From contig NZ_JAMHIV010000017.1 of assembly GCF_023897065.1 (NCBI RefSeq), positions 62,001-126,000 of the forward strand: a stretch of 64,000 nucleotides of DNA. Reading direction: 5' to 3'. Of the stretch, positions 1-64,000 are shown in pieces. Origin of the DNA: Crossiella sp. SN42 (GTDB lineage: Bacteria > Actinomycetota > Actinomycetes > Mycobacteriales > Pseudonocardiaceae). The position numbers were made by a program, and so were the translations under genes. Every line of letters begins with the position of its first letter. Positions within the stretch are counted from its first letter, which is position 1. The notes beneath the pieces were generated by a model, which was not told where the DNA came from, ran no database searches, and saw only the letters and a program-made list of their open reading frames with translations.

Positions 1-2544
1 TCCGCCGCGGACACCCTGGCCGAGGTGCGGGCCATCCCGGAGCTGGCCGCCGAGCTGGCCGAGCGGGAGAACACCGTCCCGGTGCTGCGGCTGCCCTGGG
101 CGGTCGGGCCCGAGCCGCTGCCGCCCGGCTTCGACACCGAGGTGCGCCTTCCTCTGCTGTCCGATGTGGACGGTCAGTCGCTGCTGGACCAGCTGGCCGG
201 ACAGGCCGAGGACCTGCTGCTCGCGCTGCCCGGGCTGAGCCGGATCGAGGTCGAGGACCAGGTCTGGACCAGGGTGGACCGCCCGGACGGCGTGGCCGAG
301 CTGAGCACGCCGACCGGACCGTCCCGCTGGGCGCTGCACCGGGAGTCCGGGCAGCTCGGCGAGGAGGTGCTGGCCGGTCTCGGGGTGGAGGCGCGGCGGC
401 GCACCGGGTGGTCGGTGTGCTGGGCGGTGCGGCTGGACGAGTCCGGCACGCCCTGCCCCGCCGGCTCCGACGTGCTCTACGCGCCCACGCCCACCGACGA
501 GCGACTTTCCTTACCCGCCAGGCTGTTCGCCGGGCTGCCGATCGAACCCTCCCGCCGTCGGCTGGCGCCGAGCCCGGCCGCGGACGCGGTGCTGCGCGCC
601 GCCGCCGACTGCTACCCGCAGCTGCTGCTGGCGCTGCCCCCGGCCAGCCGGACCGCGCTGGTGCCGCTGCCGGAGTTCCCGCTCTCCGAGGTCGACGAGA
701 AGCTGCGCGAGCTGGTGCTCACCGCGCTGACCAACGCCGAATGGCTGGTCGCCGCGGACAAGGCGGTGCTCTCCCCGCGCCAGGCCTGCCTGCTGGACGT
801 GGCCGCGCCGGAGCTGGTCGAGCTGCTCGGGCCGTCCCTGGGTGGGCTGTTGCCCGCCGAGCTGGCCGGGGCCGAGCACCTGCGCGCGCTGCAAGCCGTT
901 GGCGTGCGCCGGATCCGGCTGCCCGAGGTGGTCGCCACCGTGGCGGGCGTGGACCGCGCGCCGGAGTGGTGGCACCGGCTCTACACCGCGCTGGCCCCGG
1001 TGGCCGAGGTCGACTCCACCGCCCGCGAGGAGCTGGGCGCGCTGCCGGTGCCGCTGGTCGACGGACGCACCGTCACCGGCCCGCGCGGGGTGCTGCTGCC
1101 CGAGGTGGCCGACGACATCCTCACCGCTATGTCCACTGTGGACATCGGCCTGCGGGTGGTGCACCCCGCGGCCAAGCACCGGCTGCTGGAACGCCTCGGC
1201 GCCAAGTCCGTCGGCGCGGCCGAGCTGCTGGAGGAGCTGCGGCCCGCGGTGGAGCGCAGCGTGGAGGACCTGGAAGCCGGGCTGGACACCGCCGCGCTCA
1301 CCGACGTGGTGCTGCGCTTGGTCGAGCTGGCCGGACTGCGCAGGGGCGAGGCCCCGTGGCTGGCCGCGCTGGCCCTGCCGGACGAGCACGGCGACCCGCG
1401 CCGGGCCGATGAGCTGCTGCTGCCGACCTCGCCGCTGCGCGAGGTGCTGGCGCAGGACAGCCCGCTCGGCGTGCTCGCCGCCGACGTGGCCGAGCGCTGG
1501 GCGCCCGGCCTGCTCACCGCGATCGGCGTGCTGGACTCCTTCCCGATCATCGTGGACGAGTCGCCGACCGGCCCCGACCACGACCTGCCGGACGAGCAGG
1601 AGTGGTGGGACGAGGTGGCCGCCGCGCACCCGGCAGGCGAAGGCCCCCGGCAGATCGTCGCGGTCGGCGACCTGGACCTGGTCGCGGCGGAGGCCTGGCC
1701 GGTCGCGCTGCGCCTGATCGCGGCGGATCCCCTTGCCTGGCAGGCACTTCGGCTGCGGGACGGGCACACCGCCTGGTGGCTGTCCCGGTTCGCGCTGATC
1801 GGCGGCCGCCCGCCAAGGGACTGGCGCCGGGCCGACGTGGACGAGCTCAACGGCCTGTACGAGGTCGTCCCGGCCGAGGGACTCAGCGATGAGCTCCTCG
1901 CCCTGCTCGGTGTCCGCGACTCGGTCGAAGTGTCCGATGTGGACGATGCCATCGACGTGCTGGCCCGCCTCGCCGATCCGGACCGGCTGGTGCGCGAGGG
2001 CGTGGTGCTGCGCGCGCACGAGGCGCTCGCGGACGCGGTGAGCGAGGGCAGGGTGGACCCGGCCGAGGTGGAACCGCCAGCCGCGGTCCGCTCGCTGGCC
2101 GGCACCGTGGTGGCCACCGAACGCGCGCTGGTGCTGGACGGCCCCTGGTGGCTGGCCGTGCTGGACCCGGCCGAGGTGGTCGCGGGCGGGGACGCCCCCG
2201 CACTGGCCGACCTGCTCGACCTGCCCACCTCCGACGGCGACGAGGTGGTCAGCGCGGGCCGGGTGCAGCCCTGGGCGGAGCTGGACGGCGTGGTCGAGAC
2301 CTGCGACCTGCTCGGCCTGGACTACCCCGACGGGGACCTGCACGTGCACGAAGAGCTGGTGGTGCTGGTCGACGAGACCCGGCACACCGTGCCCTGGTGG
2401 CTGGACCCCGACGGCGAACTGCACACCACCGAGGACCCCCAGGGCCTGGCCCGCGCCCTGGCCTGGACCCTGGACCGCTGGGACGACCGGCACCTGCTGG
2501 CCGCCCTGCTCGCCGACCCGACCGCGCCGACGCTGCTGCGCTGA
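1..2544 (+). CDS. Sacsin/Hsp90-like ATP-binding protein, C-terminal part (5' end outside window)
   Basis: The reading frame is open from the first base, so this is the C-terminal 847 residues of a longer protein and the GTG at 25 is not its start. Around residues 155-190 there is a segment like VLYAPTPTDERLSLPARL followed by PIEPSRRRLAPSP. This is characteristic of the roughly 900-1000-residue actinobacterial proteins annotated as molecular chaperone Hsp90 or sacsin N-terminal ATP-binding-like proteins. The GHKL ATPase domain of that family would lie upstream, outside the window. The rest is a leucine/alanine-rich helical body with no signal peptide or membrane segment. Its cellular role is unknown. 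Recognition rests on remembered family sequence, so the family call is moderately secure and the function is not. Confidence 0.7.
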   Translation, partial: SAADTLAEVRAIPELAAELAERENTVPVLRLPWAVGPEPLPPGFDTEVRLPLLSDVDGQSLLDQLAGQAEDLLLALPGLSRIEVEDQVWTRVDRPDGVAELSTPTGPSRWALHRESGQLGEEVLAGLGVEARRRTGWSVCWAVRLDESGTPCPAGSDVLYAPTPTDERLSLPARLFAGLPIEPSRRRLAPSPAADAVLRAAADCYPQLLLALPPASRTALVPLPEFPLSEVDEKLRELVLTALTNAEWLVAADKAVLSPRQACLLDVAAPELVELLGPSLGGLLPAELAGAEHLRALQAVGVRRIRLPEVVATVAGVDRAPEWWHRLYTALAPVAEVDSTAREELGALPVPLVDGRTVTGPRGVLLPEVADDILTAMSTVDIGLRVVHPAAKHRLLERLGAKSVGAAELLEELRPAVERSVEDLEAGLDTAALTDVVLRLVELAGLRRGEAPWLAALALPDEHGDPRRADELLLPTSPLREVLAQDSPLGVLAADVAERWAPGLLTAIGVLDSFPIIVDESPTGPDHDLPDEQEWWDEVAAAHPAGEGPRQIVAVGDLDLVAAEAWPVALRLIAADPLAWQALRLRDGHTAWWLSRFALIGGRPPRDWRRADVDELNGLYEVVPAEGLSDELLALLGVRDSVEVSDVDDAIDVLARLADPDRLVREGVVLRAHEALADAVSEGRVDPAEVEPPAAVRSLAGTVVATERALVLDGPWWLAVLDPAEVVAGGDAPALADLLDLPTSDGDEVVSAGRVQPWAELDGVVETCDLLGLDYPDGDLHVHEELVVLVDETRHTVPWWLDPDGELHTTEDPQGLARALAWTLDRWDDRHLLAALLADPTAPTLLR
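1131..1143. repeat. Dispersed 13-bp palindrome, copy 1 (GTCCACTGTGGAC)
   Basis: Exact copy inside the sacsin-like gene, read as Ser-Thr-Val-Asp. Confidence 0.85.
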
Positions 2545-2723
2545 GCGGGCGTACTCCTGACCTGTCCCCCATTCGGTGTCCGCATTTCCGGTGATGCGAC
2601 GGCCGGTGGGGTGGAACAGGCCCCGAACGGGCTCTGCCATCCGGACGATCGCGCTACGGTCGGCAGGGAGCGTTCGCGCACCACAGCCTGGGGGAGGCGT
2701 TGTGTTGATGCGAAGGGGGAGCG

Positions 2724-3023
2724 TTGAGGGGGAAGATCGCGGTCACCGCGGATCAGCTCAGGCAGGTGGGCAGGGGCCTGGTCGCCACCGCTGACCAAGC
2801 GCAGCGGGACATCCGTGCCAACAGCGGCGCGCAGGACGGCGACGCGGCGGCGAACACCTCGTTCGCGCTGGCCCAGGCGCTGTCGCAGTGCGAGGACACC
2901 TGGTCGCAGGCCCTGATCGCGGTGGCGACCAAGCTGGCGGTAGCCGGTGACAACCTGGAACTGACCGCAGGCGCCTACACCCACGCCGAGGACACCGCAC
3001 GGTCCGGGCTGGCGCCGCGATGA
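2724..3023 (+). CDS. EspC/WXG100-like type VII secretion substrate
   Basis: A 99-residue helical protein without a signal peptide. It begins RGKIAVTADQLRQVGRGL and carries a second-half pattern of W, Leu-rich helix, then Gly-Asp-Asn-Leu, Ala, Tyr and Glu-Asp (around residues 55-92). This fits the small actinobacterial type VII secretion target family related to EspC, whose members form helical hairpins and export themselves or partners through ESX systems. The TTG start at 2724 is chosen because a purine-rich AAGGGGGAG lies directly upstream and no ATG or GTG is in frame. The stop overlaps the next start (ATGA at 3020), so the two genes are translationally coupled. There is no classical WXG tripeptide. 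No ESX core gene is in the window. Confidence 0.65.
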   Translation: MRGKIAVTADQLRQVGRGLVATADQAQRDIRANSGAQDGDAAANTSFALAQALSQCEDTWSQALIAVATKLAVAGDNLELTAGAYTHAEDTARSGLAPR

Positions 3024-4636
3024 CCACGGTGGAGGAACTGCGCGAGGCCGAGCCAGGAGTGTTCACCCGCGCCGCGCAGCGCTGGCAGGAGCTGGCCAAG
3101 TCGATGACCAGCCGGGCAGGCGAAGCCACCCGGGGACTGGCTGGGCTGGGGGAGTGGCGCGGGGCGGCGGCGGAGGTCGCCAAGCAGCAGATCGGCGACC
3201 AGCGCGGTCGCCTGGACGACCTCGCCAAGGGGCTTTCCGGTATCCCGCCGGTGCTGCGGGAGGCGGGCGAGCGCCTGACCCGGCTACAAGCAGCGCTGCG
3301 TGACGAGCTGGCCACCGCGCGCGCGAACCACCTGCGGGTGGCCAGCGACGGCCTGGTGGTCGACGGCGCCGTGGTGGTGGCCACGCCGATGCCGCAGGGC
3401 GCGCCGAACCGGGCCCAGCTGTGCGCGGATCTGACCACCAGCGTGCGCGACATCCTCCGCCAGGCCGCGACCGTGGACGCCGATGCCGCGGCCGCACTGC
3501 GCCGCATCACCCAGGAGGTCACCGGCATGGCGCCCGGCGGCATCCAGGTGTGCACTCCCGCCAGTGCCACCATCCCGGCGGCGGGAACCTCGCCGGCGGA
3601 GGTGAAGCGGTGGTGGGACGGGTTGAGCATCGCCGACCGGGAGTCGTTGCTGGCCACCGACGGCGCCCGGATCGGAGCGCTGGACGGGGTGCCGGCCGTG
3701 GTGCGGGATCGAGCCAACCGGGTGGTGCTGGCCGGGTTGCAGGCAAGCTTGTCCGAGGAGAAGACCCGGCTGGCGGCCAAGCCGCACCTCACCCATGACG
3801 ACCAGCAGCGCTTGGTGGAGCTGACGGACAAGCTCAAGGGCCTGGACGCGATCACCCAACGTCTGCGGGCGACCCCGGATGCCGGCAAGCAACCGGCTTT
3901 CCTGCTGGGGGTCAACGCAGACGGCAACGGGCGGGCGATCGTGGCGATGGGCAACCCGGACACCGCGAAGAACGTGGCCACGCTGGTGCCGGGCACCGGC
4001 TCGAACCTGGCCGACGGTGGCGACTACCTGCAGCGGGCCGACCGCATGGTGACCGCCGCGCGGCAGGCGGGGTCGGAGTCCACGTCGGTGATCAGCTGGG
4101 TCGGCTACGACGCTCCGCAGTCGCCGCTGCCGGACGCGGCTGGTGAGAGCTACGCCCAGAACGCCAGGGAGGGTTTGGCGCGCTTCCAGGAGGGACTGCG
4201 CGCCACGCACGAGGGACAGCCTTCGCACAACACGGTGGTGGGGCACAGCTACGGTTCGACCGTGGTCGGGCACACCGCGCGGGACCTGGGGCTCAAGGCC
4301 GACGACCTGGTCTTCATCGGTAGCCCCGGGGTCGGCGTCGAGCGGGCCGACCAGCTCAACATCCCGCCGGAGCGAGTGCACGCGAGCGTGGCCGAACACG
4401 ACGTCATCAACGCGACCAACGTCCCGATCGGGCTGGACCGGGACAACGTGCCGATCTTCGACCCGCTCGGGCCGGATCCCGCTGATCAGCGTTTCGGTGG
4501 CAAGGTCTTCACCTCCGACCCGGGCACGTCCAACCTGGGGTTGCCGAGCATCGCGGCGCACATGGAGTACTGGGACATCACGAACAAGTCGCTGCGGAAC
4601 ATGGGAAAGATCATTGCCGGTGAGCCGACGGACTAG
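3020..4636 (+). CDS. WXG-type N-terminal helical domain fused to alpha/beta hydrolase (DUF1023 type)
   Basis: A 538-residue protein. Residues 1-100 are helical with GEWRGAAAEVAKQQ, a W-x-G-like turn typical of LXG/WXG secreted proteins. The C-terminal half has the DUF1023 alpha/beta-hydrolase signature GHSYGSTVVG (nucleophile Ser410), followed by VFIGSPGVG. There is no signal peptide, which fits export with the preceding EspC-like protein through a type VII system. Members of this architecture are presumed esterases or lipases acting outside the cell; the substrate is unknown. The gene is coupled to its upstream neighbour by an ATGA overlap, and the downstream GTG start overlaps its 3' end. 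The hydrolase call is secure and the secretion route is inferred from domain and context. Confidence 0.8.
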   Translation: MTTVEELREAEPGVFTRAAQRWQELAKSMTSRAGEATRGLAGLGEWRGAAAEVAKQQIGDQRGRLDDLAKGLSGIPPVLREAGERLTRLQAALRDELATARANHLRVASDGLVVDGAVVVATPMPQGAPNRAQLCADLTTSVRDILRQAATVDADAAAALRRITQEVTGMAPGGIQVCTPASATIPAAGTSPAEVKRWWDGLSIADRESLLATDGARIGALDGVPAVVRDRANRVVLAGLQASLSEEKTRLAAKPHLTHDDQQRLVELTDKLKGLDAITQRLRATPDAGKQPAFLLGVNADGNGRAIVAMGNPDTAKNVATLVPGTGSNLADGGDYLQRADRMVTAARQAGSESTSVISWVGYDAPQSPLPDAAGESYAQNAREGLARFQEGLRATHEGQPSHNTVVGHSYGSTVVGHTARDLGLKADDLVFIGSPGVGVERADQLNIPPERVHASVAEHDVINATNVPIGLDRDNVPIFDPLGPDPADQRFGGKVFTSDPGTSNLGLPSIAAHMEYWDITNKSLRNMGKIIAGEPTD

Positions 4637-5126
4637 AGGACTGCTCGTGCTGGGTGCCGTGGTGGTGCTCGGCGTGGCCGCGCTGGTTGTCTACACGTGG
4701 ACGGGGAGAGTTGTGCAGCCGACCATCACTCAGCAGGAAGCCACCGAGCGGGTGGATGGCTACATCCGCGCGGCCATCGCGCAACTTCCGGCCGATGCCG
4801 GTTTTACCCAGGTGGTGGCCGATGTCATGTCCTGCGAGCCGTCCTCGGACAACGGTCCCCGGGGCCGGAAGGTGGTCTCCAGAGCGTTCGAGACCACGGC
4901 GGTGCCGGTCGCGGAGTTCAACCGGGTGTTCGACACCCTCAAGAGCTACTGGGTGGGCAACGGTTACGTGGTGCTGGAGGACTCGCGGCCGAAGGACTGG
5001 TACCTGTGGGTGCAGCACCAGCCGGATGAGTTCCGGCTCAGCGTGCAGGGCAACGCCCGCGGGCTGCTGGCCATCAACGCGAGTTCGCCGTGCGTGTGGC
5101 CGAACGGGACGCCCGACCCCCAGTAG
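4620..5126 (+). CDS. Membrane-anchored hypothetical protein, third gene of the type VII trio
   Basis: The GTG at 4620 lies inside the end of the hydrolase gene and follows GGGAAAG by about ten bases. The product of 168 residues starts SRRTRGLLVLGAVVVLGVAA, an N-terminal membrane anchor (about residues 5-25). A soluble extracytoplasmic domain follows, with two cysteines (one near the middle, SCEPSSD, and one in SSPCVWPN near the end). No lipobox is seen. I do not recognise the family. Its position after a secreted hydrolase suggests an accessory, chaperone or self-protection role, but this is guilt by association only. Confidence 0.6.
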   Translation: MSRRTRGLLVLGAVVVLGVAALVVYTWTGRVVQPTITQQEATERVDGYIRAAIAQLPADAGFTQVVADVMSCEPSSDNGPRGRKVVSRAFETTAVPVAEFNRVFDTLKSYWVGNGYVVLEDSRPKDWYLWVQHQPDEFRLSVQGNARGLLAINASSPCVWPNGTPDPQ

Positions 5127-5141
5127 ACCGATCCCCGTCGC

Positions 5142-5423
5142 CTAGACCCCGGTCTGCGCCGAGCGGGACCCGCGCCTGGCGGCCGCGCGCTGCCAGGCGA
5201 TCACGGCCAGCCCGACGAAGCCGAGCAGTCCGCCGACCAGGCAGGTCCAGGTCCACACCGACTCGGTGCCGCGCAGCGTGAGCAGCACCACGAACGCGAC
5301 GAAGAACACCCCGGTGCCGACCGACACCGCGGGCACCGCGTCCACCAGGCCGCGGGGCAGGGCGGGCGGGGGCGGGGGTGTTTGCCTGTTCGTAACCGGG
5401 CTGGGTTCGCTTCTCTCGGCCAC
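5142..5423 (-). CDS. DUF2530 small membrane protein
   Basis: A 93-residue protein with a proline-rich cytoplasmic start and two membrane helices (about residues 31-50 and 56-78), ending RAAARRGSRSAQTGV. The pattern VWTWTCLVGGLLGFVG is typical of the actinobacterial DUF2530 family, often found beside a purine/xanthine permease as here. Function is unknown. It is divergent from the permease gene, with about 55 bp between starts. The two may share a regulatory region. Confidence 0.75.
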   Translation of the reverse strand: MAERSEPSPVTNRQTPPPPPALPRGLVDAVPAVSVGTGVFFVAFVVLLTLRGTESVWTWTCLVGGLLGFVGLAVIAWQRAAARRGSRSAQTGV

Positions 5424-5477
5424 GTCAGGCAGGCTACCTGCCGAAACGACGGCCAGTGGCAGCAGGGAGGAACCGCG

Positions 5478-6935
5478 GTGGCCAAGACAGGGGTCCCGTC
5501 CGGTCTCGACCGGTTCTTCAAGATCTCCGAGCGGGGTTCTTCGGTCAGCAGGGAGGTCCGCGGCGGGCTGGTCACCTTCGTGACCATGGCCTACATCGTG
5601 GTGCTCAACCCGCTGATCCTGGGCAGCTTCTCCGCGGCGGACGCCGGGGCGAAGAAGGACGTGCTCGGCGCGATCCTGCCGGTGCCGCAGGTGGCCGCGG
5701 TGACCGCCCTGGTCGCCGGGGCGATGACCATCCTGTTCGGACTGATCGCGAACTACCCGTTCGCCATCGCCACCGGGCTCGGCATCAACAGCCTGGTCGC
5801 GGTCACCATCGCCCCGCAGGTCACCTGGCCGGAGGCGATGGGCCTGATCGTGGTCAACGGCCTGGTGGTGCTGTTGCTGGTGGTCACCGGGTTCCGCACC
5901 GCGGTGTTCAACTCGGTGCCCGCACCGCTGAAGGCCGCCATCGCGGTCGGCATCGGGCTGTTCATCTGCCTGATCGGCCTGGTGGACGCCGGGTTCGTGC
6001 GCCGCATCCCGGACGCCGCGGGCACCACCGTGCCGGTCAGCCTGGGCATCGGCGGCTCGATCGCCTCCTGGCCGACGCTGGTGTTCGTGGTCGGCCTGGT
6101 GGGCACCGCGATCCTGGTGGCGCGCAAGGTCCGCGGCGCGATCCTGATCGGTGTGCTGGGCAGCACCGTGCTGGCCATCGTGATCGAGGCCCTGGTCAAC
6201 GCGGGCCCGTCCAAGGGCAGCAACCCGCGCGGCTGGAACCTCGGCTACCCCGCGCTGCCGGAGAGCGTGTTCAGCCTGCCGGACCTGTCACTGGTCGGCG
6301 AGGTGTCCTTCGGCGCCTGGACCCGGCTGCCCGCGCTGGCCGCCGCGATGCTGGTGTTCACCCTGGTGCTGACCGACTTCTTCGACACCATCGGCACCAT
6401 GACCGGCCTGGGCAAGGAAGCGGGGCTGGTGGACAAGGACGGGCAGCTGCCCAACACCAGCAAGGCGCTGTTCGTCGACGGGGTGGCCGCGGTCGCCGGT
6501 GGCGTCGCCTCCAGCTCCTCCAACACCGTCTACGTCGAGTCCGCGGCCGGTATCGCCGAGGGCGCCCGCACCGGGCTGGCCAACGTGGTCACCGGCCTGC
6601 TGTTCCTGGCCGCGATGTTCTTCACCCCGCTGTACCAGGTGATCCCGGTGGAGGCGGCCGCGCCGGCGCTGGTGATCGTCGGCGCGCTGATGATGACCCA
6701 GATCGTGGACATCGACTTCACCGACTTCACCGTGGCCCTGCCCGCCTTCCTGACCATCGTGGTGATGCCGTTCACCTACTCCATCGCCAACGGCATCGGC
6801 GCGGGCTTCGTCAGCTACGTGGCGCTGAAGGCGGCCACCGGCAAGGCCCGCGAGATCCACCCGCTGATGTGGGTGGTCGCGGTGGCCTTCCTGCTCTACT
6901 TCGGCATCGGGCCGCTGCGCGCGCTTTTCCTCTAG
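5478..6935 (+). CDS. NCS2 family purine permease (AzgA-like)
   Basis: A 485-residue protein with about 12 membrane segments. It opens GLDRFFKISERGSSVSREVR and then FVTMAYIVVLNPLIL, the hallmark of the AzgA branch of nucleobase:cation symporter-2 proteins, which import adenine, guanine or hypoxanthine with protons. The helix carrying TDFFDTIGTMTGLG and the later VASSSSNTVYVESAAG are the substrate-site signatures of the family. The GTG at 5478 is chosen over upstream in-frame codons because GGAGG lies seven bases before it. A 12-bp inverted repeat follows the stop and probably terminates the transcript. Exact substrate not determinable. Confidence 0.9.
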   Translation: MAKTGVPSGLDRFFKISERGSSVSREVRGGLVTFVTMAYIVVLNPLILGSFSAADAGAKKDVLGAILPVPQVAAVTALVAGAMTILFGLIANYPFAIATGLGINSLVAVTIAPQVTWPEAMGLIVVNGLVVLLLVVTGFRTAVFNSVPAPLKAAIAVGIGLFICLIGLVDAGFVRRIPDAAGTTVPVSLGIGGSIASWPTLVFVVGLVGTAILVARKVRGAILIGVLGSTVLAIVIEALVNAGPSKGSNPRGWNLGYPALPESVFSLPDLSLVGEVSFGAWTRLPALAAAMLVFTLVLTDFFDTIGTMTGLGKEAGLVDKDGQLPNTSKALFVDGVAAVAGGVASSSSNTVYVESAAGIAEGARTGLANVVTGLLFLAAMFFTPLYQVIPVEAAAPALVIVGALMMTQIVDIDFTDFTVALPAFLTIVVMPFTYSIANGIGAGFVSYVALKAATGKAREIHPLMWVVAVAFLLYFGIGPLRALFL

Positions 6936-6977
6936 AGGCAGGCCGCCAGAGCGGGCCACCGAACGGCGTCCCCCGTA

Positions 6978-7014
6978 CGTCCTGCTCCGGCCGCCGAACG
7001 GGCGGAGCAGGACG
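6978..7014 (+). terminator. Inverted repeat after the purine permease gene
   Basis: Perfect 12-bp arms at 6978-6989 and 7003-7014 (CGTCCTGCTCCG and its complement) with a 13-nt loop, 42 bp after the permease stop. There is no U tract, as is common for high-GC actinobacterial terminators. Confidence 0.65.
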
Positions 7015-7020
7015 ACCCGG

Positions 7021-7049
7021 TTGACACCCCCTGTGACCCGGGCCACCCT
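7021..7049 (+). promoter_or_regulatory. Promoter of the PLD-like/haem-oxygenase-fold pair
   Basis: A perfect -35 TTGACA (7021-7026) is followed after exactly 17 bp by CACCCT (7044-7049) as the -10. Transcription would then start near 7056, which rules out the in-frame TTG at 7049 as the start of the downstream gene and favours the ATG at 7082. Confidence 0.6.
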
Positions 7050-7081
7050 TGGCTGATCAATTCTGGGGTGGCAGCGACATC

Positions 7082-7900
7082 ATGGCGAGCAGACTTCGGC
7101 GCACGTTCGAGCGGACCGGCCTGTACACGGCAGCGTGCCTGTCCATCGCGGTCGCCGTGGCGGACCTGGCGGGCTGGCTGGACCTCATCGCGCCGGGCGG
7201 GACCATCCAGAAGATCACCCTGCTGGTGCTGGGTTCCATGGCCCTGGTGGTGACGCTGGAGGTCGACGGTTTCGCCAAGCTGGACGAGATCGACGCCAAG
7301 GTGGACGCGGTGCGGCGGGCCGTCGCGCAGGGCTTCGAGCAGGGGCTGGTCGCGGTGCACCCGAACCTGGCCAACGAGGACTACCTCCGCTACGTCAAGC
7401 AGGCGCGGCAGGTGACGATCCTGAACACCTGGATTCCCAACCTGCAACGGCTGAAGGAGTCGCTGGGCGACGCGCTGGACCGGCGCGCGGAGGTCCGCAT
7501 CCTGTTGCTGTACCCCAACTCGATGGTGGCCTCGCTGCGGGACGACGCGCTGCGCGCTCGCGGGAGGTCCAACCCCGAGTGGAACGTCCGGAGCGGGGTG
7601 CGGCACAACCTCGGCATCCTCAAGGAGCTGGTGACCGAGAAGCGCCGCCGGGCAGGCCACCTGAAGGTGAAGGTGTACAACTCGCTGCCCTCGGCCGCGG
7701 TGTACAAGGCGGACACGCACTACTACGTCAGTGTGTTCCTGCACGGACAGCTCGCGATCGAGTCGCCGCAGCTGGAGATCCAGGGCTCCGGCAGCCTGCT
7801 CGGGCGGCAGTTCCAGCAGGAGCTGGACACGCTGTGGGAGATCGGCGTGGAGATCGATCCGCTGGACTGGGAACGCGATCTCGAACGGAAACGACTGTGA
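7082..7900 (+). CDS. Two-TM membrane protein with PLD-like nuclease/lipase-fold domain
   Basis: A 272-residue protein. Two membrane helices (about 12-32 and 43-62) are followed by a short amphipathic helix rich in charged residues (about 66-88). A cytoplasmic alpha/beta domain follows, with VTILNTWIPN, VRILLLYPNS and VYKADTHYYVSVFLHG. These resemble strands of phospholipase-D-superfamily or DUF5919-like domains, but no HKD motif is present, so catalysis is doubtful. The ATG at 7082 is preferred over a TTG 33 bp upstream because of the promoter position. The next gene starts within or right after its stop (GTGA), so the two are coupled. Function unknown; the membrane-plus-sensor layout is suggestive of signalling or defence, without direct evidence. 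Confidence 0.55.
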   Translation: MASRLRRTFERTGLYTAACLSIAVAVADLAGWLDLIAPGGTIQKITLLVLGSMALVVTLEVDGFAKLDEIDAKVDAVRRAVAQGFEQGLVAVHPNLANEDYLRYVKQARQVTILNTWIPNLQRLKESLGDALDRRAEVRILLLYPNSMVASLRDDALRARGRSNPEWNVRSGVRHNLGILKELVTEKRRRAGHLKVKVYNSLPSAAVYKADTHYYVSVFLHGQLAIESPQLEIQGSGSLLGRQFQQELDTLWEIGVEIDPLDWERDLERKRL

Positions 7901-7911
7901 CTGGGGCGACG

Positions 7912-8619
7912 ATGGCACATGAACTGGACGAGTTCGAGGACGGCTTGATCGCGCGGTTCCGCGCGCACCCGGTGCTGGCGAACGTGGCGGGACTGCCCGA
8001 AAGCCGGTTCCACGAGGTGCTGTTGCAGCGGCGGTTCCTGTCGCTGGCCTTCACCCCCGCCTACGACCTGGCGATCGACCTGCTGACCGACGAGCGCAGC
8101 GTGCGCATCGCCAGGGTGATCCTGCGCGAGGAGTACCCGGGCGAGGACGGGCGCAGCCTGTCGCACCGGGAGGAGATGAAGGAGGACATCCTCCGGCTCG
8201 GGGTGCCGCGCGCCGACCTGGTCACCAGCAGGCCGACCCGGGCGACCCTGGCGGCGATCACCGCGACCTTCGAGCTGATCAGCGAGGCCGGCGCGCGCGA
8301 GCACTCCGACGCCGGCCTGCTGACGGTGCTGCGGTTCTGGGGCGAGGTGCTGGTCGCGGTCGAGTACGAGCAGCTGTGGCAGCGGATCGGGCCGGTGCTG
8401 GGCGAGGGGTCGACGTTCTACCTGCCGCACAAGGTGCACGACGCCAAGGTCCGCCCGCTCGCGGAGTTCTCGCCGCTGGCCTCCACCCACTCCGACCAGC
8501 TCGGCGTCCAGCTGTGGCAGGCGCTCGGCTCGGCAGCGGAACAGGCCTGCTTCAAGCGCACCGAGGAGGCCATCGTGCGGATCAAGACCGCCTTCTACGA
8601 CCAGTTCACCGCGAACTAG
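7912..8619 (+). CDS. Haem-oxygenase-fold protein, possible diiron oxidase/oxygenase
   Basis: A 235-residue all-helical protein of the TenA/PqqC/haem-oxygenase-like fold. Around residues 68-83 it has EEYPGEDGRSLSHREEM, with acidic residues and a histidine spaced as in the iron-binding helices of haem-oxygenase-like diiron proteins. Further candidate ligands are in AREHSDAG and ASTHSDQLG. A GTG at 7897 overlapping the previous stop is an alternative start; the ATG at 7912 has GGGG upstream. Proteins of this fold include oxygenases, decarboxylases and C-N lyases of specialised metabolism. The substrate cannot be guessed. Pairing with the membrane PLD-like protein is unusual. Confidence 0.65.
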   Translation: MAHELDEFEDGLIARFRAHPVLANVAGLPESRFHEVLLQRRFLSLAFTPAYDLAIDLLTDERSVRIARVILREEYPGEDGRSLSHREEMKEDILRLGVPRADLVTSRPTRATLAAITATFELISEAGAREHSDAGLLTVLRFWGEVLVAVEYEQLWQRIGPVLGEGSTFYLPHKVHDAKVRPLAEFSPLASTHSDQLGVQLWQALGSAAEQACFKRTEEAIVRIKTAFYDQFTAN

Positions 8620-8636
8620 AGGTCATGCCCTGGTGG

Positions 8637-11285
8637 TCAGCCCACCGACCACATTTGGTTCGCGCCGCGGTGCGGGTGGTAGACCACGATGTCCGCGCCG
8701 TTGGCCGGGTTGAAGTTGCCCACGTCCACCGCGAGCCCGTTGTCCGCCGCGCGCAGCACCCGCAGCGCCGGGTGGTAGGTCCAGCGCTGCCCGTCGCCGC
8801 CGCAAGGCTGCACGGTCACCAGGTGCGGGGCCGGCGGGTTGTCCGGGCCGTGGTCCAGGCAGCCGCCGCTGCGCACCTCGACCCGGCCGTCCGCGCGCTG
8901 GGTGAAGCGCTGGGCGTTGGTGCCGTTGCAGTCCCACAGCTGGACCTTGGTGCCCGGCGCGGACGAACCGCCCGCGACGTCCAGGCAGCGGCCGCCGGGC
9001 AGGTCGGTGTGCAGCATCGACTCGACCAGACGCGGGCCGCCTGCCGGGGTCCAGCTCTGGTTCGGGCTCCCCCTGGGATGCCACAGGCCCAGCTCCGCGC
9101 CGCTGTCCGCGCGGTTGCCGAAGACGTCCAGCACCAGCTCGTTCGGCGCGGTGAGCACGCGTTTCGCGGTGTCGTAGCCGAAGACCTGGCCGTCGCCGCC
9201 GCAGACCTGGATGGTGACCACCCGGCCCGCGCTGGCGTTGTCGTCGCCGTAGTCGAGGCAGCCGCCGCTGTCCAGCGTGATCCGGCCGTCGGCGCGCAGG
9301 GTGGCCCGCTGCGCGTTGGTGCCGTTGCAGTCCCAGAGCTGAACCTTGGTGCCGGGGGTCGAGCGGGCGCCGTCGGCGTCGATGCAGCGCTCGCCCGGCT
9401 GGTCGGTGGTGACCGCCTGCGCGGTGAAGGCAGGCCTGCGGGCCGGTGGCGGGTCGAAGCGCACCGGCACGGACACGCTCGGCGTGCCGGCGGCGGTGAG
9501 CAGGAACAGCATGTGGTAGCCGGGCAACGCGGCGGCGGAGCTCGCGGGCGCGCGCACCCGCATCTGACCGTCCACAGTGGACTCAACCGTGAGCTCGACG
9601 TGCCGCTGGGTGGTGTTCACCGCGTGTGTGGACGCGCTGGGCGAGACCAGCACCGCGCGGGCCGGCGGGGCCTCGCCGCCGTAGTGCACGGTGAAGGACT
9701 GGCCGTACTGGAGCACCTCGGGCGCGTGCGTGATGCTCGGCCGGGGACCGCGGAAGAGGTTGGCCGGCTGGTAGATCTCGATCGAGCCCAGCAGGTTGTC
9801 GTTCTTGTCGGTGTCCCTGGTCATCTGCTGGAACTCGTCCCCGGTGACCAGCACCCGGCCGTCGGCCAGCAGCACCGCGTTGGAGTGGTAGCCGCGCAGC
9901 ATCGCCGAGGACGGGCCCAGCTTCCAGGCGCGGGTGGCCGGGTCGTACAGCTCGACCTGGCGGTAGCGCTGGTCGCCGTCGGCCACCTTGTACCCGGCGC
10001 CGTAGTCGCGCAGCGGGTCGCCGGTCTCGCCGTTGACCGAGAGCACCCCGCCGTCGGGCAGCAGCACCAGGTTGTCGTTGTTGCGGCTGAACGCGCGGGC
10101 GCTGTCCGGCTGCCACCTGCCCGAGGCCGAGTCCAGCCGCAGCGCCTTCGGATCACCGGTGCTGCCGCTGGTCAGCAGCGCCTGGGTGGGGCCCTGCGCG
10201 CCGCCGGGCAGCGGCACCGCCGGGCCGTAGCGGCGGATCAGGCCGTCCGGCCGGTTCGGCAGCCGCTGCACCGACCAGGAGCTGGTGTCCAGCCGCTGCT
10301 GCTGGTCCGCGCCGCGGCCGAGCAGGTAGGTGGAGCCGTCGGCCAGGGTGAGCGCCTGCGGGTAGTCCCAGGTGAACACCTGCACCGGCGCGGTCTCACT
10401 GGGCAGGTCGGTCGCGTTCCGTTGGGCGACACCGGGAATCGCGGTGTTCCTGGCCGGGAAGATCTCGGTCTTGGCGGTCAGCCAGCCGTTGTCGTCCTCG
10501 CCGGAGACGGTGCCCACCCGGCCGTCCGGGGTGAGGAAGGAGGTCGGGTACCAGCGGCCGACGGACATGTCCTGCTGCCGGTGCCAGGTCTCGGTCCACG
10601 GGTCGAAGGTGAACACCAGCCTGGCCCCGGACAGCTGCCCGTCCTTGGCCAGGTTGCCGCCGAAGACGGCCAGGTTCCCGTTGGGCAGGAAGGCCATCCC
10701 GGTGCAGAACAGCGGCGCGGGCCTGGCCTGCCCCGAGCCGTCCGGCAGGTCCACCACCGGCGGCGGCACGGACTTCCACGCGGTCGCGCCGGTGCCCGCC
10801 TTCGGGTCCCACAGGTAGGCGCGGCCGCGGTTGCGCGCGCCGACGGTGTAGGTCGGGGTGGTCTCCTCCTGCGGGTTCTTGGTGACCTCGTCGAAGCTGA
10901 AGGAGAGCACCTTGCCGGTGGGCAGCACCGCCACGTGCACGCCGTAGTCCGGTGAGGGGTGGACCGCGCCGCTGGTCTCGAACCGGCCGACCTCCTCGGC
11001 CGGCCCCGGTGGCGGCGGCGTCTCACCGGGCGAGTCGAACCTGGCGTGCGGATCGGCCTTGCGGCCCTCCCGGAGCGCGCGCTTCCTGGCCTCCAGGTGC
11101 TCGCGCGCGTGCCGCTCGCCGAGGACCTTGCGCTCCTGCTCGTACAGGTGCTCCGGCGTCTCCCGGTCCGGGCTGGCGCCCGGCGGCAACGCGTGCCCGT
11201 GGGTGGCGTGCTGGTGGGGCGGGGCGGCCACGGCCGTCCCCACGAGTAGTAGGGACAGCACAACTCCAGGCAGCACTGAGCGCAC
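8637..11285 (-). CDS. Secreted copper radical oxidase (galactose/glyoxal-oxidase-like) with tandem ricin-B lectin domains
   Basis: An 882-residue secreted protein with signal peptide (residues 1-21, cleavage after VAA). A kelch-type propeller (about 100-500) precedes a DUF1929 domain (about 515-600). All residues for the tyrosyl-cysteine copper radical site can be seen: Cys194 (FCTGM), Tyr246 (RWYPT), Tyr466-His467 (GYHSNAV) and His554 (THAVN). Two ricin-B trefoil segments with QLWDCNGTNAQR repeats (about 605-740 and 745-882) probably bind polysaccharide. Family enzymes oxidise primary alcohols or aldehydes to products plus hydrogen peroxide. Streptomyces GlxA is the nearest known functional example but works with CslA, which is absent here. 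Expressed alone, divergently from marR. Confidence 0.88.
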   Translation of the reverse strand: MRSVLPGVVLSLLLVGTAVAAPPHQHATHGHALPPGASPDRETPEHLYEQERKVLGERHAREHLEARKRALREGRKADPHARFDSPGETPPPPGPAEEVGRFETSGAVHPSPDYGVHVAVLPTGKVLSFSFDEVTKNPQEETTPTYTVGARNRGRAYLWDPKAGTGATAWKSVPPPVVDLPDGSGQARPAPLFCTGMAFLPNGNLAVFGGNLAKDGQLSGARLVFTFDPWTETWHRQQDMSVGRWYPTSFLTPDGRVGTVSGEDDNGWLTAKTEIFPARNTAIPGVAQRNATDLPSETAPVQVFTWDYPQALTLADGSTYLLGRGADQQQRLDTSSWSVQRLPNRPDGLIRRYGPAVPLPGGAQGPTQALLTSGSTGDPKALRLDSASGRWQPDSARAFSRNNDNLVLLPDGGVLSVNGETGDPLRDYGAGYKVADGDQRYRQVELYDPATRAWKLGPSSAMLRGYHSNAVLLADGRVLVTGDEFQQMTRDTDKNDNLLGSIEIYQPANLFRGPRPSITHAPEVLQYGQSFTVHYGGEAPPARAVLVSPSASTHAVNTTQRHVELTVESTVDGQMRVRAPASSAAALPGYHMLFLLTAAGTPSVSVPVRFDPPPARRPAFTAQAVTTDQPGERCIDADGARSTPGTKVQLWDCNGTNAQRATLRADGRITLDSGGCLDYGDDNASAGRVVTIQVCGGDGQVFGYDTAKRVLTAPNELVLDVFGNRADSGAELGLWHPRGSPNQSWTPAGGPRLVESMLHTDLPGGRCLDVAGGSSAPGTKVQLWDCNGTNAQRFTQRADGRVEVRSGGCLDHGPDNPPAPHLVTVQPCGGDGQRWTYHPALRVLRAADNGLAVDVGNFNPANGADIVVYHPHRGANQMWSVG
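9570..9582. repeat. Dispersed 13-bp palindrome, copy 2
   Basis: Exact copy inside the copper radical oxidase gene, read in that gene as Ser-Thr-Val-Asp. Confidence 0.85.
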
Positions 11286-11450
11286 GCCGAACCAAACCTT
11301 CCGTCACGGTGGTGGTTGGGCGTGGTCCTTCCCCGGCAGGCAGCCCTGTCTCCATTGACGGCGCAACTGACCGCCCGGGATAGCGCCGAATGGCGGTATC
11401 CGGCTGTGTGGCATGGGACAAAAAGCGCAGTCAGGGCGAAAGTCGTTTGG

Positions 11451-11456
11451 TATGCT
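11451..11456 (+). promoter_or_regulatory. -10 element TATGCT of a probable leaderless marR transcript
   Basis: TATGCT ends six bases before the GTG start at 11463 and no convincing Shine-Dalgarno sequence fits, so translation probably begins at or near the transcript 5' end. Confidence 0.5.
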
Positions 11457-11462
11457 AAGGAT

Positions 11463-11894
11463 GTGCCGGAGTTCGAGACAGAGCCCACCCTCGCCAGCCG
11501 GTTGCGGCTGTCCGTCGTGCGGCTCAACCGCAGGCTCCGCGCGCAGCGCACCGACTCCACCGTCACGCTGACCCAGCTGTCCGCGCTGTCCTGCCTGTTC
11601 AAGTGCGGACCGCTGACCCCTGGTGAGCTGGCGGGCAAGGAAGGCGTGCAGCCGCCCTCGATGACGAGGGTGATCGCCGCGCTGGAAGACCACGGCTTCG
11701 CCACCCGGCGTCCGCATCCCACGGACGGCAGGCAGGCGATCGTGGAGATCAGCGAGCAGGGGCGGGCGTTCATCCGGGCCGATGTGCGGGCCCGGGAACG
11801 CTGGCTGGACAAGCAGTTGGCCGAGCTCGACGACTCGGACCGGGCAGTGCTGGCCCGGGCCGCCGAGATCATAGACAGGATGGCGGGGCAGTAA
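11463..11894 (+). CDS. MarR family transcriptional regulator
   Basis: A 143-residue winged-helix regulator. The recognition region LTPGELAGKEGVQPPSMTRV is followed by LEDHGFATRRPHPTDGRQ, the DxR-containing wing typical of MarR proteins. Helices at both ends form the dimer interface. The GTG at 11463 is chosen because the family usually spans about 140-150 residues and a TATGCT hexamer lies immediately upstream. The MFS exporter gene starts four bases after the stop, so the pair is co-transcribed. The regulator probably controls that exporter in response to a small ligand. The ligand is unknown. Confidence 0.85.
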   Translation: MPEFETEPTLASRLRLSVVRLNRRLRAQRTDSTVTLTQLSALSCLFKCGPLTPGELAGKEGVQPPSMTRVIAALEDHGFATRRPHPTDGRQAIVEISEQGRAFIRADVRARERWLDKQLAELDDSDRAVLARAAEIIDRMAGQ

Positions 11895-11897
11895 CGG

Positions 11898-13271
11898 GTG
11901 ACCACCTACGCGGAACGTGAGCCGGAACAGCGTCCGACCGACGACTCAACCCATCCGCGTAGCAGCCCAACCCCAGCCCCAGCCCCAACCCCAGCCAAGC
12001 GCCCAGGCATGTTCGCCTCGCTGCGCGCCCGCAACTACCGCTACTTCATCGCGGGCCAGATCGTCTCGCTGATCGGCGTGTGGATGCAGCGGGTCGCCCA
12101 GGACTGGCTGGTCCTGGACCTCTCGCACGGCAACGCGATCGCGCTCGGCATCGCGATGGCCCTGCAGTTCGCGCCCACCCTGGTGTTCTCGCTGTGGGCG
12201 GGCGTGCTGGCCGACCGGATGGACAAGCGCAAGCTGCTGATCGGCCTGCAGACCGCGATGGGCCTGTGCGCGCTGGTGCTCGGCCTGCTGGCGGTCACCG
12301 GCGCCGCGCAGCTCTGGCACGTCTACGCGCTCTGCCTGGCGCTGGGCTGCTTCACCGCGGTGGAGACGCCGGTGCGGCAGTCCTTCGTGGTGGAGATGGT
12401 CGGCAAGGACCAGGTGACCAACGCGGTCGCGCTGAACTCGATGAACTTCAACATGGCCCGGATCACCGGCCCGGCCATCGCCGGCCTGCTGATCACGCTG
12501 ATCGGCACCGGCTGGGTGTTCCTGCTCAACGCGGCCACCTTCGTCGCGGTGATCCTCGGCCTGGCCCTGATGAACCCGGCCCAGCTGCACCGCAACCCGC
12601 CGGTGCCCAGGGCCAAGGGCCAGCTGCGCGAGGGCCTGCGCTACGTCCGCGGCCGCAAGGACCTGGTCGTGGTGATGGTGCTGGTGTTCTTCGTCAGCAC
12701 CTTCGGCCTGAACTTCAGCAGCACGCTGGCGGTGGTGGCGCGCAACGTCTTCGGCCGCGACGCCGACGGCTACGGCCTGCTCTCCACCCTGCTGGCCGCC
12801 GGCACCTTCCTGGGCGCGCTGCTGGCCGCCCGGCGCAGCACCAAGGGCAAGCCCAGGCTGCGGGTGATGATCGGCGGCGCGGCGGTGTTCGGGGTGCTGG
12901 AGATCGTGCTCGGCCTGATGCCCACCTTCACCGCGCTGGGCCTGGTGCTGATCCCCACCGGCATCGCCGTGATGACGTTCACAACCACGGCCAACGCCAC
13001 CGTCCAGCTGGCCGTCCGGCCGGACATGCGCGGCCGGGTGATGGGCCTGTACATGCTGGTCTTCCTGGGTGGCACCCCGCTGGGCAGCCCGGTGATGGGG
13101 TGGATCGCGCAGGAGTACGGCGGGCAGATGCCGCTGCTGGTGGGCGGGGTGGTCTCGCTGCTGGCCGCAATCGTCTGCGGAGCCGTTCTCGCAGGTCGCG
13201 GCGGCATCCGCTGGCCGGTCGGCCGCTGGCCACTCTTTCGGGCCAGAAGGCGTGGGTTGACCGAGGAGTGA
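11898..13271 (+). CDS. MFS exporter of the EntS/MFS_3 type
   Basis: A 457-residue, 12-helix major facilitator. The soluble start is Pro/Ala-rich (PTPAPAPTPAKRP, encoded by a CCCAGC/CCCAAC hexamer repeat at about 11968-11998). The transporter begins MFASLRARNYRYFIAGQ, with GVWMQRVAQDWLVLDLS and ADRMDKRKLL as in the enterobactin-exporter-like (EntS, MFS_3) subgroup, which exports siderophores, macrolides and other small molecules. It is co-transcribed with the MarR regulator. An iron box overlaps its stop codon but would not control it. The substrate is unknown, and a siderophore is only one of several options. Confidence 0.85.
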   Translation: MTTYAEREPEQRPTDDSTHPRSSPTPAPAPTPAKRPGMFASLRARNYRYFIAGQIVSLIGVWMQRVAQDWLVLDLSHGNAIALGIAMALQFAPTLVFSLWAGVLADRMDKRKLLIGLQTAMGLCALVLGLLAVTGAAQLWHVYALCLALGCFTAVETPVRQSFVVEMVGKDQVTNAVALNSMNFNMARITGPAIAGLLITLIGTGWVFLLNAATFVAVILGLALMNPAQLHRNPPVPRAKGQLREGLRYVRGRKDLVVVMVLVFFVSTFGLNFSSTLAVVARNVFGRDADGYGLLSTLLAAGTFLGALLAARRSTKGKPRLRVMIGGAAVFGVLEIVLGLMPTFTALGLVLIPTGIAVMTFTTTANATVQLAVRPDMRGRVMGLYMLVFLGGTPLGSPVMGWIAQEYGGQMPLLVGGVVSLLAAIVCGAVLAGRGGIRWPVGRWPLFRARRRGLTEE

Positions 13272-13287
13272 AGTAAGGCTAACCTAA
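13269..13287. promoter_or_regulatory. IdeR/DtxR-type iron box, orphan
   Basis: TGAAGTAAGGCTAACCTAA matches 16 of 19 positions of the consensus TTAGGTTAGGCTAACCTAA. It overlaps the MFS stop codon, with no gene start downstream on the plus strand before the terminator at 13331, and it faces the 3' end of the superoxide dismutase gene on the other strand. Confidence 0.7.
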
Positions 13288-13330
13288 GTCTTGTCCGCTT
13301 CGTGGTGGGAGCGGCAGTCAGTTCGGGAAC

Positions 13331-13373
13331 AGAGTGAGGCCCCGGCTCCGCGAGGAGTCCGGGGCCTCACTCT
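13331..13373. terminator. Bidirectional terminator between MFS exporter and sod
   Basis: A perfect 15-bp inverted repeat, AGAGTGAGGCCCCGG at 13331-13345 and its complement at 13359-13373, with a 13-nt loop. It lies between convergent genes. It would also end any transcript begun at the iron box just upstream, giving an RNA of under about 100 nt. Confidence 0.85.
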
Positions 13374-13429
13374 TTCTCGGCGACGTCAACTTGTCGGAGC
13401 ATCCACCGCCGAAGCCTGGGGTGCCGCGC

Positions 13430-14053
13430 TCAGGGGAGCAGCAGGCCGTTCTTGCCCGCGCGGGCGTCCTCGAAGCGCTTGCCGACCTCGGTCCAGTCCA
13501 CGACGTTCCACAGCGCGTTGATGTAGTCGGCCTTCACGTTGCGGTACTGCAGGTAGTAGGCGTGCTCCCACACGTCGAAGACCACCAGGGGGGTGGTGGC
13601 GATGGAGAGGTTGGAGTGGTGGTCCTTGAGCTGCTGGGTGATCAGCCGCTGACCGATCGGGTCCCAGGCCAGCACGCCCCAGCCGGAGCCCTGGATGGTG
13701 GTGGAGACCGCGTTGAGCTGGGCGCGCAGCTTGTCGAAGGAGCCGAACTCCTCATCGATCGCGGCGGCCAGTTCGCCGGTGGGCTTGTCGCCGCCGTTGG
13801 GGGAGAGGATCTTCCACCAGACCACGTGCATGGCGTGCCCGGCCAGGTTGAAGGCCAGGGTGTGCTCCAGGCCGACGATGGAGCTGAAGTCGCCCTTGTC
13901 GCGGGCTTCGGCGATCTTGTCCAGGGTGTCGTTGGTGCCCTTGACGTAGGCCGCGTGGTGCTTGGAGTGGTGCAGCTCGTTGATCTCCCCGCTGATCGCG
14001 GGCTCCAGCGCGGAGTAGTCGTAGTCAAGATCGGGCAGGACGTAGGCGCCCAT
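13430..14053 (-). CDS. sodA: Superoxide dismutase, Fe/Mn family
   Basis: A 207-residue cytosolic enzyme that dismutates superoxide to oxygen and hydrogen peroxide. The four metal ligands are visible: His28 (ELHHSKHH), His76 (GHAMH), and Asp160 and His164 (DVWEHAYY). The QLKDHHSNL segment resembles the iron-type mycobacterial and streptomycete enzymes, where a histidine in this loop is linked to iron use. The ATG at 14053 is chosen because GGGGAGG lies about six bases upstream and the product then begins MGAYVLPDLDYDYSAL as usual; an upstream GTG would add an unneeded extension. Expression probably starts just upstream, around an inverted repeat at 14094-14114. Confidence 0.95.
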   Translation of the reverse strand: MGAYVLPDLDYDYSALEPAISGEINELHHSKHHAAYVKGTNDTLDKIAEARDKGDFSSIVGLEHTLAFNLAGHAMHVVWWKILSPNGGDKPTGELAAAIDEEFGSFDKLRAQLNAVSTTIQGSGWGVLAWDPIGQRLITQQLKDHHSNLSIATTPLVVFDVWEHAYYLQYRNVKADYINALWNVVDWTEVGKRFEDARAGKNGLLLP

Positions 14054-14093
14054 CGAGAGCCTCCCCATGTGGCAGTCGTTCATGAGAGTGCTG

Positions 14094-14114
14094 TGCAACT
14101 ACAACCTACTTGCA
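14094..14114. promoter_or_regulatory. Inverted repeat TGCAA-N11-TTGCA in the sod promoter region
   Basis: TGCAA at 14094-14098 and TTGCA at 14110-14114 lie 41 bp upstream of the sod start. The arms match those of the streptomycete nickel regulator Nur box (TGCAA/TTGCA), which controls sodF, but the known box has a 5-nt spacer and here it is 11. Confidence 0.4.
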
Positions 14115-14174
14115 ACAAGCCGTGGTCACGAGTTGGGGTCGGGGGTTTGACCTGGCTACTACTGCCGGGCCAGC

Positions 14175-14295
14175 ATCAGCACCAGTAGGAACAGCACACG
14201 CCTTCGCGCAGGGGAAGCCGGTCGAAATCCGGCGCTGACCCGCAACGGTGGGCCGCGACACGCGGCGAGCCCGAGTACCTGCCGCAAGGTGCGAC
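14175..14295 (+). ncRNA. Cobalamin (AdoCbl) riboswitch
   Basis: The strongly conserved B12-aptamer core is present: GGGAAGCCGGTCGAAATCC starting near 14212, then CGCTGACCCGCAACGGT at about 14233-14249, and GAGCCCGAGTACCTGCC near 14267-14283. It lies in the 5' leader of the substrate-binding protein gene at 14331. Binding of cobalamin is expected to reduce expression of the importer operon. The exact outer limits of the aptamer are approximate. Confidence 0.93.
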
Positions 14296-14330
14296 CCACC
14301 GATCTCCGTCGAGGCTTGCGGAAGGTGTCC

Positions 14331-15302
14331 ATGAAGAACTCGTTGCTCGCCGCTGTGTGCGCGCTCACGCTGCTCATCCCGGCCTGCGGGAACCCGGCGG
14401 CCGCGCCCAGCGCCCCGGCCGCGCAGGAGATCGGCAACTGCGGCCGGACGCAGAAGTTCGACGGCCCGCCGAAGCGGATCCTCAGCCTGAACCAGCACGC
14501 CACCGAGATCCTGGTCGCGCTCGGTGTGACCGACCGGATCGTCGGCACCGCCTTCCCGGACACCCCGGACGTGCCTGCCGAGATCGCCGCGGACTACGCC
14601 AAGGTCAAGACCATCGCGGAGAAGTACCCGAGCGCCGAGCAACTGCTGGGCGCCGAGCCGGACCTGGTGGTCGGCGGCTACGCCAGCGCCTTCGCCGAGA
14701 AGGACGGCCGTGGCCGGGAAGCCTTGGAGGCCAAGGGCATCCGCACCTTCCTGCTGTCGGAGAACTGCCCGGACGCGACCGCGTCGATCAGCACCTACAC
14801 CGAGGACCTGACCGCGCTGGGCCGGGCGCTGGGCGTGACCGACCGGGCCGCGAAGCTGGTGGAGCAGACCACCAAGGCGGTCGAGGAGGTCACCGCCAAG
14901 GTCGCCGCGGCGAACCGGCCCGCGGTGCCGGTGTTCTTCTACGACAGCGGTGAGCAGGCCCCGTTCACCGTGGGCGGCCGCGGCCTCGGCAACGACCTGG
15001 CCAGGCGCGCGGGCGGGCGCAACATCTTCGCCGACGTGGCCAAGGTCTTCGGCGACGCCAGCTGGGAGCAGGTCGCCGAGCGCGCGCCCGAGGTGATCGT
15101 GCTGGTGGACTACCTCGGCGACAACGGCGGCGTGGACGCCAAACGCCGTTTCCTGGCAGCACATCCGCTGGCCTCGGGCACCCCGGCGATGCGGAACAAG
15201 CGGCTGGTCACGCTGACCCTGCCGGACCTGATCGAGGGCATCCGGCTGCCCGCCGCGCTGCGCACGCTGGCCGCCGGCGTGCACCCGGACCTCTTCCGGT
15301 GA
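14331..15302 (+). CDS. btuF: Corrinoid-type ABC importer, substrate-binding lipoprotein (BtuF-like)
   Basis: A 323-residue lipoprotein with signal peptide and lipobox LIPAC (Cys near residue 18), followed by a class III periplasmic-binding fold. It begins with PPKRILSLNQHATEILVALG. This fold binds B12, haem or Fe-siderophores. The cobalamin riboswitch directly upstream makes a corrinoid the likely ligand. Close homologues are often labelled putative F420-0 ABC transporter subunits, a name that came from co-occurrence rather than biochemistry. The ATG at 14331 has GGAAGG five bases upstream. The permease start overlaps its stop (GTGA). Confidence 0.82.
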   Translation: MKNSLLAAVCALTLLIPACGNPAAAPSAPAAQEIGNCGRTQKFDGPPKRILSLNQHATEILVALGVTDRIVGTAFPDTPDVPAEIAADYAKVKTIAEKYPSAEQLLGAEPDLVVGGYASAFAEKDGRGREALEAKGIRTFLLSENCPDATASISTYTEDLTALGRALGVTDRAAKLVEQTTKAVEEVTAKVAAANRPAVPVFFYDSGEQAPFTVGGRGLGNDLARRAGGRNIFADVAKVFGDASWEQVAERAPEVIVLVDYLGDNGGVDAKRRFLAAHPLASGTPAMRNKRLVTLTLPDLIEGIRLPAALRTLAAGVHPDLFR

Positions 15303-16330
15303 CCCGGATCCCCCTCGGCCTGACCCTGCTGCTCGCGATCCTGGCGCTGCTCGGCGCCGCCAGCCTGGCCCTGTCCTTCGGGTCGGTGGCGGTGCCGGTC
15401 GGCCAGGTGTGGCGGATCCTGCTGCACTGGGTCGCGCCGGGGCTGGTGGAGGCCGACTGGTCGCCGGTGCGGGCCTCGATCATCCGCGAGTCCCGGCTGC
15501 CCAGGGTGGTGCTGGCGGTGCTGGTCGGGGCCGCGCTGGCGCTGGCCGGGGCGGTGGCGCAGATCGTCACCCGCAACCCGCTGGCCGACCCGTACCTGCT
15601 GGGCGTCAACTTCGGCGCCGGGTTCCTGGTCGCGCTGGTGCTGGTGGTCGGGATCGGTGCGGGCGCGCTGGGCGCGGCCACCGTGCCGATCGCGGCCTTC
15701 CTCGGCGCGCTGCTGGCCCTGGTGCTGGTGCTCGCGGTGGCCGGCAGGCTCGGCTCGCCGACCGCGCTGGTGCTCGGCGGCCTCAGCGTCGGCCAGGTGT
15801 TCTTCGCCGGCATCCTGATGGTGATCTTCCTGTTCGCCAAGGGGGACCAGGCCAAGCAGGTCATGTTCTGGCTCAGCGGCGGACTCGGTGACGCCCGCTG
15901 GCCCACCATGGTGGTGCCGGCCGCGGTGCTCGTGCTGGCGCTGGGTGCCGGCATGGCGGCCGGGCGGTGGCTGAACCTGCTGCACGCCGGAGACGACGGC
16001 GCCGCCGCCCTCGGCGTGGACCCGAAGCGGCTCCGGCTGGTGGCGTTGATCGCGGTGGCACTGCTGGCCGGGACCTCGGTCGCGGTGGCCGGTGGCATCG
16101 CCTTCGTCGGCCTGATCGTGCCGCAGGCGGCCGCGTTCCTGGTCGGCGCGGACGCCAGGCGGCTGCTGCCGGTGTCGGCGCTGCTGGGCGGGTTGTTCCT
16201 GGTCGCCACCGATCTGCTGTCCCGGATCGTGATCTCTCCGCTGGAGATCCCGGTCGGCGCGGTCACTTCCGCGATCGGCGGGGTGGTGTTCCTGGTGCTG
16301 CTGTACCGGCGACGGGGGAGGGTGGCATGA
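15299..16330 (+). CDS. btuC: Corrinoid-type ABC importer, permease (BtuC/FecCD-like)
   Basis: A 343-residue membrane protein of the FecCD/BtuC family with about ten helices. The signatures are RLPRVVLAVLVGAALALAGA near residue 62 and the conserved AGGIAFVGLIVPQAA cytoplasmic coupling region near residue 262. It forms the membrane channel of the importer with the flanking substrate-binding and ATPase subunits. The start overlaps the previous stop (GTGA), and the next ATG overlaps its own stop (ATGA). The three genes are one transcription and translation unit under the riboswitch. Confidence 0.88.
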   Translation: MTRIPLGLTLLLAILALLGAASLALSFGSVAVPVGQVWRILLHWVAPGLVEADWSPVRASIIRESRLPRVVLAVLVGAALALAGAVAQIVTRNPLADPYLLGVNFGAGFLVALVLVVGIGAGALGAATVPIAAFLGALLALVLVLAVAGRLGSPTALVLGGLSVGQVFFAGILMVIFLFAKGDQAKQVMFWLSGGLGDARWPTMVVPAAVLVLALGAGMAAGRWLNLLHAGDDGAAALGVDPKRLRLVALIAVALLAGTSVAVAGGIAFVGLIVPQAAAFLVGADARRLLPVSALLGGLFLVATDLLSRIVISPLEIPVGAVTSAIGGVVFLVLLYRRRGRVA

Positions 16331-17100
16331 GCGTGCGCACCGAGGACCTGCGGGTCGCGCTCGGCGGCCGGATCGTGGTCGACGGGGTGAGCCTGGCACT
16401 CGCGCCAGGCGAGGTGCTGGGGCTGGTGGGCCCCAACGGTTCCGGCAAGACCTCGCTACTGCGCACGGTCTACCGCGCGCTGGTCCCCGAGGGTGGAGCG
16501 GTGCTGGTGGACCAGCGGCCGGTCACCGGGTACGGACGGCGGGAGCTGGCCAGGATGCTGGCCGCGACCACCCAGGAGCCTGAGCACAGCGCCTCGCTGA
16601 CCGTGGCCGAGGTGGTCGGCCAGGGCCGCACCTGCCACCGCGGCTGGCTGGAGTCGCTGCGCGCGCAGGACCACGCCGCGGTGGCCGAGGCGATCGCGCT
16701 GGCCGACCTGGAAGCCTTGCGGGACCGGGATGTCCGCACCCTCTCCGGCGGCGAGCGGCAGCGGGTCTCCATCGCCCGCGCGCTGGCCCAGCAGCCGCGG
16801 ATCCTGGTGCTGGACGAGCCGACCAACCACCTCGACCTGCGGCACCAGCTCGCCGTGCTGGAGCTGCTGCGGGCCCGCGCGGCCGAGGGCCTGTCCGTGC
16901 TGCTCACCCTGCACGACCTGCGGCTGGCGGTGGAGCACTGCGACCGGCTGGTGGTGCTGGACCACGGCAAGGTGGTCACCGCGGGGCCGCCGGCGCAGGT
17001 GCTCACCGCCGAGCTGCTGGCCGGGGTGTTCGGCGTGCGCGGTCAGCTGCGCGCGCTCGCCGACGGACGGTCCACTGTGGACATTGAAGGAACGGTGTGA
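16327..17100 (+). CDS. btuD: Corrinoid-type ABC importer, ATPase (BtuD-like)
   Basis: A 257-residue ABC ATPase with Walker A GPNGSGKTS (near residue 38), Q-loop TTQEPEHSAS, signature LSGGERQRVS and Walker B ILVLDEPTNHLDLR. These are typical of the FepC/BtuD group that powers FecCD permeases. It overlaps the permease by ATGA. The last codons before GTV and the stop hold a copy of the dispersed palindrome. No gene follows on this strand; the next gene is convergent with a gap of five bases between stops. Confidence 0.88.
   Translation: MSVRTEDLRVALGGRIVVDGVSLALAPGEVLGLVGPNGSGKTSLLRTVYRALVPEGGAVLVDQRPVTGYGRRELARMLAATTQEPEHSASLTVAEVVGQGRTCHRGWLESLRAQDHAAVAEAIALADLEALRDRDVRTLSGGERQRVSIARALAQQPRILVLDEPTNHLDLRHQLAVLELLRARAAEGLSVLLTLHDLRLAVEHCDRLVVLDHGKVVTAGPPAQVLTAELLAGVFGVRGQLRALADGRSTVDIEGTV
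17070..17082. repeat. Dispersed 13-bp palindrome, copy 3
   Basis: Exact copy 18 bp before the end of the ABC ATPase gene. Confidence 0.85.
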
Positions 17101-17105
17101 GCTGC

Positions 17106-17966
17106 CTAGGCCAGTTCCTTGGCGAACTGGCGGATCAGGCGCAGCGAGTCCGCGGTGCTCAGCGCGTGTTCCACGGCCTGGTTGAACGCCGAGTCGAACT
17201 CGCGCAGCCGCACCGGGTGGTCGATCAGCGAGGTCGAGGTGACCGTCTCCTGCCACAGCAGCGTGGGCAGCCGCTGGCTCGGGAAGTCCAGCAGGTGGAA
17301 CGCGCCGCCGCCGAGGGCGTGGAAGGCCGCCGCGGTGAACGGCACCAGCCGGATGTCCACAGTGGACGGTCGCTGCTCGACCATGGCGGCCAGGTGCCGC
17401 AGCTGTGCGGCCAGCACCGCGCGGCCGCCGACCTGCTGGTGCAGCACGGCCTCGGTGACCACCGCGGTGAGCCGCACCGGCTCCGGCCCGTCCAGCCGGT
17501 GCTGCCGGATCAGCCTGGCCTCCAGCACCCGCTCCACGTCGGCCATCCGGATGTTCGGCCCAGCGCCGCGGATCACCGCGCGGGCGTAGTCCTCGGTCTG
17601 CAGCAGGGCAGGCACCAGGCCGCCGTCGTAGGAGCGGATCGCGGCCGCGCCGTGCTCGTAGCCGAAGAAGCGCAGGGTGTCGTCGGTGAACAGCCCGGAG
17701 TAGGCCTGCCACCAGCTGCGCTGCTCGGCCGCGGCGCGCAGCTCGATCAGCCCGGCGTAGGACTCCTCGCTCAGCCGGTAGGCCTTGGCCAGCGCCTTCA
17801 GCCGCACGTCGGTGATCTTCAGCTTCCCGCCCTCGACCCCGGAGACGTAGGGCTGGGTGAGCTTGGCGGCCTTGGCCGCGGCGACCGCGGTCAGGCCGGT
17901 CAGCTCCCGGTGCTCGCGCAGCCGGAGGCCGAGCTCCCAGTTGGCGACGGTGGGTGAAGTGGGCAC
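17106..17966 (-). CDS. XRE-family regulator with DUF5753 domain
   Basis: A 286-residue protein. An N-terminal helix-turn-helix (about residues 10-65, LRLREHRELTGLTAVAAAKA and TQPYVSGVEGGKLKI) is followed by the DUF5753 domain, which begins WWQAYSGLFTDDTLRFFGYE. This architecture is very common in actinomycetes, usually next to a small DUF397 gene. Here its divergent partner is a FhuF-like reductase instead. The GTG at 17966 is chosen because GGAG lies eight bases before it; a GTG two codons upstream is possible. The 73-bp divergent region contains two adjacent palindromes that are candidate operators. Confidence 0.85.
   Translation of the reverse strand: MPTSPTVANWELGLRLREHRELTGLTAVAAAKAAKLTQPYVSGVEGGKLKITDVRLKALAKAYRLSEESYAGLIELRAAAEQRSWWQAYSGLFTDDTLRFFGYEHGAAAIRSYDGGLVPALLQTEDYARAVIRGAGPNIRMADVERVLEARLIRQHRLDGPEPVRLTAVVTEAVLHQQVGGRAVLAAQLRHLAAMVEQRPSTVDIRLVPFTAAAFHALGGGAFHLLDFPSQRLPTLLWQETVTSTSLIDHPVRLREFDSAFNQAVEHALSTADSLRLIRQFAKELA
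17355..17367. repeat. Dispersed 13-bp palindrome, copy 4
   Basis: Exact copy in the XRE/DUF5753 gene, read there as Ser-Thr-Val-Asp. Confidence 0.85.
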
Positions 17967-17989
17967 GAACACGACTCCAGATGACGGTG

Positions 17990-18012
17990 CTGATATCAGT
18001 CGAGAAGTCTCG
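17990..18012. promoter_or_regulatory. Adjacent palindromes in the XRE/FhuF divergent region
   Basis: CTGATATCAG (17990-17999, perfect) is followed at once by CGAGA-AG-TCTCG (18001-18012, perfect arms). They lie midway between the two divergent starts and are candidate operators for the XRE protein. Confidence 0.4.
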
Positions 18013-18039
18013 CACACACCCGTCGGCCACGAAGGAGTG

Positions 18040-18705
18040 ATGGCCGCCGCCTGCCCGGAGATCAGGGTCCGCTGCGACCCGGCCCCGCCGGACGCGCTGT
18101 CCTGCGCCGAGGTCGCGGCCGATCCGGCGGTGGCGTTGCGGCTGGTCGAGGCGGAGATGCAGGCCACCGCGCACCGGGTGCACGCGGCGGCCGCGCGCAC
18201 CGCGCTGTCGGTATACGCGATCAAGATCGGCCAGGCCACGGTGCTGCCCTGGGCGCTGGGCCTGGGCTGGTGGCACCCGGACCGCGTCCGGCTGGGCGGC
18301 GATGGCGGCCACGGCTGGCACACCCTGCACCTGCCCGGCGATCCGGCTCCGGTGGAGCTGGACGAGCTGGTCGGCGAGGTCTTCGAGGGGCACCTGTTCC
18401 GGGTGGCCGGGCACCTGCGGGTGGTCCGCGGCTGCGCGGAACCGGCCATGCGCGGGCAGATCGGTTTCGGGATCGGCACCGCCCTCGCCCGCGCGGCTCG
18501 GGGCGGTGCCGACTCAGCCCGGCTTTCCCTGGCGTACCAACGGTTGTGCTCAGTCGTGCCGTGGCTGGCCCCGACCGGTCGCCTGCTCACCGGCGCGAAG
18601 GGCCTGACCTACCTGCGCAACCACTGCTGCCTGTTCTGGACCGCCCCGGCGGAGGACGCCTGCCGGAGCTGCCCCAGACGGACCGACGAGGACCGGCTCA
18701 GCTGA
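18040..18705 (+). CDS. FhuF-like (2Fe-2S) ferric-siderophore reductase
   Basis: A 221-residue protein whose C-terminus holds CC-x10-C-x2-C (CCLFWTAPAEDACRSC, residues about 197-212). This is the [2Fe-2S] cluster motif of the FhuF family, which reduces ferric siderophores in the cytoplasm to release iron. The ATG at 18040 sits just after GAAGGAG, and a GTG directly before it is an alternative. It is convergent with the haem-uptake operon: its stop overlaps the last gene of that operon by 8 bp. Position beside an iron-uptake locus supports an iron-release role. Confidence 0.8.
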   Translation: MAAACPEIRVRCDPAPPDALSCAEVAADPAVALRLVEAEMQATAHRVHAAAARTALSVYAIKIGQATVLPWALGLGWWHPDRVRLGGDGGHGWHTLHLPGDPAPVELDELVGEVFEGHLFRVAGHLRVVRGCAEPAMRGQIGFGIGTALARAARGGADSARLSLAYQRLCSVVPWLAPTGRLLTGAKGLTYLRNHCCLFWTAPAEDACRSCPRRTDEDRLS

Positions 18706-19201
18706 ACTGCACCGGGATGAACACGTCGAAGCTGCGGTCACTGGCCTGCCAGTGGTCCCGGCGGGTGATGATCGCGCAGGTCTCCACGGTGCAGTCCAGG
18801 CCACCGGCGTTCTGCTTGAGGAAGATCTTCGCGGTGAACGAGCCGTCCGCCGCGATCGGATAGGTGTTGCCGCCCATCGGGGTGTTGGTCACCCACGCGG
18901 ACGGGCCGACCCCGGTGCCGCCCTGCCCGTCCCCGCCCTGGCAGGGGCCGGGCTTGACGCCGTAGCTGAGGTCCGCGGGAACCTTGCACAGCGCCACGTA
19001 GTAGCCCTTGTCGGTGTGGTAACCGGTGCCCGTCACGGTGATCTCCTGGCCGTTGACCGCGATCGCGGTGGCCTCGGAGGCGGTGATGGTGCGGCCGTTG
19101 CGGCTGGCCGAGTCCGGAGCCGCCAGGGCGGTGCCGGTCATGGCCAGCACACCGGCGAGCGCGCCGAAGGAGACGAGCGCGGCCTTCACCTTGTTCTTCA
19201 T
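18698..19201 (-). CDS. Secreted four-cysteine (neocarzinostatin-like) protein, last gene of the haem-type operon
   Basis: A 167-residue protein with a clear signal peptide (MKNKVKAALVSFGALAGVLA, cleavage after ALAAP) and no membrane anchor, so it is released. The mature domain has ITVTGTGYHTDKGYYVALC, a second cysteine in PGPCQGGDG, then LDCTVETCAIITRRDH and a terminal DVFIPVQF. Two other proteins of this locus share the layout, and the strand and C-x4-C pattern resembles the neocarzinostatin apoprotein fold. GAGGGA is placed six bases before the ATG. The start overlaps the stop of the upstream propeller gene (ATGA). It is a candidate diffusible ligand-binding protein; the ligand is unproven. 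Confidence 0.75.
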   Translation of the reverse strand: MKNKVKAALVSFGALAGVLAMTGTALAAPDSASRNGRTITASEATAIAVNGQEITVTGTGYHTDKGYYVALCKVPADLSYGVKPGPCQGGDGQGGTGVGPSAWVTNTPMGGNTYPIAADGSFTAKIFLKQNAGGLDCTVETCAIITRRDHWQASDRSFDVFIPVQFS

Positions 19202-20673
19202 GCTGATTCCCTCTTCTTGGTTCGGTGGTGGAACAGCAGCAGGGCGGTGCCGGCCGTCAGGAGGGCCAGCCCGGTCAGCAACGGGAAGATCGGTTCCGCG
19301 CCGGTCTTGGCCAGCCTGGGGGTGGGCGGCTGGACCTGGGCCGGTGGCGGGGCGACGACCGGGGTGGTGGTGGTCGTCGTCGTGCTGGAAGTCGTGGAGG
19401 CCGGTGGGGGAGCGGTGGTGGTGCTGGTCGGCGTGGTCGTGGTGGGCCCGCCGGGCACGGTGAGCACCGCGGCCGCGGTCGGCGTGCTGCCGGTGGCGTT
19501 GCTGAACACGGCCCGGTAGTGCCTGCCGGACAACCGGGGCTGCGCGAGCACGGTCAGCGTGTCGCCGGTCTCGGCCAGGTCGGCCCAACTGCGGCCGCCG
19601 TCGATGCTCTCCTGCCAGCGCACCGCGGTCGCGCCACGGGCGCCGGCCTGGAATCGCGCGGGCTGGCCGGGCTCGGCCTCGGTGCTGACCGGCTCGCTCA
19701 GCAGCACCGGCGCGGCGAACCGGGCGAAGACCTGGAGGTTGTTGCCGTCGGCCACGTACACCGCGCCGGTGGCCGGGTTCACCCCGATCGTCCCGGGCGC
19801 GGTCACCTCCAGGGTGCCGATCGCCTTGCGCGCCACCGGGTCCAGCACCGCGACCTGGCCGAGCTCGGCCTGCCCGGTGTAGAGGAACCCGGTGGCCGGG
19901 TCGACCGCGGCCCGGCCCGCGCCCGCCCCGGCGGCGAAGGGTTCGCCGAGCACCTGGTTGGTCCTGGTGTCCACGGTGGTCACCGTGCCGTTGCCCTGGT
20001 TCACCGCGTACAACCGGTGCAGCACCGGGTCAACGGCCAGCCCGCGCGGGTTCGCGCCCACCGGGATGGTGGTGATCACCTTGTGCGCCTTGGTGTCCAG
20101 CACCGAGACGGTGTTGTCGTCCAGGTTGGACACATAGGCGCGGTCGCCGTGCACCACCACCTGGTCCGGTCCGGAACCCACCGGGATCGAGGCGATCACC
20201 TTGCGCTGCACCGGATCCAGCACCGACACCACGGCCGCGCCGCCCTCGGCCACGAACACCTGGCCGGAGCCCTCGTCCACACCGATGCCGTTGGGACCCG
20301 CGCCGACCGGGATGGTCGCGGTGACCTGCCGGGTGGCCGCGTCGACCACCGACACCGAGGGCTTCTTGTCGATCACGCCCCGGTTGACCGCGAACACGGT
20401 GCCGGTGCGGGTGTTCGCGGCCAGCTGCGCGGGCAGGTTGCCCAGCTTGACCGGGGTGCCGACGACCTGGTGCCCGCCGTCCAGCGCGGCGGCGGTGCCG
20501 TTGCGGGTGCTGGTGAACCAGGTCTCGCCGCCGAGCGCGACGAAGGAGTTCACGCCCGGCACGGCGACCGTGGCCGCTTTCTCGTGCCGCACGGGCTCGG
20601 CCGCGTGCGCGGACGGCGCGGCCGCCAGCAGCGCGCCCGCGGTCAGCAGCAGCACGGGAAGTCGGTGGCGCAT
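19198..20673 (-). CDS. LAXTG-anchored beta-propeller (YVTN/NHL-type) surface protein
   Basis: A 491-residue exported protein. The signal peptide (about residues 1-25, ending APSAHA) is followed by a beta-propeller of repeats such as VSVLDTKAHKVITTIPVGAN and VVSVLDPVQRKVIASIPVGS (about 30-330). An Ig-like segment and a Thr/Pro-rich spacer come next. A sorting signal LAKTGAEP, a membrane helix and an RTKKRESA tail end the protein, as class E sortase substrates do. The ATG at 20673 is preferred over one at 20691 because GGGAG lies six bases before it and the signal peptide begins there. It follows the ATPase gene directly in the operon. Likely a surface-exposed receptor or scaffold; ligand unknown. 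Confidence 0.8.
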   Translation of the reverse strand: MRHRLPVLLLTAGALLAAAPSAHAAEPVRHEKAATVAVPGVNSFVALGGETWFTSTRNGTAAALDGGHQVVGTPVKLGNLPAQLAANTRTGTVFAVNRGVIDKKPSVSVVDAATRQVTATIPVGAGPNGIGVDEGSGQVFVAEGGAAVVSVLDPVQRKVIASIPVGSGPDQVVVHGDRAYVSNLDDNTVSVLDTKAHKVITTIPVGANPRGLAVDPVLHRLYAVNQGNGTVTTVDTRTNQVLGEPFAAGAGAGRAAVDPATGFLYTGQAELGQVAVLDPVARKAIGTLEVTAPGTIGVNPATGAVYVADGNNLQVFARFAAPVLLSEPVSTEAEPGQPARFQAGARGATAVRWQESIDGGRSWADLAETGDTLTVLAQPRLSGRHYRAVFSNATGSTPTAAAVLTVPGGPTTTTPTSTTTAPPPASTTSSTTTTTTTPVVAPPPAQVQPPTPRLAKTGAEPIFPLLTGLALLTAGTALLLFHHRTKKRESA

Positions 20674-20687
20674 GACGCTCTCCCAGG

Positions 20688-21470
20688 TCATTCGTGGTCT
20701 CGGCGGGGCAGCACCAGTGGCGCCCCGGTTCGGGGATGGGCCAGCACCTCGACCTGGTGCCGGTAGACCCGGCTGAGCAGCTCGCCGGTGAGCACCTCGG
20801 CCGGTGGCCCGGCCGCGGCCAGCTCGCCGCCGGAGAGCAGCGCGACCCGGTCCGCGTAGGCCGCGGCCAGGCCGAGGTCGTGCAGCACCACGACCACCGC
20901 GTCCCCGGCCCCGGCCCGGCGTTTCGCGATGCGCAGCACCGCTTCCTGGTGCCGCAGGTCCAGCGCGGCGGTGGGCTCGTCGAGCAGCAGCAGCCCGGTC
21001 CGCTGGGCCAGCACCCTGGCCAGCGCCACCCTGGCCCGCTCGCCGCCGGAGAGCGAGGGGAACCGGCGCTGGGCGAACTCGGTCACCTCGGTCTCCCGCA
21101 TGGCCTCGGCGATGACCTCCTCGTCCAGCTCGGCCGCCGGCGTGCCTGCCCAGGGCGCGCGGCCCATCTCGACCACCTCGGCCACGGTGAACGGGAAGGA
21201 CAGCAGAACCTGTTGCGGCAGCACGGCCCGCAGCTTCGCCAGCTCCTTCGGCCGGTAGCCGCCAACGGGTTTCCCGTGCACCAGCACCTGACCTGCCGAG
21301 GGCGGGAGGTCCCCGGCCAGCGCGGCCAGCAACGTCGACTTGCCCGCGCCGTTGGGACCGAGCAGCGCCAGCACCTCGCCGGTGCGCGCGCTCAGGCTCA
21401 CCCCGTGCAGCACCGGCTGCCCGCCGAGGACCACGCCGACGCCGAGGGTCTCGGCGATCACCCGGCTCAT
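20688..21470 (-). CDS. hmuV: Haem-type ABC importer ATPase (HmuV-like)
   Basis: A 260-residue ABC ATPase with Walker A GPNGAGKSTL, Q-loop LPQQVLLSFPFTVAEVV, signature LSGGERARVALARVLAQ and Walker B LLLLDEPTAALDL. The LPQ-x5-FPFTV stretch is typical of HmuV haem importers. The ATG at 21470 overlaps the permease stop. The downstream propeller gene begins 15 bases past its stop, or overlaps it if the earlier ATG is used. Confidence 0.88.
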   Translation of the reverse strand: MSRVIAETLGVGVVLGGQPVLHGVSLSARTGEVLALLGPNGAGKSTLLAALAGDLPPSAGQVLVHGKPVGGYRPKELAKLRAVLPQQVLLSFPFTVAEVVEMGRAPWAGTPAAELDEEVIAEAMRETEVTEFAQRRFPSLSGGERARVALARVLAQRTGLLLLDEPTAALDLRHQEAVLRIAKRRAGAGDAVVVVLHDLGLAAAYADRVALLSGGELAAAGPPAEVLTGELLSRVYRHQVEVLAHPRTGAPLVLPRRDHE

Positions 21471-22495
21471 GCCCACCCACCCTGACGGGCCCTGGTGCGG
21501 CGCAGCAGCCAGAAGAAGAACGGCCCGCCGACCAGCGCGGTCAGCGCCCCGATGGGCAGCTCCACCGGCGCCATCGCGGTGCGCGCCACCAGGTCCCCGG
21601 CCACCACGACCACCGCCCCGCCCAGCGCGCTGACCGGGATCAGGTACCGGTGCCCAGGCCCGATGACCATGCGAACGACGTGCGGCACAACGAGTCCGAC
21701 GAACCCGATCATGCCCGCCACGGCCACCGCCGCCGAGGTCAGCAGGGCCACCACGAACATCAAGGTGCCGCGCAGCCGCTCGATGTGCACGCCCAGGTGC
21801 CTGGCCGGTCGCTCGCCGAGCGCGAGCAGGTCCAGCTGCCTGGCGAACAGCGGTGCGAGCAGCAGCCCGGCGACCGCGCAGGGCAGCACGGCCAGCACCT
21901 TCGGCCAGGTGGTCTGGGCCAGGCTGCCCATCATCCAGAACACCACCGAGCGCAGCTGGGCGTCGTTGGAGTAGGTGAGCAGCAGGTTGATCACCGCGCC
22001 GGTGGCCGCGTTCACCGCGATCCCGGTCAGCACCAGGGTGACCACCTCGGTCCGCCCGCCGGAGCGGGACACCAGGTACACCACCGCCACCGTGACCAGC
22101 CCGCCGATGAAGGCCGCCGCGGGCAGCGTCCAGGTGCCCAGCGTGGTCACCCCGAGCACGGTCACCGCGCTGGCCGCCACCGCCGCGCCGCCGGAGACAC
22201 CGACCACCGCCGGTTCGGCCAGCGGGTTGCCGAACACGCCCTGCATCACCGCGCCCGCGCAGGCCAGCGAGGCCCCGACCAGCACCCCGAGCAGCACCCG
22301 GGGAAACCGGATCTGCCACAGCACCGCGTCCAGGTAGCCGGTCGGCGGGGCCTCGGCCAACCCGAGCCGGTGCGCCACCGAGGCGAGCACATCGGCCACC
22401 GGGCTCGGGAAGGCCCCGATGCCCGCGCCCAGCAGGCACAGCAGGACGAGCGCGATCCCCAGGCCCAGCACCAGGGCCAGGCGGCGTGTTCGCAT
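21467..22495 (-). CDS. hmuU: Haem-type ABC importer permease (HmuU-like)
   Basis: A 342-residue FecCD-family permease with about ten helices. The signatures are IRFPRVLLGVLVGASLACAG, GVFGNPLAEPAVVGVSGGAA and the coupling loop GMIGFVGLVVPHVVRM, all standard in HmuU/BtuC-type proteins. It forms the pore for the substrate delivered by the adjacent HmuT-like lipoprotein. It overlaps both neighbours by ATGA, so stoichiometric synthesis of the three subunits is expected. Substrate assignment to haem rests on the HmuT-like partner. Confidence 0.9.
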   Translation of the reverse strand: MRTRRLALVLGLGIALVLLCLLGAGIGAFPSPVADVLASVAHRLGLAEAPPTGYLDAVLWQIRFPRVLLGVLVGASLACAGAVMQGVFGNPLAEPAVVGVSGGAAVAASAVTVLGVTTLGTWTLPAAAFIGGLVTVAVVYLVSRSGGRTEVVTLVLTGIAVNAATGAVINLLLTYSNDAQLRSVVFWMMGSLAQTTWPKVLAVLPCAVAGLLLAPLFARQLDLLALGERPARHLGVHIERLRGTLMFVVALLTSAAVAVAGMIGFVGLVVPHVVRMVIGPGHRYLIPVSALGGAVVVVAGDLVARTAMAPVELPIGALTALVGGPFFFWLLRRTRARQGGWA

Positions 22496-23466
22496 CAGCG
22501 CAGGCCCTCCGCCAGCGCGGTGACCACCAGCGCGGTGCGCGGCCCGAAGTTGAGCAGCACCCCGTCCTCGATCGCGACCACCCGCCGGTTCGCCGCGGCC
22601 GGGGTCTGCGCGACCCCGGGCAGCTTGAGCAGCCCGTCCACGCCCTGCACCGAGTCCAGTCCCTTGCTCATCACCAGGAAGACGTCCGGTTGCGCCTTGA
22701 CCAGCGACTCCGCGGTCAGCGGGGTGAACGGTCCCAGCCCGAGCTCGGCGCCCACGTCACTGGCCCCGGCCGCCTCGATGATGGAGTCCGCGCCGGATCC
22801 CTTGCCGCCCAACAGGTAGACCGAGGCCGACCCGCGCAGGTACAGGAACGCCACCCGCGGTTTCGCTTGTCCCTGCGGCACTTTGGCCCTGGCCGCCTCG
22901 ATCTCCGCCCTGGTCCGCCCGGCCAGCTCCTTGCCCGCGGCGGGCACGCCGAGCGCGGCGGCCACCGCCTCGATCCGGGTGAAGGTCTCCGGCATCCGCT
23001 TGGCCTCGGGCAGCACCACCACCGGCACCCCGGAGTCGCGCAGCTGGCTGATCGCCTCCGGCGGCCCGACGCCCGGCTCGGTGAGGATCACGCTGGGGCG
23101 CAACGACAACGTGCTCTCCGCGGACACGTCGTGCCCGGAGGTCACCACCGGCAGGGCGCGCGCGGGCTCGAAGGTGGCCGCCACGTCCCGGCCGACCACG
23201 TTCGCGCCCAGCCCCAGGGTGAACACCACCTCGGAGATCGCCCCGGACAGCGGGATGATCCGGGAGGCGTCGGTGACGGTCACCCTGCGCCCGTCCACCG
23301 AGTCCACCGTCACCGGCAGCACCGGCGCGGGCGTGGCCAGCGGCTTGATCCGCTGCGCGTTCACCTCGGCCGCCACCGCGGAACTGGGCGCGTCGGCCGC
23401 CGGGGCGGGCGCGGCGCACCCGGCCAGCGCGAGCAGCAGCGCGCCCGCGAGCCACCGCCCGCTCAC
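22495..23466 (-). CDS. hmuT: Haem-type ABC importer substrate-binding lipoprotein (HmuT-like)
   Basis: A 323-residue lipoprotein (lipobox LAGC, Cys17) that captures substrate at the outer face of the membrane. The core, VTVTDASRIIPLSGAISEVVF and the later AISQLRDSGVPVVVLPEA, is diagnostic of HmuT haem-binding proteins rather than siderophore binders. Corynebacterial HmuT ligates haem with one His and one Tyr; the corresponding candidates here are His112 (TSGHDVSAES) and Tyr209 or Tyr217 (FLYLRGSASVYLLGG). The GTG at 23466 overlaps the preceding stop (GTGA). It sits in the middle of the operon, after a cysteine-domain membrane protein that probably hands ligand to it. Confidence 0.88.
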   Translation of the reverse strand: MSGRWLAGALLLALAGCAAPAPAADAPSSAVAAEVNAQRIKPLATPAPVLPVTVDSVDGRRVTVTDASRIIPLSGAISEVVFTLGLGANVVGRDVAATFEPARALPVVTSGHDVSAESTLSLRPSVILTEPGVGPPEAISQLRDSGVPVVVLPEAKRMPETFTRIEAVAAALGVPAAGKELAGRTRAEIEAARAKVPQGQAKPRVAFLYLRGSASVYLLGGKGSGADSIIEAAGASDVGAELGLGPFTPLTAESLVKAQPDVFLVMSKGLDSVQGVDGLLKLPGVAQTPAAANRRVVAIEDGVLLNFGPRTALVVTALAEGLR

Positions 23467-24134
23467 GAGGCGGACCGCTTGCGCCGCGCGCGGAAGACCA
23501 GCAGCGCCGCCAGCAACGCGACCACCACACCGCCACCGAGCGCCACCGGCAGCAGCGCCGCGGTCTGCTCCGCCGCGGGCACCTCGATCGCGGGCAGCTG
23601 CTCCGGCCCGAACTTCACCGGCACCACCACGTCCTGGGTGCGGTCCGCGGTGCGGGTGTGGTCGGTGCGGGTGACCAGCGCGCACTTCACCCCGCTGTCC
23701 CGGCAGTCGATCTTCGGCTCGGCCGAGAGCACCGGGCTGATCTTCAACTCGGCGGTGAACGTGCCGCCCTCGCCGAAGGGCTTGGCCAGGTCCTTGCCGT
23801 AGGCGGGCGGGTTGTTGGAGATCCACTTCGAGGACCCGCCGGCCCCGCTCAGGTCCGCGCCCCCGCCGCACGGACCCGGCTGCTTGCCCGGCCCGTTGTC
23901 CACGCAGAAGGCCACGTAGATGCCCTTGTCCACCCGGTAGCCCTGGCCGGTGACGGTCACCGTCGCGCCGGCCTCGTCCAGCCCGCTGGTCTTGGCGACG
24001 GTGAGCTTCTGCCCGTAGTCGCCGGTGACCGTGGTGCCCTTCGCGTCCTGGGTGACCAGCCCCGCGCCCGGCACCCGGCTCACGGTCACCGCCGCTGGCG
24101 GCACGTATCCGCTCGGCGTGGTCTGCTGAGTCAT
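23463..24134 (-). CDS. Membrane-anchored four-cysteine (neocarzinostatin-like) protein, first gene of the haem-type operon
   Basis: A 223-residue protein with the shared domain at about 45-175: VTVTGQGYRVDKGIYVAFC, then PGPCGGGAD, IDCRDSGVKCALVTRTDH and DVVVPVKF. A C-terminal membrane helix (about 190-212) and RARRKRSAS tail follow, but there is no LPXTG/LAXTG motif. Oddly, no N-terminal signal peptide is visible (MTQQTTPSGYVPPAAVTVSR), and upstream in-frame codons reach a stop without an alternative start. By analogy it should face outward, so how its N-terminus crosses the membrane is unclear. The gene begins 35 bp from the iron box and leads the six-gene operon. Confidence 0.7.
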   Translation of the reverse strand: MTQQTTPSGYVPPAAVTVSRVPGAGLVTQDAKGTTVTGDYGQKLTVAKTSGLDEAGATVTVTGQGYRVDKGIYVAFCVDNGPGKQPGPCGGGADLSGAGGSSKWISNNPPAYGKDLAKPFGEGGTFTAELKISPVLSAEPKIDCRDSGVKCALVTRTDHTRTADRTQDVVVPVKFGPEQLPAIEVPAAEQTAALLPVALGGGVVVALLAALLVFRARRKRSAS

Positions 24135-24168
24135 TCCGCCCCCACTAGCCAGGTGAGTCTTGCCTATC

Positions 24169-24187
24169 TATTGTTAGCCTAACCTAA
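24169..24187. promoter_or_regulatory. IdeR/DtxR iron box between the divergent haem-locus promoters
   Basis: On the minus strand the site reads TTAGGTTAGGCTAACAATA, identical to the consensus TTAGGTTAGGCTAACCTAA over its first 15 bases (16 of 19 overall). It lies 35 bp from the operon start at 24134 and 30 bp from the divergent start at 24217, well placed to repress both when iron is plentiful. Confidence 0.85.
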
Positions 24188-24216
24188 CTAAGCTGGTTTG
24201 TTGATGGGGTGAACGG

Positions 24217-25338
24217 ATGATGCGATCGGTCCGTCTGGCCGCCGCGGTGTTGCTGGGGCTCGTCTTCGCGCTACCGGGAACCGCTGTGGCCCAACAGGTT
24301 CCGGTCCTGTCCACGGACCGGGCCAGCGGCCTGGACCCGGCGGGGGAGCGCATCGTGGTGCGCGGCGCCGGGTTCGCCGCGCAGAGCACGCTGGCCCTGG
24401 GCGCCTGGTCCGGCAGCACCGCCGACCCGGCCGGACCGGCCACCATCACCACCGGTGCCGACGGCGGTTTCGCGGCCGAACTGCTGGTCAGCCCGGCCTT
24501 CGTGCCCGAGGGCAGCCCGATCGAGCTGCGGGTGAGCGTGGCCGGAGTGGCCCCGCTGCCACTGAAGTTCGGCGTGAACTCGCCAGCCACCACGCCGAGC
24601 AGTCCGCCGTCGAGCAGCCCGCCACCCGCCGCGACCTCCAGCGCCGCGCCGAGTGTCGACGTCAACCGCCGCGAGGCCGCCCCGCAGGCCGAGACCACCG
24701 CGAGCCCGAAGCTGTCCGCCTCCAAAACCCAGGGCCTCAAAGCCGCGGGGGAGAAGGTCACCGTCACCGGCTCCGGGTACAACGAGGCCAAGGGCATCTA
24801 CGTGGCCGTCTGCGTGGACAACGGCCCCGGCAAGCAGCCGACGCCCTGCCTCGGCGGCGTCGACATGTCCGGCAAGAACGGCAACTCGGTCTGGATCTCC
24901 AGCAACCCGCCGCCCTACGGCAAGGACCTGGCCAAGCCCTACGGCCCCGGCGGCACCTTCTCCGTCGAGCTGACCGTGACCGCCAAGGACGAGTACACCG
25001 ACTGCGCCGTGCTCAAGTGCGCCATCGTCAGCCGCGCCGACCACACCCTGGGCGCGGACCGCAGCCAGGACGTCGTCCTGCCGATCACCTTCGGCGGCAA
25101 CGGAAACCCCGCGCCGACCACGACCGCCACCACCTCGCCCGGCGGAGGTGGCAGTGGCGGTGGCGACCAGCCGGGCGGCGGTACGGGCGGGACCGGCGGC
25201 ACCGGTGGTGGGCGGCCCGGGGGGCTGGCCAACACCGGCGCCGGGCCGATCCTGCCGATCGCCCTCGGCGGCCTGGCCCTGCTCGCCGGTGGCGCGTGCG
25301 CGCTCTACGCGGGCCGTCGAAGGTCCACTGTGGACTGA
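24217..25338 (+). CDS. LAXTG-anchored surface protein with tandem Ig-like and four-cysteine domains
   Basis: A 373-residue exported protein: signal peptide (about 1-25, ending TAVAQ), then an Ig-like domain without cysteines (about 27-125, ERIVVRGAGF). A Ser/Pro/Thr linker leads to the shared four-cysteine domain (about 170-290: VTVTGSGYNEAKGIYVAVC, PTPCLGGVD, TDCAVLKCAIVSRADH, DVVLPITF). A Gly-rich spacer, the sorting signal LANTGAGP, a membrane helix and a basic tail complete it. It is probably attached to the wall by a class E sortase. It is divergent from the HmuTUV operon across an iron box, so it should be induced by iron limitation together with it. A surface haem or iron-ligand receptor is the working hypothesis. 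The last codons hold the dispersed palindrome. Confidence 0.78.
   Translation: MMRSVRLAAAVLLGLVFALPGTAVAQQVPVLSTDRASGLDPAGERIVVRGAGFAAQSTLALGAWSGSTADPAGPATITTGADGGFAAELLVSPAFVPEGSPIELRVSVAGVAPLPLKFGVNSPATTPSSPPSSSPPPAATSSAAPSVDVNRREAAPQAETTASPKLSASKTQGLKAAGEKVTVTGSGYNEAKGIYVAVCVDNGPGKQPTPCLGGVDMSGKNGNSVWISSNPPPYGKDLAKPYGPGGTFSVELTVTAKDEYTDCAVLKCAIVSRADHTLGADRSQDVVLPITFGGNGNPAPTTTATTSPGGGGSGGGDQPGGGTGGTGGTGGGRPGGLANTGAGPILPIALGGLALLAGGACALYAGRRRSTVD
25323..25335. repeat. Dispersed 13-bp palindrome, copy 5
   Basis: Exact copy encoding the final Ser-Thr-Val-Asp of the LAXTG surface protein, with its last base three bases before the end of the stop codon. Confidence 0.85.
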
Positions 25339-25383
25339 GTAAATCGGTTGCCGGACGGGCACACCGCTGTCACCGTCGGTGGC

Positions 25384-26199
25384 GTGTCCGTTCTCCTGGC
25401 GCGGAAAGTCACCCTGTCCTTCGGTCCGCGGACCGTGCTCTCGGCGGTCGACCTCGATGTCTCGCCCGGTGACCGCGTCGGCCTGAGCGCGCCCAACGGG
25501 GTGGGCAAGTCCACCCTGCTCCGCGTGCTGGCCGGCGAGCTCCCGCCAGAGGAAGGCACGGTCACGCTGCGGCCGGGCGCGGTGCTCGCGCACCTGACCC
25601 AGGAGACCGACCCCAGGCCGGGCGAGTCGCTCGGCCCGCTCGACCTCACCATCGGCGGCGGCGAGCGCTGGCCGATCACCGGCCCCAACGGCAGCGGCAA
25701 GTCCACCCTCATCGGCGCGCTGCTGGGCCGGATCCCGTTGCTGGCCGGGGAAAGGTCGGTCGGCGCGAGCGTGGTGGTCGGCGAGGTGGACCAGCTCCGG
25801 CACACCTTCGACACCGAGGACAGCGCGCTGGCGGTGGTGATGGCCGCGACCGGCCTGCACGCCGAGCCGGCCCGCACCCTGCTGGCCAAGTTCCGCCTCG
25901 GCGCGGACGCCGTGCCGCGCCCCGCGCGCGAGCTCTCCCCCGGCGAGCGCACCAGGGCCGGACTCGCCGTGCTGCAAGCCAGGGGCACCACCTGCCTGGT
26001 GCTGGACGAGCCCACCAACCACCTCGAGCTGCCCGCCATCGAGCAGCTCGAACAGGCCCTCGCCGACTACCCCGGCACGCTGATCCTGATCACCCACGAC
26101 CGCAGGCTGGCCCAGGCGGTCCGGGTCGACCACGTGCTGGACGTGACGGCCGAGAGCGGGCGCCCCCGACTGGCACCCGCCCCCGACCTCGATAAATAG
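25384..26199 (+). CDS. ABC-F family ATPase with large internal in-frame deletion
   Basis: ABC-F proteins have two ABC domains in about 530-550 residues and act on ribosomes (antibiotic protection or translation rescue). This product has only 271. It starts normally (VSVLLARKVTLSFGPRTVL, Walker A APNGVGKST). After LAHLTQETDPRPGES it jumps straight into the second domain (LGPLDLTIGGGERW, Walker A GPNGSGKST, ELSPGERTRAG, Walker B LVLDEPTNHLEL). The first domain's signature and Walker B and the interdomain linker, roughly 250 residues, are missing without a frameshift. Switch His is present in ITHDRR. It may be a decaying gene or a half-size variant. The GTG at 25384 matches the usual family start; a TTG at 25348 would extend it by 12 residues. 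Confidence 0.75.
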   Translation: MSVLLARKVTLSFGPRTVLSAVDLDVSPGDRVGLSAPNGVGKSTLLRVLAGELPPEEGTVTLRPGAVLAHLTQETDPRPGESLGPLDLTIGGGERWPITGPNGSGKSTLIGALLGRIPLLAGERSVGASVVVGEVDQLRHTFDTEDSALAVVMAATGLHAEPARTLLAKFRLGADAVPRPARELSPGERTRAGLAVLQARGTTCLVLDEPTNHLELPAIEQLEQALADYPGTLILITHDRRLAQAVRVDHVLDVTAESGRPRLAPAPDLDK

Positions 26200-26225
26200 C
26201 TCAGTTTTCCGGCCCGCCAGCTGTG

Positions 26226-27725
26226 TTATCCGCCAACGGCCCAGGTATGCACCGGCTCACCCGAGTGCATCAGCTCCAGGTACCGCCGCAGCATCCCGGT
26301 CAGCGCCGCCTCCCGGTCCAGCCCCCTGCTCTCCAGCCGGGCCACCGTCTCCCGCTGCCAGGTCGACCCGGTCCGCCGCGCCACGCACCGCTGCTCGATC
26401 ACGCCGAGGTAGCGCTCGCGCGCGGCGTCGGAGACCCCGCACAGCCGCAGGCCCTCGTGCGCCATCGGCAGCAGCCGCCGCAGCACCAGCTCATCCGGCG
26501 GGATCCAGCCGATGCCCGGCCAGTACAGCTGCGCGTTCATCCCGTGCCGGGCGCCGCTGTAGAGGTTCTCCTCGGCCGCCTGGAAGGACATCTGGGTCCA
26601 CACCGGCCGGTCCTGCGCGGTCAGCGCCCGCTGCGCGCCGTAGAAGAAGGCCGCGTTGGCCAGCACGTCCAGCACGGTCGGGCCCGCGGGCAGCACCCGG
26701 TTCTCCACCCGCAGGTGCGGCACCCCGTCCACGATGTCGTAGACCGGCCGGTTCCACCGCCAGATGGTGCCGTTGTGCAGCCGCAGCTCGGACAGCTTCG
26801 GCGCCCTCCCGGCGGCCAGCGCCTCCAGCGGGTCCTCCGGCTCGGTCTCCGGCAGCAGCGCCGGGAAGTAGCGGACGTTCTCCTCGAACAGGTCGAAGAT
26901 GGAGGTGATCCACCGTTCGCCGAACCACACCCGTGGCCGAACCCCCTGGTTCTTCAGCTCCTGGGGGCGGGTGTCGGTGGCCTGCTCGAACATCGGGATC
27001 CGGGTCTCGTGCCAGAGCGCCTTGCCCAGCAGGAACGGCGAGTTCGCGGCCAGGGCGACCTGCACCCCGGCCAGGCACTGCGCGGCGTTCCAGTGCGCGG
27101 CGAAGTCGTTCGGCTCCACCTGCAGGTGCAGCTGCACCGAGGTGCAGGAGGACTCCGGCAGGATCGAGTCGGTGTAGCTGCGCAGCCGTTCGGGGCCCTT
27201 GCCCGGCATCGGCGCGCCCTCCATGTCCAGCAGCATCTCCTCGCCGCGCGCGCCGAAGATCTGCGCGTTCAGCAGGGAGTAGCGCGGACTCGTGGACAGC
27301 CACCGCGGATCGAAGTGCTCCCGGCGCAGCGTGGGCAGCATGCCGATCATGGCCAGCGCGGCGCCCGCGTCGTGCGCCTTGCCGTCGGCGGCGTCCAGCT
27401 GCTGGCGCAGCTCCTCTTCCAGCTCCAGCGCCTCGTCCCCGGCCAGCGGCCGCGGCGCGACGTTGATCTCGATGTTGTACTGACCTAGCTCGGTCTGGAA
27501 AGCAGGGTCGGAGATCTTCTCCAGGACCACCGTGTTGGCCATGGCAGGACGCAGCGTCTCGTCGACGAGGTTCAACTCGATCTCCAGGCCCATCTGCTGC
27601 CGGGGGAAGGAGAAGTGGTTCTCGGCGAGCATCCGGGCGAGCGCGTCCAGGCAGCGCTGGACCTTGTCCCGATATCGCTGACGATCCTCCCTGGTGAACG
27701 TCCGGTTGGTCACGTCCCTTCCCAT
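26226..27725 (-). CDS. Glutamate-cysteine ligase family 2 protein
   Basis: A 499-residue cytosolic protein of the GCS2 ATP-grasp-related ligase family. It starts GRDVTNRTFTREDRQRYRDK and has MGLEIELNLVDE and QTELGQYNIEINVAPRPL, the Mg-ATP and glutamate site motifs. The family ligates glutamate to cysteine or another amine. Actinomycetes use mycothiol rather than glutathione, so the true product in this organism is uncertain. The ATG at 27725 has GGAGG five bases upstream; upstream in-frame codons are ignored. It stands alone, divergent from the SpoU methyltransferase with about 215 bp between starts. Confidence 0.85.
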   Translation of the reverse strand: MGRDVTNRTFTREDRQRYRDKVQRCLDALARMLAENHFSFPRQQMGLEIELNLVDETLRPAMANTVVLEKISDPAFQTELGQYNIEINVAPRPLAGDEALELEEELRQQLDAADGKAHDAGAALAMIGMLPTLRREHFDPRWLSTSPRYSLLNAQIFGARGEEMLLDMEGAPMPGKGPERLRSYTDSILPESSCTSVQLHLQVEPNDFAAHWNAAQCLAGVQVALAANSPFLLGKALWHETRIPMFEQATDTRPQELKNQGVRPRVWFGERWITSIFDLFEENVRYFPALLPETEPEDPLEALAAGRAPKLSELRLHNGTIWRWNRPVYDIVDGVPHLRVENRVLPAGPTVLDVLANAAFFYGAQRALTAQDRPVWTQMSFQAAEENLYSGARHGMNAQLYWPGIGWIPPDELVLRRLLPMAHEGLRLCGVSDAARERYLGVIEQRCVARRTGSTWQRETVARLESRGLDREAALTGMLRRYLELMHSGEPVHTWAVGG

Positions 27726-27941
27726 GCCGCCTCCCAATCGGTCGGCTGGTTTGGCCGGGCACACCAGCGGCGTCGCGAAGGCCCACCGTGACACAGCGTT
27801 TCCCGGCCTCGCCAGCCGCCAAACCGGTGCTCTCTGTTACATCGTCTTAACCAACAGCGACAAAGCGCTGGTCAACGCTTTCTTCGCGACGCAACGTTAC
27901 TGGACAGTCTCTCTCAAACCGTGGGATGGCACACTGATCGG

Positions 27942-28748
27942 GTGGTGCAGGTGATCCAGATCGACGACCCGGCCGACGAGCGTCTCAACGACTTCCGCGA
28001 CCTGTCTACCGCCGACCGGCGGCCGGACCGGCCCGGCGGCCGCGGCCTGGTGCTGGCCGAGGGCGTCGTGGTGGTCGAGCGCCTGCTCGCCTCGCCCTAC
28101 CCGGTGCGCGCCCTGCTCGGCGTCCAGCGGCGCATCGAGGCCCTGGCCGACCAGCTCGAACCAGTGGCCGCGCCGGCGTACGTGACCAGCGCGGAGATCA
28201 TGGCCGAGGTGGTCGGCTTCCACCTCAACCGCGGCGTGCTGGCCAGCGCGGACCGCGCGCCCATGCCCGCGCTGCCGGAACTGGCCGCCACCGCCCGCAG
28301 CCTGGCCGTGCTGGAAGGTGTCGGCGACCACGAGAACCTGGGCTCGATCTTCCGCAACGCGGCCGCGCTCGGCGTGGACGGCGTGCTGCTCGGCCCCGGC
28401 TGCTCGGACCCGCTGTACCGGCGCAGCGTCCGGGTCTCCATGGGCCACGTGCTGCGCGTCCCGTTCACCACCATCGAACCCTGGCCCGAGGGCCTGAAAA
28501 CCCTGCGCGACAACGGCTTCCGCCTCGCCGCCATGACCCCGAGGGCGGACGCCCTGCCGCTGCGGGAGGCCGTCGCCGGAGTCGAGAAGGTCGCGCTGCT
28601 GCTCGGCTCCGAGGGCCCCGGCCTCACCGAGGAGGCGATCACCGCCGCCGACCTGCCGGTCCGCATCCCGATGGCGGCGGGCGTCGATTCCCTCAACGTG
28701 GCAACAGCGGCCGCCGTGGCCTTCTACGAGATCGCCCAGGGCCACTAG
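27942..28748 (+). CDS. SpoU/TrmH family RNA 2'-O-methyltransferase
   Basis: A 268-residue SPOUT methyltransferase with the three conserved motifs: NLGSIFRNAAALGVDGVLL (motif 1), ALLLGSEGPGL (motif 2) and VRIPMAAGVDSLNVATAAAV (motif 3). These build the knotted SAM site, and the N-terminal domain (about 1-100) recognises RNA. It should methylate a ribose 2'-OH in rRNA or tRNA; the target nucleotide is not predictable. The GTG at 27942 is chosen because CACACT lies six bases upstream as a -10, giving a leaderless message; other GTGs at 27921, 27945 and 27951 are in frame. It is followed by DUF2537 and SepH genes, a conserved actinobacterial neighbourhood. Confidence 0.85.
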   Translation: MVQVIQIDDPADERLNDFRDLSTADRRPDRPGGRGLVLAEGVVVVERLLASPYPVRALLGVQRRIEALADQLEPVAAPAYVTSAEIMAEVVGFHLNRGVLASADRAPMPALPELAATARSLAVLEGVGDHENLGSIFRNAAALGVDGVLLGPGCSDPLYRRSVRVSMGHVLRVPFTTIEPWPEGLKTLRDNGFRLAAMTPRADALPLREAVAGVEKVALLLGSEGPGLTEEAITAADLPVRIPMAAGVDSLNVATAAAVAFYEIAQGH

Positions 28749-28759
28749 GCTCCGGCGAC

Positions 28760-29329
28760 GTGGAACTGCACGCCCGCGAAGCCCGCGCCGTCCTCCTCCG
28801 CCCGGACCAGCCGGAGGAGGTGGACCCCGGCACGCTGCCGCTGCCCGCGGGACTGCTGGAGGCCCTGCACGAGTGGGCCGAGGTGGCCGAGGCGGTGGAG
28901 CTGTCCGAAGGGGCGGGCGAGGCCGTCTACCAGCGCGGCAGGCACCTGGCCTGGCGGCTGGCCGGCGCGCTGGACACCCCGGTGCGGTACGTGGACCCGG
29001 TCTCCGGCGAGGCCGAGGAGATCCAGCCACCGCCACCCGTGCCCGCCCGCCCGGCGCCGCCGGCGGAGCCGACGCCGTGGGCCACCGGGCTGACCGTGAG
29101 CGTGTTCGTGGCCGCGATCGTGGTGGTCTCGATGGTGGCGCTGTCCCAGGGACTGAGCCAGGCCAGCCCGCTGCTCGCCTTCGGCGCGAACATCGTGATC
29201 GCGGGCGGTCTCGCGCCCTCGGTCTGGCTGGCCCGGCGCACCCCGGTGTGGCGCTGGGTGGCCTACGGCGTGGTCACCGGGATCGGCGTGGCGTGGCTGG
29301 CCCTGCTGCTCAGCTTGCTCGGGCCATAA
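28760..29329 (+). CDS. DUF2537 membrane protein
   Basis: A 189-residue protein with an N-terminal soluble half (about 1-100, including a Pro-rich stretch) and three membrane helices (about 108-130, 138-156, 165-187). This is the DUF2537 layout found next to spoU and sepH in actinobacteria. Function unknown. The GTG start lies eight bases after TAGGCT, a possible -10, so it may have its own promoter in addition to read-through from the gene 11 bp upstream. Confidence 0.75.
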   Translation: MELHAREARAVLLRPDQPEEVDPGTLPLPAGLLEALHEWAEVAEAVELSEGAGEAVYQRGRHLAWRLAGALDTPVRYVDPVSGEAEEIQPPPPVPARPAPPAEPTPWATGLTVSVFVAAIVVVSMVALSQGLSQASPLLAFGANIVIAGGLAPSVWLARRTPVWRWVAYGVVTGIGVAWLALLLSLLGP

Positions 29330-29347
29330 CCGGCGCTAGACCGGCCA

Positions 29348-29429
29348 AAGGGAAGAGCGTTCCTACCGCCTCGCTGTCACCGAGACCGGTGGACCCCTGC
29401 AGGTGGTCCGCGGAAGTCGCTCTCCCCTT
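29348..29429. terminator. Long imperfect hairpin between convergent DUF2537 and sepH
   Basis: AAGGGAAGAGCG (29348-29359) pairs with CGCTCTCCCCTT (29418-29429) with one mismatch, and an inner repeat around GGTGGACC and GGTGGTCC extends the fold. It probably terminates both convergent genes. Confidence 0.5.
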
Positions 29430-29450
29430 GTTCACGCCACGTGCGCTCCT

Positions 29451-30422
29451 CTAACCCCGCTGGGAACGCACGCCGAGTAAGACGTCCTCCCAGGAAGGCA
29501 CGATCGGGTGGTTCTTCCGACCGCGCTTACCTGCGGGCTCGGTCCGCCGTGCGGGGGCGTGCGTGCCCAGGTCGGTCTCCGCGGCCTCTGTCTTCTCGAC
29601 CTCTTCCGCCTGCACCGGCTCGGTCGGTTCGATCAGGGGCGCGTCGGCCTGCTGGGCCAGCTCCTCCGGAAGCGGCTCTGGCTGGTAGCGCTGACCGTTG
29701 CTCGCCGGGGCCTGCCGGGGCTCCACCACGGGCGGTGGCGGCGGCATGGACTCGTCGATCACGGGCAGGATCTTGGTGTCGCCGTCGAGCTCCAGCGCCT
29801 GCTGCGCGAGCGGGGTGATCGCGCGCACGGTGCGGAGCGGACGGCCTGGTGTCGGGTCGATCAGGTCCGCGGCGTGCTCGTCCAGCGGCGTGATGGTGCC
29901 GCCGTGCGCGCCCGGGTGGAAGATCCAGTGCGCCCGGTTGTCCGAGCGGCCCGCCCGCCAGCGCAGCTGGATGACCCACTTGCCGTCCTCGCCGCGCCAG
30001 GAGTCCCAGTGCGCCACGGCGTAGTCCTGGCCGCGCAGGCCGAAGCCGTGCGCCACCACCTCGCCGAGGGTCTGCACGTCCGGGCCGTCCTCGCGGAGCG
30101 GGTGCGCGCGCTGGGCGAGCTCCGCGGTGCGGGACCGCTCCAGCAGCACGGGGTAGGCGTAGCGCTCGACCCGCTGCGCCGGCAGCCCGGAGGCGGCGGC
30201 CACCTGCTCCACCGACTCACCGCCGCGGATGCGGGCCTGGATCTCGCGCGGGCGCATCTGGCTTTCCAGCTCGATCTGCGCCTGGCCGAGACGGGTGATG
30301 TCACCGCGGGCGGCGGCCTTGAGCCGCTCGTCGGCCGGGAGCGTGAAGCGTTCGCCGCGCTCGTCTTCGAGGACGAGCACCTGCGCGTCCTCGTCGAGCC
30401 CGACTACTCGCAGCGCTCGCAT
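29451..30422 (-). CDS. sepH: Septation protein SepH
   Basis: A 323-residue cell-division protein. The N-terminal DUF3071 domain (about 1-165) starts MRALRVVGLDEDAQVLVLED and includes a helix-turn-helix-like segment MRPREIQARIRGGESVEQVA that in Streptomyces SepH is needed to stimulate FtsZ assembly. A conserved region WRAGRSDNRAHWIFHPGA follows. The C-terminal half is Pro/Glu-rich and disordered, ending with a conserved basic peptide (RGRKNHPIVPSWEDVLLGVR). Context with DUF2537 and SpoU matches other actinobacteria. The ATG at 30422 is the only good start. Confidence 0.92.
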   Translation of the reverse strand: MRALRVVGLDEDAQVLVLEDERGERFTLPADERLKAAARGDITRLGQAQIELESQMRPREIQARIRGGESVEQVAAASGLPAQRVERYAYPVLLERSRTAELAQRAHPLREDGPDVQTLGEVVAHGFGLRGQDYAVAHWDSWRGEDGKWVIQLRWRAGRSDNRAHWIFHPGAHGGTITPLDEHAADLIDPTPGRPLRTVRAITPLAQQALELDGDTKILPVIDESMPPPPPVVEPRQAPASNGQRYQPEPLPEELAQQADAPLIEPTEPVQAEEVEKTEAAETDLGTHAPARRTEPAGKRGRKNHPIVPSWEDVLLGVRSQRG

Positions 30423-30592
30423 CGCGGCCTCCCGGAAACTTTCACCTCGCTAGCGGACACGGTATGTCGGCGAGCCTGCTTGACGGGGCAGGCGCGCCGA
30501 CACCACGACTATCTGCACCCGATCTTGCCTGATCGGGGCACAGGCTCGCACCCGCAAATCACAACGGTGTCACTTAGCGGGAGGTGACAGCC

Positions 30593-31813
<1,221 letters not shown>

Positions 31814-31833
31814 TTACCAGTGGGTGCCCCAGC

Positions 31834-32958
31834 TCACCCGTGCTGAATCGTCTCCCAGCCCTCGACCTCGTCCGGCTTGCGCGGCCCCGGTCCGAGGTAC
31901 TGCGCGGAGGGCCGGACCAGCCGCCCGGTGCGCTTCTGCTCCAGGATGTGCGCGGCCCAGCCCGCGGTGCGGGCGCAGGTGAACATCGCCGGCATCATGT
32001 GCGGCGGCACCTCGGCGAAGTCCAGGATCACCGCGGCCCAGAACTCCACGTTGGTCTCGATGGCCCGGTCCGGGCGGCGCTCGCGCAGCTCGGCCAGCGC
32101 GGCCTGCTCCAGTGCCGCGGCCACCTCGTAGCGGGCCGCGCCCAGCTCCTGGCAGGTCCGGCGGAGCACCCTGGCCCTCGGGTCCTCGGCCCGGTAGACC
32201 CGGTGGCCGAAGCCCATCAGCCGTTCCTTGCGGTCCAGGATGTCGGCGACCACCTTGCGCGCGTCGCCGGAGCGCTCCACCGCCTCGATCATCGGCAGCA
32301 CCCGCGCGGGCGCGCCGCCGTGCAGCGGGCCGGACATCGCGCCGATCGCGCCGGAGAGGCAGGCCGCCACGTCCGCGCCGGTGGAGGCGATCACCCTGGC
32401 GGTGAAGGTGGAGGCGTTGAGGCCGTGCTCGGCCGCGGACACCCAGTAGGCGTCCACCGCCTTGACGTGCCTGGGGTCGGGCTCGCCGCGCCAGCGGGTC
32501 ATGAACCGCTCGGTGACCGAGGAGCACTCGTCGATCCGGGACTGCGGCACCGCGGCCACGCCGATGCCGCGCGCGGACTGGGCCACATAGGACAGTGCCA
32601 TCACCGAGGCCCGCGCGGCGTTCTCCCGCGCCTGCTCGTCGGTGATGTCCAGCAGCGGCTGGTAACCCCAGATCGGGGCCAGCATGGCCAGCGCGGCCTG
32701 CACGTCCACCCGCACGTCGCCGGTGTGCACCGGGATCGGGAACGGTTCAGCGGGCGGCAGCCCGGCGCCGAAGCGGCCGTCCACCAGCAGCGCCCACACG
32801 TTGCCGAAGGTGACCGTGCCTGCCAGGTCCTCGATGTCCACGCCGCGGTAGCGCAGCGCGCCGCCGTCCCGGTCTGGCTCGGCGATCTGTGTCTGGAAGG
32901 CGACCACGCCCTCCAGGCCCGGCCGGAACGTCGGGTCGGCTGCCTGCTCCTGCACCAC
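31834..32958 (-). CDS. citA: Citrate synthase 2 (CitA-type)
   Basis: A 374-residue citrate synthase of the shorter actinobacterial type. It begins FRPGLEGVVAFQTQIAEPD. Catalytic regions visible are AAEHGLNAS (first His), SGPLHGGAPARVL (second His), MGFGHRVYRAEDPR and ETNVEFWAAVILDFAEVP. It condenses oxaloacetate and acetyl-CoA (in some members propionyl-CoA). The GTG at 32958 is chosen because GAGGGG precedes it by about eight bases and the length then matches the family; a further upstream start at 33036 is open. It is divergent from pdxH. A second, longer citrate synthase gene (gltA) is 14 kb away. Confidence 0.9.
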   Translation of the reverse strand: MVQEQAADPTFRPGLEGVVAFQTQIAEPDRDGGALRYRGVDIEDLAGTVTFGNVWALLVDGRFGAGLPPAEPFPIPVHTGDVRVDVQAALAMLAPIWGYQPLLDITDEQARENAARASVMALSYVAQSARGIGVAAVPQSRIDECSSVTERFMTRWRGEPDPRHVKAVDAYWVSAAEHGLNASTFTARVIASTGADVAACLSGAIGAMSGPLHGGAPARVLPMIEAVERSGDARKVVADILDRKERLMGFGHRVYRAEDPRARVLRRTCQELGAARYEVAAALEQAALAELRERRPDRAIETNVEFWAAVILDFAEVPPHMMPAMFTCARTAGWAAHILEQKRTGRLVRPSAQYLGPGPRKPDEVEGWETIQHG

Positions 32959-33131
32959 GTTGTGCCCCTCTCCCTGAGCGTTGGCGCCACCCTTCCGCGT
33001 GCGCGCGGTGTCGGCAATCACCTCCAGTGGTGGCATCCGTCACCACTCAGGCGGTTTCGCATTCGTGGATTTCGCCGTACGGTCCGCTGTCACGGTGCTA
33101 CGCGGGGTGCCCCGTCGGGGAGGAGTTCGAC

Positions 33132-33785
33132 ATGCCGGACGCCAACATCACACTCCCGGCGATGAGAGTGTCGTACGAGGCAGGAGCCTTGGACGAGACC
33201 TCGCTCGCCGGTACCTGGCACGAGCAGCTCCAGTTGTGGCTGACCGACGCGATCGGCGCGGGACTGCCCGAACCGAACGCGATGATCTTGGCGACATCGG
33301 ACACCGAGGGCCGACCGTCCTCACGCACCGTGTTGGCCAAGGGGCTTGATGCACGCGGACTGGTGTTCTTCACCAACTACACCTCCACCAAGAGTCACGA
33401 TCTGCTGGCGACGCGGTTCGCATCCGCGACTTTTCCCTGGTTCGCCATGCAGCGGCAGGCCACCGTGCGGGGCGCGGTGGAGCGGGTCAACGCGGCGGAG
33501 ACCGCGGAGTACTGGAACTCGCGGCCCCGGGGCTCGCAGCTGAGCGCGTGGGCCTCGCCGCAGTCGCGGGTGGTCAACGACCGGCACGCGCTGGAGAACG
33601 CGCTGAACATGGCCAAGCGCCGGTTCGCCGACGCCGAGCAGATCCCGGTGCCCCCGCACTGGGGCGGCTGGCGGATCCGGCCGGAGATGGTCGAGTTCTG
33701 GCAGGGCCGCAAGGACCGGATGCACGACCGGCTGCGCTTCCGGGCCAGCCGCGACGGCTGGCAGGTAGAGCGCCTGGCGCCGTGA
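33132..33785 (+). CDS. pdxH: Pyridoxamine 5'-phosphate oxidase
   Basis: A 217-residue FMN-dependent oxidase that makes pyridoxal 5'-phosphate. The signatures are PNAMILATSDTEGRPSSRTV, GLVFFTNYTSTKSHDL (FMN site), and the C-terminal WGGWRIRPEMVEFWQGRKDR with final RLAP. The ATG at 33132 has GGGAGGAG about six bases upstream. It lies divergently beside citA. A 164-bp hairpin element follows its stop by 16 bp. Confidence 0.95.
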   Translation: MPDANITLPAMRVSYEAGALDETSLAGTWHEQLQLWLTDAIGAGLPEPNAMILATSDTEGRPSSRTVLAKGLDARGLVFFTNYTSTKSHDLLATRFASATFPWFAMQRQATVRGAVERVNAAETAEYWNSRPRGSQLSAWASPQSRVVNDRHALENALNMAKRRFADAEQIPVPPHWGGWRIRPEMVEFWQGRKDRMHDRLRFRASRDGWQVERLAP

Positions 33786-33800
33786 GCGCCGCCTGAGCAT

Positions 33801-33964
33801 CAGGGTGTGTCCGCCGGGTCACGCCCGCGCTAGCCGCGCCGGTTCGGCCGCTGGCGGCACGGCCGGAACACCCCAATACGCCCGGTATGAGGGCGTCCCG
33901 GCCGCACCGCCAGCGACCAAACCGATCACGGCTATCGCAGGCGTGACCCGGCGGACACACCCTG
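33801..33964. mobile_element. 164-bp full-length hairpin element (MITE-like)
   Basis: Perfect 25-bp terminal inverted repeats at 33801-33825 and 33940-33964; the left one begins CAGGGTGTGTCCGCCGGG. The interior is itself an imperfect palindrome, for example CGCTGGCGG against CCGCCAGCG, down to an apex ATAC-gcccg-GTAT. No ORF or transposase is inside. No clear target duplication is visible: the flanks are GCCTGAGCAT and GCCTGAC. It lies between pdxH and an MFS gene. A non-autonomous transposon relic is likeliest; a long structured RNA or terminator is the alternative. Confidence 0.65.
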
Positions 33965-34001
33965 GCCTGACAAACGCATTCCCTTAGCCACGCTAACGGC
34001 C

Positions 34002-34007
34002 TAACAT
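34002..34007 (+). promoter_or_regulatory. -10 element TAACAT of the MFS gene at 34015
   Basis: TAACAT ends seven bases before the GTG start, consistent with a leaderless transcript beginning just outside the hairpin element. Confidence 0.45.
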
Positions 34008-34014
34008 CCGACGG

Positions 34015-35388
34015 GTGACTGGGGACCCCGACGCCGTGCGCGTCGACGCCGAGAAGCCGCCCAGACCTGGCCTCCGGGCCAGGCTGGGGCGCATCCTGCT
34101 GGACACCCGACCACTGAAGATCCTGGCCTACCGGCGGTTGTGGCTCTCCAGCACGATCACCGTGATCGGCGCCCAGCTCAGCACGGTCGCCGTGCCCAAG
34201 CAGCTGTTCGACCTGACCGGCTCGTCCGCCTACGTCGGACTGGCCGGTCTTTTCGGTGTGGTGCCGCTGATCATCTTCGGCATCTGGGGCGGCGCGGTCG
34301 CCGACACGGTGGACCGCCGCAAGCTGTTGCTGGTCACCAACATCGGCATCGCGATCACCGCGCTGCTGCTGTGGGCGCAGGCGGCCACCGGCATCGGCTC
34401 GGTGTGGACGGTGCTCAGCCTGTTCGCGGTGCAGCAGGCCTTCTTCGCGATGAACATGCCCGCGCGCAGTGCCGCGATCGCCCGGCTGGTGCCGCTGGAC
34501 CAGCTGCCCGCCGCGCAGGCGCTGGGCTCGACGGTGTTCATGTTCGCCGCGGTGTTCGGCCCGCTGGCCGCGGGTTCGCTGATCGCGGTGCTCGGCCTGC
34601 CCACGCTGTACCTGATCGACGCGATCGCGTTGTGCGCCACGCTCTGGGCGGTGTGGAAGCTGCCCCCGCTGCCGCCGCTGAACGGGCCGTCCCGCCGGGC
34701 CGGGCTGGGCGATGTGGTGGACGGCTTCCGCAACCTCATCGGGCAGAAGGTGCTGCTGGCCTCCTTCCTGCTGGACATCATCGCGATGGTGGCCGGCATG
34801 CCGCGCGCGCTGTACCCGGAGATGGCGGTGCGCACCTTCGGCGATCCCGAGGGCGGCGGCTTCGCGCTGGGCTGGCTGTACGCGGCGATGCCGTTGGGGG
34901 CGCTCATCTTCGGCCTGTTCTCCGGCTGGAGCTCGCGGGTCTCCCGGCACGGCGTGGCGCTGACCTTCGCGATCATCGGCTGGGGCCTGAGCATCATCGG
35001 GCTGGGCCTGGCCACGCAGCTGTGGGTGGCGGTGCTGTTCCTGGCGCTGGGCGGCGCGGCCGACGTGGTGAGCATGATCTTCCGCGGCGCGATGCTCCAG
35101 CAGGCGGTGACCGACGACATGCGCGGCCGGACCCAGGGCGTGTTCACCGTGGTGGTGGCGGGCGGGCCGCGGTTCGCCGACCTGGCGCACGGCACCGCGG
35201 GCGCGGCCTTCGGCACCGCGATCGCGGTCTCCGGCGGCGGCGTGCTGGTGATCGTGCTGACCGTGCTCGCGGTGGTCTGCATCCCGGTGATCTGGCGCTA
35301 CCGGGCGCCGACCGCCGAGTCCGCGGTGGATCAGCCCAATGTGGACAGTGTGGTGGCCAAGGAGAAGCCGAGCAGCAGCGGCCAGTAG
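34015..35388 (+). CDS. MFS transporter of the EntS/MFS_3 type
   Basis: A 457-residue, 12-helix transporter. It opens RPLKILAYRRLWLSSTITVI and has the loop GGAVADTVDRRKLLLVTN and the second-half motif RGAMLQQAVTDDMRGRTQG, characteristic of the MFS_3 group (EntS and macrolide exporters). No regulator is adjacent. Its 3' end overlaps the convergent membrane-protein gene by 58 bp, so the hydrophilic tail (about residues 438-457) is encoded on DNA shared with that gene. Substrate unknown. Confidence 0.85.
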   Translation: MTGDPDAVRVDAEKPPRPGLRARLGRILLDTRPLKILAYRRLWLSSTITVIGAQLSTVAVPKQLFDLTGSSAYVGLAGLFGVVPLIIFGIWGGAVADTVDRRKLLLVTNIGIAITALLLWAQAATGIGSVWTVLSLFAVQQAFFAMNMPARSAAIARLVPLDQLPAAQALGSTVFMFAAVFGPLAAGSLIAVLGLPTLYLIDAIALCATLWAVWKLPPLPPLNGPSRRAGLGDVVDGFRNLIGQKVLLASFLLDIIAMVAGMPRALYPEMAVRTFGDPEGGGFALGWLYAAMPLGALIFGLFSGWSSRVSRHGVALTFAIIGWGLSIIGLGLATQLWVAVLFLALGGAADVVSMIFRGAMLQQAVTDDMRGRTQGVFTVVVAGGPRFADLAHGTAGAAFGTAIAVSGGGVLVIVLTVLAVVCIPVIWRYRAPTAESAVDQPNVDSVVAKEKPSSSGQ

Positions 35389-36626
35389 AGCAGCCGGGGC
35401 GCGAGGTTGTCCCGCCAGCGGATCAGCATGATCGGCGTGCGCGCGGTGACCAGCAGCGCGTTGATCGCGCTGATCAGCACCACCAGGTAGAGCCCGAACG
35501 AGAAATATTCCAGGTACACGATGCCGGGTGCGGCGGTGGCCTCGCGGATCGCGTTCTGCCGCACCGCGACCACCAGCACCATGCTCACCGCGAAGCTGAT
35601 CACCCCGAAGGAGGTGAACCCGACGAAGGTGCGCCGCAGCTCGTCGCCGTTGGTGGTGATGAACAGCGCGGCGAAGACCAGCACCGCGATGAACCCGATC
35701 GGCACCAGCGTCTCGAACAGCGGCCCGTGGAACTGCCTGGTCACCAGCAGGTTGAAGTACAGCTCGGGGAACGGCGGCCGGTCGGTGTAGCGGCCGAGGC
35801 CGAAGTTGGTGGTGTAGTCGTGCTTGGAGAAGCTGAACGAGGTGGCCTGCGGCTGCCAGCGCGCGGTGACGAACTGCGGGTCCAGGCCGTGCATGCGCTC
35901 CGGCTGCCAGGGTCCCGGGTAGGCGCCGAAGTCCGGCACCAGCACCACGCCGCGGCCGAAGTCCGGGTGCCACATCCGGATCCACACGTCCTGGCGGTCG
36001 AGTGGGTAGCGGGTGTAGTCGAACTTCTGCACGAACGCGGTCTTGAAGTACCAGCCGATCACCTCGGCGTCGCCGTCCCGGTGCCGGTAGGCCTGCTTGG
36101 CCGGGTAGGAGTCATCGGCCTCGGGCAGCACCACGCCCCTGGTCAGCCCGGCGGGCAGGCTGTCCGCGTAGCGCTGCCAGACGTAGCCGCTGACCTGCAC
36201 CTCGTTGCTGGCGGCGAACCTGATCGACTCCAGGTAGACGCCGGTGGGGATCTGCGCGACGGTGTTGCCCGGCGGCAGCTGCGCGGCCAGGTAGGCGGAA
36301 GTCTCCTCGGCTGAGTGCACCACCTCGCCGATCACCACCCGCTGGTCCTCCTCCTGCGCGGTGTTCCACACCACGACCATGCCGAGCAGGCAGAACACGC
36401 TGAAGGCCGCCGAGCACAGCCAGTACCGCCAGGCCTGCCGCCCGAACGGCCGGATGAGCAGCAGCACCACACCGCTCAGGCAGACCAGCGCGGTGACCAG
36501 CAGCGGCGGCAGGTGCCTGCGCTGGTCGAACAGGCACAACAACACGAAGGCGGTCGCACTGAGCACGCACAGTCCGGCGATGGCCCACTCGACCCGGCGA
36601 TAGCGCTCCTGCCCCATGCGGGCCAC
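35331..36626 (-). CDS. Membrane protein with pentameric ligand-gated channel-like architecture
   Basis: A 431-residue protein. Three N-terminal helices (about 13-33, 40-60, 68-88) are followed by an outward beta-rich domain (about 95-285). This contains FDYTRYPLDRQDVWIRMWHP, which resembles the Y/FPxDxQ signature of the Cys-loop-receptor fold. Four further helices follow: ETLVPIGFIAVLVFAALFI, FVGFTSFGVISFAVSMVLVV, YFSFGLYLVVLISAINALLV and a last one near the C-terminus (LYWPLLLGFSLATTL). An ECD ending at a first helix beginning near a Pro, then four helices, is the pLGIC order; the extra three-helix N-terminus is unusual. Start could be the GTG at 36626 or ATG at 36617. Channel function is inferred only from layout. 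Confidence 0.5.
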   Translation of the reverse strand: MARMGQERYRRVEWAIAGLCVLSATAFVLLCLFDQRRHLPPLLVTALVCLSGVVLLLIRPFGRQAWRYWLCSAAFSVFCLLGMVVVWNTAQEEDQRVVIGEVVHSAEETSAYLAAQLPPGNTVAQIPTGVYLESIRFAASNEVQVSGYVWQRYADSLPAGLTRGVVLPEADDSYPAKQAYRHRDGDAEVIGWYFKTAFVQKFDYTRYPLDRQDVWIRMWHPDFGRGVVLVPDFGAYPGPWQPERMHGLDPQFVTARWQPQATSFSFSKHDYTTNFGLGRYTDRPPFPELYFNLLVTRQFHGPLFETLVPIGFIAVLVFAALFITTNGDELRRTFVGFTSFGVISFAVSMVLVVAVRQNAIREATAAPGIVYLEYFSFGLYLVVLISAINALLVTARTPIMLIRWRDNLAPRLLYWPLLLGFSLATTLSTLG

Positions 36627-36670
36627 AGTGGCGGGCGAGCAGGGCCGACGCTCGGTGTGGCGCGCCAGGT

Positions 36671-37573
36671 TCAGCCGGTCGGGGAATCAAGTGCCGCCAC
36701 CAGGATGTCGGTGAGCAGCGCCGCGCACCGGCCGTCCGGGTCCAGGTCGGGGTCGTAGATGCCCACGTCCAGGCCGAGGCAGCCGGGGTCGCGCAGCAGC
36801 CCGGCGAGCAGTTCGGTCAGCTCCGCCGCGGTCAGCCCGGCCGGGTTGGGCGAGTCGACCGCGGGCATCAGGCTGGCGTCCAGGGTGTCCACGTCCAGGT
36901 GGATCCAGAACCCGGCCAGCCCGGCGAACCGGTCCCGCGCCCAGTCCGCCACCACGCCGGCGCCCAGGCGGCGGATGTCCTGCGCGGTGCGCACGCCGAT
37001 GTCCGTTGTGGACAGTTCGGTGACGTCGGACTCGTCCTCCGGCCCCATGCCCAGCAGCACCGCGTCCGCATCGGCGACCAGTGGCCGCAGACCGTCCAGA
37101 TCAGTGAGATCCGGCTGCCCGCGACCGGTGACCAGGGCCAGCGCCTCACCGCCCGCCGCGCCCACCCGGTCGGAGTTGCCGGGGTGCCGGAAGTCCGAGT
37201 GACCGTCCACATAGGCCAGTCCGTATCTGCCGGATCGCCGCCGCAGCGCCAGCATCGGGCCCAGCGCGATCGAGCACTCGCCGCCGAGCACCAGCGGCAG
37301 CTCACCCCGTTCGTGGATGGCGTCGACCCGGTCGGCCAGCCGTCTGGCGTACCCGGCGATCAGCGGCGCGTGGAAGACGCCGTCGCCCTCCTGCCAGTCG
37401 CCCCGGTCGTACCTCGGCGGCACCAGGCAGCCGGCGTCCCTGGCGCCGAGCCTGCTCAGCAGCCCGGCGTCGCGCAGCGCGCCGGGCGCCTTGGCGCAGC
37501 CGGGCACGGTGCCGGGGGCGGGCGGGCGGAGTCCGAGGTTGGACGGCGCGTCCAGCACGGCGATGGTCGGCAT
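36671..37573 (-). CDS. Arginase/agmatinase-fold hydrolase
   Basis: A 300-residue ureohydrolase-fold protein. The manganese-ligand motifs are partly kept: VDGHSDFRHPGN (DxHxD) and IHLDVDTLDASLMP (DxD). The first motif, normally GGDHS, reads GGECSIALG, so the His ligand of one metal is a Cys. Such variants occur in an arginase-like branch of actinobacteria and may have one metal site or another substrate. Reaction class would be guanidino or formimino hydrolysis. The gene is a single unit divergent from the ABC exporter. The ATG at 37573 is clear. Confidence 0.8.
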   Translation of the reverse strand: MPTIAVLDAPSNLGLRPPAPGTVPGCAKAPGALRDAGLLSRLGARDAGCLVPPRYDRGDWQEGDGVFHAPLIAGYARRLADRVDAIHERGELPLVLGGECSIALGPMLALRRRSGRYGLAYVDGHSDFRHPGNSDRVGAAGGEALALVTGRGQPDLTDLDGLRPLVADADAVLLGMGPEDESDVTELSTTDIGVRTAQDIRRLGAGVVADWARDRFAGLAGFWIHLDVDTLDASLMPAVDSPNPAGLTAAELTELLAGLLRDPGCLGLDVGIYDPDLDPDGRCAALLTDILVAALDSPTG

Positions 37574-37630
37574 GGCATGAGTTCATACCCGACACGGTCG
37601 AATCAGCCCACCGAGTTGTGCCGGGGCGGC

Positions 37631-37636
37631 TACGGT
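37631..37636 (+). promoter_or_regulatory. -10 element TACGGT of the ABC exporter operon
   Basis: TACGGT ends six bases before the GTG at 37643, with no Shine-Dalgarno sequence between. Probably a leaderless start. Confidence 0.45.
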
Positions 37637-37642
37637 GGGCCG

Positions 37643-38524
37643 GTGCTCACTGCATGGGGGCTGACCAAGGCCTATGAGGGACGTACGGTCGTCGATCAGG
37701 TGAGTTTCGAACTCCAGCCTGGCACCGTGACGGCCTTCCTCGGGCCGAACGGGGCGGGCAAGTCGACGACCCTGCGCATGATCACCGGACTGACCGTGCC
37801 GAACGCGGGCCGCGCGATGGTCGCGGGCCGTCCGTTCACGGCCTGGCCCAACCCGTCGCACGTGGCCGGGGTGCTGCTGGACGCCGCCGCGGTGCACCCT
37901 GGCCGCAGCGGCCGGGGCCACCTGCGGATGGCCGCCACGCTGGCCGGGGTGCCCGCCCGCCGGGCGGATGAGGTGCTGGAGACGGTGGGCCTGGCCGACG
38001 CGGCCACCCGCAAGATCGGCAAGTACAGCCTCGGCATGCGCCAGCGCCTGGGCATCGCGCACGCCCTGCTCACCAACCCGCCGCTGCTGGTGCTGGACGA
38101 GCCGATCAACGGCCTGGACCCGGAGGGCATCCGCGCGGTCCGCAACCTGCTCCGCGGCCACGCGGCCAGGGGCGGCACGGTGCTGCTGTCCAGCCACGTG
38201 CTCTCCGAGGTGGACCAGACCGCGGACCGGGTGCTGGTGATCGGCAACGGCCGCATCGTCGCCGACGGCCCACTGTCCACATTGACCACTTCCTCGCGTT
38301 CCCTGGTCCGCGCCAAGGACATGAACAAGCTCGCCGAGACCCTGCAGCGCGCCGGGGTCGCCATCCAGCCCGCGCCGGACGGCTTCATGGCCGCGCACGC
38401 CCCGGTCGAACAGGTCTCCGACCTCACCTTCGCCGCGGGCATCCCGCTGCTGGGCCTGCGCGAGGAGCAGATGAACCTGGAGGACCTGTTCTTCCGGCTC
38501 ACCGGGGGAGGACGACCGGCATGA
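37643..38524 (+). CDS. ABC-2 type exporter ATPase
   Basis: A 293-residue ABC ATPase with Walker A GPNGAGKSTTLRMI, signature YSLGMRQRLGIAHALL, Walker B LLVLDEPINGLDPEG and switch His in LLSSHVLSEV. The substituted signature (SLGMRQR) and PING after the Walker B motif are typical of drug/bacitracin-type ABC-2 exporters in actinomycetes. A C-terminal domain (about 220-293) follows. The GTG at 37643 is chosen over long upstream extensions. Coupled by ATGA to the permease gene. Substrate unknown. Confidence 0.88.
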   Translation: MLTAWGLTKAYEGRTVVDQVSFELQPGTVTAFLGPNGAGKSTTLRMITGLTVPNAGRAMVAGRPFTAWPNPSHVAGVLLDAAAVHPGRSGRGHLRMAATLAGVPARRADEVLETVGLADAATRKIGKYSLGMRQRLGIAHALLTNPPLLVLDEPINGLDPEGIRAVRNLLRGHAARGGTVLLSSHVLSEVDQTADRVLVIGNGRIVADGPLSTLTTSSRSLVRAKDMNKLAETLQRAGVAIQPAPDGFMAAHAPVEQVSDLTFAAGIPLLGLREEQMNLEDLFFRLTGGGRPA

Positions 38525-39507
38525 CGCACGGCTACCCAGGACAGCAGGCCCCCGGCTACCCGCAGACCGGCCCACAGCCGATGCCGGGCGGCCACCCCGG
38601 CCAGCCCTACCCGCCGCAGCAGCCCGGCTTCCCGCCCGGCCCCGGCCCGCACACCGGCGGCCACCCCGCGCCCGGTCCGCACACCGGTCAGCAGCCCGCC
38701 GTGCCCGGCCCGCCGCCCGGCCTGCCCGCGCCCGGCCAGTCCGGCCCGGTCGCCACCGGCCCGTGGGCCGAGCGCGCGGCCAAGCCGGCGAGCTTCCTGC
38801 GCCTGGTCGCGGTGGAGTTCCGCAAGCTGGTCGGCACCCGCTCGGACAAGATCGTGCTGGCCTTCTCGCCGGTGTTCCTGGTCGGCGTGCTCTGCCTGAT
38901 CATCCTGCCGCAGTACTACCTGCGCTCGGCCTCCGACCAGATCATGCCCAACCTGCTCGGCGTGCAGCTCGGCCAGTTGCTGCTGTTCGTCGCGGTGATC
39001 AAGCTGATCGCCGGGGAGTGGCAGTACAAGAGCGTGCAGCCGACCCTGCTGGTGCAGCCCTCCCGGCTGCGCTACCTGCTCGCCCAGGCCTCGGTGCTGG
39101 TCGGGGTGTGGCTGCTGGCCACGCTGGTCACCTTCATCGCCGGGCCGCTGCTGGTGAAGACCCGCACCGCGATGAACCTGCAGTCCAACTGGCTGGGCAT
39201 GCGGCCGGGCTGGACGCTCGGCGTGATCGCGCTGGCCACCGCGCTGGTGCTGCTGTCCGCGATGGTGATCGGCACGCTGATCCCGAACACCGCGGCCGCG
39301 ATCACCGTGTTCTTCGTGGCGGTGCCGCTGCTGACCTTCGCCAGGGCCGGGCTGCCCGAGGTGATCGGCATGATCTACCCGCTGGAGGCCGCCTACGCGA
39401 TGGCCGGGCTCGGCGTCGGCGCGGTGCAGACCATCGTCTCGGTGCTGGTCTGGGTCGGCCTGCTGGTCTTCGGCGCGCTGGTGGTCAGCAGGCGGGACGC
39501 GGGCTGA
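38521..39507 (+). CDS. ABC-2 type exporter permease with Pro/Gly-rich N-terminal tail
   Basis: A 328-residue protein. Residues 1-85 are a cytoplasmic tail rich in Pro, Gly, Gln and Tyr, with a GPHTGGHPAPGPHTG near-repeat. The membrane part follows (LRLVAVEFRKLVGTRSDKIV, then six helices), ending VVSRRDAG. Overlap with the ATPase start-stop (ATGA) shows it is the cognate permease. The low-complexity tail is unlike most permeases and may mediate protein contacts. Substrate unknown. Confidence 0.85.
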   Translation: MTHGYPGQQAPGYPQTGPQPMPGGHPGQPYPPQQPGFPPGPGPHTGGHPAPGPHTGQQPAVPGPPPGLPAPGQSGPVATGPWAERAAKPASFLRLVAVEFRKLVGTRSDKIVLAFSPVFLVGVLCLIILPQYYLRSASDQIMPNLLGVQLGQLLLFVAVIKLIAGEWQYKSVQPTLLVQPSRLRYLLAQASVLVGVWLLATLVTFIAGPLLVKTRTAMNLQSNWLGMRPGWTLGVIALATALVLLSAMVIGTLIPNTAAAITVFFVAVPLLTFARAGLPEVIGMIYPLEAAYAMAGLGVGAVQTIVSVLVWVGLLVFGALVVSRRDAG

Positions 39508-39510
39508 GCC

Positions 39511-40155
39511 TCAGCTCTTGCGGCTGCCGCCGTCGGGGTCGATGGCGGGCAGCAGCTTGGTGGCGAACTCCCGCGCCCTCGGGCAGAGCCGGTCCCGGCT
39601 GGCCGCGGGGTCGAACTTCTCGTCCAGCTTGCGCTTGGCCTCGGTCTCGGCGTCGGTGTAGTAGATCGAGACCTTGAACGGCGTGGACGAGCCGGTGTCC
39701 ACCACCAGTTCGCAGCTGGCGTTGTCGTAGCCCAGGCTCTGCACCGCGTAGTAACGCTCGGCCACGATCAGCCGCTCGAAGTACCGCCCGGAGACCTCGT
39801 CGCCCTTCCACACGTCGGAGAAGAACTTCTGCTCCGACTTCCGGTCCCGCTGCGCGAACTGGGCGATCATGAACTCGCCCCACTCCTCCGCGCCGATGCA
39901 GGACTGGTTGTTGAACCCGGTCCGCGGCGGCTTGGTCAGCCCGAGCAGGGTGGTGATGTCCGGCGGCAGCGTCTTGCAGGTGTTGTCGAAGACCGGCTTG
40001 CGGCCCTTCTGGAAGTCCAGGTTGTCGTAGGCCACCGCGTCCGGATCCAGCTTCGGCGCCGGTGCGCCGACCGGGGGCTCCGGCGGCGAGGTGCAGGCCG
40101 AGGCCACGGCAAGGGTGGCCAGCAGGGAGGAGACCAGGACTGCGCGCTTGCCCAT
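39511..40155 (-). CDS. DUF3558-type lipoprotein
   Basis: A 214-residue exported lipoprotein: signal peptide and lipobox VASAC (Cys near residue 21). A domain with four further cysteines follows (CKTLPPD, SCIGAEEW, SCELVVD, LCPRAREF), as in DUF3558 proteins that are numerous in the Pseudonocardiales. Function unknown. Convergent with the ABC permease with three bases between stops, and divergent from the APC permease. Confidence 0.75.
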   Translation of the reverse strand: MGKRAVLVSSLLATLAVASACTSPPEPPVGAPAPKLDPDAVAYDNLDFQKGRKPVFDNTCKTLPPDITTLLGLTKPPRTGFNNQSCIGAEEWGEFMIAQFAQRDRKSEQKFFSDVWKGDEVSGRYFERLIVAERYYAVQSLGYDNASCELVVDTGSSTPFKVSIYYTDAETEAKRKLDEKFDPAASRDRLCPRAREFATKLLPAIDPDGGSRKS

Positions 40156-40266
40156 GGCTGGTAGTTCAGCACATTCGGCCGATCAGGGTGACGATTTGGT
40201 GTACCTAGTTCGAAACACGGTCGGGTGGCTCCCAGCACGCGCTGTGACCAGGCACACTTTCCGCTT

Positions 40267-41658
40267 ATGGCGAGCGAAGCGAAAGCCCAGGGGGCTCCCG
40301 AGACGAACGCCGGCCAGCCTGAGCTGAAGCGGGCGATCGGGCCGAAGCTGCTGCTGTTCTTCGTGATCGGCGACATCCTCGGCACCGGCGTGTACGCGCT
40401 GACCGGAACGGTGGCCGGGAAGGTCGGCGGCGCGTTGTGGCTGCCGTTCCTGCTGGCCTTCGTGGTCGCGTTCCTGACCGCGTTCAGCTACCTGGAACTG
40501 GTCGGCAAGTACCCGAGAGCGGCCGGCGCCGCGCTGTACACCAACCGCGCGTTCAAGAAGCCCTTCCTGACCTTCATGGTGGCCTTCGCGGTGATGTGCT
40601 CCGGCATCACCTCGGCCTCCTCGGCCGCGGTGGCCTTCGGCGGCACCTACCTCAAGGAGTTCGTCACCGCCCCCGCCCCGTGGGTGGCCATCGGGTTCCT
40701 CGCGCTGCTCGCCTTCATCAACTTCCGCGGGGTCGGCGAGTCGGTGAAGGCCAACGTGGTGCTCACCATCATCGAGCTGGCCGGCCTGGCCATCGTGGTC
40801 GGCGTCGGCCTGTACGCGCTGACCCAGGGGGCGGGCGACTGGTCCCGGCTGGTGGAGTTCAACACCGAGAACCAGACCACCCTGATCGCGATCACCTCGG
40901 CCACCTCGCTGGCCTTCTTCGCCATGGTCGGCTTCGAGGACTCGGTGAACATGGCCGAGGAGTGCAAGGACCCGGTGCGGATCTTCCCGAAGGCGATGCT
41001 CAAGGGCATGGCCATCGCGGGCATGATCTACGTGCTGGTCGCCATCGCCTCCTCGCTGCTGCTGTCGGCCAGCGAGCTCAAGGGCGCGGGCTCCTCCGCG
41101 CTGCTGCGGGTGATCCAGGTCGGCGCGCCCGAGTTCGACCACCGGATCCTGGCCTTCATCGGCCTGTTCGCGGTGGCCAACTCGGCGCTGATCAACATGC
41201 TGATGGCCAGCCGCCTGCTCTACGGCATGGCCAAGGAGCGGATCATCCCGATGCCCTTCGGCAAGGTGCACCAGAGCCGGCGCACCCCGTGGATCGCGAT
41301 CATCTTCACCAGCCTGATCGCCGTGGTGCTGGTCTCCTCGATGAACATCAGCGTGCTGGGCGGCACCACCGCGCTGCTGCTGCTGGTGGTGTTCACCATC
41401 GTCAACATCGCCTGCCTGGTGCTGCGCAAGGAACCGGTCGAGCACAAGCACTTCCGGGCGCCCACCGTGGTACCCGTGCTGGGCGCGGTCACCTGCGCCT
41501 ACCTGGCGCTGCCGCTGTCCGGCAGGCCGTGGGAGGACTACAAGCTGGCCGGGATCCTGCTGCTGATCGGCCTGGCGCTGTGGGTGGTCAACTGGCTGAT
41601 CCTGCGCAAGCAGCACGGCAAGATCGAGTTCGACGCCGCCAACCTCGGTAAGAACTGA
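40267..41658 (+). CDS. APC superfamily amino acid permease
   Basis: A 463-residue protein with 12 helices. Helix 1 carries FFVIGDILGTGVYALTG, the G(I/V)GTG-type unwound segment that binds the amino acid backbone in APC transporters. YPRAAGAALYTNRAF is also typical. The substrate amino acid or amine cannot be told. The ATG at 40267 follows CACACT by eight bases with no Shine-Dalgarno sequence, suggesting a leaderless transcript. The aldose epimerase gene follows by 23 bp and may be co-transcribed. Confidence 0.87.
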   Translation: MASEAKAQGAPETNAGQPELKRAIGPKLLLFFVIGDILGTGVYALTGTVAGKVGGALWLPFLLAFVVAFLTAFSYLELVGKYPRAAGAALYTNRAFKKPFLTFMVAFAVMCSGITSASSAAVAFGGTYLKEFVTAPAPWVAIGFLALLAFINFRGVGESVKANVVLTIIELAGLAIVVGVGLYALTQGAGDWSRLVEFNTENQTTLIAITSATSLAFFAMVGFEDSVNMAEECKDPVRIFPKAMLKGMAIAGMIYVLVAIASSLLLSASELKGAGSSALLRVIQVGAPEFDHRILAFIGLFAVANSALINMLMASRLLYGMAKERIIPMPFGKVHQSRRTPWIAIIFTSLIAVVLVSSMNISVLGGTTALLLLVVFTIVNIACLVLRKEPVEHKHFRAPTVVPVLGAVTCAYLALPLSGRPWEDYKLAGILLLIGLALWVVNWLILRKQHGKIEFDAANLGKN

Positions 41659-41681
41659 AGGCGCGTGTTTGACTGCGTGCC

Positions 41682-42587
41682 GTGACAGTGAACGGTGCGC
41701 AGTTCGAGATCACCGACGGCCCGGTCCGGGCGGTGGTCAACGAGGTGGGGGCGGCGCCGCGGATCCTGGAGATCGGCGGCCTGCCCTACCTGGAGACCTA
41801 TCCGGAGGACCACACCCCGCCGATGGGTTGCGGCGCGGTGCTGGTGCCCTGGCCCAACCGGGTGCTGGACGGCCGCTGGACCTATGACGGCGGTGTCCAG
41901 CAGCTCGCGCTGACCGAACCGGCCAGGGGCAACGCCAGCCACGGCCTGCTGCGCCACACCACCTGGCAGCCCGAGATCCACTACCTGGACCGGATCACCC
42001 TGGGCGCGGACGTCAACGTGCAGCCCGGCTGGCCGGTGCGGCTGCGGGCCACGGTCGCCTACCGGGTCCAGGACGGCGGCCTGACCGTCACGCACACCGT
42101 GGCCAACCGCGGCCACCAGCCGGTGCCCTTCGGCGTCGGCGCGCACCCCTACCCGCGGGCGGGGGAGGCGGAGACCGACGAGTGCACCCTGGAACTGGCC
42201 GCGACCACCGCGGTGGATCTGGACCCCGAGCGCAAGGTGCCGGTCGGCGACCCGGTCCCGGTCGCGGGCACCGACCTGGACTTCCGCGTCGCCCGGCTGC
42301 TCAAGGGCGTGGAACTGGACACCGCGTTCGGCGGCTGCCTGCCCGCGGAGGACGGGCTGGTGCACCACGTGCTGCGCGGGCCGGACGGCGGCGTGGAGCT
42401 GTGGGCCGACCCGGTGTTCTCCTGGGTGCAGGTCTACACCCCGGACGGCTTCCCGGGGCGCGGGCGGGCGGTGGCCATCGAGCCGATGACCTGCCCGCCG
42501 AACGCGTTGAACAGCGGCATCGACCTGATCACGCTGGCCCCGGGCGAGACCTGGTCGGGGAGCTGGGGGATCAGAGCAGTCGGTTGA
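41682..42587 (+). CDS. Aldose 1-epimerase family protein
   Basis: A 301-residue galactose-mutarotase-fold enzyme interconverting anomers of free sugars. The catalytic regions are VPWPNRVLDGRWTYDG, NASHGLLRHTTW (His), FGVGAHPYPR (His) and VAIEPMTCPPNALNSG (Glu base). The GTG at 41682 starts the conserved fold. Its 3' end overlaps the convergent hydrolase gene by 17 bp. Confidence 0.9.
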   Translation: MTVNGAQFEITDGPVRAVVNEVGAAPRILEIGGLPYLETYPEDHTPPMGCGAVLVPWPNRVLDGRWTYDGGVQQLALTEPARGNASHGLLRHTTWQPEIHYLDRITLGADVNVQPGWPVRLRATVAYRVQDGGLTVTHTVANRGHQPVPFGVGAHPYPRAGEAETDECTLELAATTAVDLDPERKVPVGDPVPVAGTDLDFRVARLLKGVELDTAFGGCLPAEDGLVHHVLRGPDGGVELWADPVFSWVQVYTPDGFPGRGRAVAIEPMTCPPNALNSGIDLITLAPGETWSGSWGIRAVG

Positions 42588-43383
42588 TCTCGGCGGCCAC
42601 CAGGTCCGGTTGCTGCAACGGGACCAGGTGGTCGGCCCGCTCGGCCAGCACGTGCCTGCCGTGCGGGAGGGCGGCGGCGAAGGCCCGGTGCGTCTCGATC
42701 AGCACCGGGCGGAACCTCTTCTCCGCCGGCCCGGTGCGGCCTGCCGAGATGACCGTGGTCGGCACCTGCGGCAGCCGCAGCGGCGGCAGCTCGGCCAGGC
42801 CGCCGGGCAGCGCGCGCACCTCGGCGGCGGCGGCCTTCAGGAAGCCGGGACTCAGCTCCTCCTCGGTGATCTCCCTGGCGATCTCCGGCGGGAAGTCGCG
42901 GTGCAACCGCCCGCGCAGCAACAGCTTCAACAGCCCGGTGCGGGCGATCAGCGCGCCGGTCCGGTAGCCCAGGCTGACCAGCCGGAACCGCTTGCCCTCG
43001 TGGTAGTGCGGCAGTTCCTCCTGCACCTGGTCCACCAGCACCAGCCCGGCCACCAGCTCCGGCCGCAGGTGCGCCACGTGCCGGACCACCACCCCGCCCA
43101 GGCTGTGCCCGACCAGCACCGCGCGCCGGATCCCGGCCGCGGCAAGCAGGTCGAGCAGGTCCTCGGTCATCCTGGACACCGTGCGCGGGCCCGGATCGGG
43201 GGTGCTGCGGCCCAGTCCGGCCCGGTCGTAGACCAGGGTGGCGGCCTGGACCTGTGGCTCCACCAGGGTCCAGCTGCCCCGGTTGGCGCCGATGCCGGAC
43301 TCGAAGACCACCACCGGTTCGCTCGAGCCACGGCGGATGAGGTGCAGACAACGGCCGTCGCGGGTGCGGATGTGTTGGGACAT
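42571..43383 (-). CDS. Alpha/beta hydrolase
   Basis: A 270-residue cytosolic hydrolase. It has the oxyanion strand VVVFESGIGANRGSW, DRAGLGRSTPDPG and the nucleophile elbow VGHSLGGVVVRH; the catalytic His is in RADHLVPLQQ near the C-terminus. Substrate unknown (ester or amide type). The ATG at 43383 is used; a GTG six codons upstream at 43401 is an alternative, as neither has a strong Shine-Dalgarno sequence. It is divergent from the methyltransferase gene. Confidence 0.82.
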   Translation of the reverse strand: MSQHIRTRDGRCLHLIRRGSSEPVVVFESGIGANRGSWTLVEPQVQAATLVYDRAGLGRSTPDPGPRTVSRMTEDLLDLLAAAGIRRAVLVGHSLGGVVVRHVAHLRPELVAGLVLVDQVQEELPHYHEGKRFRLVSLGYRTGALIARTGLLKLLLRGRLHRDFPPEIAREITEEELSPGFLKAAAAEVRALPGGLAELPPLRLPQVPTTVISAGRTGPAEKRFRPVLIETHRAFAAALPHGRHVLAERADHLVPLQQPDLVAAEINRLL

Positions 43384-43478
43384 CACGGTCGAGGTTTCCA
43401 CGTCCCGAGTGGATGAACCCGGCCAACACGCCGCCCGCGCCGCTTCCGGCGGCCAGTGGCCGGTGCTTCACTGCCCCG

Positions 43479-44345
43479 ATGGCCGACATTTCGGTGCAGC
43501 TGGGCGATGTCCAGGAAACCCTGCTCGCCACCCTGTACGCCCGCGCGGTGGAAACCGGCAAGAAGCGCGGCCTGCTGCGCGATGAGACCGCCGCCCGGAT
43601 GGTGGCCAGGATCGACTACGACTTCACCCGGTTCGGCCGCTCGCCGATGCTGCTCGGCTCGGTGCTGCGCACGCTGATCCTGGACGAGTGGGTGCGCGAG
43701 TTCCTCGACGCCAACCCCGGCGGCACCGTGGTGGAGATCGGCGCCGGCCTGAACACCCGGTTCGAGCGGCTGGACAACGGGCGGGTGCACTGGGTGGACC
43801 TGGACCTGCCGGACGCGATGGCGCTGCGCCGCCGGTTCTTCACCGAATGCGACCGGCGCAAGCTGGTCGGCGCCTCGGTGCTGGAGGAGGACTGGCCGGA
43901 TGCGGTCCGCGCGCTGCCCGGCCCGTACTTCTTCGTCGCCGAGGGCGTGCTGCTGTACTTCCCGCCCGCCCAGGTCCGGCTGGCCCTGGCCGGGCTGGCC
44001 AGGCACTTCCCCGGCGCGGGGCTGGCCTTTGACACCGCCGGCCGCTGGCTGGTGGACAACCAGGACGCGCCGGTGTTCGAGAAGAACGTGACCGCGAGTT
44101 TCCGCTGGTCCTGCGACGATCCCGCGGTGATCGGCGAGTGGGGGCTGGGCCTGCGGCACCGCGACTCCCGCACGCTGCTCCAGCTGCCCAAACGGCTGGC
44201 CCGCTCGCTGCCGCCACAGACCCGCGCCACCCTCGGCGTGGTGCGCGCCGCGCTGCGCAGCCGGGCCCGCGGGTACCAGGTCAGCCTGTTCGACCTGGAG
44301 CCGCACGTGCCCGAACCGGCCTCGCCCGCTGACCGGATCGGCTGA
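43479..44345 (+). CDS. Leucine-carboxyl-methyltransferase-like (PPM1 family) O-methyltransferase
   Basis: A 288-residue SAM-dependent methyltransferase. The PPM1/LCMT-type glycine motif is TVVEIGAGLNTRFERLD, followed by HWVDLDLPDAMALRR (acidic loop) and FFVAEGVLLYFPPAQVR. In bacteria this family often methylates carboxyl or hydroxyl groups of polyketide-type metabolites. The ATG at 43479 gives a product beginning MADISVQLGDVQETLLATLY, as in the family; an ATG at 43413 would add 22 residues without homology. No biosynthetic cluster surrounds it. Confidence 0.83.
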   Translation: MADISVQLGDVQETLLATLYARAVETGKKRGLLRDETAARMVARIDYDFTRFGRSPMLLGSVLRTLILDEWVREFLDANPGGTVVEIGAGLNTRFERLDNGRVHWVDLDLPDAMALRRRFFTECDRRKLVGASVLEEDWPDAVRALPGPYFFVAEGVLLYFPPAQVRLALAGLARHFPGAGLAFDTAGRWLVDNQDAPVFEKNVTASFRWSCDDPAVIGEWGLGLRHRDSRTLLQLPKRLARSLPPQTRATLGVVRAALRSRARGYQVSLFDLEPHVPEPASPADRIG

Positions 44346-44386
44346 CCGAACCGGACAGGACCCTTCGGCTCGGCGGCATACTCGGT

Positions 44387-44392
44387 TAGCGT
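44387..44392 (+). promoter_or_regulatory. -10 element TAGCGT of the amidohydrolase-kinase pair
   Basis: TAGCGT ends eight bases before the GTG start at 44401, again suggesting a leaderless message. Confidence 0.4.
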
Positions 44393-44400
44393 GTCCCGCC

Positions 44401-45621
44401 GTGGACATCGCGATCACCGGTGGATATGTGGTGCCCGTCGAGGGCGAGCCGATCGACGGCGGCACGGTGCTGATCTCCGACGGCAAGATCGTCGCGGTCG
44501 GCACCGAGGAGGCCGTGGACGTGCCAGAGGACGCGCAGGTGGTGGACGCCGCGGGCACCTGGGTGCTGCCGGGGTTCGTGGAGGGCCACGCGCACGTCGG
44601 CATCCACGAGGAGGCCGAGGGCTGGGCAGGCCAGGACACCAACGAGATGACCGACCCGAACGGGGCCAGGCTGCGCGCCATCGACGCGATCAACCCGGCC
44701 GACACCGGGTTCGCCGACGCGCTCTCCGGCGGGGTCACCACCGCGGTGGTCAAGCCGGGCTCGGGCAACCCGATCGGCGGCCAGACCGTGGCGCTGAAGT
44801 GCTGGGGCCGGACCGTGGACGAGATGGTCGTGGTCAACCCGGCCAGCGTGAAGAGCGCGCTCGGCGAGAACCCCAAGCGGGTCTACGGCGACCAGAAGAA
44901 GCTGCCCTCCACCAGGATGGGCGTGGCCGCGGTCATCAGGGACGCGTTCACCAAGGCCCAGGACTACCGGCGCAAGCGGGAGCACGCGGCGGCGGAGAAC
45001 AAGCCGTTCGACCGCGATCCCACGCTGGAGGTGCTGGTGCGGGTGCTCGACCGCGAGCTGCCCTGGGCCCAGCACAGCCACCGCGCCGATGACATCGCCA
45101 CCGCGCTGCGGCTGGCCGAGGAGTTCGGCTACCGGCTGGTCGTCCACCACGGCACCGAGGCGCACCTGATCGCCGACCTGCTCGCCGAGCGGGACATCCC
45201 GGTGATCATCGGCCCGCTGTTCACCGCCAGGTCCAAGGTGGAGCTGCGCCAGCGCTCGCTGCGCAACCCCGGGCTGCTGGCCAAGGCGGGCGTGCGGATC
45301 GCGCTGACCACCGACCACCCGGTGGTGCCCATCCACTTCCTGGTGCACCAGGCCACCCTCGCGGTCAAGGAGGGCCTGGACGAGCGCACCGCGCTGCGCT
45401 CGATCACGGTCAACCCGGCCAAGATGCTCGGCCTGGAAGACCGGATCGGCTCGCTCAAGCCCGGCGCGGACGCCGACGTGGTGCTCTGGTCGGGCGACCC
45501 GCTGGACGTGATGAGCCGCGCGCTGCGGGTGTTCGTGGACGGCCGCGAGGTTTACACCTTCGACGAGCACCGCGGCGAGGGCGTCGTGGCCAGTCCCTAC
45601 CGGCGAGGAGCCCGTTCATGA
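44401..45621 (+). CDS. Amidohydrolase (imidazolonepropionase-like)
   Basis: A 406-residue metal-dependent amidohydrolase. The TIM-barrel metal ligands are intact: HxH in PGFVEGHAHVGIHEE, a His in VVHHGTEAHLIADL and the Asp in IALTTDHPVVPIHF. The conserved end is SLKPGADADVVLWSGDPLDV. The SGGVTTAVVKPGSGNPIGGQ segment is typical of the imidazolonepropionase-related subgroup. The real substrate is unknown. The GTG at 44401 begins the strand MDIAITGGYVVP; the kinase start overlaps its stop (ATGA). Confidence 0.87.
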   Translation: MDIAITGGYVVPVEGEPIDGGTVLISDGKIVAVGTEEAVDVPEDAQVVDAAGTWVLPGFVEGHAHVGIHEEAEGWAGQDTNEMTDPNGARLRAIDAINPADTGFADALSGGVTTAVVKPGSGNPIGGQTVALKCWGRTVDEMVVVNPASVKSALGENPKRVYGDQKKLPSTRMGVAAVIRDAFTKAQDYRRKREHAAAENKPFDRDPTLEVLVRVLDRELPWAQHSHRADDIATALRLAEEFGYRLVVHHGTEAHLIADLLAERDIPVIIGPLFTARSKVELRQRSLRNPGLLAKAGVRIALTTDHPVVPIHFLVHQATLAVKEGLDERTALRSITVNPAKMLGLEDRIGSLKPGADADVVLWSGDPLDVMSRALRVFVDGREVYTFDEHRGEGVVASPYRRGARS

Positions 45622-46538
45622 TCATCGTTGGCGGCGAGGCCCTGGTCGACCTGGTCCCCGATCCGTCCACAATGGACGGTGAGCTGGGTCCGCTGCTGCC
45701 GCGCCTTGGCGGCGGCCCGTACAACGTGGCGGTCGCGCTGGGCAGGCTGGGCGTGGCCGCCGGGTTCGTCTCGCGGCTGTCCACCGACCAGTTCGGCGAC
45801 GCGCTGCTGGACCGGCTGGTCGCCTCGGGCGTGGACGTCTCCGGCGTGCAGCGCGGCCCGGAGCCCACCACGCTGGCCGTGGTCGGCCTGGCCGCGGACG
45901 GCTCGGCCCGCTACTCCTTCCACGTGGAGGGCACCGCGGACCGCCTGGTCGCCGACCCCGGCCCGCTGGCCCCGGCGGCCACCGCGCTGGCCCTGGGCAC
46001 GCTGTCGCTGGTGCTGGAGCCGGGTGCGAGCGCGTACGAGGCGATGATGCGCCGGGAGGCCGGGCGCGGGCTGTTCGTCTCGCTGGACCCCAACATCCGC
46101 GCCGGGCTGATCCCGGACCCGGACGCCTACCGGGCCAGGTTCCGCAGCTGGCTGCCGCAGGTGACCCTGCTCAAGCTGTCCGTGGAGGACGCGGACTGGC
46201 TCGGCGCGGACGTGCCCGGCTGGCTCGGCCAGGGACCGGCCGCGGTGCTGCTCACCCACGGCGGGGACGGCCTTGAGGTGCGCACCGTGGCCGGGCTGTC
46301 CGTGCGGGTCCCGGCCACCGAGGTGGACGTGGTGGACACCATCGGCGCGGGCGACACCGTGCACGCCGCCCTGCTCGGCTGGCTGGCCCGGCAGGACGCG
46401 CTGTCCAGGGACGCTCTGGGCGCGCTGACCGAGCGGCAGTGGACGGCCGCGCTGGAATTCGCCGGGCGGGCCGCCGCGCTCACCTGTTCCAGGGCCGGGG
46501 CCGAACCGCCGTATGCGGCAGAACTCCAGAGTCCTTAA
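45618..46538 (+). CDS. PfkB family sugar kinase (fructokinase-like)
   Basis: A 306-residue ribokinase-fold kinase. It has the N-terminal substrate motif LVDLVPDPSTMDGELGPLLP, GGPYNVAVALGRLG and the ATP/anion-hole signature DTIGAGDTVHAALLGWLA with catalytic Asp. It phosphorylates a sugar or sugar-like alcohol with ATP; fructose is likely but unproven. It is translationally coupled to the amidohydrolase. The STMD stretch encodes a variant of the dispersed palindrome (45665-45677). Confidence 0.85.
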   Translation: MIIVGGEALVDLVPDPSTMDGELGPLLPRLGGGPYNVAVALGRLGVAAGFVSRLSTDQFGDALLDRLVASGVDVSGVQRGPEPTTLAVVGLAADGSARYSFHVEGTADRLVADPGPLAPAATALALGTLSLVLEPGASAYEAMMRREAGRGLFVSLDPNIRAGLIPDPDAYRARFRSWLPQVTLLKLSVEDADWLGADVPGWLGQGPAAVLLTHGGDGLEVRTVAGLSVRVPATEVDVVDTIGAGDTVHAALLGWLARQDALSRDALGALTERQWTAALEFAGRAAALTCSRAGAEPPYAAELQSP

Positions 46539-46998
46539 TTCCCGGCGTTTTCCACCCGGCAAATAAATCGATATTTCCGGGTGCTGGATCGGCCCCGATC
46601 AAGAATCACCGTGGGTAGCCGGGCAGCACGCTGCGCCCGAGTGGTCCAGTCCACTAGGTGACCCTGGTTACCCATCGGTACCGCGCTACCCCGATGACGA
46701 TCTTGATCGATGCATCTGGCACTGTAGTGGACGTCACGTACCCCGCTGGCCTGCGTGGATCTGGTCTTGATCGATCGGATTCCCTAGGTTGGAACCCACG
46801 GGTGCCACTCAGGTAACCGGACGGGCGTTATGTGATACCTGTCCCAGATGAGCCGCTGGGCCACTCACGCGGCTGCGCTGGGATGTAACGCCCACTAGCG
46901 TGACAACCGACAGGACCCCAACGAGGCGGTTGCTGCGGGTGGTGGCAAACCCACCCCGCGCGCGTGAAGCGCCTCGCCTTAGCGTGAGAGGGACTCGC
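46539..46998. promoter_or_regulatory. 460-bp gltA upstream region with three copies of TCTTGATCG
   Basis: The longest non-coding stretch of the window and less GC-rich than its surroundings. It holds TCTTGATCG at 46701-46709 and 46765-46773, and its complement CGATCAAGA at 46596-46604. TAGCGT at 46896-46901 is a plausible -10 and would give gltA a leader of about 90 nt. No ORF with coding character is seen in it. Confidence 0.5.
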
Positions 46999-48330
<1,332 letters not shown>

Positions 48331-48340
48331 GGCGTCCGAC

Positions 48341-48400
48341 CCCACCGAAGCGGCCCCGGTTCGCATCCCCTGTGGATGTGCCGGGGCGCTTTGCGGTGGG
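48341..48400 (+). terminator. Terminator after gltA
   Basis: The stem CCCACCGAAGCGGCCCCGG (48341-48359) pairs with CCGGGGCGCTTTGCGGTGGG (48381-48400) with small bulges. It ends immediately before the -10 of the photolyase gene. Confidence 0.75.
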
Positions 48401-48406
48401 TACCTT
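48401..48406 (+). promoter_or_regulatory. -10 element TACCTT of the photolyase gene
   Basis: TACCTT ends six bases before the GTG at 48413. With no room for a leader, the message is probably leaderless. Confidence 0.5.
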
Positions 48407-48412
48407 CCCGGT

Positions 48413-49747
48413 GTGACGGCTGTGCTGTGGTTCCGGCGGGACCTGAGACTCGGCGACCACGCGGCCCTGCTGGCCGCCGCGCAGCGGAGTCGGGACGTAC
48501 TCGCGGTGTTCGTGCTGGACGAGGCCCTGCTCAAGCCATCCGGACCGGTCCGCCGGACCTTCCTCTACCGCAGCCTGCGCGCGCTGGAGGAGCAGTTGGA
48601 CGGCCGCCTGCTGGTGCTGCGCGGCGACCCGGCGGCCGAGCTGCGCAAGGCCGCCGCGCAGGTGGGCGCGGACAGCGTGCACATCTCCGCGGACGCCGGC
48701 CCGTACGGCCGGGAGCGGGACGAGCGAGTGGCAAAAACGTTGGCGGGCAACGGGATCGAGCTGGTCCGCACCGGCTCGCCGTACGCGGTCACGCCCGGCC
48801 GGGTGCGCAAGGGCGACGGCACCCCGTTCAAGGTGTTCACCCCGTTCCGCCGGGCCTGGGCCGAACACGGCTGGCGGCCGCCCGCGGACACCGATGCGTC
48901 CACAGTGGACTGGATCACCGCGAAGGGCGGCGTGCGCGTCCCGGCGGATGAGGACCTGGGCGAGATCTCCCTGCCCGCGGCGGGGGAGCGGGCCGCGACC
49001 GAGGCCTGGGAGTCCTTTGTGGACGAGAGGGTGGCGGACTACGCGGACCGGCGGGACCGGCCCGCGGTGGACGGCACCAGCCGGATGTCGGCCTACCTGC
49101 GCTGGGGCCAGCTGCACCCGCGCACCCTGCTCGCCGACCTGGCCCGGCACACCGGCCAGGGCGCGGAGACCTACCGCAGCGAGCTGGCCTGGCGGGAGTT
49201 CTACGCCGACGTGCTGTGGCACCGGCCGGAGACCGCGCGGCAGAACTACGACCGCCGCTTCGACCAGATCGACCACGACACCGACGACGAGCTGTTCGCG
49301 GCCTGGTGCGCGGGCCGGACCGGGTTCCCGATCGTGGACGCCGGCATGCGGCAGTTGCTGGCCGAGGGCTGGATGCACAACCGGGTCCGCATGATCACCG
49401 CCAGCTTCCTGGTCAAGGACCTGCACCAGCCCTGGTGGCGCGGGGCACGGCACTTCATGCGCCACCTGGTGGACGGCGACCTGGCCTCCAACCAGCACGG
49501 CTGGCAGTGGACCGCGGGCTGCGGCACGGACGCGGCACCGTACTTCCGGGTGTTCAACCCGACCACCCAGGGCGAGAAGTTCGACCCGGACGGCGACTAC
49601 GTGCGCCGGTACGTGCCGGAACTCCGTGGCGTGCCGGGGAAAGGCGTGCACAAGCCGGTCGGCGTGCCCGGCTACCCGGAGCCGATCGTGGACCACAAGC
49701 ACGAGCGCGAGGTCGCCCTGGCCCGTTACGGGGCCACCAGGGGCTAA
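48413..49747 (+). CDS. phr: Deoxyribodipyrimidine photolyase
   Basis: A 444-residue flavoprotein that uses blue light to split cyclobutane pyrimidine dimers. The N-terminal antenna domain starts VLWFRRDLRLGDHAALLAAA. The FAD-binding C-terminal domain has TSRMSAYLRWGQLHPRTLL, WREFYADVLWHRPE, GFPIVDAGMRQLLAEGWMHN and NQHGWQWTAGCGTDAAPYFR, the class I CPD photolyase signatures including the tryptophan electron-transfer region. A single gene just after the gltA terminator. Confidence 0.95.
   Translation: MTAVLWFRRDLRLGDHAALLAAAQRSRDVLAVFVLDEALLKPSGPVRRTFLYRSLRALEEQLDGRLLVLRGDPAAELRKAAAQVGADSVHISADAGPYGRERDERVAKTLAGNGIELVRTGSPYAVTPGRVRKGDGTPFKVFTPFRRAWAEHGWRPPADTDASTVDWITAKGGVRVPADEDLGEISLPAAGERAATEAWESFVDERVADYADRRDRPAVDGTSRMSAYLRWGQLHPRTLLADLARHTGQGAETYRSELAWREFYADVLWHRPETARQNYDRRFDQIDHDTDDELFAAWCAGRTGFPIVDAGMRQLLAEGWMHNRVRMITASFLVKDLHQPWWRGARHFMRHLVDGDLASNQHGWQWTAGCGTDAAPYFRVFNPTTQGEKFDPDGDYVRRYVPELRGVPGKGVHKPVGVPGYPEPIVDHKHEREVALARYGATRG
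48898..48910. repeat. Dispersed 13-bp palindrome, copy 6
   Basis: Exact copy in phr, read as Ser-Thr-Val-Asp. Confidence 0.85.
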
Positions 49748-51120
49748 GCGCCGGGACAGCTTCCCGAGCTGGGCTGCCCGGTGCGGAAGAAGGCCACCGC
49801 CTTGGCCGCGCAGGGGATCGAGGACAGCGAGCCGTGGTGGTCGTCCTGCACGGTCAGCAGCCCGCCGCCGATCCGCTCCCGCAGCTGCTCGGCCCAGCCG
49901 TACGGGGTGACCGGCTCGTAGCGGTGCCCGACCAGCTGCAACGGGCTTTCGCCCGCCCGGAAGTCCCACGGCCGCACCGGCGGCGTCCAGCCCGCGCAGG
50001 TGCCGTCCCAGGTGCCGGGGAAGGCAATCAGCGGGTGCTTGCGGATGCGTTCCTGGCGCAGGCGGTAGATCGTCTCGAAGTCGCGGGCGCTGGTGGATCC
50101 GTTGCACAGCACCGCGGTCTGCTGGAAGGTGTTGCCCCCGGTGGGCGTGGTCTGCCAGCCCAGCGTCCCGGCCCGCTCCGCGCCACCGCCCTGCCGCAGC
50201 GCGACCAGCGCCTTGGCCGCCTGCGGCCAGTCCCGGCGCGGCCCGGCGATGTGGTGCAGCACGTCCTCGCCGTGCTTGCCGCGCAGCTCCTGGAACACGG
50301 TCAGCACCGCGGCCTGGGTGCGCCCGAAGTGGTGCTCCGCGTCCCGCTCGGCCATCCAGCTCGCGAAGTCCTTCGCGCTCTGCTCGCCCGCCGCCACCTG
50401 ACCATCGTCCATTGTGGACAGACTCAGGGCAGGCGTCATGACCGAGTCCAGCAGCATCCGGTCCACGTGCCGGTCGAACTGGCTGCGGTAGCTCGCGCCC
50501 AGCGCGGTGCCCCAGGACACCCCGTAGAAGCCGATCTTCCGCTCGCCCAGCGCGATCCGGATCCGGTCCACGTCCCTGGCGATGTTCTGGGTGGTCAGCT
50601 GCGCCACGAACTCCGGGTCCAGCGCCGTGCAGCGCTGGTTGACCTTGGCAGTGCGCTCGAAGACGAACCTGGCCTTCTCCTCCTCGGACCGGCCGGGCGG
50701 CGGTTCCTCGGTGTCGCCGGGCTCGCGCGGGCAGGCCACCTCCGCGCTGTACTGCACCCCGCGCGGGTCGAAGCCGATCAGGTCGTGCTCCCGGCCGAGC
50801 CCGGCCGCCTTGCTCTCGCTGATCCGGCCCGGCATCTCGATCCCGGCCTGACCCGGCCCGCCGGGGTTGAACACCACCACACCGCGGCGGCGGCCCGGAT
50901 CGGTGGCCTTGATCCGGGACACCGCGATGCCGATGGTCCGCCCGTCCGGTTTCGCGTAGTCCACCGGCACGGTGACCATCGCGCACTCGGTCCGGTCGTC
51001 CTCCGGTGACCAGTCCTTGGCGAGGTCCCTGCACAGCTTCCAGTCCACAGTGGACTCCGCAAGGGCGACGGGAGCCGTGCCGAGCATGGCCGTGGTCAAC
51101 GCCAAGATCAGGAAACGCAC
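49744..51120 (-). CDS. Secreted alpha/beta hydrolase, tripeptidyl-aminopeptidase (TAP) type
   Basis: A 458-residue exported hydrolase. The signal peptide VRFLILALTTAMLGTAPVALA (about 1-21) is followed by VVVFNPGGPGQAGIEMP (oxyanion region), DLIGFDPRGVQYSAEV and the nucleophile elbow GFYGVSWGTALGASYRS. The TAP-like C-terminal domain carries the Asp and His (VQDDHHGSLSSIPCAAK). The family cleaves N-terminal peptides or esters outside the cell. The GTG at 51120 gives a proper signal peptide. Two palindrome-family sites lie inside the gene. It follows the NatAB genes on the same strand by 14 bp and may be co-transcribed. Confidence 0.87.
   Translation of the reverse strand: MRFLILALTTAMLGTAPVALAESTVDWKLCRDLAKDWSPEDDRTECAMVTVPVDYAKPDGRTIGIAVSRIKATDPGRRRGVVVFNPGGPGQAGIEMPGRISESKAAGLGREHDLIGFDPRGVQYSAEVACPREPGDTEEPPPGRSEEEKARFVFERTAKVNQRCTALDPEFVAQLTTQNIARDVDRIRIALGERKIGFYGVSWGTALGASYRSQFDRHVDRMLLDSVMTPALSLSTMDDGQVAAGEQSAKDFASWMAERDAEHHFGRTQAAVLTVFQELRGKHGEDVLHHIAGPRRDWPQAAKALVALRQGGGAERAGTLGWQTTPTGGNTFQQTAVLCNGSTSARDFETIYRLRQERIRKHPLIAFPGTWDGTCAGWTPPVRPWDFRAGESPLQLVGHRYEPVTPYGWAEQLRERIGGGLLTVQDDHHGSLSSIPCAAKAVAFFRTGQPSSGSCPGA
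51043..51055. repeat. Dispersed 13-bp palindrome, copy 7
   Basis: Exact copy just after the signal-peptide codons of the TAP-like hydrolase; a weaker relative lies at 51123, immediately before the start codon. Confidence 0.8.
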
Positions 51121-51134
51121 CAGTCCATTGTGGC

Positions 51135-52340
51135 CTACTTGGCCCCGAGCGCGTCCCGCAGCTTCACCCGGCCGCCCGTGCGCAGCACCGCGTTGGAGTA
51201 GATCCGCCCGGCCAGCCGGATGAAGGCGAACATCCCGGCCACGGTGAGCACCACCGACACCACGATCTCCCAGGCGGGCGCCACTCCCATCGCGATCCGG
51301 GCGGGCATGATGATCGGTCCGAACGGCGGGATCATGGACAGCACCTCCAGGATCCGGTTGCCCGGATCGCGGGGCAGCATCAGGAAGGTCAGCACCGCGG
51401 GCAGGATCGCGGCGAACATCACCGGCTGCACCACCGAGCTGACCTCCTCCTGCCGGGCGACCAGCGCGGCGGAGGCGGCGAACAGGGTGCCGAAGGTGAA
51501 GAACCCGGCCAGGTACCACAGCACCCCGGTGACCAGGGTGCCGGTGATCTGCCCGCCGGGCAGGGTGAGCTGGTCGGTGGCGGTGGCCGCGGTGAGCGCC
51601 ACCGCGGTGATCACGCTGACCTGCAACAGGCCCGCGATGCCGATCCCGGCGACCTTGCCGGCCAGCAGCTGCCACGGCCGCACCGAGGACAGCAGCAGCT
51701 CGACCACCCGGCTGGACTTCTCCTCCACCACGCCCTGCGCCACCGCCATGCCGAAGATCATCAGCGACATGTAGAGCAGCGCGGTGAGCCCGATCGCGAT
51801 GCCAAGGCGCTGCCCGCGCTCGGGATCCGCGGGCTCCAGCTTGTCCACGTGCACCCTGGCCTCGGCCAGCGTGCGGCGCACCTGCACCGGGTCGTCCACC
51901 CCGCCCTTGGCGAGTTCGGCCTCCAGGGCCTGCTGGCGGACCACCTCGTCCAGGCTGCCGCGCACCGCGTCGTCGAGGTCCTTCTTCACCAGCACCCGCA
52001 GCGAGCCCGGCGCGCCGCTGACCAGCACGTCGATCTTGTCGTCCTTGAGCTGCGCCTCGCCGTCGGCGGCGTCGGGCACCTCGGTGGTCTCCACCTGCTC
52101 GCCGAAGCCCTTGGCGGTGGTCTTGAGCTGCTCGGCCACCGCGCTGGCCTGCCCGGTCAGCCCGACCGTGGTCTTGGCGCCGCTCTGGCTGATGAAGTAG
52201 ATCAGCCCGACGTAGGCGGCGATGATCGCGATGATCACCACGGTGCTGATCACGAAGGACTTGGAGCGCACCCGGGTGTTCAGCTCGCGGCGGGCCACCA
52301 GCCACACCGCGCGGGCCGGGGTCAGGGGGCTGCTGCTCAT
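51135..52340 (-). CDS. ABC-2 type permease (NatB-like)
   Basis: A 401-residue membrane protein. One helix near the N-terminus (about 27-50), a large extracytoplasmic domain (about 55-180) and five or six helices after that make the NatB/ABC2_membrane_3 layout. Motifs include RRELNTRVRSKSFVISTVVI and VVEEKSSRVVELLLSSVRPW. These transporters export sodium or other small ions and drugs. The ATG at 52340 overlaps the ATPase stop (ATGA). Confidence 0.87.
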   Translation of the reverse strand: MSSSPLTPARAVWLVARRELNTRVRSKSFVISTVVIIAIIAAYVGLIYFISQSGAKTTVGLTGQASAVAEQLKTTAKGFGEQVETTEVPDAADGEAQLKDDKIDVLVSGAPGSLRVLVKKDLDDAVRGSLDEVVRQQALEAELAKGGVDDPVQVRRTLAEARVHVDKLEPADPERGQRLGIAIGLTALLYMSLMIFGMAVAQGVVEEKSSRVVELLLSSVRPWQLLAGKVAGIGIAGLLQVSVITAVALTAATATDQLTLPGGQITGTLVTGVLWYLAGFFTFGTLFAASAALVARQEEVSSVVQPVMFAAILPAVLTFLMLPRDPGNRILEVLSMIPPFGPIIMPARIAMGVAPAWEIVVSVVLTVAGMFAFIRLAGRIYSNAVLRTGGRVKLRDALGAK

Positions 52341-53248
52341 GCCGGGGATCCCTCGGTGACGACGTTGCGGAACAGTTCGGTCAGCGTCGGGCGGTGCGGC
52401 GCGAACTCGCGCACCTCGCCGGTGCGCATGGCCGCGGCCAGCACGCTCTGGCTGTCCGTGCCGGGCGCCAGCTCGATGAGGAACCGGGACCCGTCCACGC
52501 TCAGCTCGGTGACCCCGGCCTGGTTCCTGGCCCAGTCCGAGGGCGCGTAGGGCAGGTCGAGCAGGTAGCGGTCGCTGCCGCCGGTGCGCAGCTCGGCGAC
52601 CTTGCCGCTGACCACCATCTGTCCACTTCGGATGATCCCGACCCGGTCGCACAGCCGCTCCACCAGGTCGAGCTGGTGACTGGAGAACATCACCGGCACC
52701 CCGGCGTCGGCCTGCTCCCGCAGCACCTCGCTCATCACGTCCACCGCCACCGGGTCCAGCCCGGAGAACGGCTCGTCCAGCACCAGCACCTCGGGCTCGT
52801 GCACCAGCGCCGCGGCCAGCTGCACCCGCTGCTGGTTGCCCAGGCTGAGCTTCTGGACCTCCTCGTCCTTGCGCTGCCCCAGCCCCAGCCGCTCGGTCCA
52901 GGTGTCAGCGGCCCTGCGCGCGGCCCTGGCCGACATCCCGTGCAGCTCGGCCAGGTAGACCAGCTGCTCGGTCACCTTCATCTTCGGGTACAGGCCGCGT
53001 TCCTCCGGCATGTACCCGATGTGCCTGCGGGTCTCGAAGTCCACCGCGCGGCCGTTCCAGCGCACCTCGCCGGAGTCGGCGGCCAGCACGCCCAGCGCGA
53101 TCCGCATGGTGGTGGTCTTGCCCGCGCCGTTGCTGCCGACGAAGCCGAACAGCTCACCGGCCCGGATCGAGAAGGTCATCTCCCGCAGGGCGACGACCTC
53201 GCCATAGCGCTTGGAGATCCGATCGATCTCCAGCACTGCCTCAGCCAC
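52337..53248 (-). CDS. ABC transporter ATPase (NatA-like)
   Basis: A 303-residue ABC ATPase with Walker A GSNGAGKTTTMRIALGVL, signature LSLGNQQRVQLAAALVHEPE, Walker B VLVLDEPFSGLDPVAVD and switch His MFSSHQLDLVERL. A C-terminal DUF4162-type domain (about 215-303) is present. This combination matches NatA. GAGAGGAAA precedes the GTG start. It forms one unit with the permease. Confidence 0.88.
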   Translation of the reverse strand: MAEAVLEIDRISKRYGEVVALREMTFSIRAGELFGFVGSNGAGKTTTMRIALGVLAADSGEVRWNGRAVDFETRRHIGYMPEERGLYPKMKVTEQLVYLAELHGMSARAARRAADTWTERLGLGQRKDEEVQKLSLGNQQRVQLAAALVHEPEVLVLDEPFSGLDPVAVDVMSEVLREQADAGVPVMFSSHQLDLVERLCDRVGIIRSGQMVVSGKVAELRTGGSDRYLLDLPYAPSDWARNQAGVTELSVDGSRFLIELAPGTDSQSVLAAAMRTGEVREFAPHRPTLTELFRNVVTEGSPA

Positions 53249-53382
53249 GGCGTTTCCTCTCGGTTGTCCAGTTCGCGTCCCCCGGCGCGGTGCCCATGTC
53301 CACTATCTCCCAGCCCGGCGATTATGGAGCCCATTCCCGCCGGTCGTGAGCAGCCTGACACTCGGCACTGCGCGAACGCGAA

Positions 53383-55185
53383 CTAGGACCGCTGAGCGAG
53401 CAGCCGGTAGGCGTTGCCGCCGTTGCCGCGCTTGATCACCTGGTGCGCCAGCTTGTCGGTCACCCAGGCCAGCACCAGCAGCGGCACCCCCGCGGTGAGC
53501 ACCGCGCGGAAGAGGACCCGGCGCCACCAGGTGGCCGGCCGGGGCCGCCAGGGCTGGTCCGGGTTGCGCGCCAGCCGGTTCAGGCCGAGGCCGACGGCCA
53601 TGGTGAGGTCCATGGACTGGTCGGCGCGGCCGCGGTCCTGGGCCACCACGGTGAAGCCGCGCTCGGTCAGCGCCCGGACCAGGTTCTCCCTGGGCATCAT
53701 GTGCTGGTGCTGCGGCGGGAACCACGGCATCCAGTAGGTGCGCAGCAGCCGCCCGTACCGCGAGCCGGGGTTGGGCACCTCGATGAGCAGGAAACCGCCT
53801 GCGGACAACACCTTCGCCGCCGCGTCCAGCTCCTCGAACGGCTCCCTGGTGTGCTCCAGGTAGTGGAACATGCTGATCACGTCGTAGCGCCCGGCCAGCT
53901 CGGCCACCAGCTCCGGGAACTGGCCGCGGTAGCCGCGGTCCACCCAGCCGCGCCTGGCCGCCTCCTCGATGCCCGCGCCCAGGTCCAGGCCGTCGAAGGC
54001 GGTCTCCGGCCAGACCTCGCGGGCCAGGTTGGCGAAGTGGCCGTGGCCGCCGCCGACGTCCAGCCAGGTGCGCGGGGTGGTGAACGGGACGAGCATCTCG
54101 GCCCGCCGCCGGTACACCGCGGGGCCGGCGGAGAACGCGGTCTCCGCGGTGCGCGCGCCCTCGCCGTCGTAGCAGTCGCGGTAGTAGAAGTCGAGACCGG
54201 CCAGGTTGAGCCGGGGGTTCTGGAACACGTGGCCGCAGTCCGCGCAGCGTTCCAGGGTGAACCGGCCCGGCTTGTTCAGCACCAGGTCCACGCAGCGCAC
54301 GTGCGGCTTCAGCGCGGTGCCGCCGCACCACGGGCAGTCCGCGCGGCGCGGCTCGAAGAAGCGCTCGGTGCCCTGGGCCAGCTCGGCGGCGTAGGCGGCG
54401 CGCAGCTCGGCCACCCGGTCGCCCCTGACCCGGGTGCGCCACAGCGCGGCCAGCGTGCGGGCCCAGTTCGCCGGATCGCGCAGCAGCCGCAGCGCGGCGT
54501 GCCGATGCAGGTCAGCAGGGCGGACCGGACTGCCGGCGAAGACCAGGTAGGGCTGAAGGCAAAACAGCGCCAGCGCGCCGAGGCCGAGGATCGGCTGGGC
54601 CACCACGCAGGTGACCAGCGCGGCGTAGCAGACCAGCGGCGGCAGCACCGCGCGGAACAGACCGCGTTCGGCGCGCAGCCGCTCGGCCCGCTGCGCCGGG
54701 GTCTCCTGGATCACGCCGAGACCGGGCGCGACGGCGAAATCCGTTGCGGTGCAAGCCAACCGCTTCAACCGGGTGGTGAGACCGGCGGTGGTCACGGTGT
54801 CCGGCGCGGCCTCGCCGAGCTGTTCGCGCTCGGCCACGTCGGCGTCCACCAGCAGCGCGTGCCCCGCGCCGCCCGCGCTGGCCAGCCGGGTGGCCAGGAA
54901 GTCCTTGCCCAGCCCGGCGCGGGCCAGGTCCAGCGCCCTGGCCACGCCGAGCCGGCGGGGCACCAGGTCCAGCACGGACAGGCCCTGCCGCTGCGCCCAG
55001 TCCTCGGCGGCGGCCCTGGTCCGCTCCGGCAGTTCCGCGCCCTGGGCCGCCACGAACCGGAACCGGCCGTGCGGACCGTCCTGCTCGTCGTCGAGCACCG
55101 GCAGCCAGGCCAGCTGGCCGCGCAGCCGGAAACCGTTGAGCACCAAGGCGATCATCGTGACCACCGGTAGCCAGCCCAACATCAT
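53383..55185 (-). CDS. Multi-domain membrane-associated SAM methyltransferase with zinc-ribbon
   Basis: A 600-residue protein. Residues 1-150 resemble part of a glycosyltransferase-like alpha/beta domain after an initial helix (GRFRFVAAQGAELPERTRAA, AGHALLVDADVAE), but the usual donor motif is not obvious. Two membrane helices follow (about 180-225). A Cys4 ribbon CPWCGG with ERCADCGHVFQNPRLN (about 288-330) precedes a class I methyltransferase with TWLDVGGGHGHFANLA (SAM site). The tail has another hydrophobic helix (about 565-585). Overlap with the glycosyltransferase gene (ATGA) shows they act together, perhaps methylating the glycosylated product at the membrane. Confidence 0.7.
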   Translation of the reverse strand: MMLGWLPVVTMIALVLNGFRLRGQLAWLPVLDDEQDGPHGRFRFVAAQGAELPERTRAAAEDWAQRQGLSVLDLVPRRLGVARALDLARAGLGKDFLATRLASAGGAGHALLVDADVAEREQLGEAAPDTVTTAGLTTRLKRLACTATDFAVAPGLGVIQETPAQRAERLRAERGLFRAVLPPLVCYAALVTCVVAQPILGLGALALFCLQPYLVFAGSPVRPADLHRHAALRLLRDPANWARTLAALWRTRVRGDRVAELRAAYAAELAQGTERFFEPRRADCPWCGGTALKPHVRCVDLVLNKPGRFTLERCADCGHVFQNPRLNLAGLDFYYRDCYDGEGARTAETAFSAGPAVYRRRAEMLVPFTTPRTWLDVGGGHGHFANLAREVWPETAFDGLDLGAGIEEAARRGWVDRGYRGQFPELVAELAGRYDVISMFHYLEHTREPFEELDAAAKVLSAGGFLLIEVPNPGSRYGRLLRTYWMPWFPPQHQHMMPRENLVRALTERGFTVVAQDRGRADQSMDLTMAVGLGLNRLARNPDQPWRPRPATWWRRVLFRAVLTAGVPLLVLAWVTDKLAHQVIKRGNGGNAYRLLAQRS

Positions 55186-56357
55186 GTCAGCATCTCCACC
55201 CGGTCGGCCGCCGCCGCGGTACCACCGGCGTCGGCGAAGGACGCCCGGATACGCTCTGCCGCCGCTCGGTATCCAGGAAAGGACAGCACATCGAGAATCG
55301 AGTCCCGCAGCTCGGCCGGTCCGACCCGGCCGAACCGAACACGTCGGCCCGCGCCCGCCTCGACCACCTGGTTGGCGATGATCGGCTGGTCGTCCCTGAT
55401 CGGGGCGACCACCAGCGGCAGGCCGTGCGCGAGGGTCTCGCACACCGTGTTGTGCCCGCCATGACATACCACCGCGTCCGTGCGCGCCAACACCTCCAGT
55501 TGGGGCACGAACTCCCGTACCAGCACATGGGCCGGAAGTTCTCCAAACAACTTGGGTGGCGCGGCGATGGTGACCTGGAGGCGGGAGCCGAGCGGCTCGA
55601 CCGCGGCCAGTACCGCGTTGAGGAAGCGGGCGCCGTTCTCCCGGTCCACCGTGCCCAGGGTGACCAGCAGGTGCTGCCGCCGTCCGTCCAGCCATTCCCA
55701 TGGATAGTCCACAATGGACGCTCGAACGCCCAGCGAGGGCCCGACGAAGGCGTAGTGGCCGGGGTAGTCGATCTTGGAGCCGACCAGGCAGCGGGTGGTG
55801 TAGGCGAGCACCAGGTGCTCGGAGAAGCGCAGGTCGCCGCGCTCGGCCACGGCCACCGGAACCTGTTGCGCGTGTTGCAGCGCGGCCAGCTGCCCGCGTA
55901 CCCAGGCGCCGAACTTGGGCACGGCGGCGAACTGGTCGGTCAGCTCGGCCGAGGTGGTCGCCGAGGTGGCCCAGGGCAGCCCGTGCCGCCGCGCCACCAC
56001 GCCGCCGGCCAGCGCCTGCTGGTCCACCACCAGCACATCCGGCCGGAACCGCTCGACCGCCTCCTCCACCCCGGGCACGCTGGACTCCGCCAGTGGGATC
56101 AGGAAGTCCCGCCAGAGGAACTGGAAGGCCGCGGGACCGCGTAAGCCGCGGGAGCGGGTCACCACCTCGGCCAGCCAGTCGTCCGGGCCGCGCTGCACCG
56201 GCATGAGCAGCTCCGGCTCCGGCAGCAGCGGGGCCACCACCTCGCGGTGGCCGACCCAGGCGACCTCGTGCCCGCGCCCGGTCAGTTCGTGGCCCAGCGC
56301 CACCGTGGGCAGCGTGTGCCCGGCCAGTGGTGGCACCACGAACAGGACCCGGCTCAC
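55182..56357 (-). CDS. UGT/MGT-type (GT1) glycosyltransferase
   Basis: A 391-residue GT-B glycosyltransferase. The acceptor-domain start is VLFVVPPLAGHTLPTVALG with GHELTGRGHEVAWVG. The donor-binding region has REFVPQLEVLARTDAVVCHG, GHNTVCETLAHGLPLVVAPI and DDQPIIANQVVEAGAG, the family's nucleotide-sugar signature. These enzymes attach sugars to lipids, macrolides or carotenoids. The GTG at 56357 overlaps the hydrolase stop (GTGA). The acceptor is likely an acyl chain from the carrier protein encoded upstream, but this is inference. Confidence 0.87.
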   Translation of the reverse strand: MSRVLFVVPPLAGHTLPTVALGHELTGRGHEVAWVGHREVVAPLLPEPELLMPVQRGPDDWLAEVVTRSRGLRGPAAFQFLWRDFLIPLAESSVPGVEEAVERFRPDVLVVDQQALAGGVVARRHGLPWATSATTSAELTDQFAAVPKFGAWVRGQLAALQHAQQVPVAVAERGDLRFSEHLVLAYTTRCLVGSKIDYPGHYAFVGPSLGVRASIVDYPWEWLDGRRQHLLVTLGTVDRENGARFLNAVLAAVEPLGSRLQVTIAAPPKLFGELPAHVLVREFVPQLEVLARTDAVVCHGGHNTVCETLAHGLPLVVAPIRDDQPIIANQVVEAGAGRRVRFGRVGPAELRDSILDVLSFPGYRAAAERIRASFADAGGTAAAADRVEMLT

Positions 56358-57118
56358 CGCAACCACCTTGCCAGCACTTCGCGGACCTGGCCTGCCGCCT
56401 CGGTGAGCAGCATGTGCGACTGCTCCGGCAGGATCTCCAGCTCCAGTTGCGGCAGGTACTTCTGCAACACGCTGACCTCGGGCAACAGCTCGGACTCCGA
56501 GCCGTAGACGGCCAGCACCGGCGCGGTCACCGCGGCGTAGCGGTCCGGGCTGAACGGCTCCTGCCTGCCGATCTCGGCCACCATGCTGGTCCTGATCAGC
56601 AGTTCCTCCACCTGCTGCACCCGCCGGTCCCACTTGCGGCCGCTCATGTGCGTGAAGTGGTGGTCGTACCGGCCCGCGATCGCCTCGTTGAGGGTGGCCG
56701 CCATCCGCTCGCCCCAGCCGGGGGTGGGCACCAGCGACTCGATCAGCATGATCTTGTCCACCCGCTGGGGGCGGTGCGCGGCGAAGGCCAGCGCGAGCAG
56801 GCCGCCGTAGCTGTTGCCGACCAGCCGGACCGGGCGGTGCTCGCCGAGGGCGTCCAGCAGCGCGTGCAGGTCGGCCACCGAGTCGTCCAGGGTGTAGCCG
56901 GTGGGCGGCCGGTCGGAGCGGCCGTGTCCGCGCTGGTCGTAGCAGAGGGTGCGGGCCCCGGCGGTGGCGGCCGGGGTGGCCAGGGTGAGGTAGAGGCCGG
57001 AGAGGTTGTCCACCACCAGGCCGTGCAGGAAGACCACCAGTGGCGCGTCCGGCGGGGAGTCGGGGGTGGCCAGGGGCTGGACGTGGAAGGTGAGGTTGTT
57101 CGCCTGGACCTCGGTCAT
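56354..57118 (-). CDS. Alpha/beta hydrolase of the carrier-protein operon
   Basis: A 254-residue hydrolase. It has VVFLHGLVVDNLSGLYL, CYDQRGHGRSDRPPTGYTLD and the nucleophile elbow VGNSYGGLLALAFAA; the catalytic His is in LPEQSHMLLTEAAGQV. Between the ACP and the glycosyltransferase, it may release or transfer an acyl group from the carrier protein, a thioesterase-like role. The ATG at 57118 overlaps the ACP stop (ATGA). Confidence 0.8.
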   Translation of the reverse strand: MTEVQANNLTFHVQPLATPDSPPDAPLVVFLHGLVVDNLSGLYLTLATPAATAGARTLCYDQRGHGRSDRPPTGYTLDDSVADLHALLDALGEHRPVRLVGNSYGGLLALAFAAHRPQRVDKIMLIESLVPTPGWGERMAATLNEAIAGRYDHHFTHMSGRKWDRRVQQVEELLIRTSMVAEIGRQEPFSPDRYAAVTAPVLAVYGSESELLPEVSVLQKYLPQLELEILPEQSHMLLTEAAGQVREVLARWLR

Positions 57119-57435
57119 GGGGCGGTCCCGCGGTCGCCGGCCAGGCAGTCGGCGATGTAGCGGACCAGGTGGCCGACGGTCAGGCCGACCGCCTCCTCCA
57201 CCTCCTTGTCGGCCAGGAAGGCGGCGAAGTTGACCGAGCTGCCGTAGTGCTCGCGCAGCTTGGCCGAGAGCGCGACGAACTCGATGCTCTCCAGCTCCAG
57301 GTCCTCGTTGAACGAGGTGTCCATGTCGATCTCGACGGTCTGCGCGTACTCGGGCCCGATCACGGCCGCGATCAGCTCGGTCACCGTGGCGAGCACCTGC
57401 TGCTCCACCTCGGAAGCCAGGTTTGCGTAACTCAT
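57115..57435 (-). CDS. Acyl carrier protein
   Basis: A 106-residue acidic helical protein. The phosphopantetheine site lies in FNEDLELESIEFVALSAKL, with Ser50 at the position of the usual DSL serine (here ESI). The start MSYANLASEVEQQVLATVTE fits an ACP helix. GGGAG sits eight bases before the ATG at 57435; a GTG three codons upstream is possible. First gene of a four-gene coupled operon. No ketosynthase or acyl ligase is nearby, so its acyl group comes from elsewhere. Confidence 0.8.
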   Translation of the reverse strand: MSYANLASEVEQQVLATVTELIAAVIGPEYAQTVEIDMDTSFNEDLELESIEFVALSAKLREHYGSSVNFAAFLADKEVEEAVGLTVGHLVRYIADCLAGDRGTAP

Positions 57436-57567
57436 CGCGTTCACTCCCTGTCACGGTGCTGCGAACACCGGTGATGACGTGACACCGCGGACATGGGGCC
57501 GCAGGGGGCCGTCCTTTGTGGATGGTCCGAGGCGGTGTTTCCCTAAGGTGACAGGTTTCAAGCTGGG

Positions 57568-57630
57568 ATTGCTTGCGGTTGCGGCGAAAACGCCGCCAAG
57601 ACAACCCGTTTGAATGACGCTGCAAGCAAT
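57568..57630. repeat. Nested inverted repeats between the ACP operon and glpD
   Basis: ATTGCTTGC (57568-57576) and GCAAGCAAT (57622-57630) form a perfect 9-bp outer repeat. Inside is GCGGCG-aaaa-CGCCGC (57581-57596). The site is downstream of glpD and upstream of the ACP promoter. It could terminate glpD or act as an operator. Confidence 0.5.
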
Positions 57631-57656
57631 TCGACGACGTTGGCTACGCTGCGTCG

Positions 57657-59246
57657 TCAGAGTCCTTCGGTGGCCTTGCGCACCAGCGCGGTGACGGAGT
57701 CCAAGGCCCGCAACCGATCCGAGGGCACCAGGCCGATCCGGCTGCGCCGGTCCAGCACGTCGTCGGCGTCCAGCGCGCCCTCGTGCCGCACCGCCCAGAC
57801 CACCTCGGCCGCGGTGACGCCGAGCCCGTCCGCGACCTCGGCGCCCAGCCTCGGGTCGAGCTGGGCCAGCGCGGCCAGTCGCACGGCTTCCGCGCCGTAG
57901 CGGGCAACCAGCCGCGGCGCTACCTCCATTGTGGACAGATACTCGGCTGGCGCGGCGCCGACCAGCGGCACCTGCGCGCTGCGCGAGGGCCCGGCGGTCA
58001 GGCCGCGGCGGGCGATCGCGGCGTCCACCGCGTCGGCGGCCATCCGCCGGTAGGTGGTGAGCTTGCCGCCCACCACCGTGGTAACTCCGTCCGGCGAGGC
58101 GAGCACGGCGTGTTTGCGGGAGAGGTCCGCGGTGCGGCCACTCGTACCCGGAAGGTCGATCAAGGGGCGCAGACCGGCGAACGCGCCGAGCACGTCGGCC
58201 GGACCGAGCCGCCTGCCCAGCACCGTGTTGGCCACGTCCAGCAGGAAGTCCACATCGGCCTGCGGGACCTCGGGCACCTCCGGCACCGGCCCGTCCATCG
58301 GCTCGTCGGTCAGGCCCAGGTAGACCCGGCCGTCCAGCTGCGGCAGCAGCAGCGCGAACCGGTTGCGCTCGCCGGGCACCGGCACGGTCAGCGCGGTGCC
58401 GCCCAGGCCGAGCGCGGCGCCGTCGAGCACCAGGTGCGAGCCGCGGGAGGGCCGCAGCCGCACGCCGGGCACCAGCCGATCCGCCCACACCCCGGTGGCG
58501 TTGATCACCGCCTTGGCCCTGATCCGGACGGCCTCGCCGGTCAGCCCGTCCACCACCTCGCCGCCGGAGCCGTCCAGGTGCACCGCCCTGGCCCTGGTGA
58601 TGATCCGGGCGCCGAACCCGGCCGCGGTGCGGGCCAGCGCGACCACCAGGCGGGCGTCGTCGACCAGCTGGCCGTCGTAGGAGAGCAGCCCGCCGCGCAG
58701 CCCGCTCACCCGCAGGCCACTGGCCAGCGCCAGCGCCTCGGCGGCAGGCACCCGGCGGGGCGCGGGCAGCACCGCGCCGGGCGTGCCCGCGGTGCGGCGC
58801 AGCAGGTCGCCGGCGCGCAGCCCGGCCATGAAGACCGCCTCGTGGCTCCGGCTCACCCCGGCGCCGCGGGCCTGCCGGTGCAGCGGGATGAGCTGGGGCA
58901 GGGTGCGCACCAGGTGCGGGGCGGTGCGGGTCATCAGCAGGCCGCGCTCCACCGCGCTCTCCCTGGCCAGCGCGAACTCGCCGTGCGCCAGGTAGCGCAG
59001 GCCGCCGTGCACCAGCTTGCTGGAGAACCGGGAGGTGCCGAAGGCCAGGTCCTGCGCCTCGACCAGGGCCACCGACAGGCCGCGGGCGGCCGCGTCCAGC
59101 GCGACCCCGGCCCCGGTCACCCCGCCGCCGACCACCAGCAGGTCGAGCTGGTGGCCACCGGCGAGCAGGGCCAGGTCGTTGGCCCTGCGGGTGGCGTTGA
59201 GCGAGGTCGCGCGCAGCGAGCCGGCCGGCAGCATCGGGACGGTCAT
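57657..59246 (-). CDS. glpD: Glycerol-3-phosphate dehydrogenase (FAD-dependent)
   Basis: A 529-residue membrane-associated flavoprotein that oxidises glycerol 3-phosphate to DHAP, passing electrons to quinone. It has the dinucleotide fold LLVVGGGVTGAGVALDAAAR, FGTSRFSSKLVHGGLRYLAH (GlpD signature), and the C-terminal domain with GALDADDVLDRRSRIGLVP. It overlaps the TetR gene stop (ATGA), so the two are coupled. Expected to be controlled by that TetR. Confidence 0.93.
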   Translation of the reverse strand: MTVPMLPAGSLRATSLNATRRANDLALLAGGHQLDLLVVGGGVTGAGVALDAAARGLSVALVEAQDLAFGTSRFSSKLVHGGLRYLAHGEFALARESAVERGLLMTRTAPHLVRTLPQLIPLHRQARGAGVSRSHEAVFMAGLRAGDLLRRTAGTPGAVLPAPRRVPAAEALALASGLRVSGLRGGLLSYDGQLVDDARLVVALARTAAGFGARIITRARAVHLDGSGGEVVDGLTGEAVRIRAKAVINATGVWADRLVPGVRLRPSRGSHLVLDGAALGLGGTALTVPVPGERNRFALLLPQLDGRVYLGLTDEPMDGPVPEVPEVPQADVDFLLDVANTVLGRRLGPADVLGAFAGLRPLIDLPGTSGRTADLSRKHAVLASPDGVTTVVGGKLTTYRRMAADAVDAAIARRGLTAGPSRSAQVPLVGAAPAEYLSTMEVAPRLVARYGAEAVRLAALAQLDPRLGAEVADGLGVTAAEVVWAVRHEGALDADDVLDRRSRIGLVPSDRLRALDSVTALVRKATEGL

Positions 59247-59860
59247 GGCCGCAGCACCGCGTCCAGGCCGTGGCGGAGCTCGGCCAGCAGCGCGGCCTCG
59301 TCCGGCTCGGCCACCGCCAGCCGCAGCGCGAAGACCACCGACTGGACCATCAGGAACAGCAGCCTGCACTGCGCGGCCACGTCCCCGGCGCGCACCGAGC
59401 CGTCGGCCTGCCCGGCCAGCACCTGCTCGCGCAGGAACTGCTCGGCCAGCCGCTGGGTGCTGCCCATCCGCTGCACCAGGTAGGGCAGCAGCAGTTCGGG
59501 GTCGACCTCCAGGATGGTGCGCATCAGCGGGTTGTGCGCGACCTCCCGGCCGGCCGCCACCGCACCGGCGACCAGCCGCTCGCGCGCGCTGGGCAGGTTC
59601 GCCGAGGCCGAGGCCACCGCGCTGAGCAGGCCGCGGAACTCGCGGGTGAGCAGCGCGGCGACCAGGCTGGTCACGTCCGGGAAGCGGCGGTACAAGGTCA
59701 TCCGGCTCACCTTGGCCCGGCGCGCCACCTCGGCCAGCGTGGTGCGCCGCACGCCCACGTCGAGCACGCAGTCCTTGGCCGCGGCGAGCAGGACCTCGTC
59801 GTCCACCCGCTGGCCGCGGACCACCGGCGGGGCTTCGGAGGTGTGACACTCGGACGCCAT
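59243..59860 (-). CDS. TetR family regulator of the glpD/flavoprotein pair
   Basis: A 205-residue regulator. The DNA-binding helix-turn-helix is TTLAEVARRAKVSRMTLYRR (about residues 40-59), followed by a ligand domain typical of TetR proteins. It is divergent from the AGPS-like flavoprotein gene and cotranscribed with glpD. An inverted repeat spans its own start codon, so autoregulation is likely. The inducer is unknown; a lipid-related phosphate or fatty-acyl compound would fit the neighbours. Confidence 0.87.
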   Translation of the reverse strand: MASECHTSEAPPVVRGQRVDDEVLLAAAKDCVLDVGVRRTTLAEVARRAKVSRMTLYRRFPDVTSLVAALLTREFRGLLSAVASASANLPSARERLVAGAVAAGREVAHNPLMRTILEVDPELLLPYLVQRMGSTQRLAEQFLREQVLAGQADGSVRAGDVAAQCRLLFLMVQSVVFALRLAVAEPDEAALLAELRHGLDAVLRP

Positions 59861-59869
59861 GTGTCACAC
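59841..59869. promoter_or_regulatory. Candidate TetR operator over the divergent start sites
   Basis: GTGTGACAC (59841-59849) and GTGTCACAC (59861-59869) are perfect inverted arms 11 bp apart, with the tetR start codon between them. A further GTCAC/GTGAC pair (59863-59867 and 59877-59881) overlaps the start of the flavoprotein gene. Confidence 0.6.
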
Positions 59870-59876
59870 TGTAGCG

Positions 59877-61511
59877 GTGACCGAGCGCATCGACCACACC
59901 CTCCGCACCAGCTGGACGCCCGAGGGCGCGAAGGCGGCGCACCTGCCGTCGCACGCGCTGCGCTGGCTCCGCTCCCGCATCGGCCTGGCCGAGGTGACCA
60001 CGCCGGTGGGGCCGGGCTCGCTGCACCCGGTCGCCGACTCGGCGCTGCCACCGGCCGCGCTGGCGGCCCTGGCCGAGGTGGTCGGCCCGGCGGCGGTGCT
60101 GACCGACCGGGAGGCCCGGCTCGGCCGCTCCGGCGGACTGTCCTATGTGGACCTCATGCGGCACAGGGGCTGCGGCGAGCTGGCCATTCCGGACGCGGTG
60201 GTGCTGCCCGCCGATCCCGAGCAGGTGCAACGGGTGCTGGAGGTCTGCGCGGCGCAGGACCTCGCGGTGGTGCCCTTCGGCGGCGGCACCTCGGTGGTCG
60301 GCGGGGTGAACGCGCTGCGCGGGGCCAAGGCCTCGGTGGTCACCGTGGACCTGGCCCGGCTGGACAAGCTGGTCTCGGTGGACCCGATCTCGCACACCGC
60401 GGTCTTCCAGGCCGGGGTGCGCGCGCCGGAGGCGGAACGGCTGCTGGCCGCGCACGGCTTCACCCTCGGCCACTTCCCGCAGTCCTTCGAGCGGGCCACC
60501 CTCGGCGGGTTCGCCGCCACCCGCTCGGCCGGGCAGGCTTCCGCGGGCTACGGCCGGTTCGAGGACATGGTGCACGCGCTGCGGCTGGCCACCCCCGCCG
60601 GCGAGCTCATCCTCGGCGGCGTCCCGGCCTCGGCGGCAGGACCTGACCTGAAGCGGCTGGTCATCGGCAGCGAGGGCGTCTTCGGCGTGATCACCGAGCT
60701 GACCCTGCGGGTGCGACCGGCGGCCACCTTCCACCACTACGAGGGCGTGGTGGTGGACGGCTGGGAACGCGGCGCGGCGGCGGTCCGCGCGCTGGCCCAG
60801 CAGCGGGTGCTGGCCGATGTCACCCGCCTGTCCGACATGGACGAGACCGAGGTGTCCCTTGAACTGGCGGGCGGCTGGAAGGGCCGGGCGCTGCGCGCCT
60901 ACCTGCGCACCAGGGGTGTGGTCGCGCCCTGCCTGCTGATCCTGGGCTGGGAGACCGGTTCCCCGCGCGAGCTGGCCAACCGGCGGCGGGCCGCGCTCAA
61001 CGCGCTGCGGGAGTTCAACCCGGTGCGGCTGGGCCGCCCGCTCGGCGAGGCCTGGCGCAAGGGCCGCTACGGCGGGCCGAGGCAGCGGGACGCGCTGCTG
61101 GAGGCCGGGGTGTGCGTGGAGACCCTGGAGACCGCCGGCGACTGGGCCGGGCTGGCCGCGCTGCGCACCGCGGTCCGCGGCGCGCTCACCGACTCGCTGA
61201 GCACCGCCGGCGCCCGCCCGGTGGTGATGTGCCACGTCTCGCACGCCTACGAGACCGGGGCCTCGCTGTACTTCACCGTGCTCGCCCCGCGCGCGGGCAC
61301 CGCCCCGGTCGAGCAGTGGCAGCGGGCCAAGGCCGCGGCCTGCGAGGCCATCGTCAACCACGCGGGCACCATCACCCACCACCACGCGGTCGGCGTGGAC
61401 CACGCGCCCTGGCTGGCCGCCGAGGTCGGCGAGCTGGGCGTTGAGGTGCTGCGCGCGGTCAAGGCCCGACTGGACCCGACTGGAGTTCTCAACCCGGGAA
61501 AGCTCGTGTGA
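59877..61511 (+). CDS. FAD-linked oxidase, alkyl-DHAP synthase (AGPS)-like
   Basis: A 544-residue flavoprotein of the VAO/FAD_binding_4 family. It has FAD-binding VVPFGGGTSVVGGVN, TLGGFAATRSAGQASAGYGR and VIGSEGVFGVITELTLRVRP, and the C-terminal HHHAVGVDHAPWL, a His-rich motif found in alkyl-DHAP synthases. It may act on DHAP-linked lipids, matching GlpD, which makes DHAP. It may equally be a related glycolate/lactate-type oxidase. The GTG at 59877 is six bases after CACACT. Divergent from the tetR gene across a shared operator. Confidence 0.82.
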   Translation: MTERIDHTLRTSWTPEGAKAAHLPSHALRWLRSRIGLAEVTTPVGPGSLHPVADSALPPAALAALAEVVGPAAVLTDREARLGRSGGLSYVDLMRHRGCGELAIPDAVVLPADPEQVQRVLEVCAAQDLAVVPFGGGTSVVGGVNALRGAKASVVTVDLARLDKLVSVDPISHTAVFQAGVRAPEAERLLAAHGFTLGHFPQSFERATLGGFAATRSAGQASAGYGRFEDMVHALRLATPAGELILGGVPASAAGPDLKRLVIGSEGVFGVITELTLRVRPAATFHHYEGVVVDGWERGAAAVRALAQQRVLADVTRLSDMDETEVSLELAGGWKGRALRAYLRTRGVVAPCLLILGWETGSPRELANRRRAALNALREFNPVRLGRPLGEAWRKGRYGGPRQRDALLEAGVCVETLETAGDWAGLAALRTAVRGALTDSLSTAGARPVVMCHVSHAYETGASLYFTVLAPRAGTAPVEQWQRAKAAACEAIVNHAGTITHHHAVGVDHAPWLAAEVGELGVEVLRAVKARLDPTGVLNPGKLV

Positions 61512-61546
61512 CACGCCGCGGGCTGGTGCGCTCGCGACCGGGGGCC

Positions 61547-61552
61547 TAGGGT
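61547..61552 (+). promoter_or_regulatory. -10 element TAGGGT of the gene at 61559
   Basis: TAGGGT ends six bases before the ATG, a further leaderless-type arrangement. Confidence 0.45.
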
Positions 61553-61558
61553 CCGGCA

Positions 61559-62590
61559 ATGGGTGATGTGCTGATCCGTTCCGTCCGCCCGTGGTCCTCC
61601 GCGCCCGACACCCCCGCGATCGACGTGCTCTGCCGAGCCGGTGCGATCGCCGAGCTCGGGCCGGAACTCACCGCCCCACCAGGGATTCCCGAGGTCGACG
61701 GCGCCGGTGGCGTGCTGCTGCCCGCGCTGGTCGCCGCGCACGTCCGGCCGCGCGCCGGACAGGCCGAGGCCACCCTGGCCCGGCTGGTCGCCGCCGGTGC
61801 CACCCTGCTCCGCGTGCACGGCCCGGCCGAGGACCTGGACGAGTTGCTGGCCGCCCGGCAGGTCTTCGCCGGCCGCGCCACCATCCAGCTGGTCGCCTTC
61901 GTGGCCGGCGGGCTCATCCGCGAGGAACGCGGCGAGAAGTTGCTGGACGCCGCGGTGGCCGCGGGCGCGAACCTGCTCGGCGGTCTGGACCCGGCAGGCC
62001 ACGACCGCGACCCGGTGCGCCACCTGGACCTGCTCTTCGAGCTGGCCGAGCGGCACTCCGTGGGCATCGACCTCCAGCTGCGCGACCCCGGCGAGCTGGG
62101 CGCCTTCGTGATCGAGCTGATCTGCGAACGGGTGGCCGCGCTGGACATGCGCGGCAAGGTCACCCTCTCGCACTGCCTCGCACTGTCCACTGTGGAGGAT
62201 CACCGGCGCGAGCTGCTGGCCGAGCTGCTGGCCGAGCACGGCATCTCGGTGACCACCCTGGCCACCGCCTGGGGAAACCCGCTGCCCCTGCGCCGGTTGC
62301 GCTGGGCAGGCGTGCCGGTCGGCCTGGGCGACGACGGCGGCGACCTGCTCGACCAGGCCCGCCTGCTGGCCGAGGCCAACGGTTTCGAGCGCGACGACGA
62401 GGTCGAGCTGTGCGCCGACGTGGCCACCCGCGACGGCGCGCGGGCACTGCGCGTGCGCGGCTACGGCGTGATCGAGGGCGACCGGGCGGAGCTGATGGTC
62501 GTGCCCGCGGACTCGGTGGCCGAGGCGGTACGGCAACGGCCGCCGCGCACCTTGGTGGTGCACGACGGCCGGGTGGTCAGTGGCGGTTAG
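61559..62590 (+). CDS. Degenerate amidohydrolase (cytosine-deaminase-like), probably without normal metal site
   Basis: A 343-residue protein with the fold of the cytosine deaminase branch of amidohydrolases (AGATLLRVHGPAEDLDELLA, ALDMRGKVTLSHCLALST, VGLGDDGGDLLDQAR). The metal HxH normally after the first strand is AAHVRPR, and the usual DxHxDE stretch reads DLQLRDPG, so two of the metal ligand sites are lost. The SHC His and the GDD Asp remain. It is likely a non-hydrolytic relative or a binding protein. ATG at 61559 is six bases after a -10. Its stop overlaps the convergent reductase gene by four bases. Confidence 0.75.
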   Translation: MGDVLIRSVRPWSSAPDTPAIDVLCRAGAIAELGPELTAPPGIPEVDGAGGVLLPALVAAHVRPRAGQAEATLARLVAAGATLLRVHGPAEDLDELLAARQVFAGRATIQLVAFVAGGLIREERGEKLLDAAVAAGANLLGGLDPAGHDRDPVRHLDLLFELAERHSVGIDLQLRDPGELGAFVIELICERVAALDMRGKVTLSHCLALSTVEDHRRELLAELLAEHGISVTTLATAWGNPLPLRRLRWAGVPVGLGDDGGDLLDQARLLAEANGFERDDEVELCADVATRDGARALRVRGYGVIEGDRAELMVVPADSVAEAVRQRPPRTLVVHDGRVVSGG

Positions 62591-63597
62591 ATCGTCACGA
62601 GCATCTTGCCGGTGTTGGCACCCTTCAACAGGTCAAGGAACGCCTGCGGGGCGTTGGCCAGGCCCTCGACGGTGGTCTCCCGGTAGCTGATCTTGCCCTC
62701 GGCCAGCCAGCCGCCGACCTCGGTGAAGAACTGCTCCTGCATGGACCCGTACTCCTTCACGATGAACCCGCGCAGGTTCAGGCCCTTGCCGACGATCTCG
62801 ATCATGTTGCGCGGGCCGGTGCGCTCGCCCTTCTCGTTGTACTGCGAGATGGCGCCGCACAGGGCGAACCGGCCGCCCTGCTTGGCCGCGCCGATCGCCG
62901 CCTCCAGGTGCTCGCCGCCCACGTTGTCGAAGTACACGTCGATGCCCTCGGGCGCGGCCTTGGCCAGCAGCTCGGCCACCGGGCCGTCCTTGTAGTTGAA
63001 CGCGGCGTCGAAGCCCAGCTCGTTGACCAGGTAGTCGACCTTCTCCTGGCTGCCGGCCGAGCCGATCACCCTGGAGGCGCCCTTGAGCTTGGCGATCTGG
63101 CCCACCAGCGAGCCGACCGCGCCTGCCGCGCCGGAGACGAAGACGACGTCGCCCTCGCGGAACTGGCCCGCGGCCAGCAGGCCCGCGTAGGCGGTCAGGC
63201 CCGGCATGCCCAGCACGCCGAGGAAAGCGCCCGCGGGGGCCAGGTTCGCGTCCACCTTGACCGCCTGCTTGGCCTCCACCTTGGCGTACTCGCGCCAGCC
63301 CCCCATGTGCAGCACCAGGTCGCCGACGGCGAAGCCGGGGTCGTTGGAGGTGACGACCTCGCCGACCGCGCCGCCCTGCAGCGCCTTGCCCAGCTCGAAC
63401 GGCGGCACGTAGGACTTCACGTCGTTCATCCGGCCGCGCATGTACGGGTCGACGCTCATGACCTTGTTGCGCACCAGCAGCTCGCCCTCGTCTGGGGTGG
63501 GCACCTCGGCCTGGACCAGATCGAAGTTGTCCAGGGTGGGCCAGCCCTCGGGACGGGAGGCGAGACGGATTTCCAGGCCGGTGGACGGGGTGGTCAT
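62587..63597 (-). CDS. NADP-dependent medium-chain reductase (2-alkenal/curcumin-reductase type)
   Basis: A 336-residue zinc-independent MDR enzyme. It begins LEIRLASRPEGWPTLDNFDL and has SVDPYMRGRMNDVKSYVPPF, the nucleotide-binding VFVSGAAGAVGSLVGQIAK and GIDVYFDNVGGEHLEAAIGA. This is the family of 15-oxo-prostaglandin reductase, alkenal double-bond reductase and bacterial CurA, which reduce alpha,beta-unsaturated carbonyls with NADPH. GAGGAG lies six bases before the ATG at 63597. Divergent from a TetR regulator across a palindromic operator. Confidence 0.9.
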   Translation of the reverse strand: MTTPSTGLEIRLASRPEGWPTLDNFDLVQAEVPTPDEGELLVRNKVMSVDPYMRGRMNDVKSYVPPFELGKALQGGAVGEVVTSNDPGFAVGDLVLHMGGWREYAKVEAKQAVKVDANLAPAGAFLGVLGMPGLTAYAGLLAAGQFREGDVVFVSGAAGAVGSLVGQIAKLKGASRVIGSAGSQEKVDYLVNELGFDAAFNYKDGPVAELLAKAAPEGIDVYFDNVGGEHLEAAIGAAKQGGRFALCGAISQYNEKGERTGPRNMIEIVGKGLNLRGFIVKEYGSMQEQFFTEVGGWLAEGKISYRETTVEGLANAPQAFLDLLKGANTGKMLVTI

Positions 63598-63620
63598 GCT
63601 GGACTCCTCAGAAAAGAACG

Positions 63621-63635
63621 TGTCAGTCACTGACA
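63621..63635. promoter_or_regulatory. Candidate TetR operator TGTCAGTCACTGACA
   Basis: A perfect 7-bp palindrome around one central base, 24 bp upstream of the reductase start and 54 bp upstream of the tetR start. It lies where the -10 of the reductase promoter should be, so binding would block it. Confidence 0.7.
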
Positions 63636-63676
63636 AAAAACATACCATGACAATAGGCGGAGCGCGACATGTGACG

Positions 63677-63682
63677 TAGACT
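63677..63682 (+). promoter_or_regulatory. -10 element TAGACT of the tetR gene at 63689
   Basis: TAGACT ends six bases before the GTG start; the arrangement is leaderless. Confidence 0.5.
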
Positions 63683-63688
63683 GACGAT

Positions 63689-64000
63689 GTGAGCATGGTC
63701 AAGGACGAGCTGGGTCTGCGCGAGCGCAAGAAGCTGCGCACCAAGAACGCGCTGGTCGACGCCGCCCTGAAGTTGTTCTTCGGCAAGGGTTTCGAGGCCA
63801 CCACGGTGGAGGAGATCGCCGCCGCGGTGGAGATCTCGCCGCGCACCTTCTTCCGGTACTTCGCCGGCAAGGAGGACGTCGCGCTGGCCCAGTTCGCCGA
63901 GATCGACGAGTTCTGCATCACCGCGCTGGCCGCCCGCCCGGACACCGAGCCCCCGGTGACCGCCGCCCGCGCCACCTACCTGGCCATGTTCGACCACATC
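63689..64000 (+). CDS. TetR family regulator (3' end outside window)
   Basis: The first 104 residues are present. After a basic start (ELGLRERKKLRTKNALVDAA) comes the helix-turn-helix TTVEEIAAAVEISPRTFFRY with FAGKEDV, a standard TetR DNA-binding domain. The ligand domain is cut by the window end. GTG at 63689 or ATG at 63695 may start it. It is divergent from the alkenal-reductase gene and probably represses it through the palindrome between them, releasing in the presence of a reactive carbonyl or related ligand (inferred). Confidence 0.85.
   Translation, partial: MSMVKDELGLRERKKLRTKNALVDAALKLFFGKGFEATTVEEIAAAVEISPRTFFRYFAGKEDVALAQFAEIDEFCITALAARPDTEPPVTAARATYLAMFDHI

Follow-up and report, generated by a model that had tools for sequence, protein, structure and literature searches.

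A candidate haem acquisition locus pairing HmuTUV with neocarzinostatin-like surface proteins in Crossiella sp. SN42

The best explanation of a seven-gene locus in Crossiella sp. SN42 is iron-regulated haem acquisition, in which hemophores with a neocarzinostatin (NCS) fold relay haem to an HmuTUV importer. In the absence of binding data, this reading is given a probability of roughly 0.7. There is good support for a role of the locus in haem handling. The binding of haem by the NCS domain itself, the ligand residues and the direction of the relay are inferred. The locus lies in the window, that is, the whole stretch of 64,000 nucleotides that was analysed.

Locus layout, importer and iron box

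The first-pass annotation had described a six-gene operon and a divergent gene for a LAXTG protein, and every gene was found where it had been placed. The minus-strand genes of the operon overlap or nearly touch one another, and encode, in order, an NCS-like membrane protein, HmuT, HmuU, HmuV, a LAXTG propeller protein and a secreted NCS-like protein. The membrane protein (23463..24134, 223 aa, four cysteines) combines a predicted NCS-fold domain, carrying Tyr73, Trp104 and R-x-D-His159, with a C-terminal transmembrane helix. It is followed by the haem-binding lipoprotein HmuT (22495..23466, lipobox Cys17), the FecCD-type permease HmuU (21467..22495) and the haem ABC ATPase HmuV (20688..21473). 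The next protein (19198..20673) comprises a signal peptide, a YVTN-type beta-propeller, an Ig-like stretch and a LAKTG sorting signal; a Streptomyces relative (L076) has a related propeller-like/Ig segment flanked on either side by an NCS domain of the same polypeptide. The last gene of the operon (18698..19201) encodes a secreted protein of 167 aa with a signal peptide and a single predicted NCS-fold domain (Tyr68, Trp103, R-x-D-His150). On the plus strand, the divergent gene (24217..25338) starts 82 bp from the start of the operon. Its wall-anchored product consists of a signal peptide, a degenerate N-terminal NCS-like stretch, a full domain of the same predicted fold (24703-25095; Tyr195, Trp226, R-x-D-His276), a Gly-rich stalk, and LANTG with a transmembrane segment. 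Folded alone, the N-terminal stretch was uninformative (pLDDT 52).

The importer meets the marks of a haem HmuTUV system, namely the ligand triad, the HmuV cut-off and the FecCD permease, and the haem cargo proposed earlier is supported by the first two. HmuT matches PF01497 (E 4e-34), HmuU matches PF01032 (E 2e-95), and HmuV scores 323 bits against the haem ATPase model NF010068, whose cut-off is 261. The closest solved relatives of HmuT, CgHmuT (5az3) and a Roseiflexus protein (5gj3), are haem-binding. His112, Tyr209 and Arg211 of HmuT, conserved in 61, 63 and 63 of 63 sequences, align with His141, Tyr240 and Arg242 of CgHmuT, which the available part of the source gives as its axial haem ligands (PMC4926363). 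The earlier assignment of His112 and Tyr209/217 as ligands thus stands for His112 and Tyr209, with Arg211 added, and fails for Tyr217, which is not conserved (46/63).

The iron box that had been noted between the operon and the divergent gene is present in the 82-bp promoter region (24169..24187, minus strand). It is of the IdeR/DtxR type and matches 16 of 19 positions of the IdeR consensus, which is taken to be TTAGGTTAGGCTAACCTAA. None of 100 dinucleotide shuffles of the window reached this level. At three or fewer mismatches, 11 distinct IdeR-like sites occur in the whole 9.7-Mb genome, and a reversed-pattern control gave 0. The genome also holds two matches to the DtxR/IdeR repressor family, and a haem oxygenase with its own IdeR box is encoded on another contig, outside the window. 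Iron regulation of the locus in the cell is an inference.

The shared NCS-like domain

The three proteins said to share a domain are indeed homologous (53% and 39% identity, E 7e-49 and 1e-20). For the domain, AlphaFold (AF2) predicts an NCS fold with seven strands at a pLDDT of 93.8. The best PDB matches of this model in Foldseek are 2mcm, 2cbq and 1nco (macromomycin and neocarzinostatin), with E values of 6.8e-6 for macromomycin and 2.3e-4 for NCS and a TM of 0.62-0.63 by query length. PF00960 reaches 30.4 bits over two stretches of the wall-anchored protein (cut-off 25) and 20.8 on its main domain alone; the membrane and secreted proteins score 21.3 and 19. The cut-off of NF040680 is reached by none of the three window proteins, and membership of the enediyne chromoprotein equivalog was rejected on this ground. 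At E<=0.01, PF00960 matches 32 and NF040680 39 of 42 sampled domains. When the family was compared by hhalign with L004, the better NCS-family member encoded in this genome, the match was weak (E 0.09, Prob 0.6). Consequently, kinship with classical NCS rests on the Pfam/NCBIfam scores and on the fold.

HtaA is absent, as had been reported: PF04213 matches none of the window proteins and, even with E values up to 10 allowed, nothing in the genome as a whole; a C. glutamicum control was positive. NEAT is likewise missing from the Pfam matches of the three proteins and of the 42 domains. These absences exclude HtaA or NEAT membership, so the profile recognition that would have refuted the earlier hypothesis did not occur. 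The domain is a distinct family, neither HtaA nor NEAT, for which an NCS fold is predicted. The first-pass annotation had considered it unfamiliar; it is outside HtaA and NEAT, but a weak and real similarity to the NCS family means that it is not wholly so. A search of a plasmid collection gave no match.

In the numbering of the 24703-25095 domain, Tyr33, Cys37, Cys49, Trp64 and Cys106 are present in 293 of 293 distinct domains, and Arg111, Asp113 and His114 in all 292 that have a letter at those positions. By eye, the Tyr/Trp/RxDH signature is missing from L004. The invariant residues could instead be structural.

Distribution among Actinomycetes

The NCS-like domain was found in 77 of 394 Actinomycetes genomes, about a fifth, with at most 10 domain candidates and 5 HmuT candidates scored per genome. 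HmuT is present in 70 of the 77 (Fisher p 3e-33, uncorrected for phylogeny) and lies within 1.6 kb of the domain in 63, which excludes a chance neighbourhood of NCS genes and hmuTUV. The 77 include 11 genomes with only low-scoring domains (best local score <100); the other 66 are strong, and 58 of them have HmuT no farther than 1.6 kb away. The named loci, 62 of 69 with HmuT, come from the best 80 of 405 stretches and therefore lean toward close relatives. The eight strong genomes without HmuT nearby take several forms. In G037, the two genes are split between contigs, NCS standing at the end of one and HmuT opening another; in G113, which has NCS close to the start of a contig, HmuT was not found; G137 and G217 have no HmuT at E 1e-20. 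In G039, G143 and G378 an NCS pair is sited apart from HmuT, and in G301 HmuT was not found; these four belong to one genus, judged to be Streptomyces, and three of them have IdeR boxes. A haem oxygenase gene is nearby in 26 of the 77 genomes. HtaA, counted genome-wide with PF04213, also occurs in 39, and in these the haem could be bound by HtaA instead of the NCS domain. In 21 genomes (18 with an NCS score of at least 25 bits), a rebuilt HtaA profile places both domains within one open frame; the NCS domains so fused are of a divergent, lower-scoring kind.

No ferrochelatase was found in 31 of the NCS genomes, all of which also lack HtaA. Each holds one to three NCS matches, and 28 have HmuT at E<=1e-20. 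A PF01126 haem oxygenase occurs in 2 of the 31, compared with 43 of the 46 with ferrochelatase, and an IdeR box, counted anywhere within the fetched stretch, in 0 compared with 41. The 31 represent four families (19, 9, 2 and 1 genomes), and the cross-tables are uncorrected for phylogeny. The search was confined to ferrochelatase in the haem pathway and to PF01126 among haem oxygenases. The small-genome carriers seem unable to make haem. The family of 19, with genomes of 1.3-1.9 Mb, looks like the freshwater order Nanopelagicales, an inferred assignment. For that order, the available parts of two sources give haem auxotrophy as established and its recognition as having enabled stable cultivation (PMC10202952, PMC12381374). 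The NCS domain is the only surface candidate found in the 31 genomes, where HtaA was searched for and NEAT and other families were outside the search. Because its pairing with the importer recurs across many actinobacteria, including these seemingly auxotrophic small genomes, the domain probably serves in haem capture and has been overlooked in that role.

Proposed relay, alternatives and known systems

Surface haem capture in actinobacteria is known mainly from corynebacterial HtaA-type domains. In the proposed mechanism, NCS-fold beta-sandwich domains would fill the surface role of the HtaA CR domains, or of NEAT domains in Isd. The secreted single-domain and wall-anchored LAXTG proteins would catch haem, free or from haemoproteins, and the membrane-proximal protein would hand it to HmuT for ligation by His112/Tyr209. 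HmuUV would then bring haem into the cell, where the oxygenase encoded on the other contig may free the iron. Neocarzinostatin holds its chromophore in a cleft; in or near the equivalent site, Tyr33 and/or His114 would be expected to ligate the haem iron. With two invariant candidate ligands, the idea is testable with one small protein. The earlier scheme of released, wall-attached and membrane-bound binders keeps its secreted and wall-anchored forms, but is weakened at the membrane protein, because no signal peptide is recognisable on it by eye; its counterpart in Crossiella sp. S99.2 lacks one too. A broader proposal, for which the chances appear even, is that domains with Tyr, Trp and Arg-x-Asp-His form a separate bacterial hemophore class beside NEAT, CR/HtaA, HasA and HmuY. 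Its members would supply haem for two ends, as a source of iron where an IdeR box and haem oxygenase are present, and as a cofactor in streamlined genomes without ferrochelatase, PF01126 or box. The class would also be the surface haem receptor so far missing in freshwater actinobacteria that are auxotrophic for haem. If the NCS domains do capture haem, a second haem-capture domain class exists in the 77 of 394 sampled genomes, and an antibiotic-carrier fold has been put to use for nutrient capture.

The most serious alternative, though an unlikely one, accepts haem import but makes the NCS domain a docking or haemoprotein-binding module, or a linker from HmuT or HtaA to the wall, with the invariant Tyr, Trp and His forming a structural core or protein interface. 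The co-occurrence with HtaA and the same-frame fusions fit such a role, as does the resemblance of the propeller-Ig partner to a protein-binding module. According to the part of the source available, some NEAT domains of Isd do not bind haem but recognise its complexes with proteins (PMC12670364). Against this stand the genomes that retain NCS, mostly with HmuT, without ferrochelatase or HtaA, and the stand-alone secreted single-domain form in the window. Tyr and His are usual haem ligands, and both are invariant here. It is improbable that the cargo is another iron chelate or tetrapyrrole (siderophore, cobalamin, coproporphyrin): iron boxes by themselves do not identify a cargo and the best-scoring models for HmuU are BtuC-type, yet these remain under their cut-offs, and the HmuT triad, the HmuV score, the association with haem oxygenase and HtaA and the link to ferrochelatase loss all point to haem. 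Least credible, and already disfavoured, is that relatives of enediyne chromoproteins stand beside hmuTUV by chance. PF00960 and NF040680 are the best named family matches, but their cut-offs are missed by two and all three window proteins, respectively, L004 lacks the signature, and the proximity to HmuT is not chance.

Read as NCS-based haem capture, the locus resembles the corynebacterial HmuTUV system with HtaA/HtaB/ChtA in its importer, its surface-anchored and secreted beta-sandwich binders, its DtxR/IdeR-type control and its haem oxygenase. It differs in that the genome lacks PF04213 and the binder is a predicted NCS-fold domain with two conserved Cys pairs; many relatives hold both domains, sometimes in one chain. 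The logic is also that of staphylococcal Isd, where sortase-anchored beta-sandwich domains relay haem to a lipoprotein and an ABC importer, but the sequence family is another one. The neocarzinostatin and macromomycin apoproteins match in predicted fold and Cys-pair order, and offer a precedent for carrying small ligands. In contrast to them, the window family has the invariant Tyr33, Trp64 and Arg-x-Asp-His, is hmu-linked, is often wall-anchored or part of multidomain chains, and scores mostly under the family cut-offs.

The nearest solved relative by sequence profile is C. glutamicum ThiX (7qhm_M, E 1e-11), which shares the aligned Tyr, Trp and Asp-His. The available part of its description presents ThiX as a lipoprotein subunit of the bcc-aa3 supercomplex with an unresolved soluble domain, and reports no haem role or link to haem uptake there, which counts against the haem-binding reading (PMC8795186). 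Another NCS-type surface protein is CwpG of Actinoplanes missouriensis, a sortase-substrate candidate with an IPR002186 neocarzinostatin-like domain; it has no haem role in the available part of the source, whose main text has 0 occurrences of 'heme' (PMC13251363). Without CwpG being equated with them, three Actinoplanes-type loci (L083, L125 and L128) have NCS adjoining hmuTUV.

Gene order and iron boxes

Six tightly packed genes, HmuTUV among them, run on the minus strand from 24134 down to 18698. They encode a membrane protein with a neocarzinostatin (NCS)-like domain (24134-23463), HmuT (23466-22495), HmuU (22495-21467), HmuV (21473-20688), a beta-propeller/Ig-like protein with a LAKTG anchor (20673-19198) and, last, a secreted protein with an NCS-like domain (19201-18698). 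On the opposite strand, a LANTG-anchored protein (24217-25338) carries one degenerate and one full NCS-like domain. The 82-bp divergent region contains an IdeR-like box at 24169-24187 with 16 of 19 identities to the IdeR consensus. All genes and the box reported in the first-pass annotation are confirmed. No match at the 16/19 level occurred in 100 shuffles of the window. At this stringency the complete genome yields 11 distinct boxes, versus none for a reversed-pattern control, and it has two matches to DtxR/IdeR-family repressors. One of the 11 boxes, on contig C11, precedes the single PF01126 haem oxygenase of the genome, 147 bp upstream of its matched start.

The window has a second IdeR-like box (16/19; 13269-13287, G000:C9:75269). 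It falls at the 3' end of the MFS-type gene 11898-13271, and an ABC set of the iron-chelate/corrinoid type (14289-17100) follows after about 1 kb. The substrate-binding protein and ATPase of this set score best, below cut-off, on putative F420-0 transporter models, and a FecCD-like permease was recognised by eye between their genes. Converging on the hmu operon, 17947-18705 encodes an FhuF-like C-terminal 2Fe-2S motif (PF11575, 18.4 bits, short of the 20.5 cut-off); the product is possibly a ferric-siderophore reductase.

Cargo and the shared domain

Haem is well supported as the cargo by comparison of predicted proteins, namely by HmuT relatives, ligand residues and the HmuV score. The solved structures nearest to the window HmuT are the haem-binding HmuT of Corynebacterium glutamicum (CgHmuT) and the Roseiflexus haem protein 5gj3. 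HmuT residues His112, Tyr209 and Arg211, conserved in 61, 63 and 63 of the 63 HmuTs near NCS domains (window included), align with His141, Tyr240 and Arg242 of CgHmuT. In CgHmuT the first two are axial ligands and the third is a hydrogen-bonding Arg (PMC4926363). HmuV exceeds the NCBI cut-off for haem ATPases. The haem import inferred in the first-pass annotation is supported by these results, and its claim that the three surface proteins share a non-HtaA domain holds in the profile check it proposed, neither HtaA nor NEAT being recognised in them. PF04213 (HtaA) has no match in the whole genome up to E 10, while the C. glutamicum control gives one, and no NEAT family was matched by the three proteins or by 42 diverse domains; both identities are rejected.

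Of the three proteins, only the one at 24217 passes the Pfam Neocarzinostatin cut-off of 25 bits, scoring 30.4 bits across two stretches. Among the 42 diverse domains, 32 match this family and 39 match NF040680 (E<=0.01). The AlphaFold model from a 42-sequence alignment has a pLDDT of 93.8, and at E<=0.001 Foldseek gives only macromomycin and neocarzinostatin entries, four in all; TM values are 0.62-0.63 for 2mcm and 1nco and 0.55-0.56 for 2cbq, and no HtaA structure is present among the 50 matches listed. Across 293 distinct strong domains from 133 loci (numbering of the full domain at 24703-25095), Tyr33, Cys37, Cys49, Trp64 and Cys106 are invariant, Arg111, Asp113 and His114 occur in all 292 domains with a letter there, and Cys101 in 280 of 293. 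The four cysteines appear in what is inferred to be the order of the two NCS disulphides.

The genome's better NCS-family gene (G000:C1:547336-547662; PF00960, 70.7 bits) stands beside an ABC transporter, away from hmu, and its product differs, by eye, in lacking the Tyr and Arg-x-Asp-His motif of hmu-linked domains. A further relative is C. glutamicum ThiX (PDB 7qhm_M; profile E 1e-11), which keeps the aligned Tyr, Trp and Asp-His. ThiX is a lipoprotein subunit of the cytochrome bcc-aa3 supercomplex, with no haem role described in the accessible portion of the report (PMC8795186); the kinship may help to explain the function of ThiX, which is unknown.

Proposed haem relay and its genomic associations

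In the most likely scheme, secreted and wall-anchored NCS domains would capture haem, the membrane-proximal NCS protein would pass it to HmuT, HmuUV would bring it in, and a haem oxygenase encoded elsewhere in the genome would free the iron. The earlier interpretation, a haem capture system with an unfamiliar surface binder, is supported to this extent, although haem binding by the NCS domain itself is only inferred. Tyr33 and His114 are hypothesised as ligands because they are invariant and because CR (HtaA) domains pair an axial Tyr with a helper His (PMC12494546). Weak points are that the invariant residues may instead be structural, that half of the NCS genomes carry HtaA as well, where the NCS domain need not be the haem binder, and that ThiX keeps the aligned residues with no haem role in the accessible portion of its report. 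A weak point of the relay is the unclear export route of the membrane NCS protein, as a signal peptide is missing in the window (23463-24134) and in Crossiella sp. S99.2 (L061:8734-9441) and present in relatives.

Fusions tie the NCS fold to a domain whose haem binding is experimentally established (PMC12494546): in 21 of 77 NCS genomes, 18 of them with NCS scores of at least 25 bits, an NCS-like and an HtaA domain lie within one uninterrupted open frame. The fused NCS domains are of a divergent kind. Six loci (L138, L145, L147, L150, L153, L168) have open frames of about 2500 residues, each with three HtaA and two or three NCS-like domains, adjoining hmuT except in L145, whose genome has no detected HmuT. 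The window propeller protein is likely to belong to the system, since in the Streptomyces locus L076 a single chain has two NCS domains flanking a propeller-like part followed by Ig, this propeller-like/Ig part being 30% identical to the window protein (E 6e-13).

In a sample of 394 class-level genomes, the NCS domain was found in 77, HtaA in 92 (E<=0.01) and HmuT in 129 (E<=1e-20), including 70 of the 77 NCS genomes (Fisher p 3e-33, uncorrected for phylogeny). Neighbourhoods were compared for all 77 NCS genomes, using the window and one stretch of up to about 20 kb from each of the other 76. HmuT and an NCS domain are no more than 1.6 kb apart in 63 of the 77, and 26 have a haem oxygenase gene in the fetched region. 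HmuT is also present in 62 of 69 named loci from the best 80 of 405 stretches (Crossiella, Allokutzneria, Motilibacter, Streptomyces, Actinoplanes, Actinomadura, Nakamurella and others). In Nakamurella silvestris, hmuV, hmuU, hmuT and haem oxygenase share a strand in this map order, with the NCS genes divergent. In Streptomyces loci including L076 and L066, HmuT adjoins NCS genes and an HtaA-like protein, and HmuU/HmuV are mostly undetected in the fetched stretch; the matching permease may lie at another place or have diverged too far.

No proposal of haem handling by this domain was found among openly licensed PMC papers on neocarzinostatin and haem, hmuT or iron acquisition, or on the NCS family; those on haem in actinobacteria and on iron acquisition were judged unrelated from their titles. 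The nearest case is CwpG of Actinoplanes, which has an NCS-like domain and is a candidate sortase substrate; the word "heme" does not occur in the main text of that paper (PMC13251363). A Streptomyces coelicolor regulon study gives the hmu locus as hmuO, htaA and hmuTUV, with no NCS component mentioned in the accessible part (PMC12161575). What is new is the proposal of this binder family as a candidate for haem; the system type, surface binders with HmuTUV, is already known.

Ferrochelatase and two proposed uses of haem

Ferrochelatase is missing in 31 of 77 NCS genomes (24/30 in one set, 7/47 in the other), 28 of which have HmuT. Haem oxygenase (PF01126) occurs in 2 of these 31, once in fragments on two contigs, versus 43 of 46 ferrochelatase-positive genomes; the corresponding figures are 0 versus 41 for an IdeR box (at least 15/19, fetched stretch) and 0 versus 39 for HtaA. 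The pattern comes from only four families and so reflects few independent events. Within family f37, the sole ferrochelatase-bearing genome has haem oxygenase and two boxes, while the nine others have no box, and haem oxygenase only in one (G312, fragments). This can be read as two uses of haem: an iron source, iron-regulated and degraded, in synthesisers, and a cofactor, not iron-regulated and kept whole, in non-synthesisers. In ferrochelatase-negative genomes no surface candidate other than the NCS domain came to light, HtaA being the only other surface family searched there. Family f28 (19 genomes, 1.3-1.9 Mb, locus G+C 44-51%) looks like Nanopelagicales, which are known haem auxotrophs (PMC10202952, PMC12381374).
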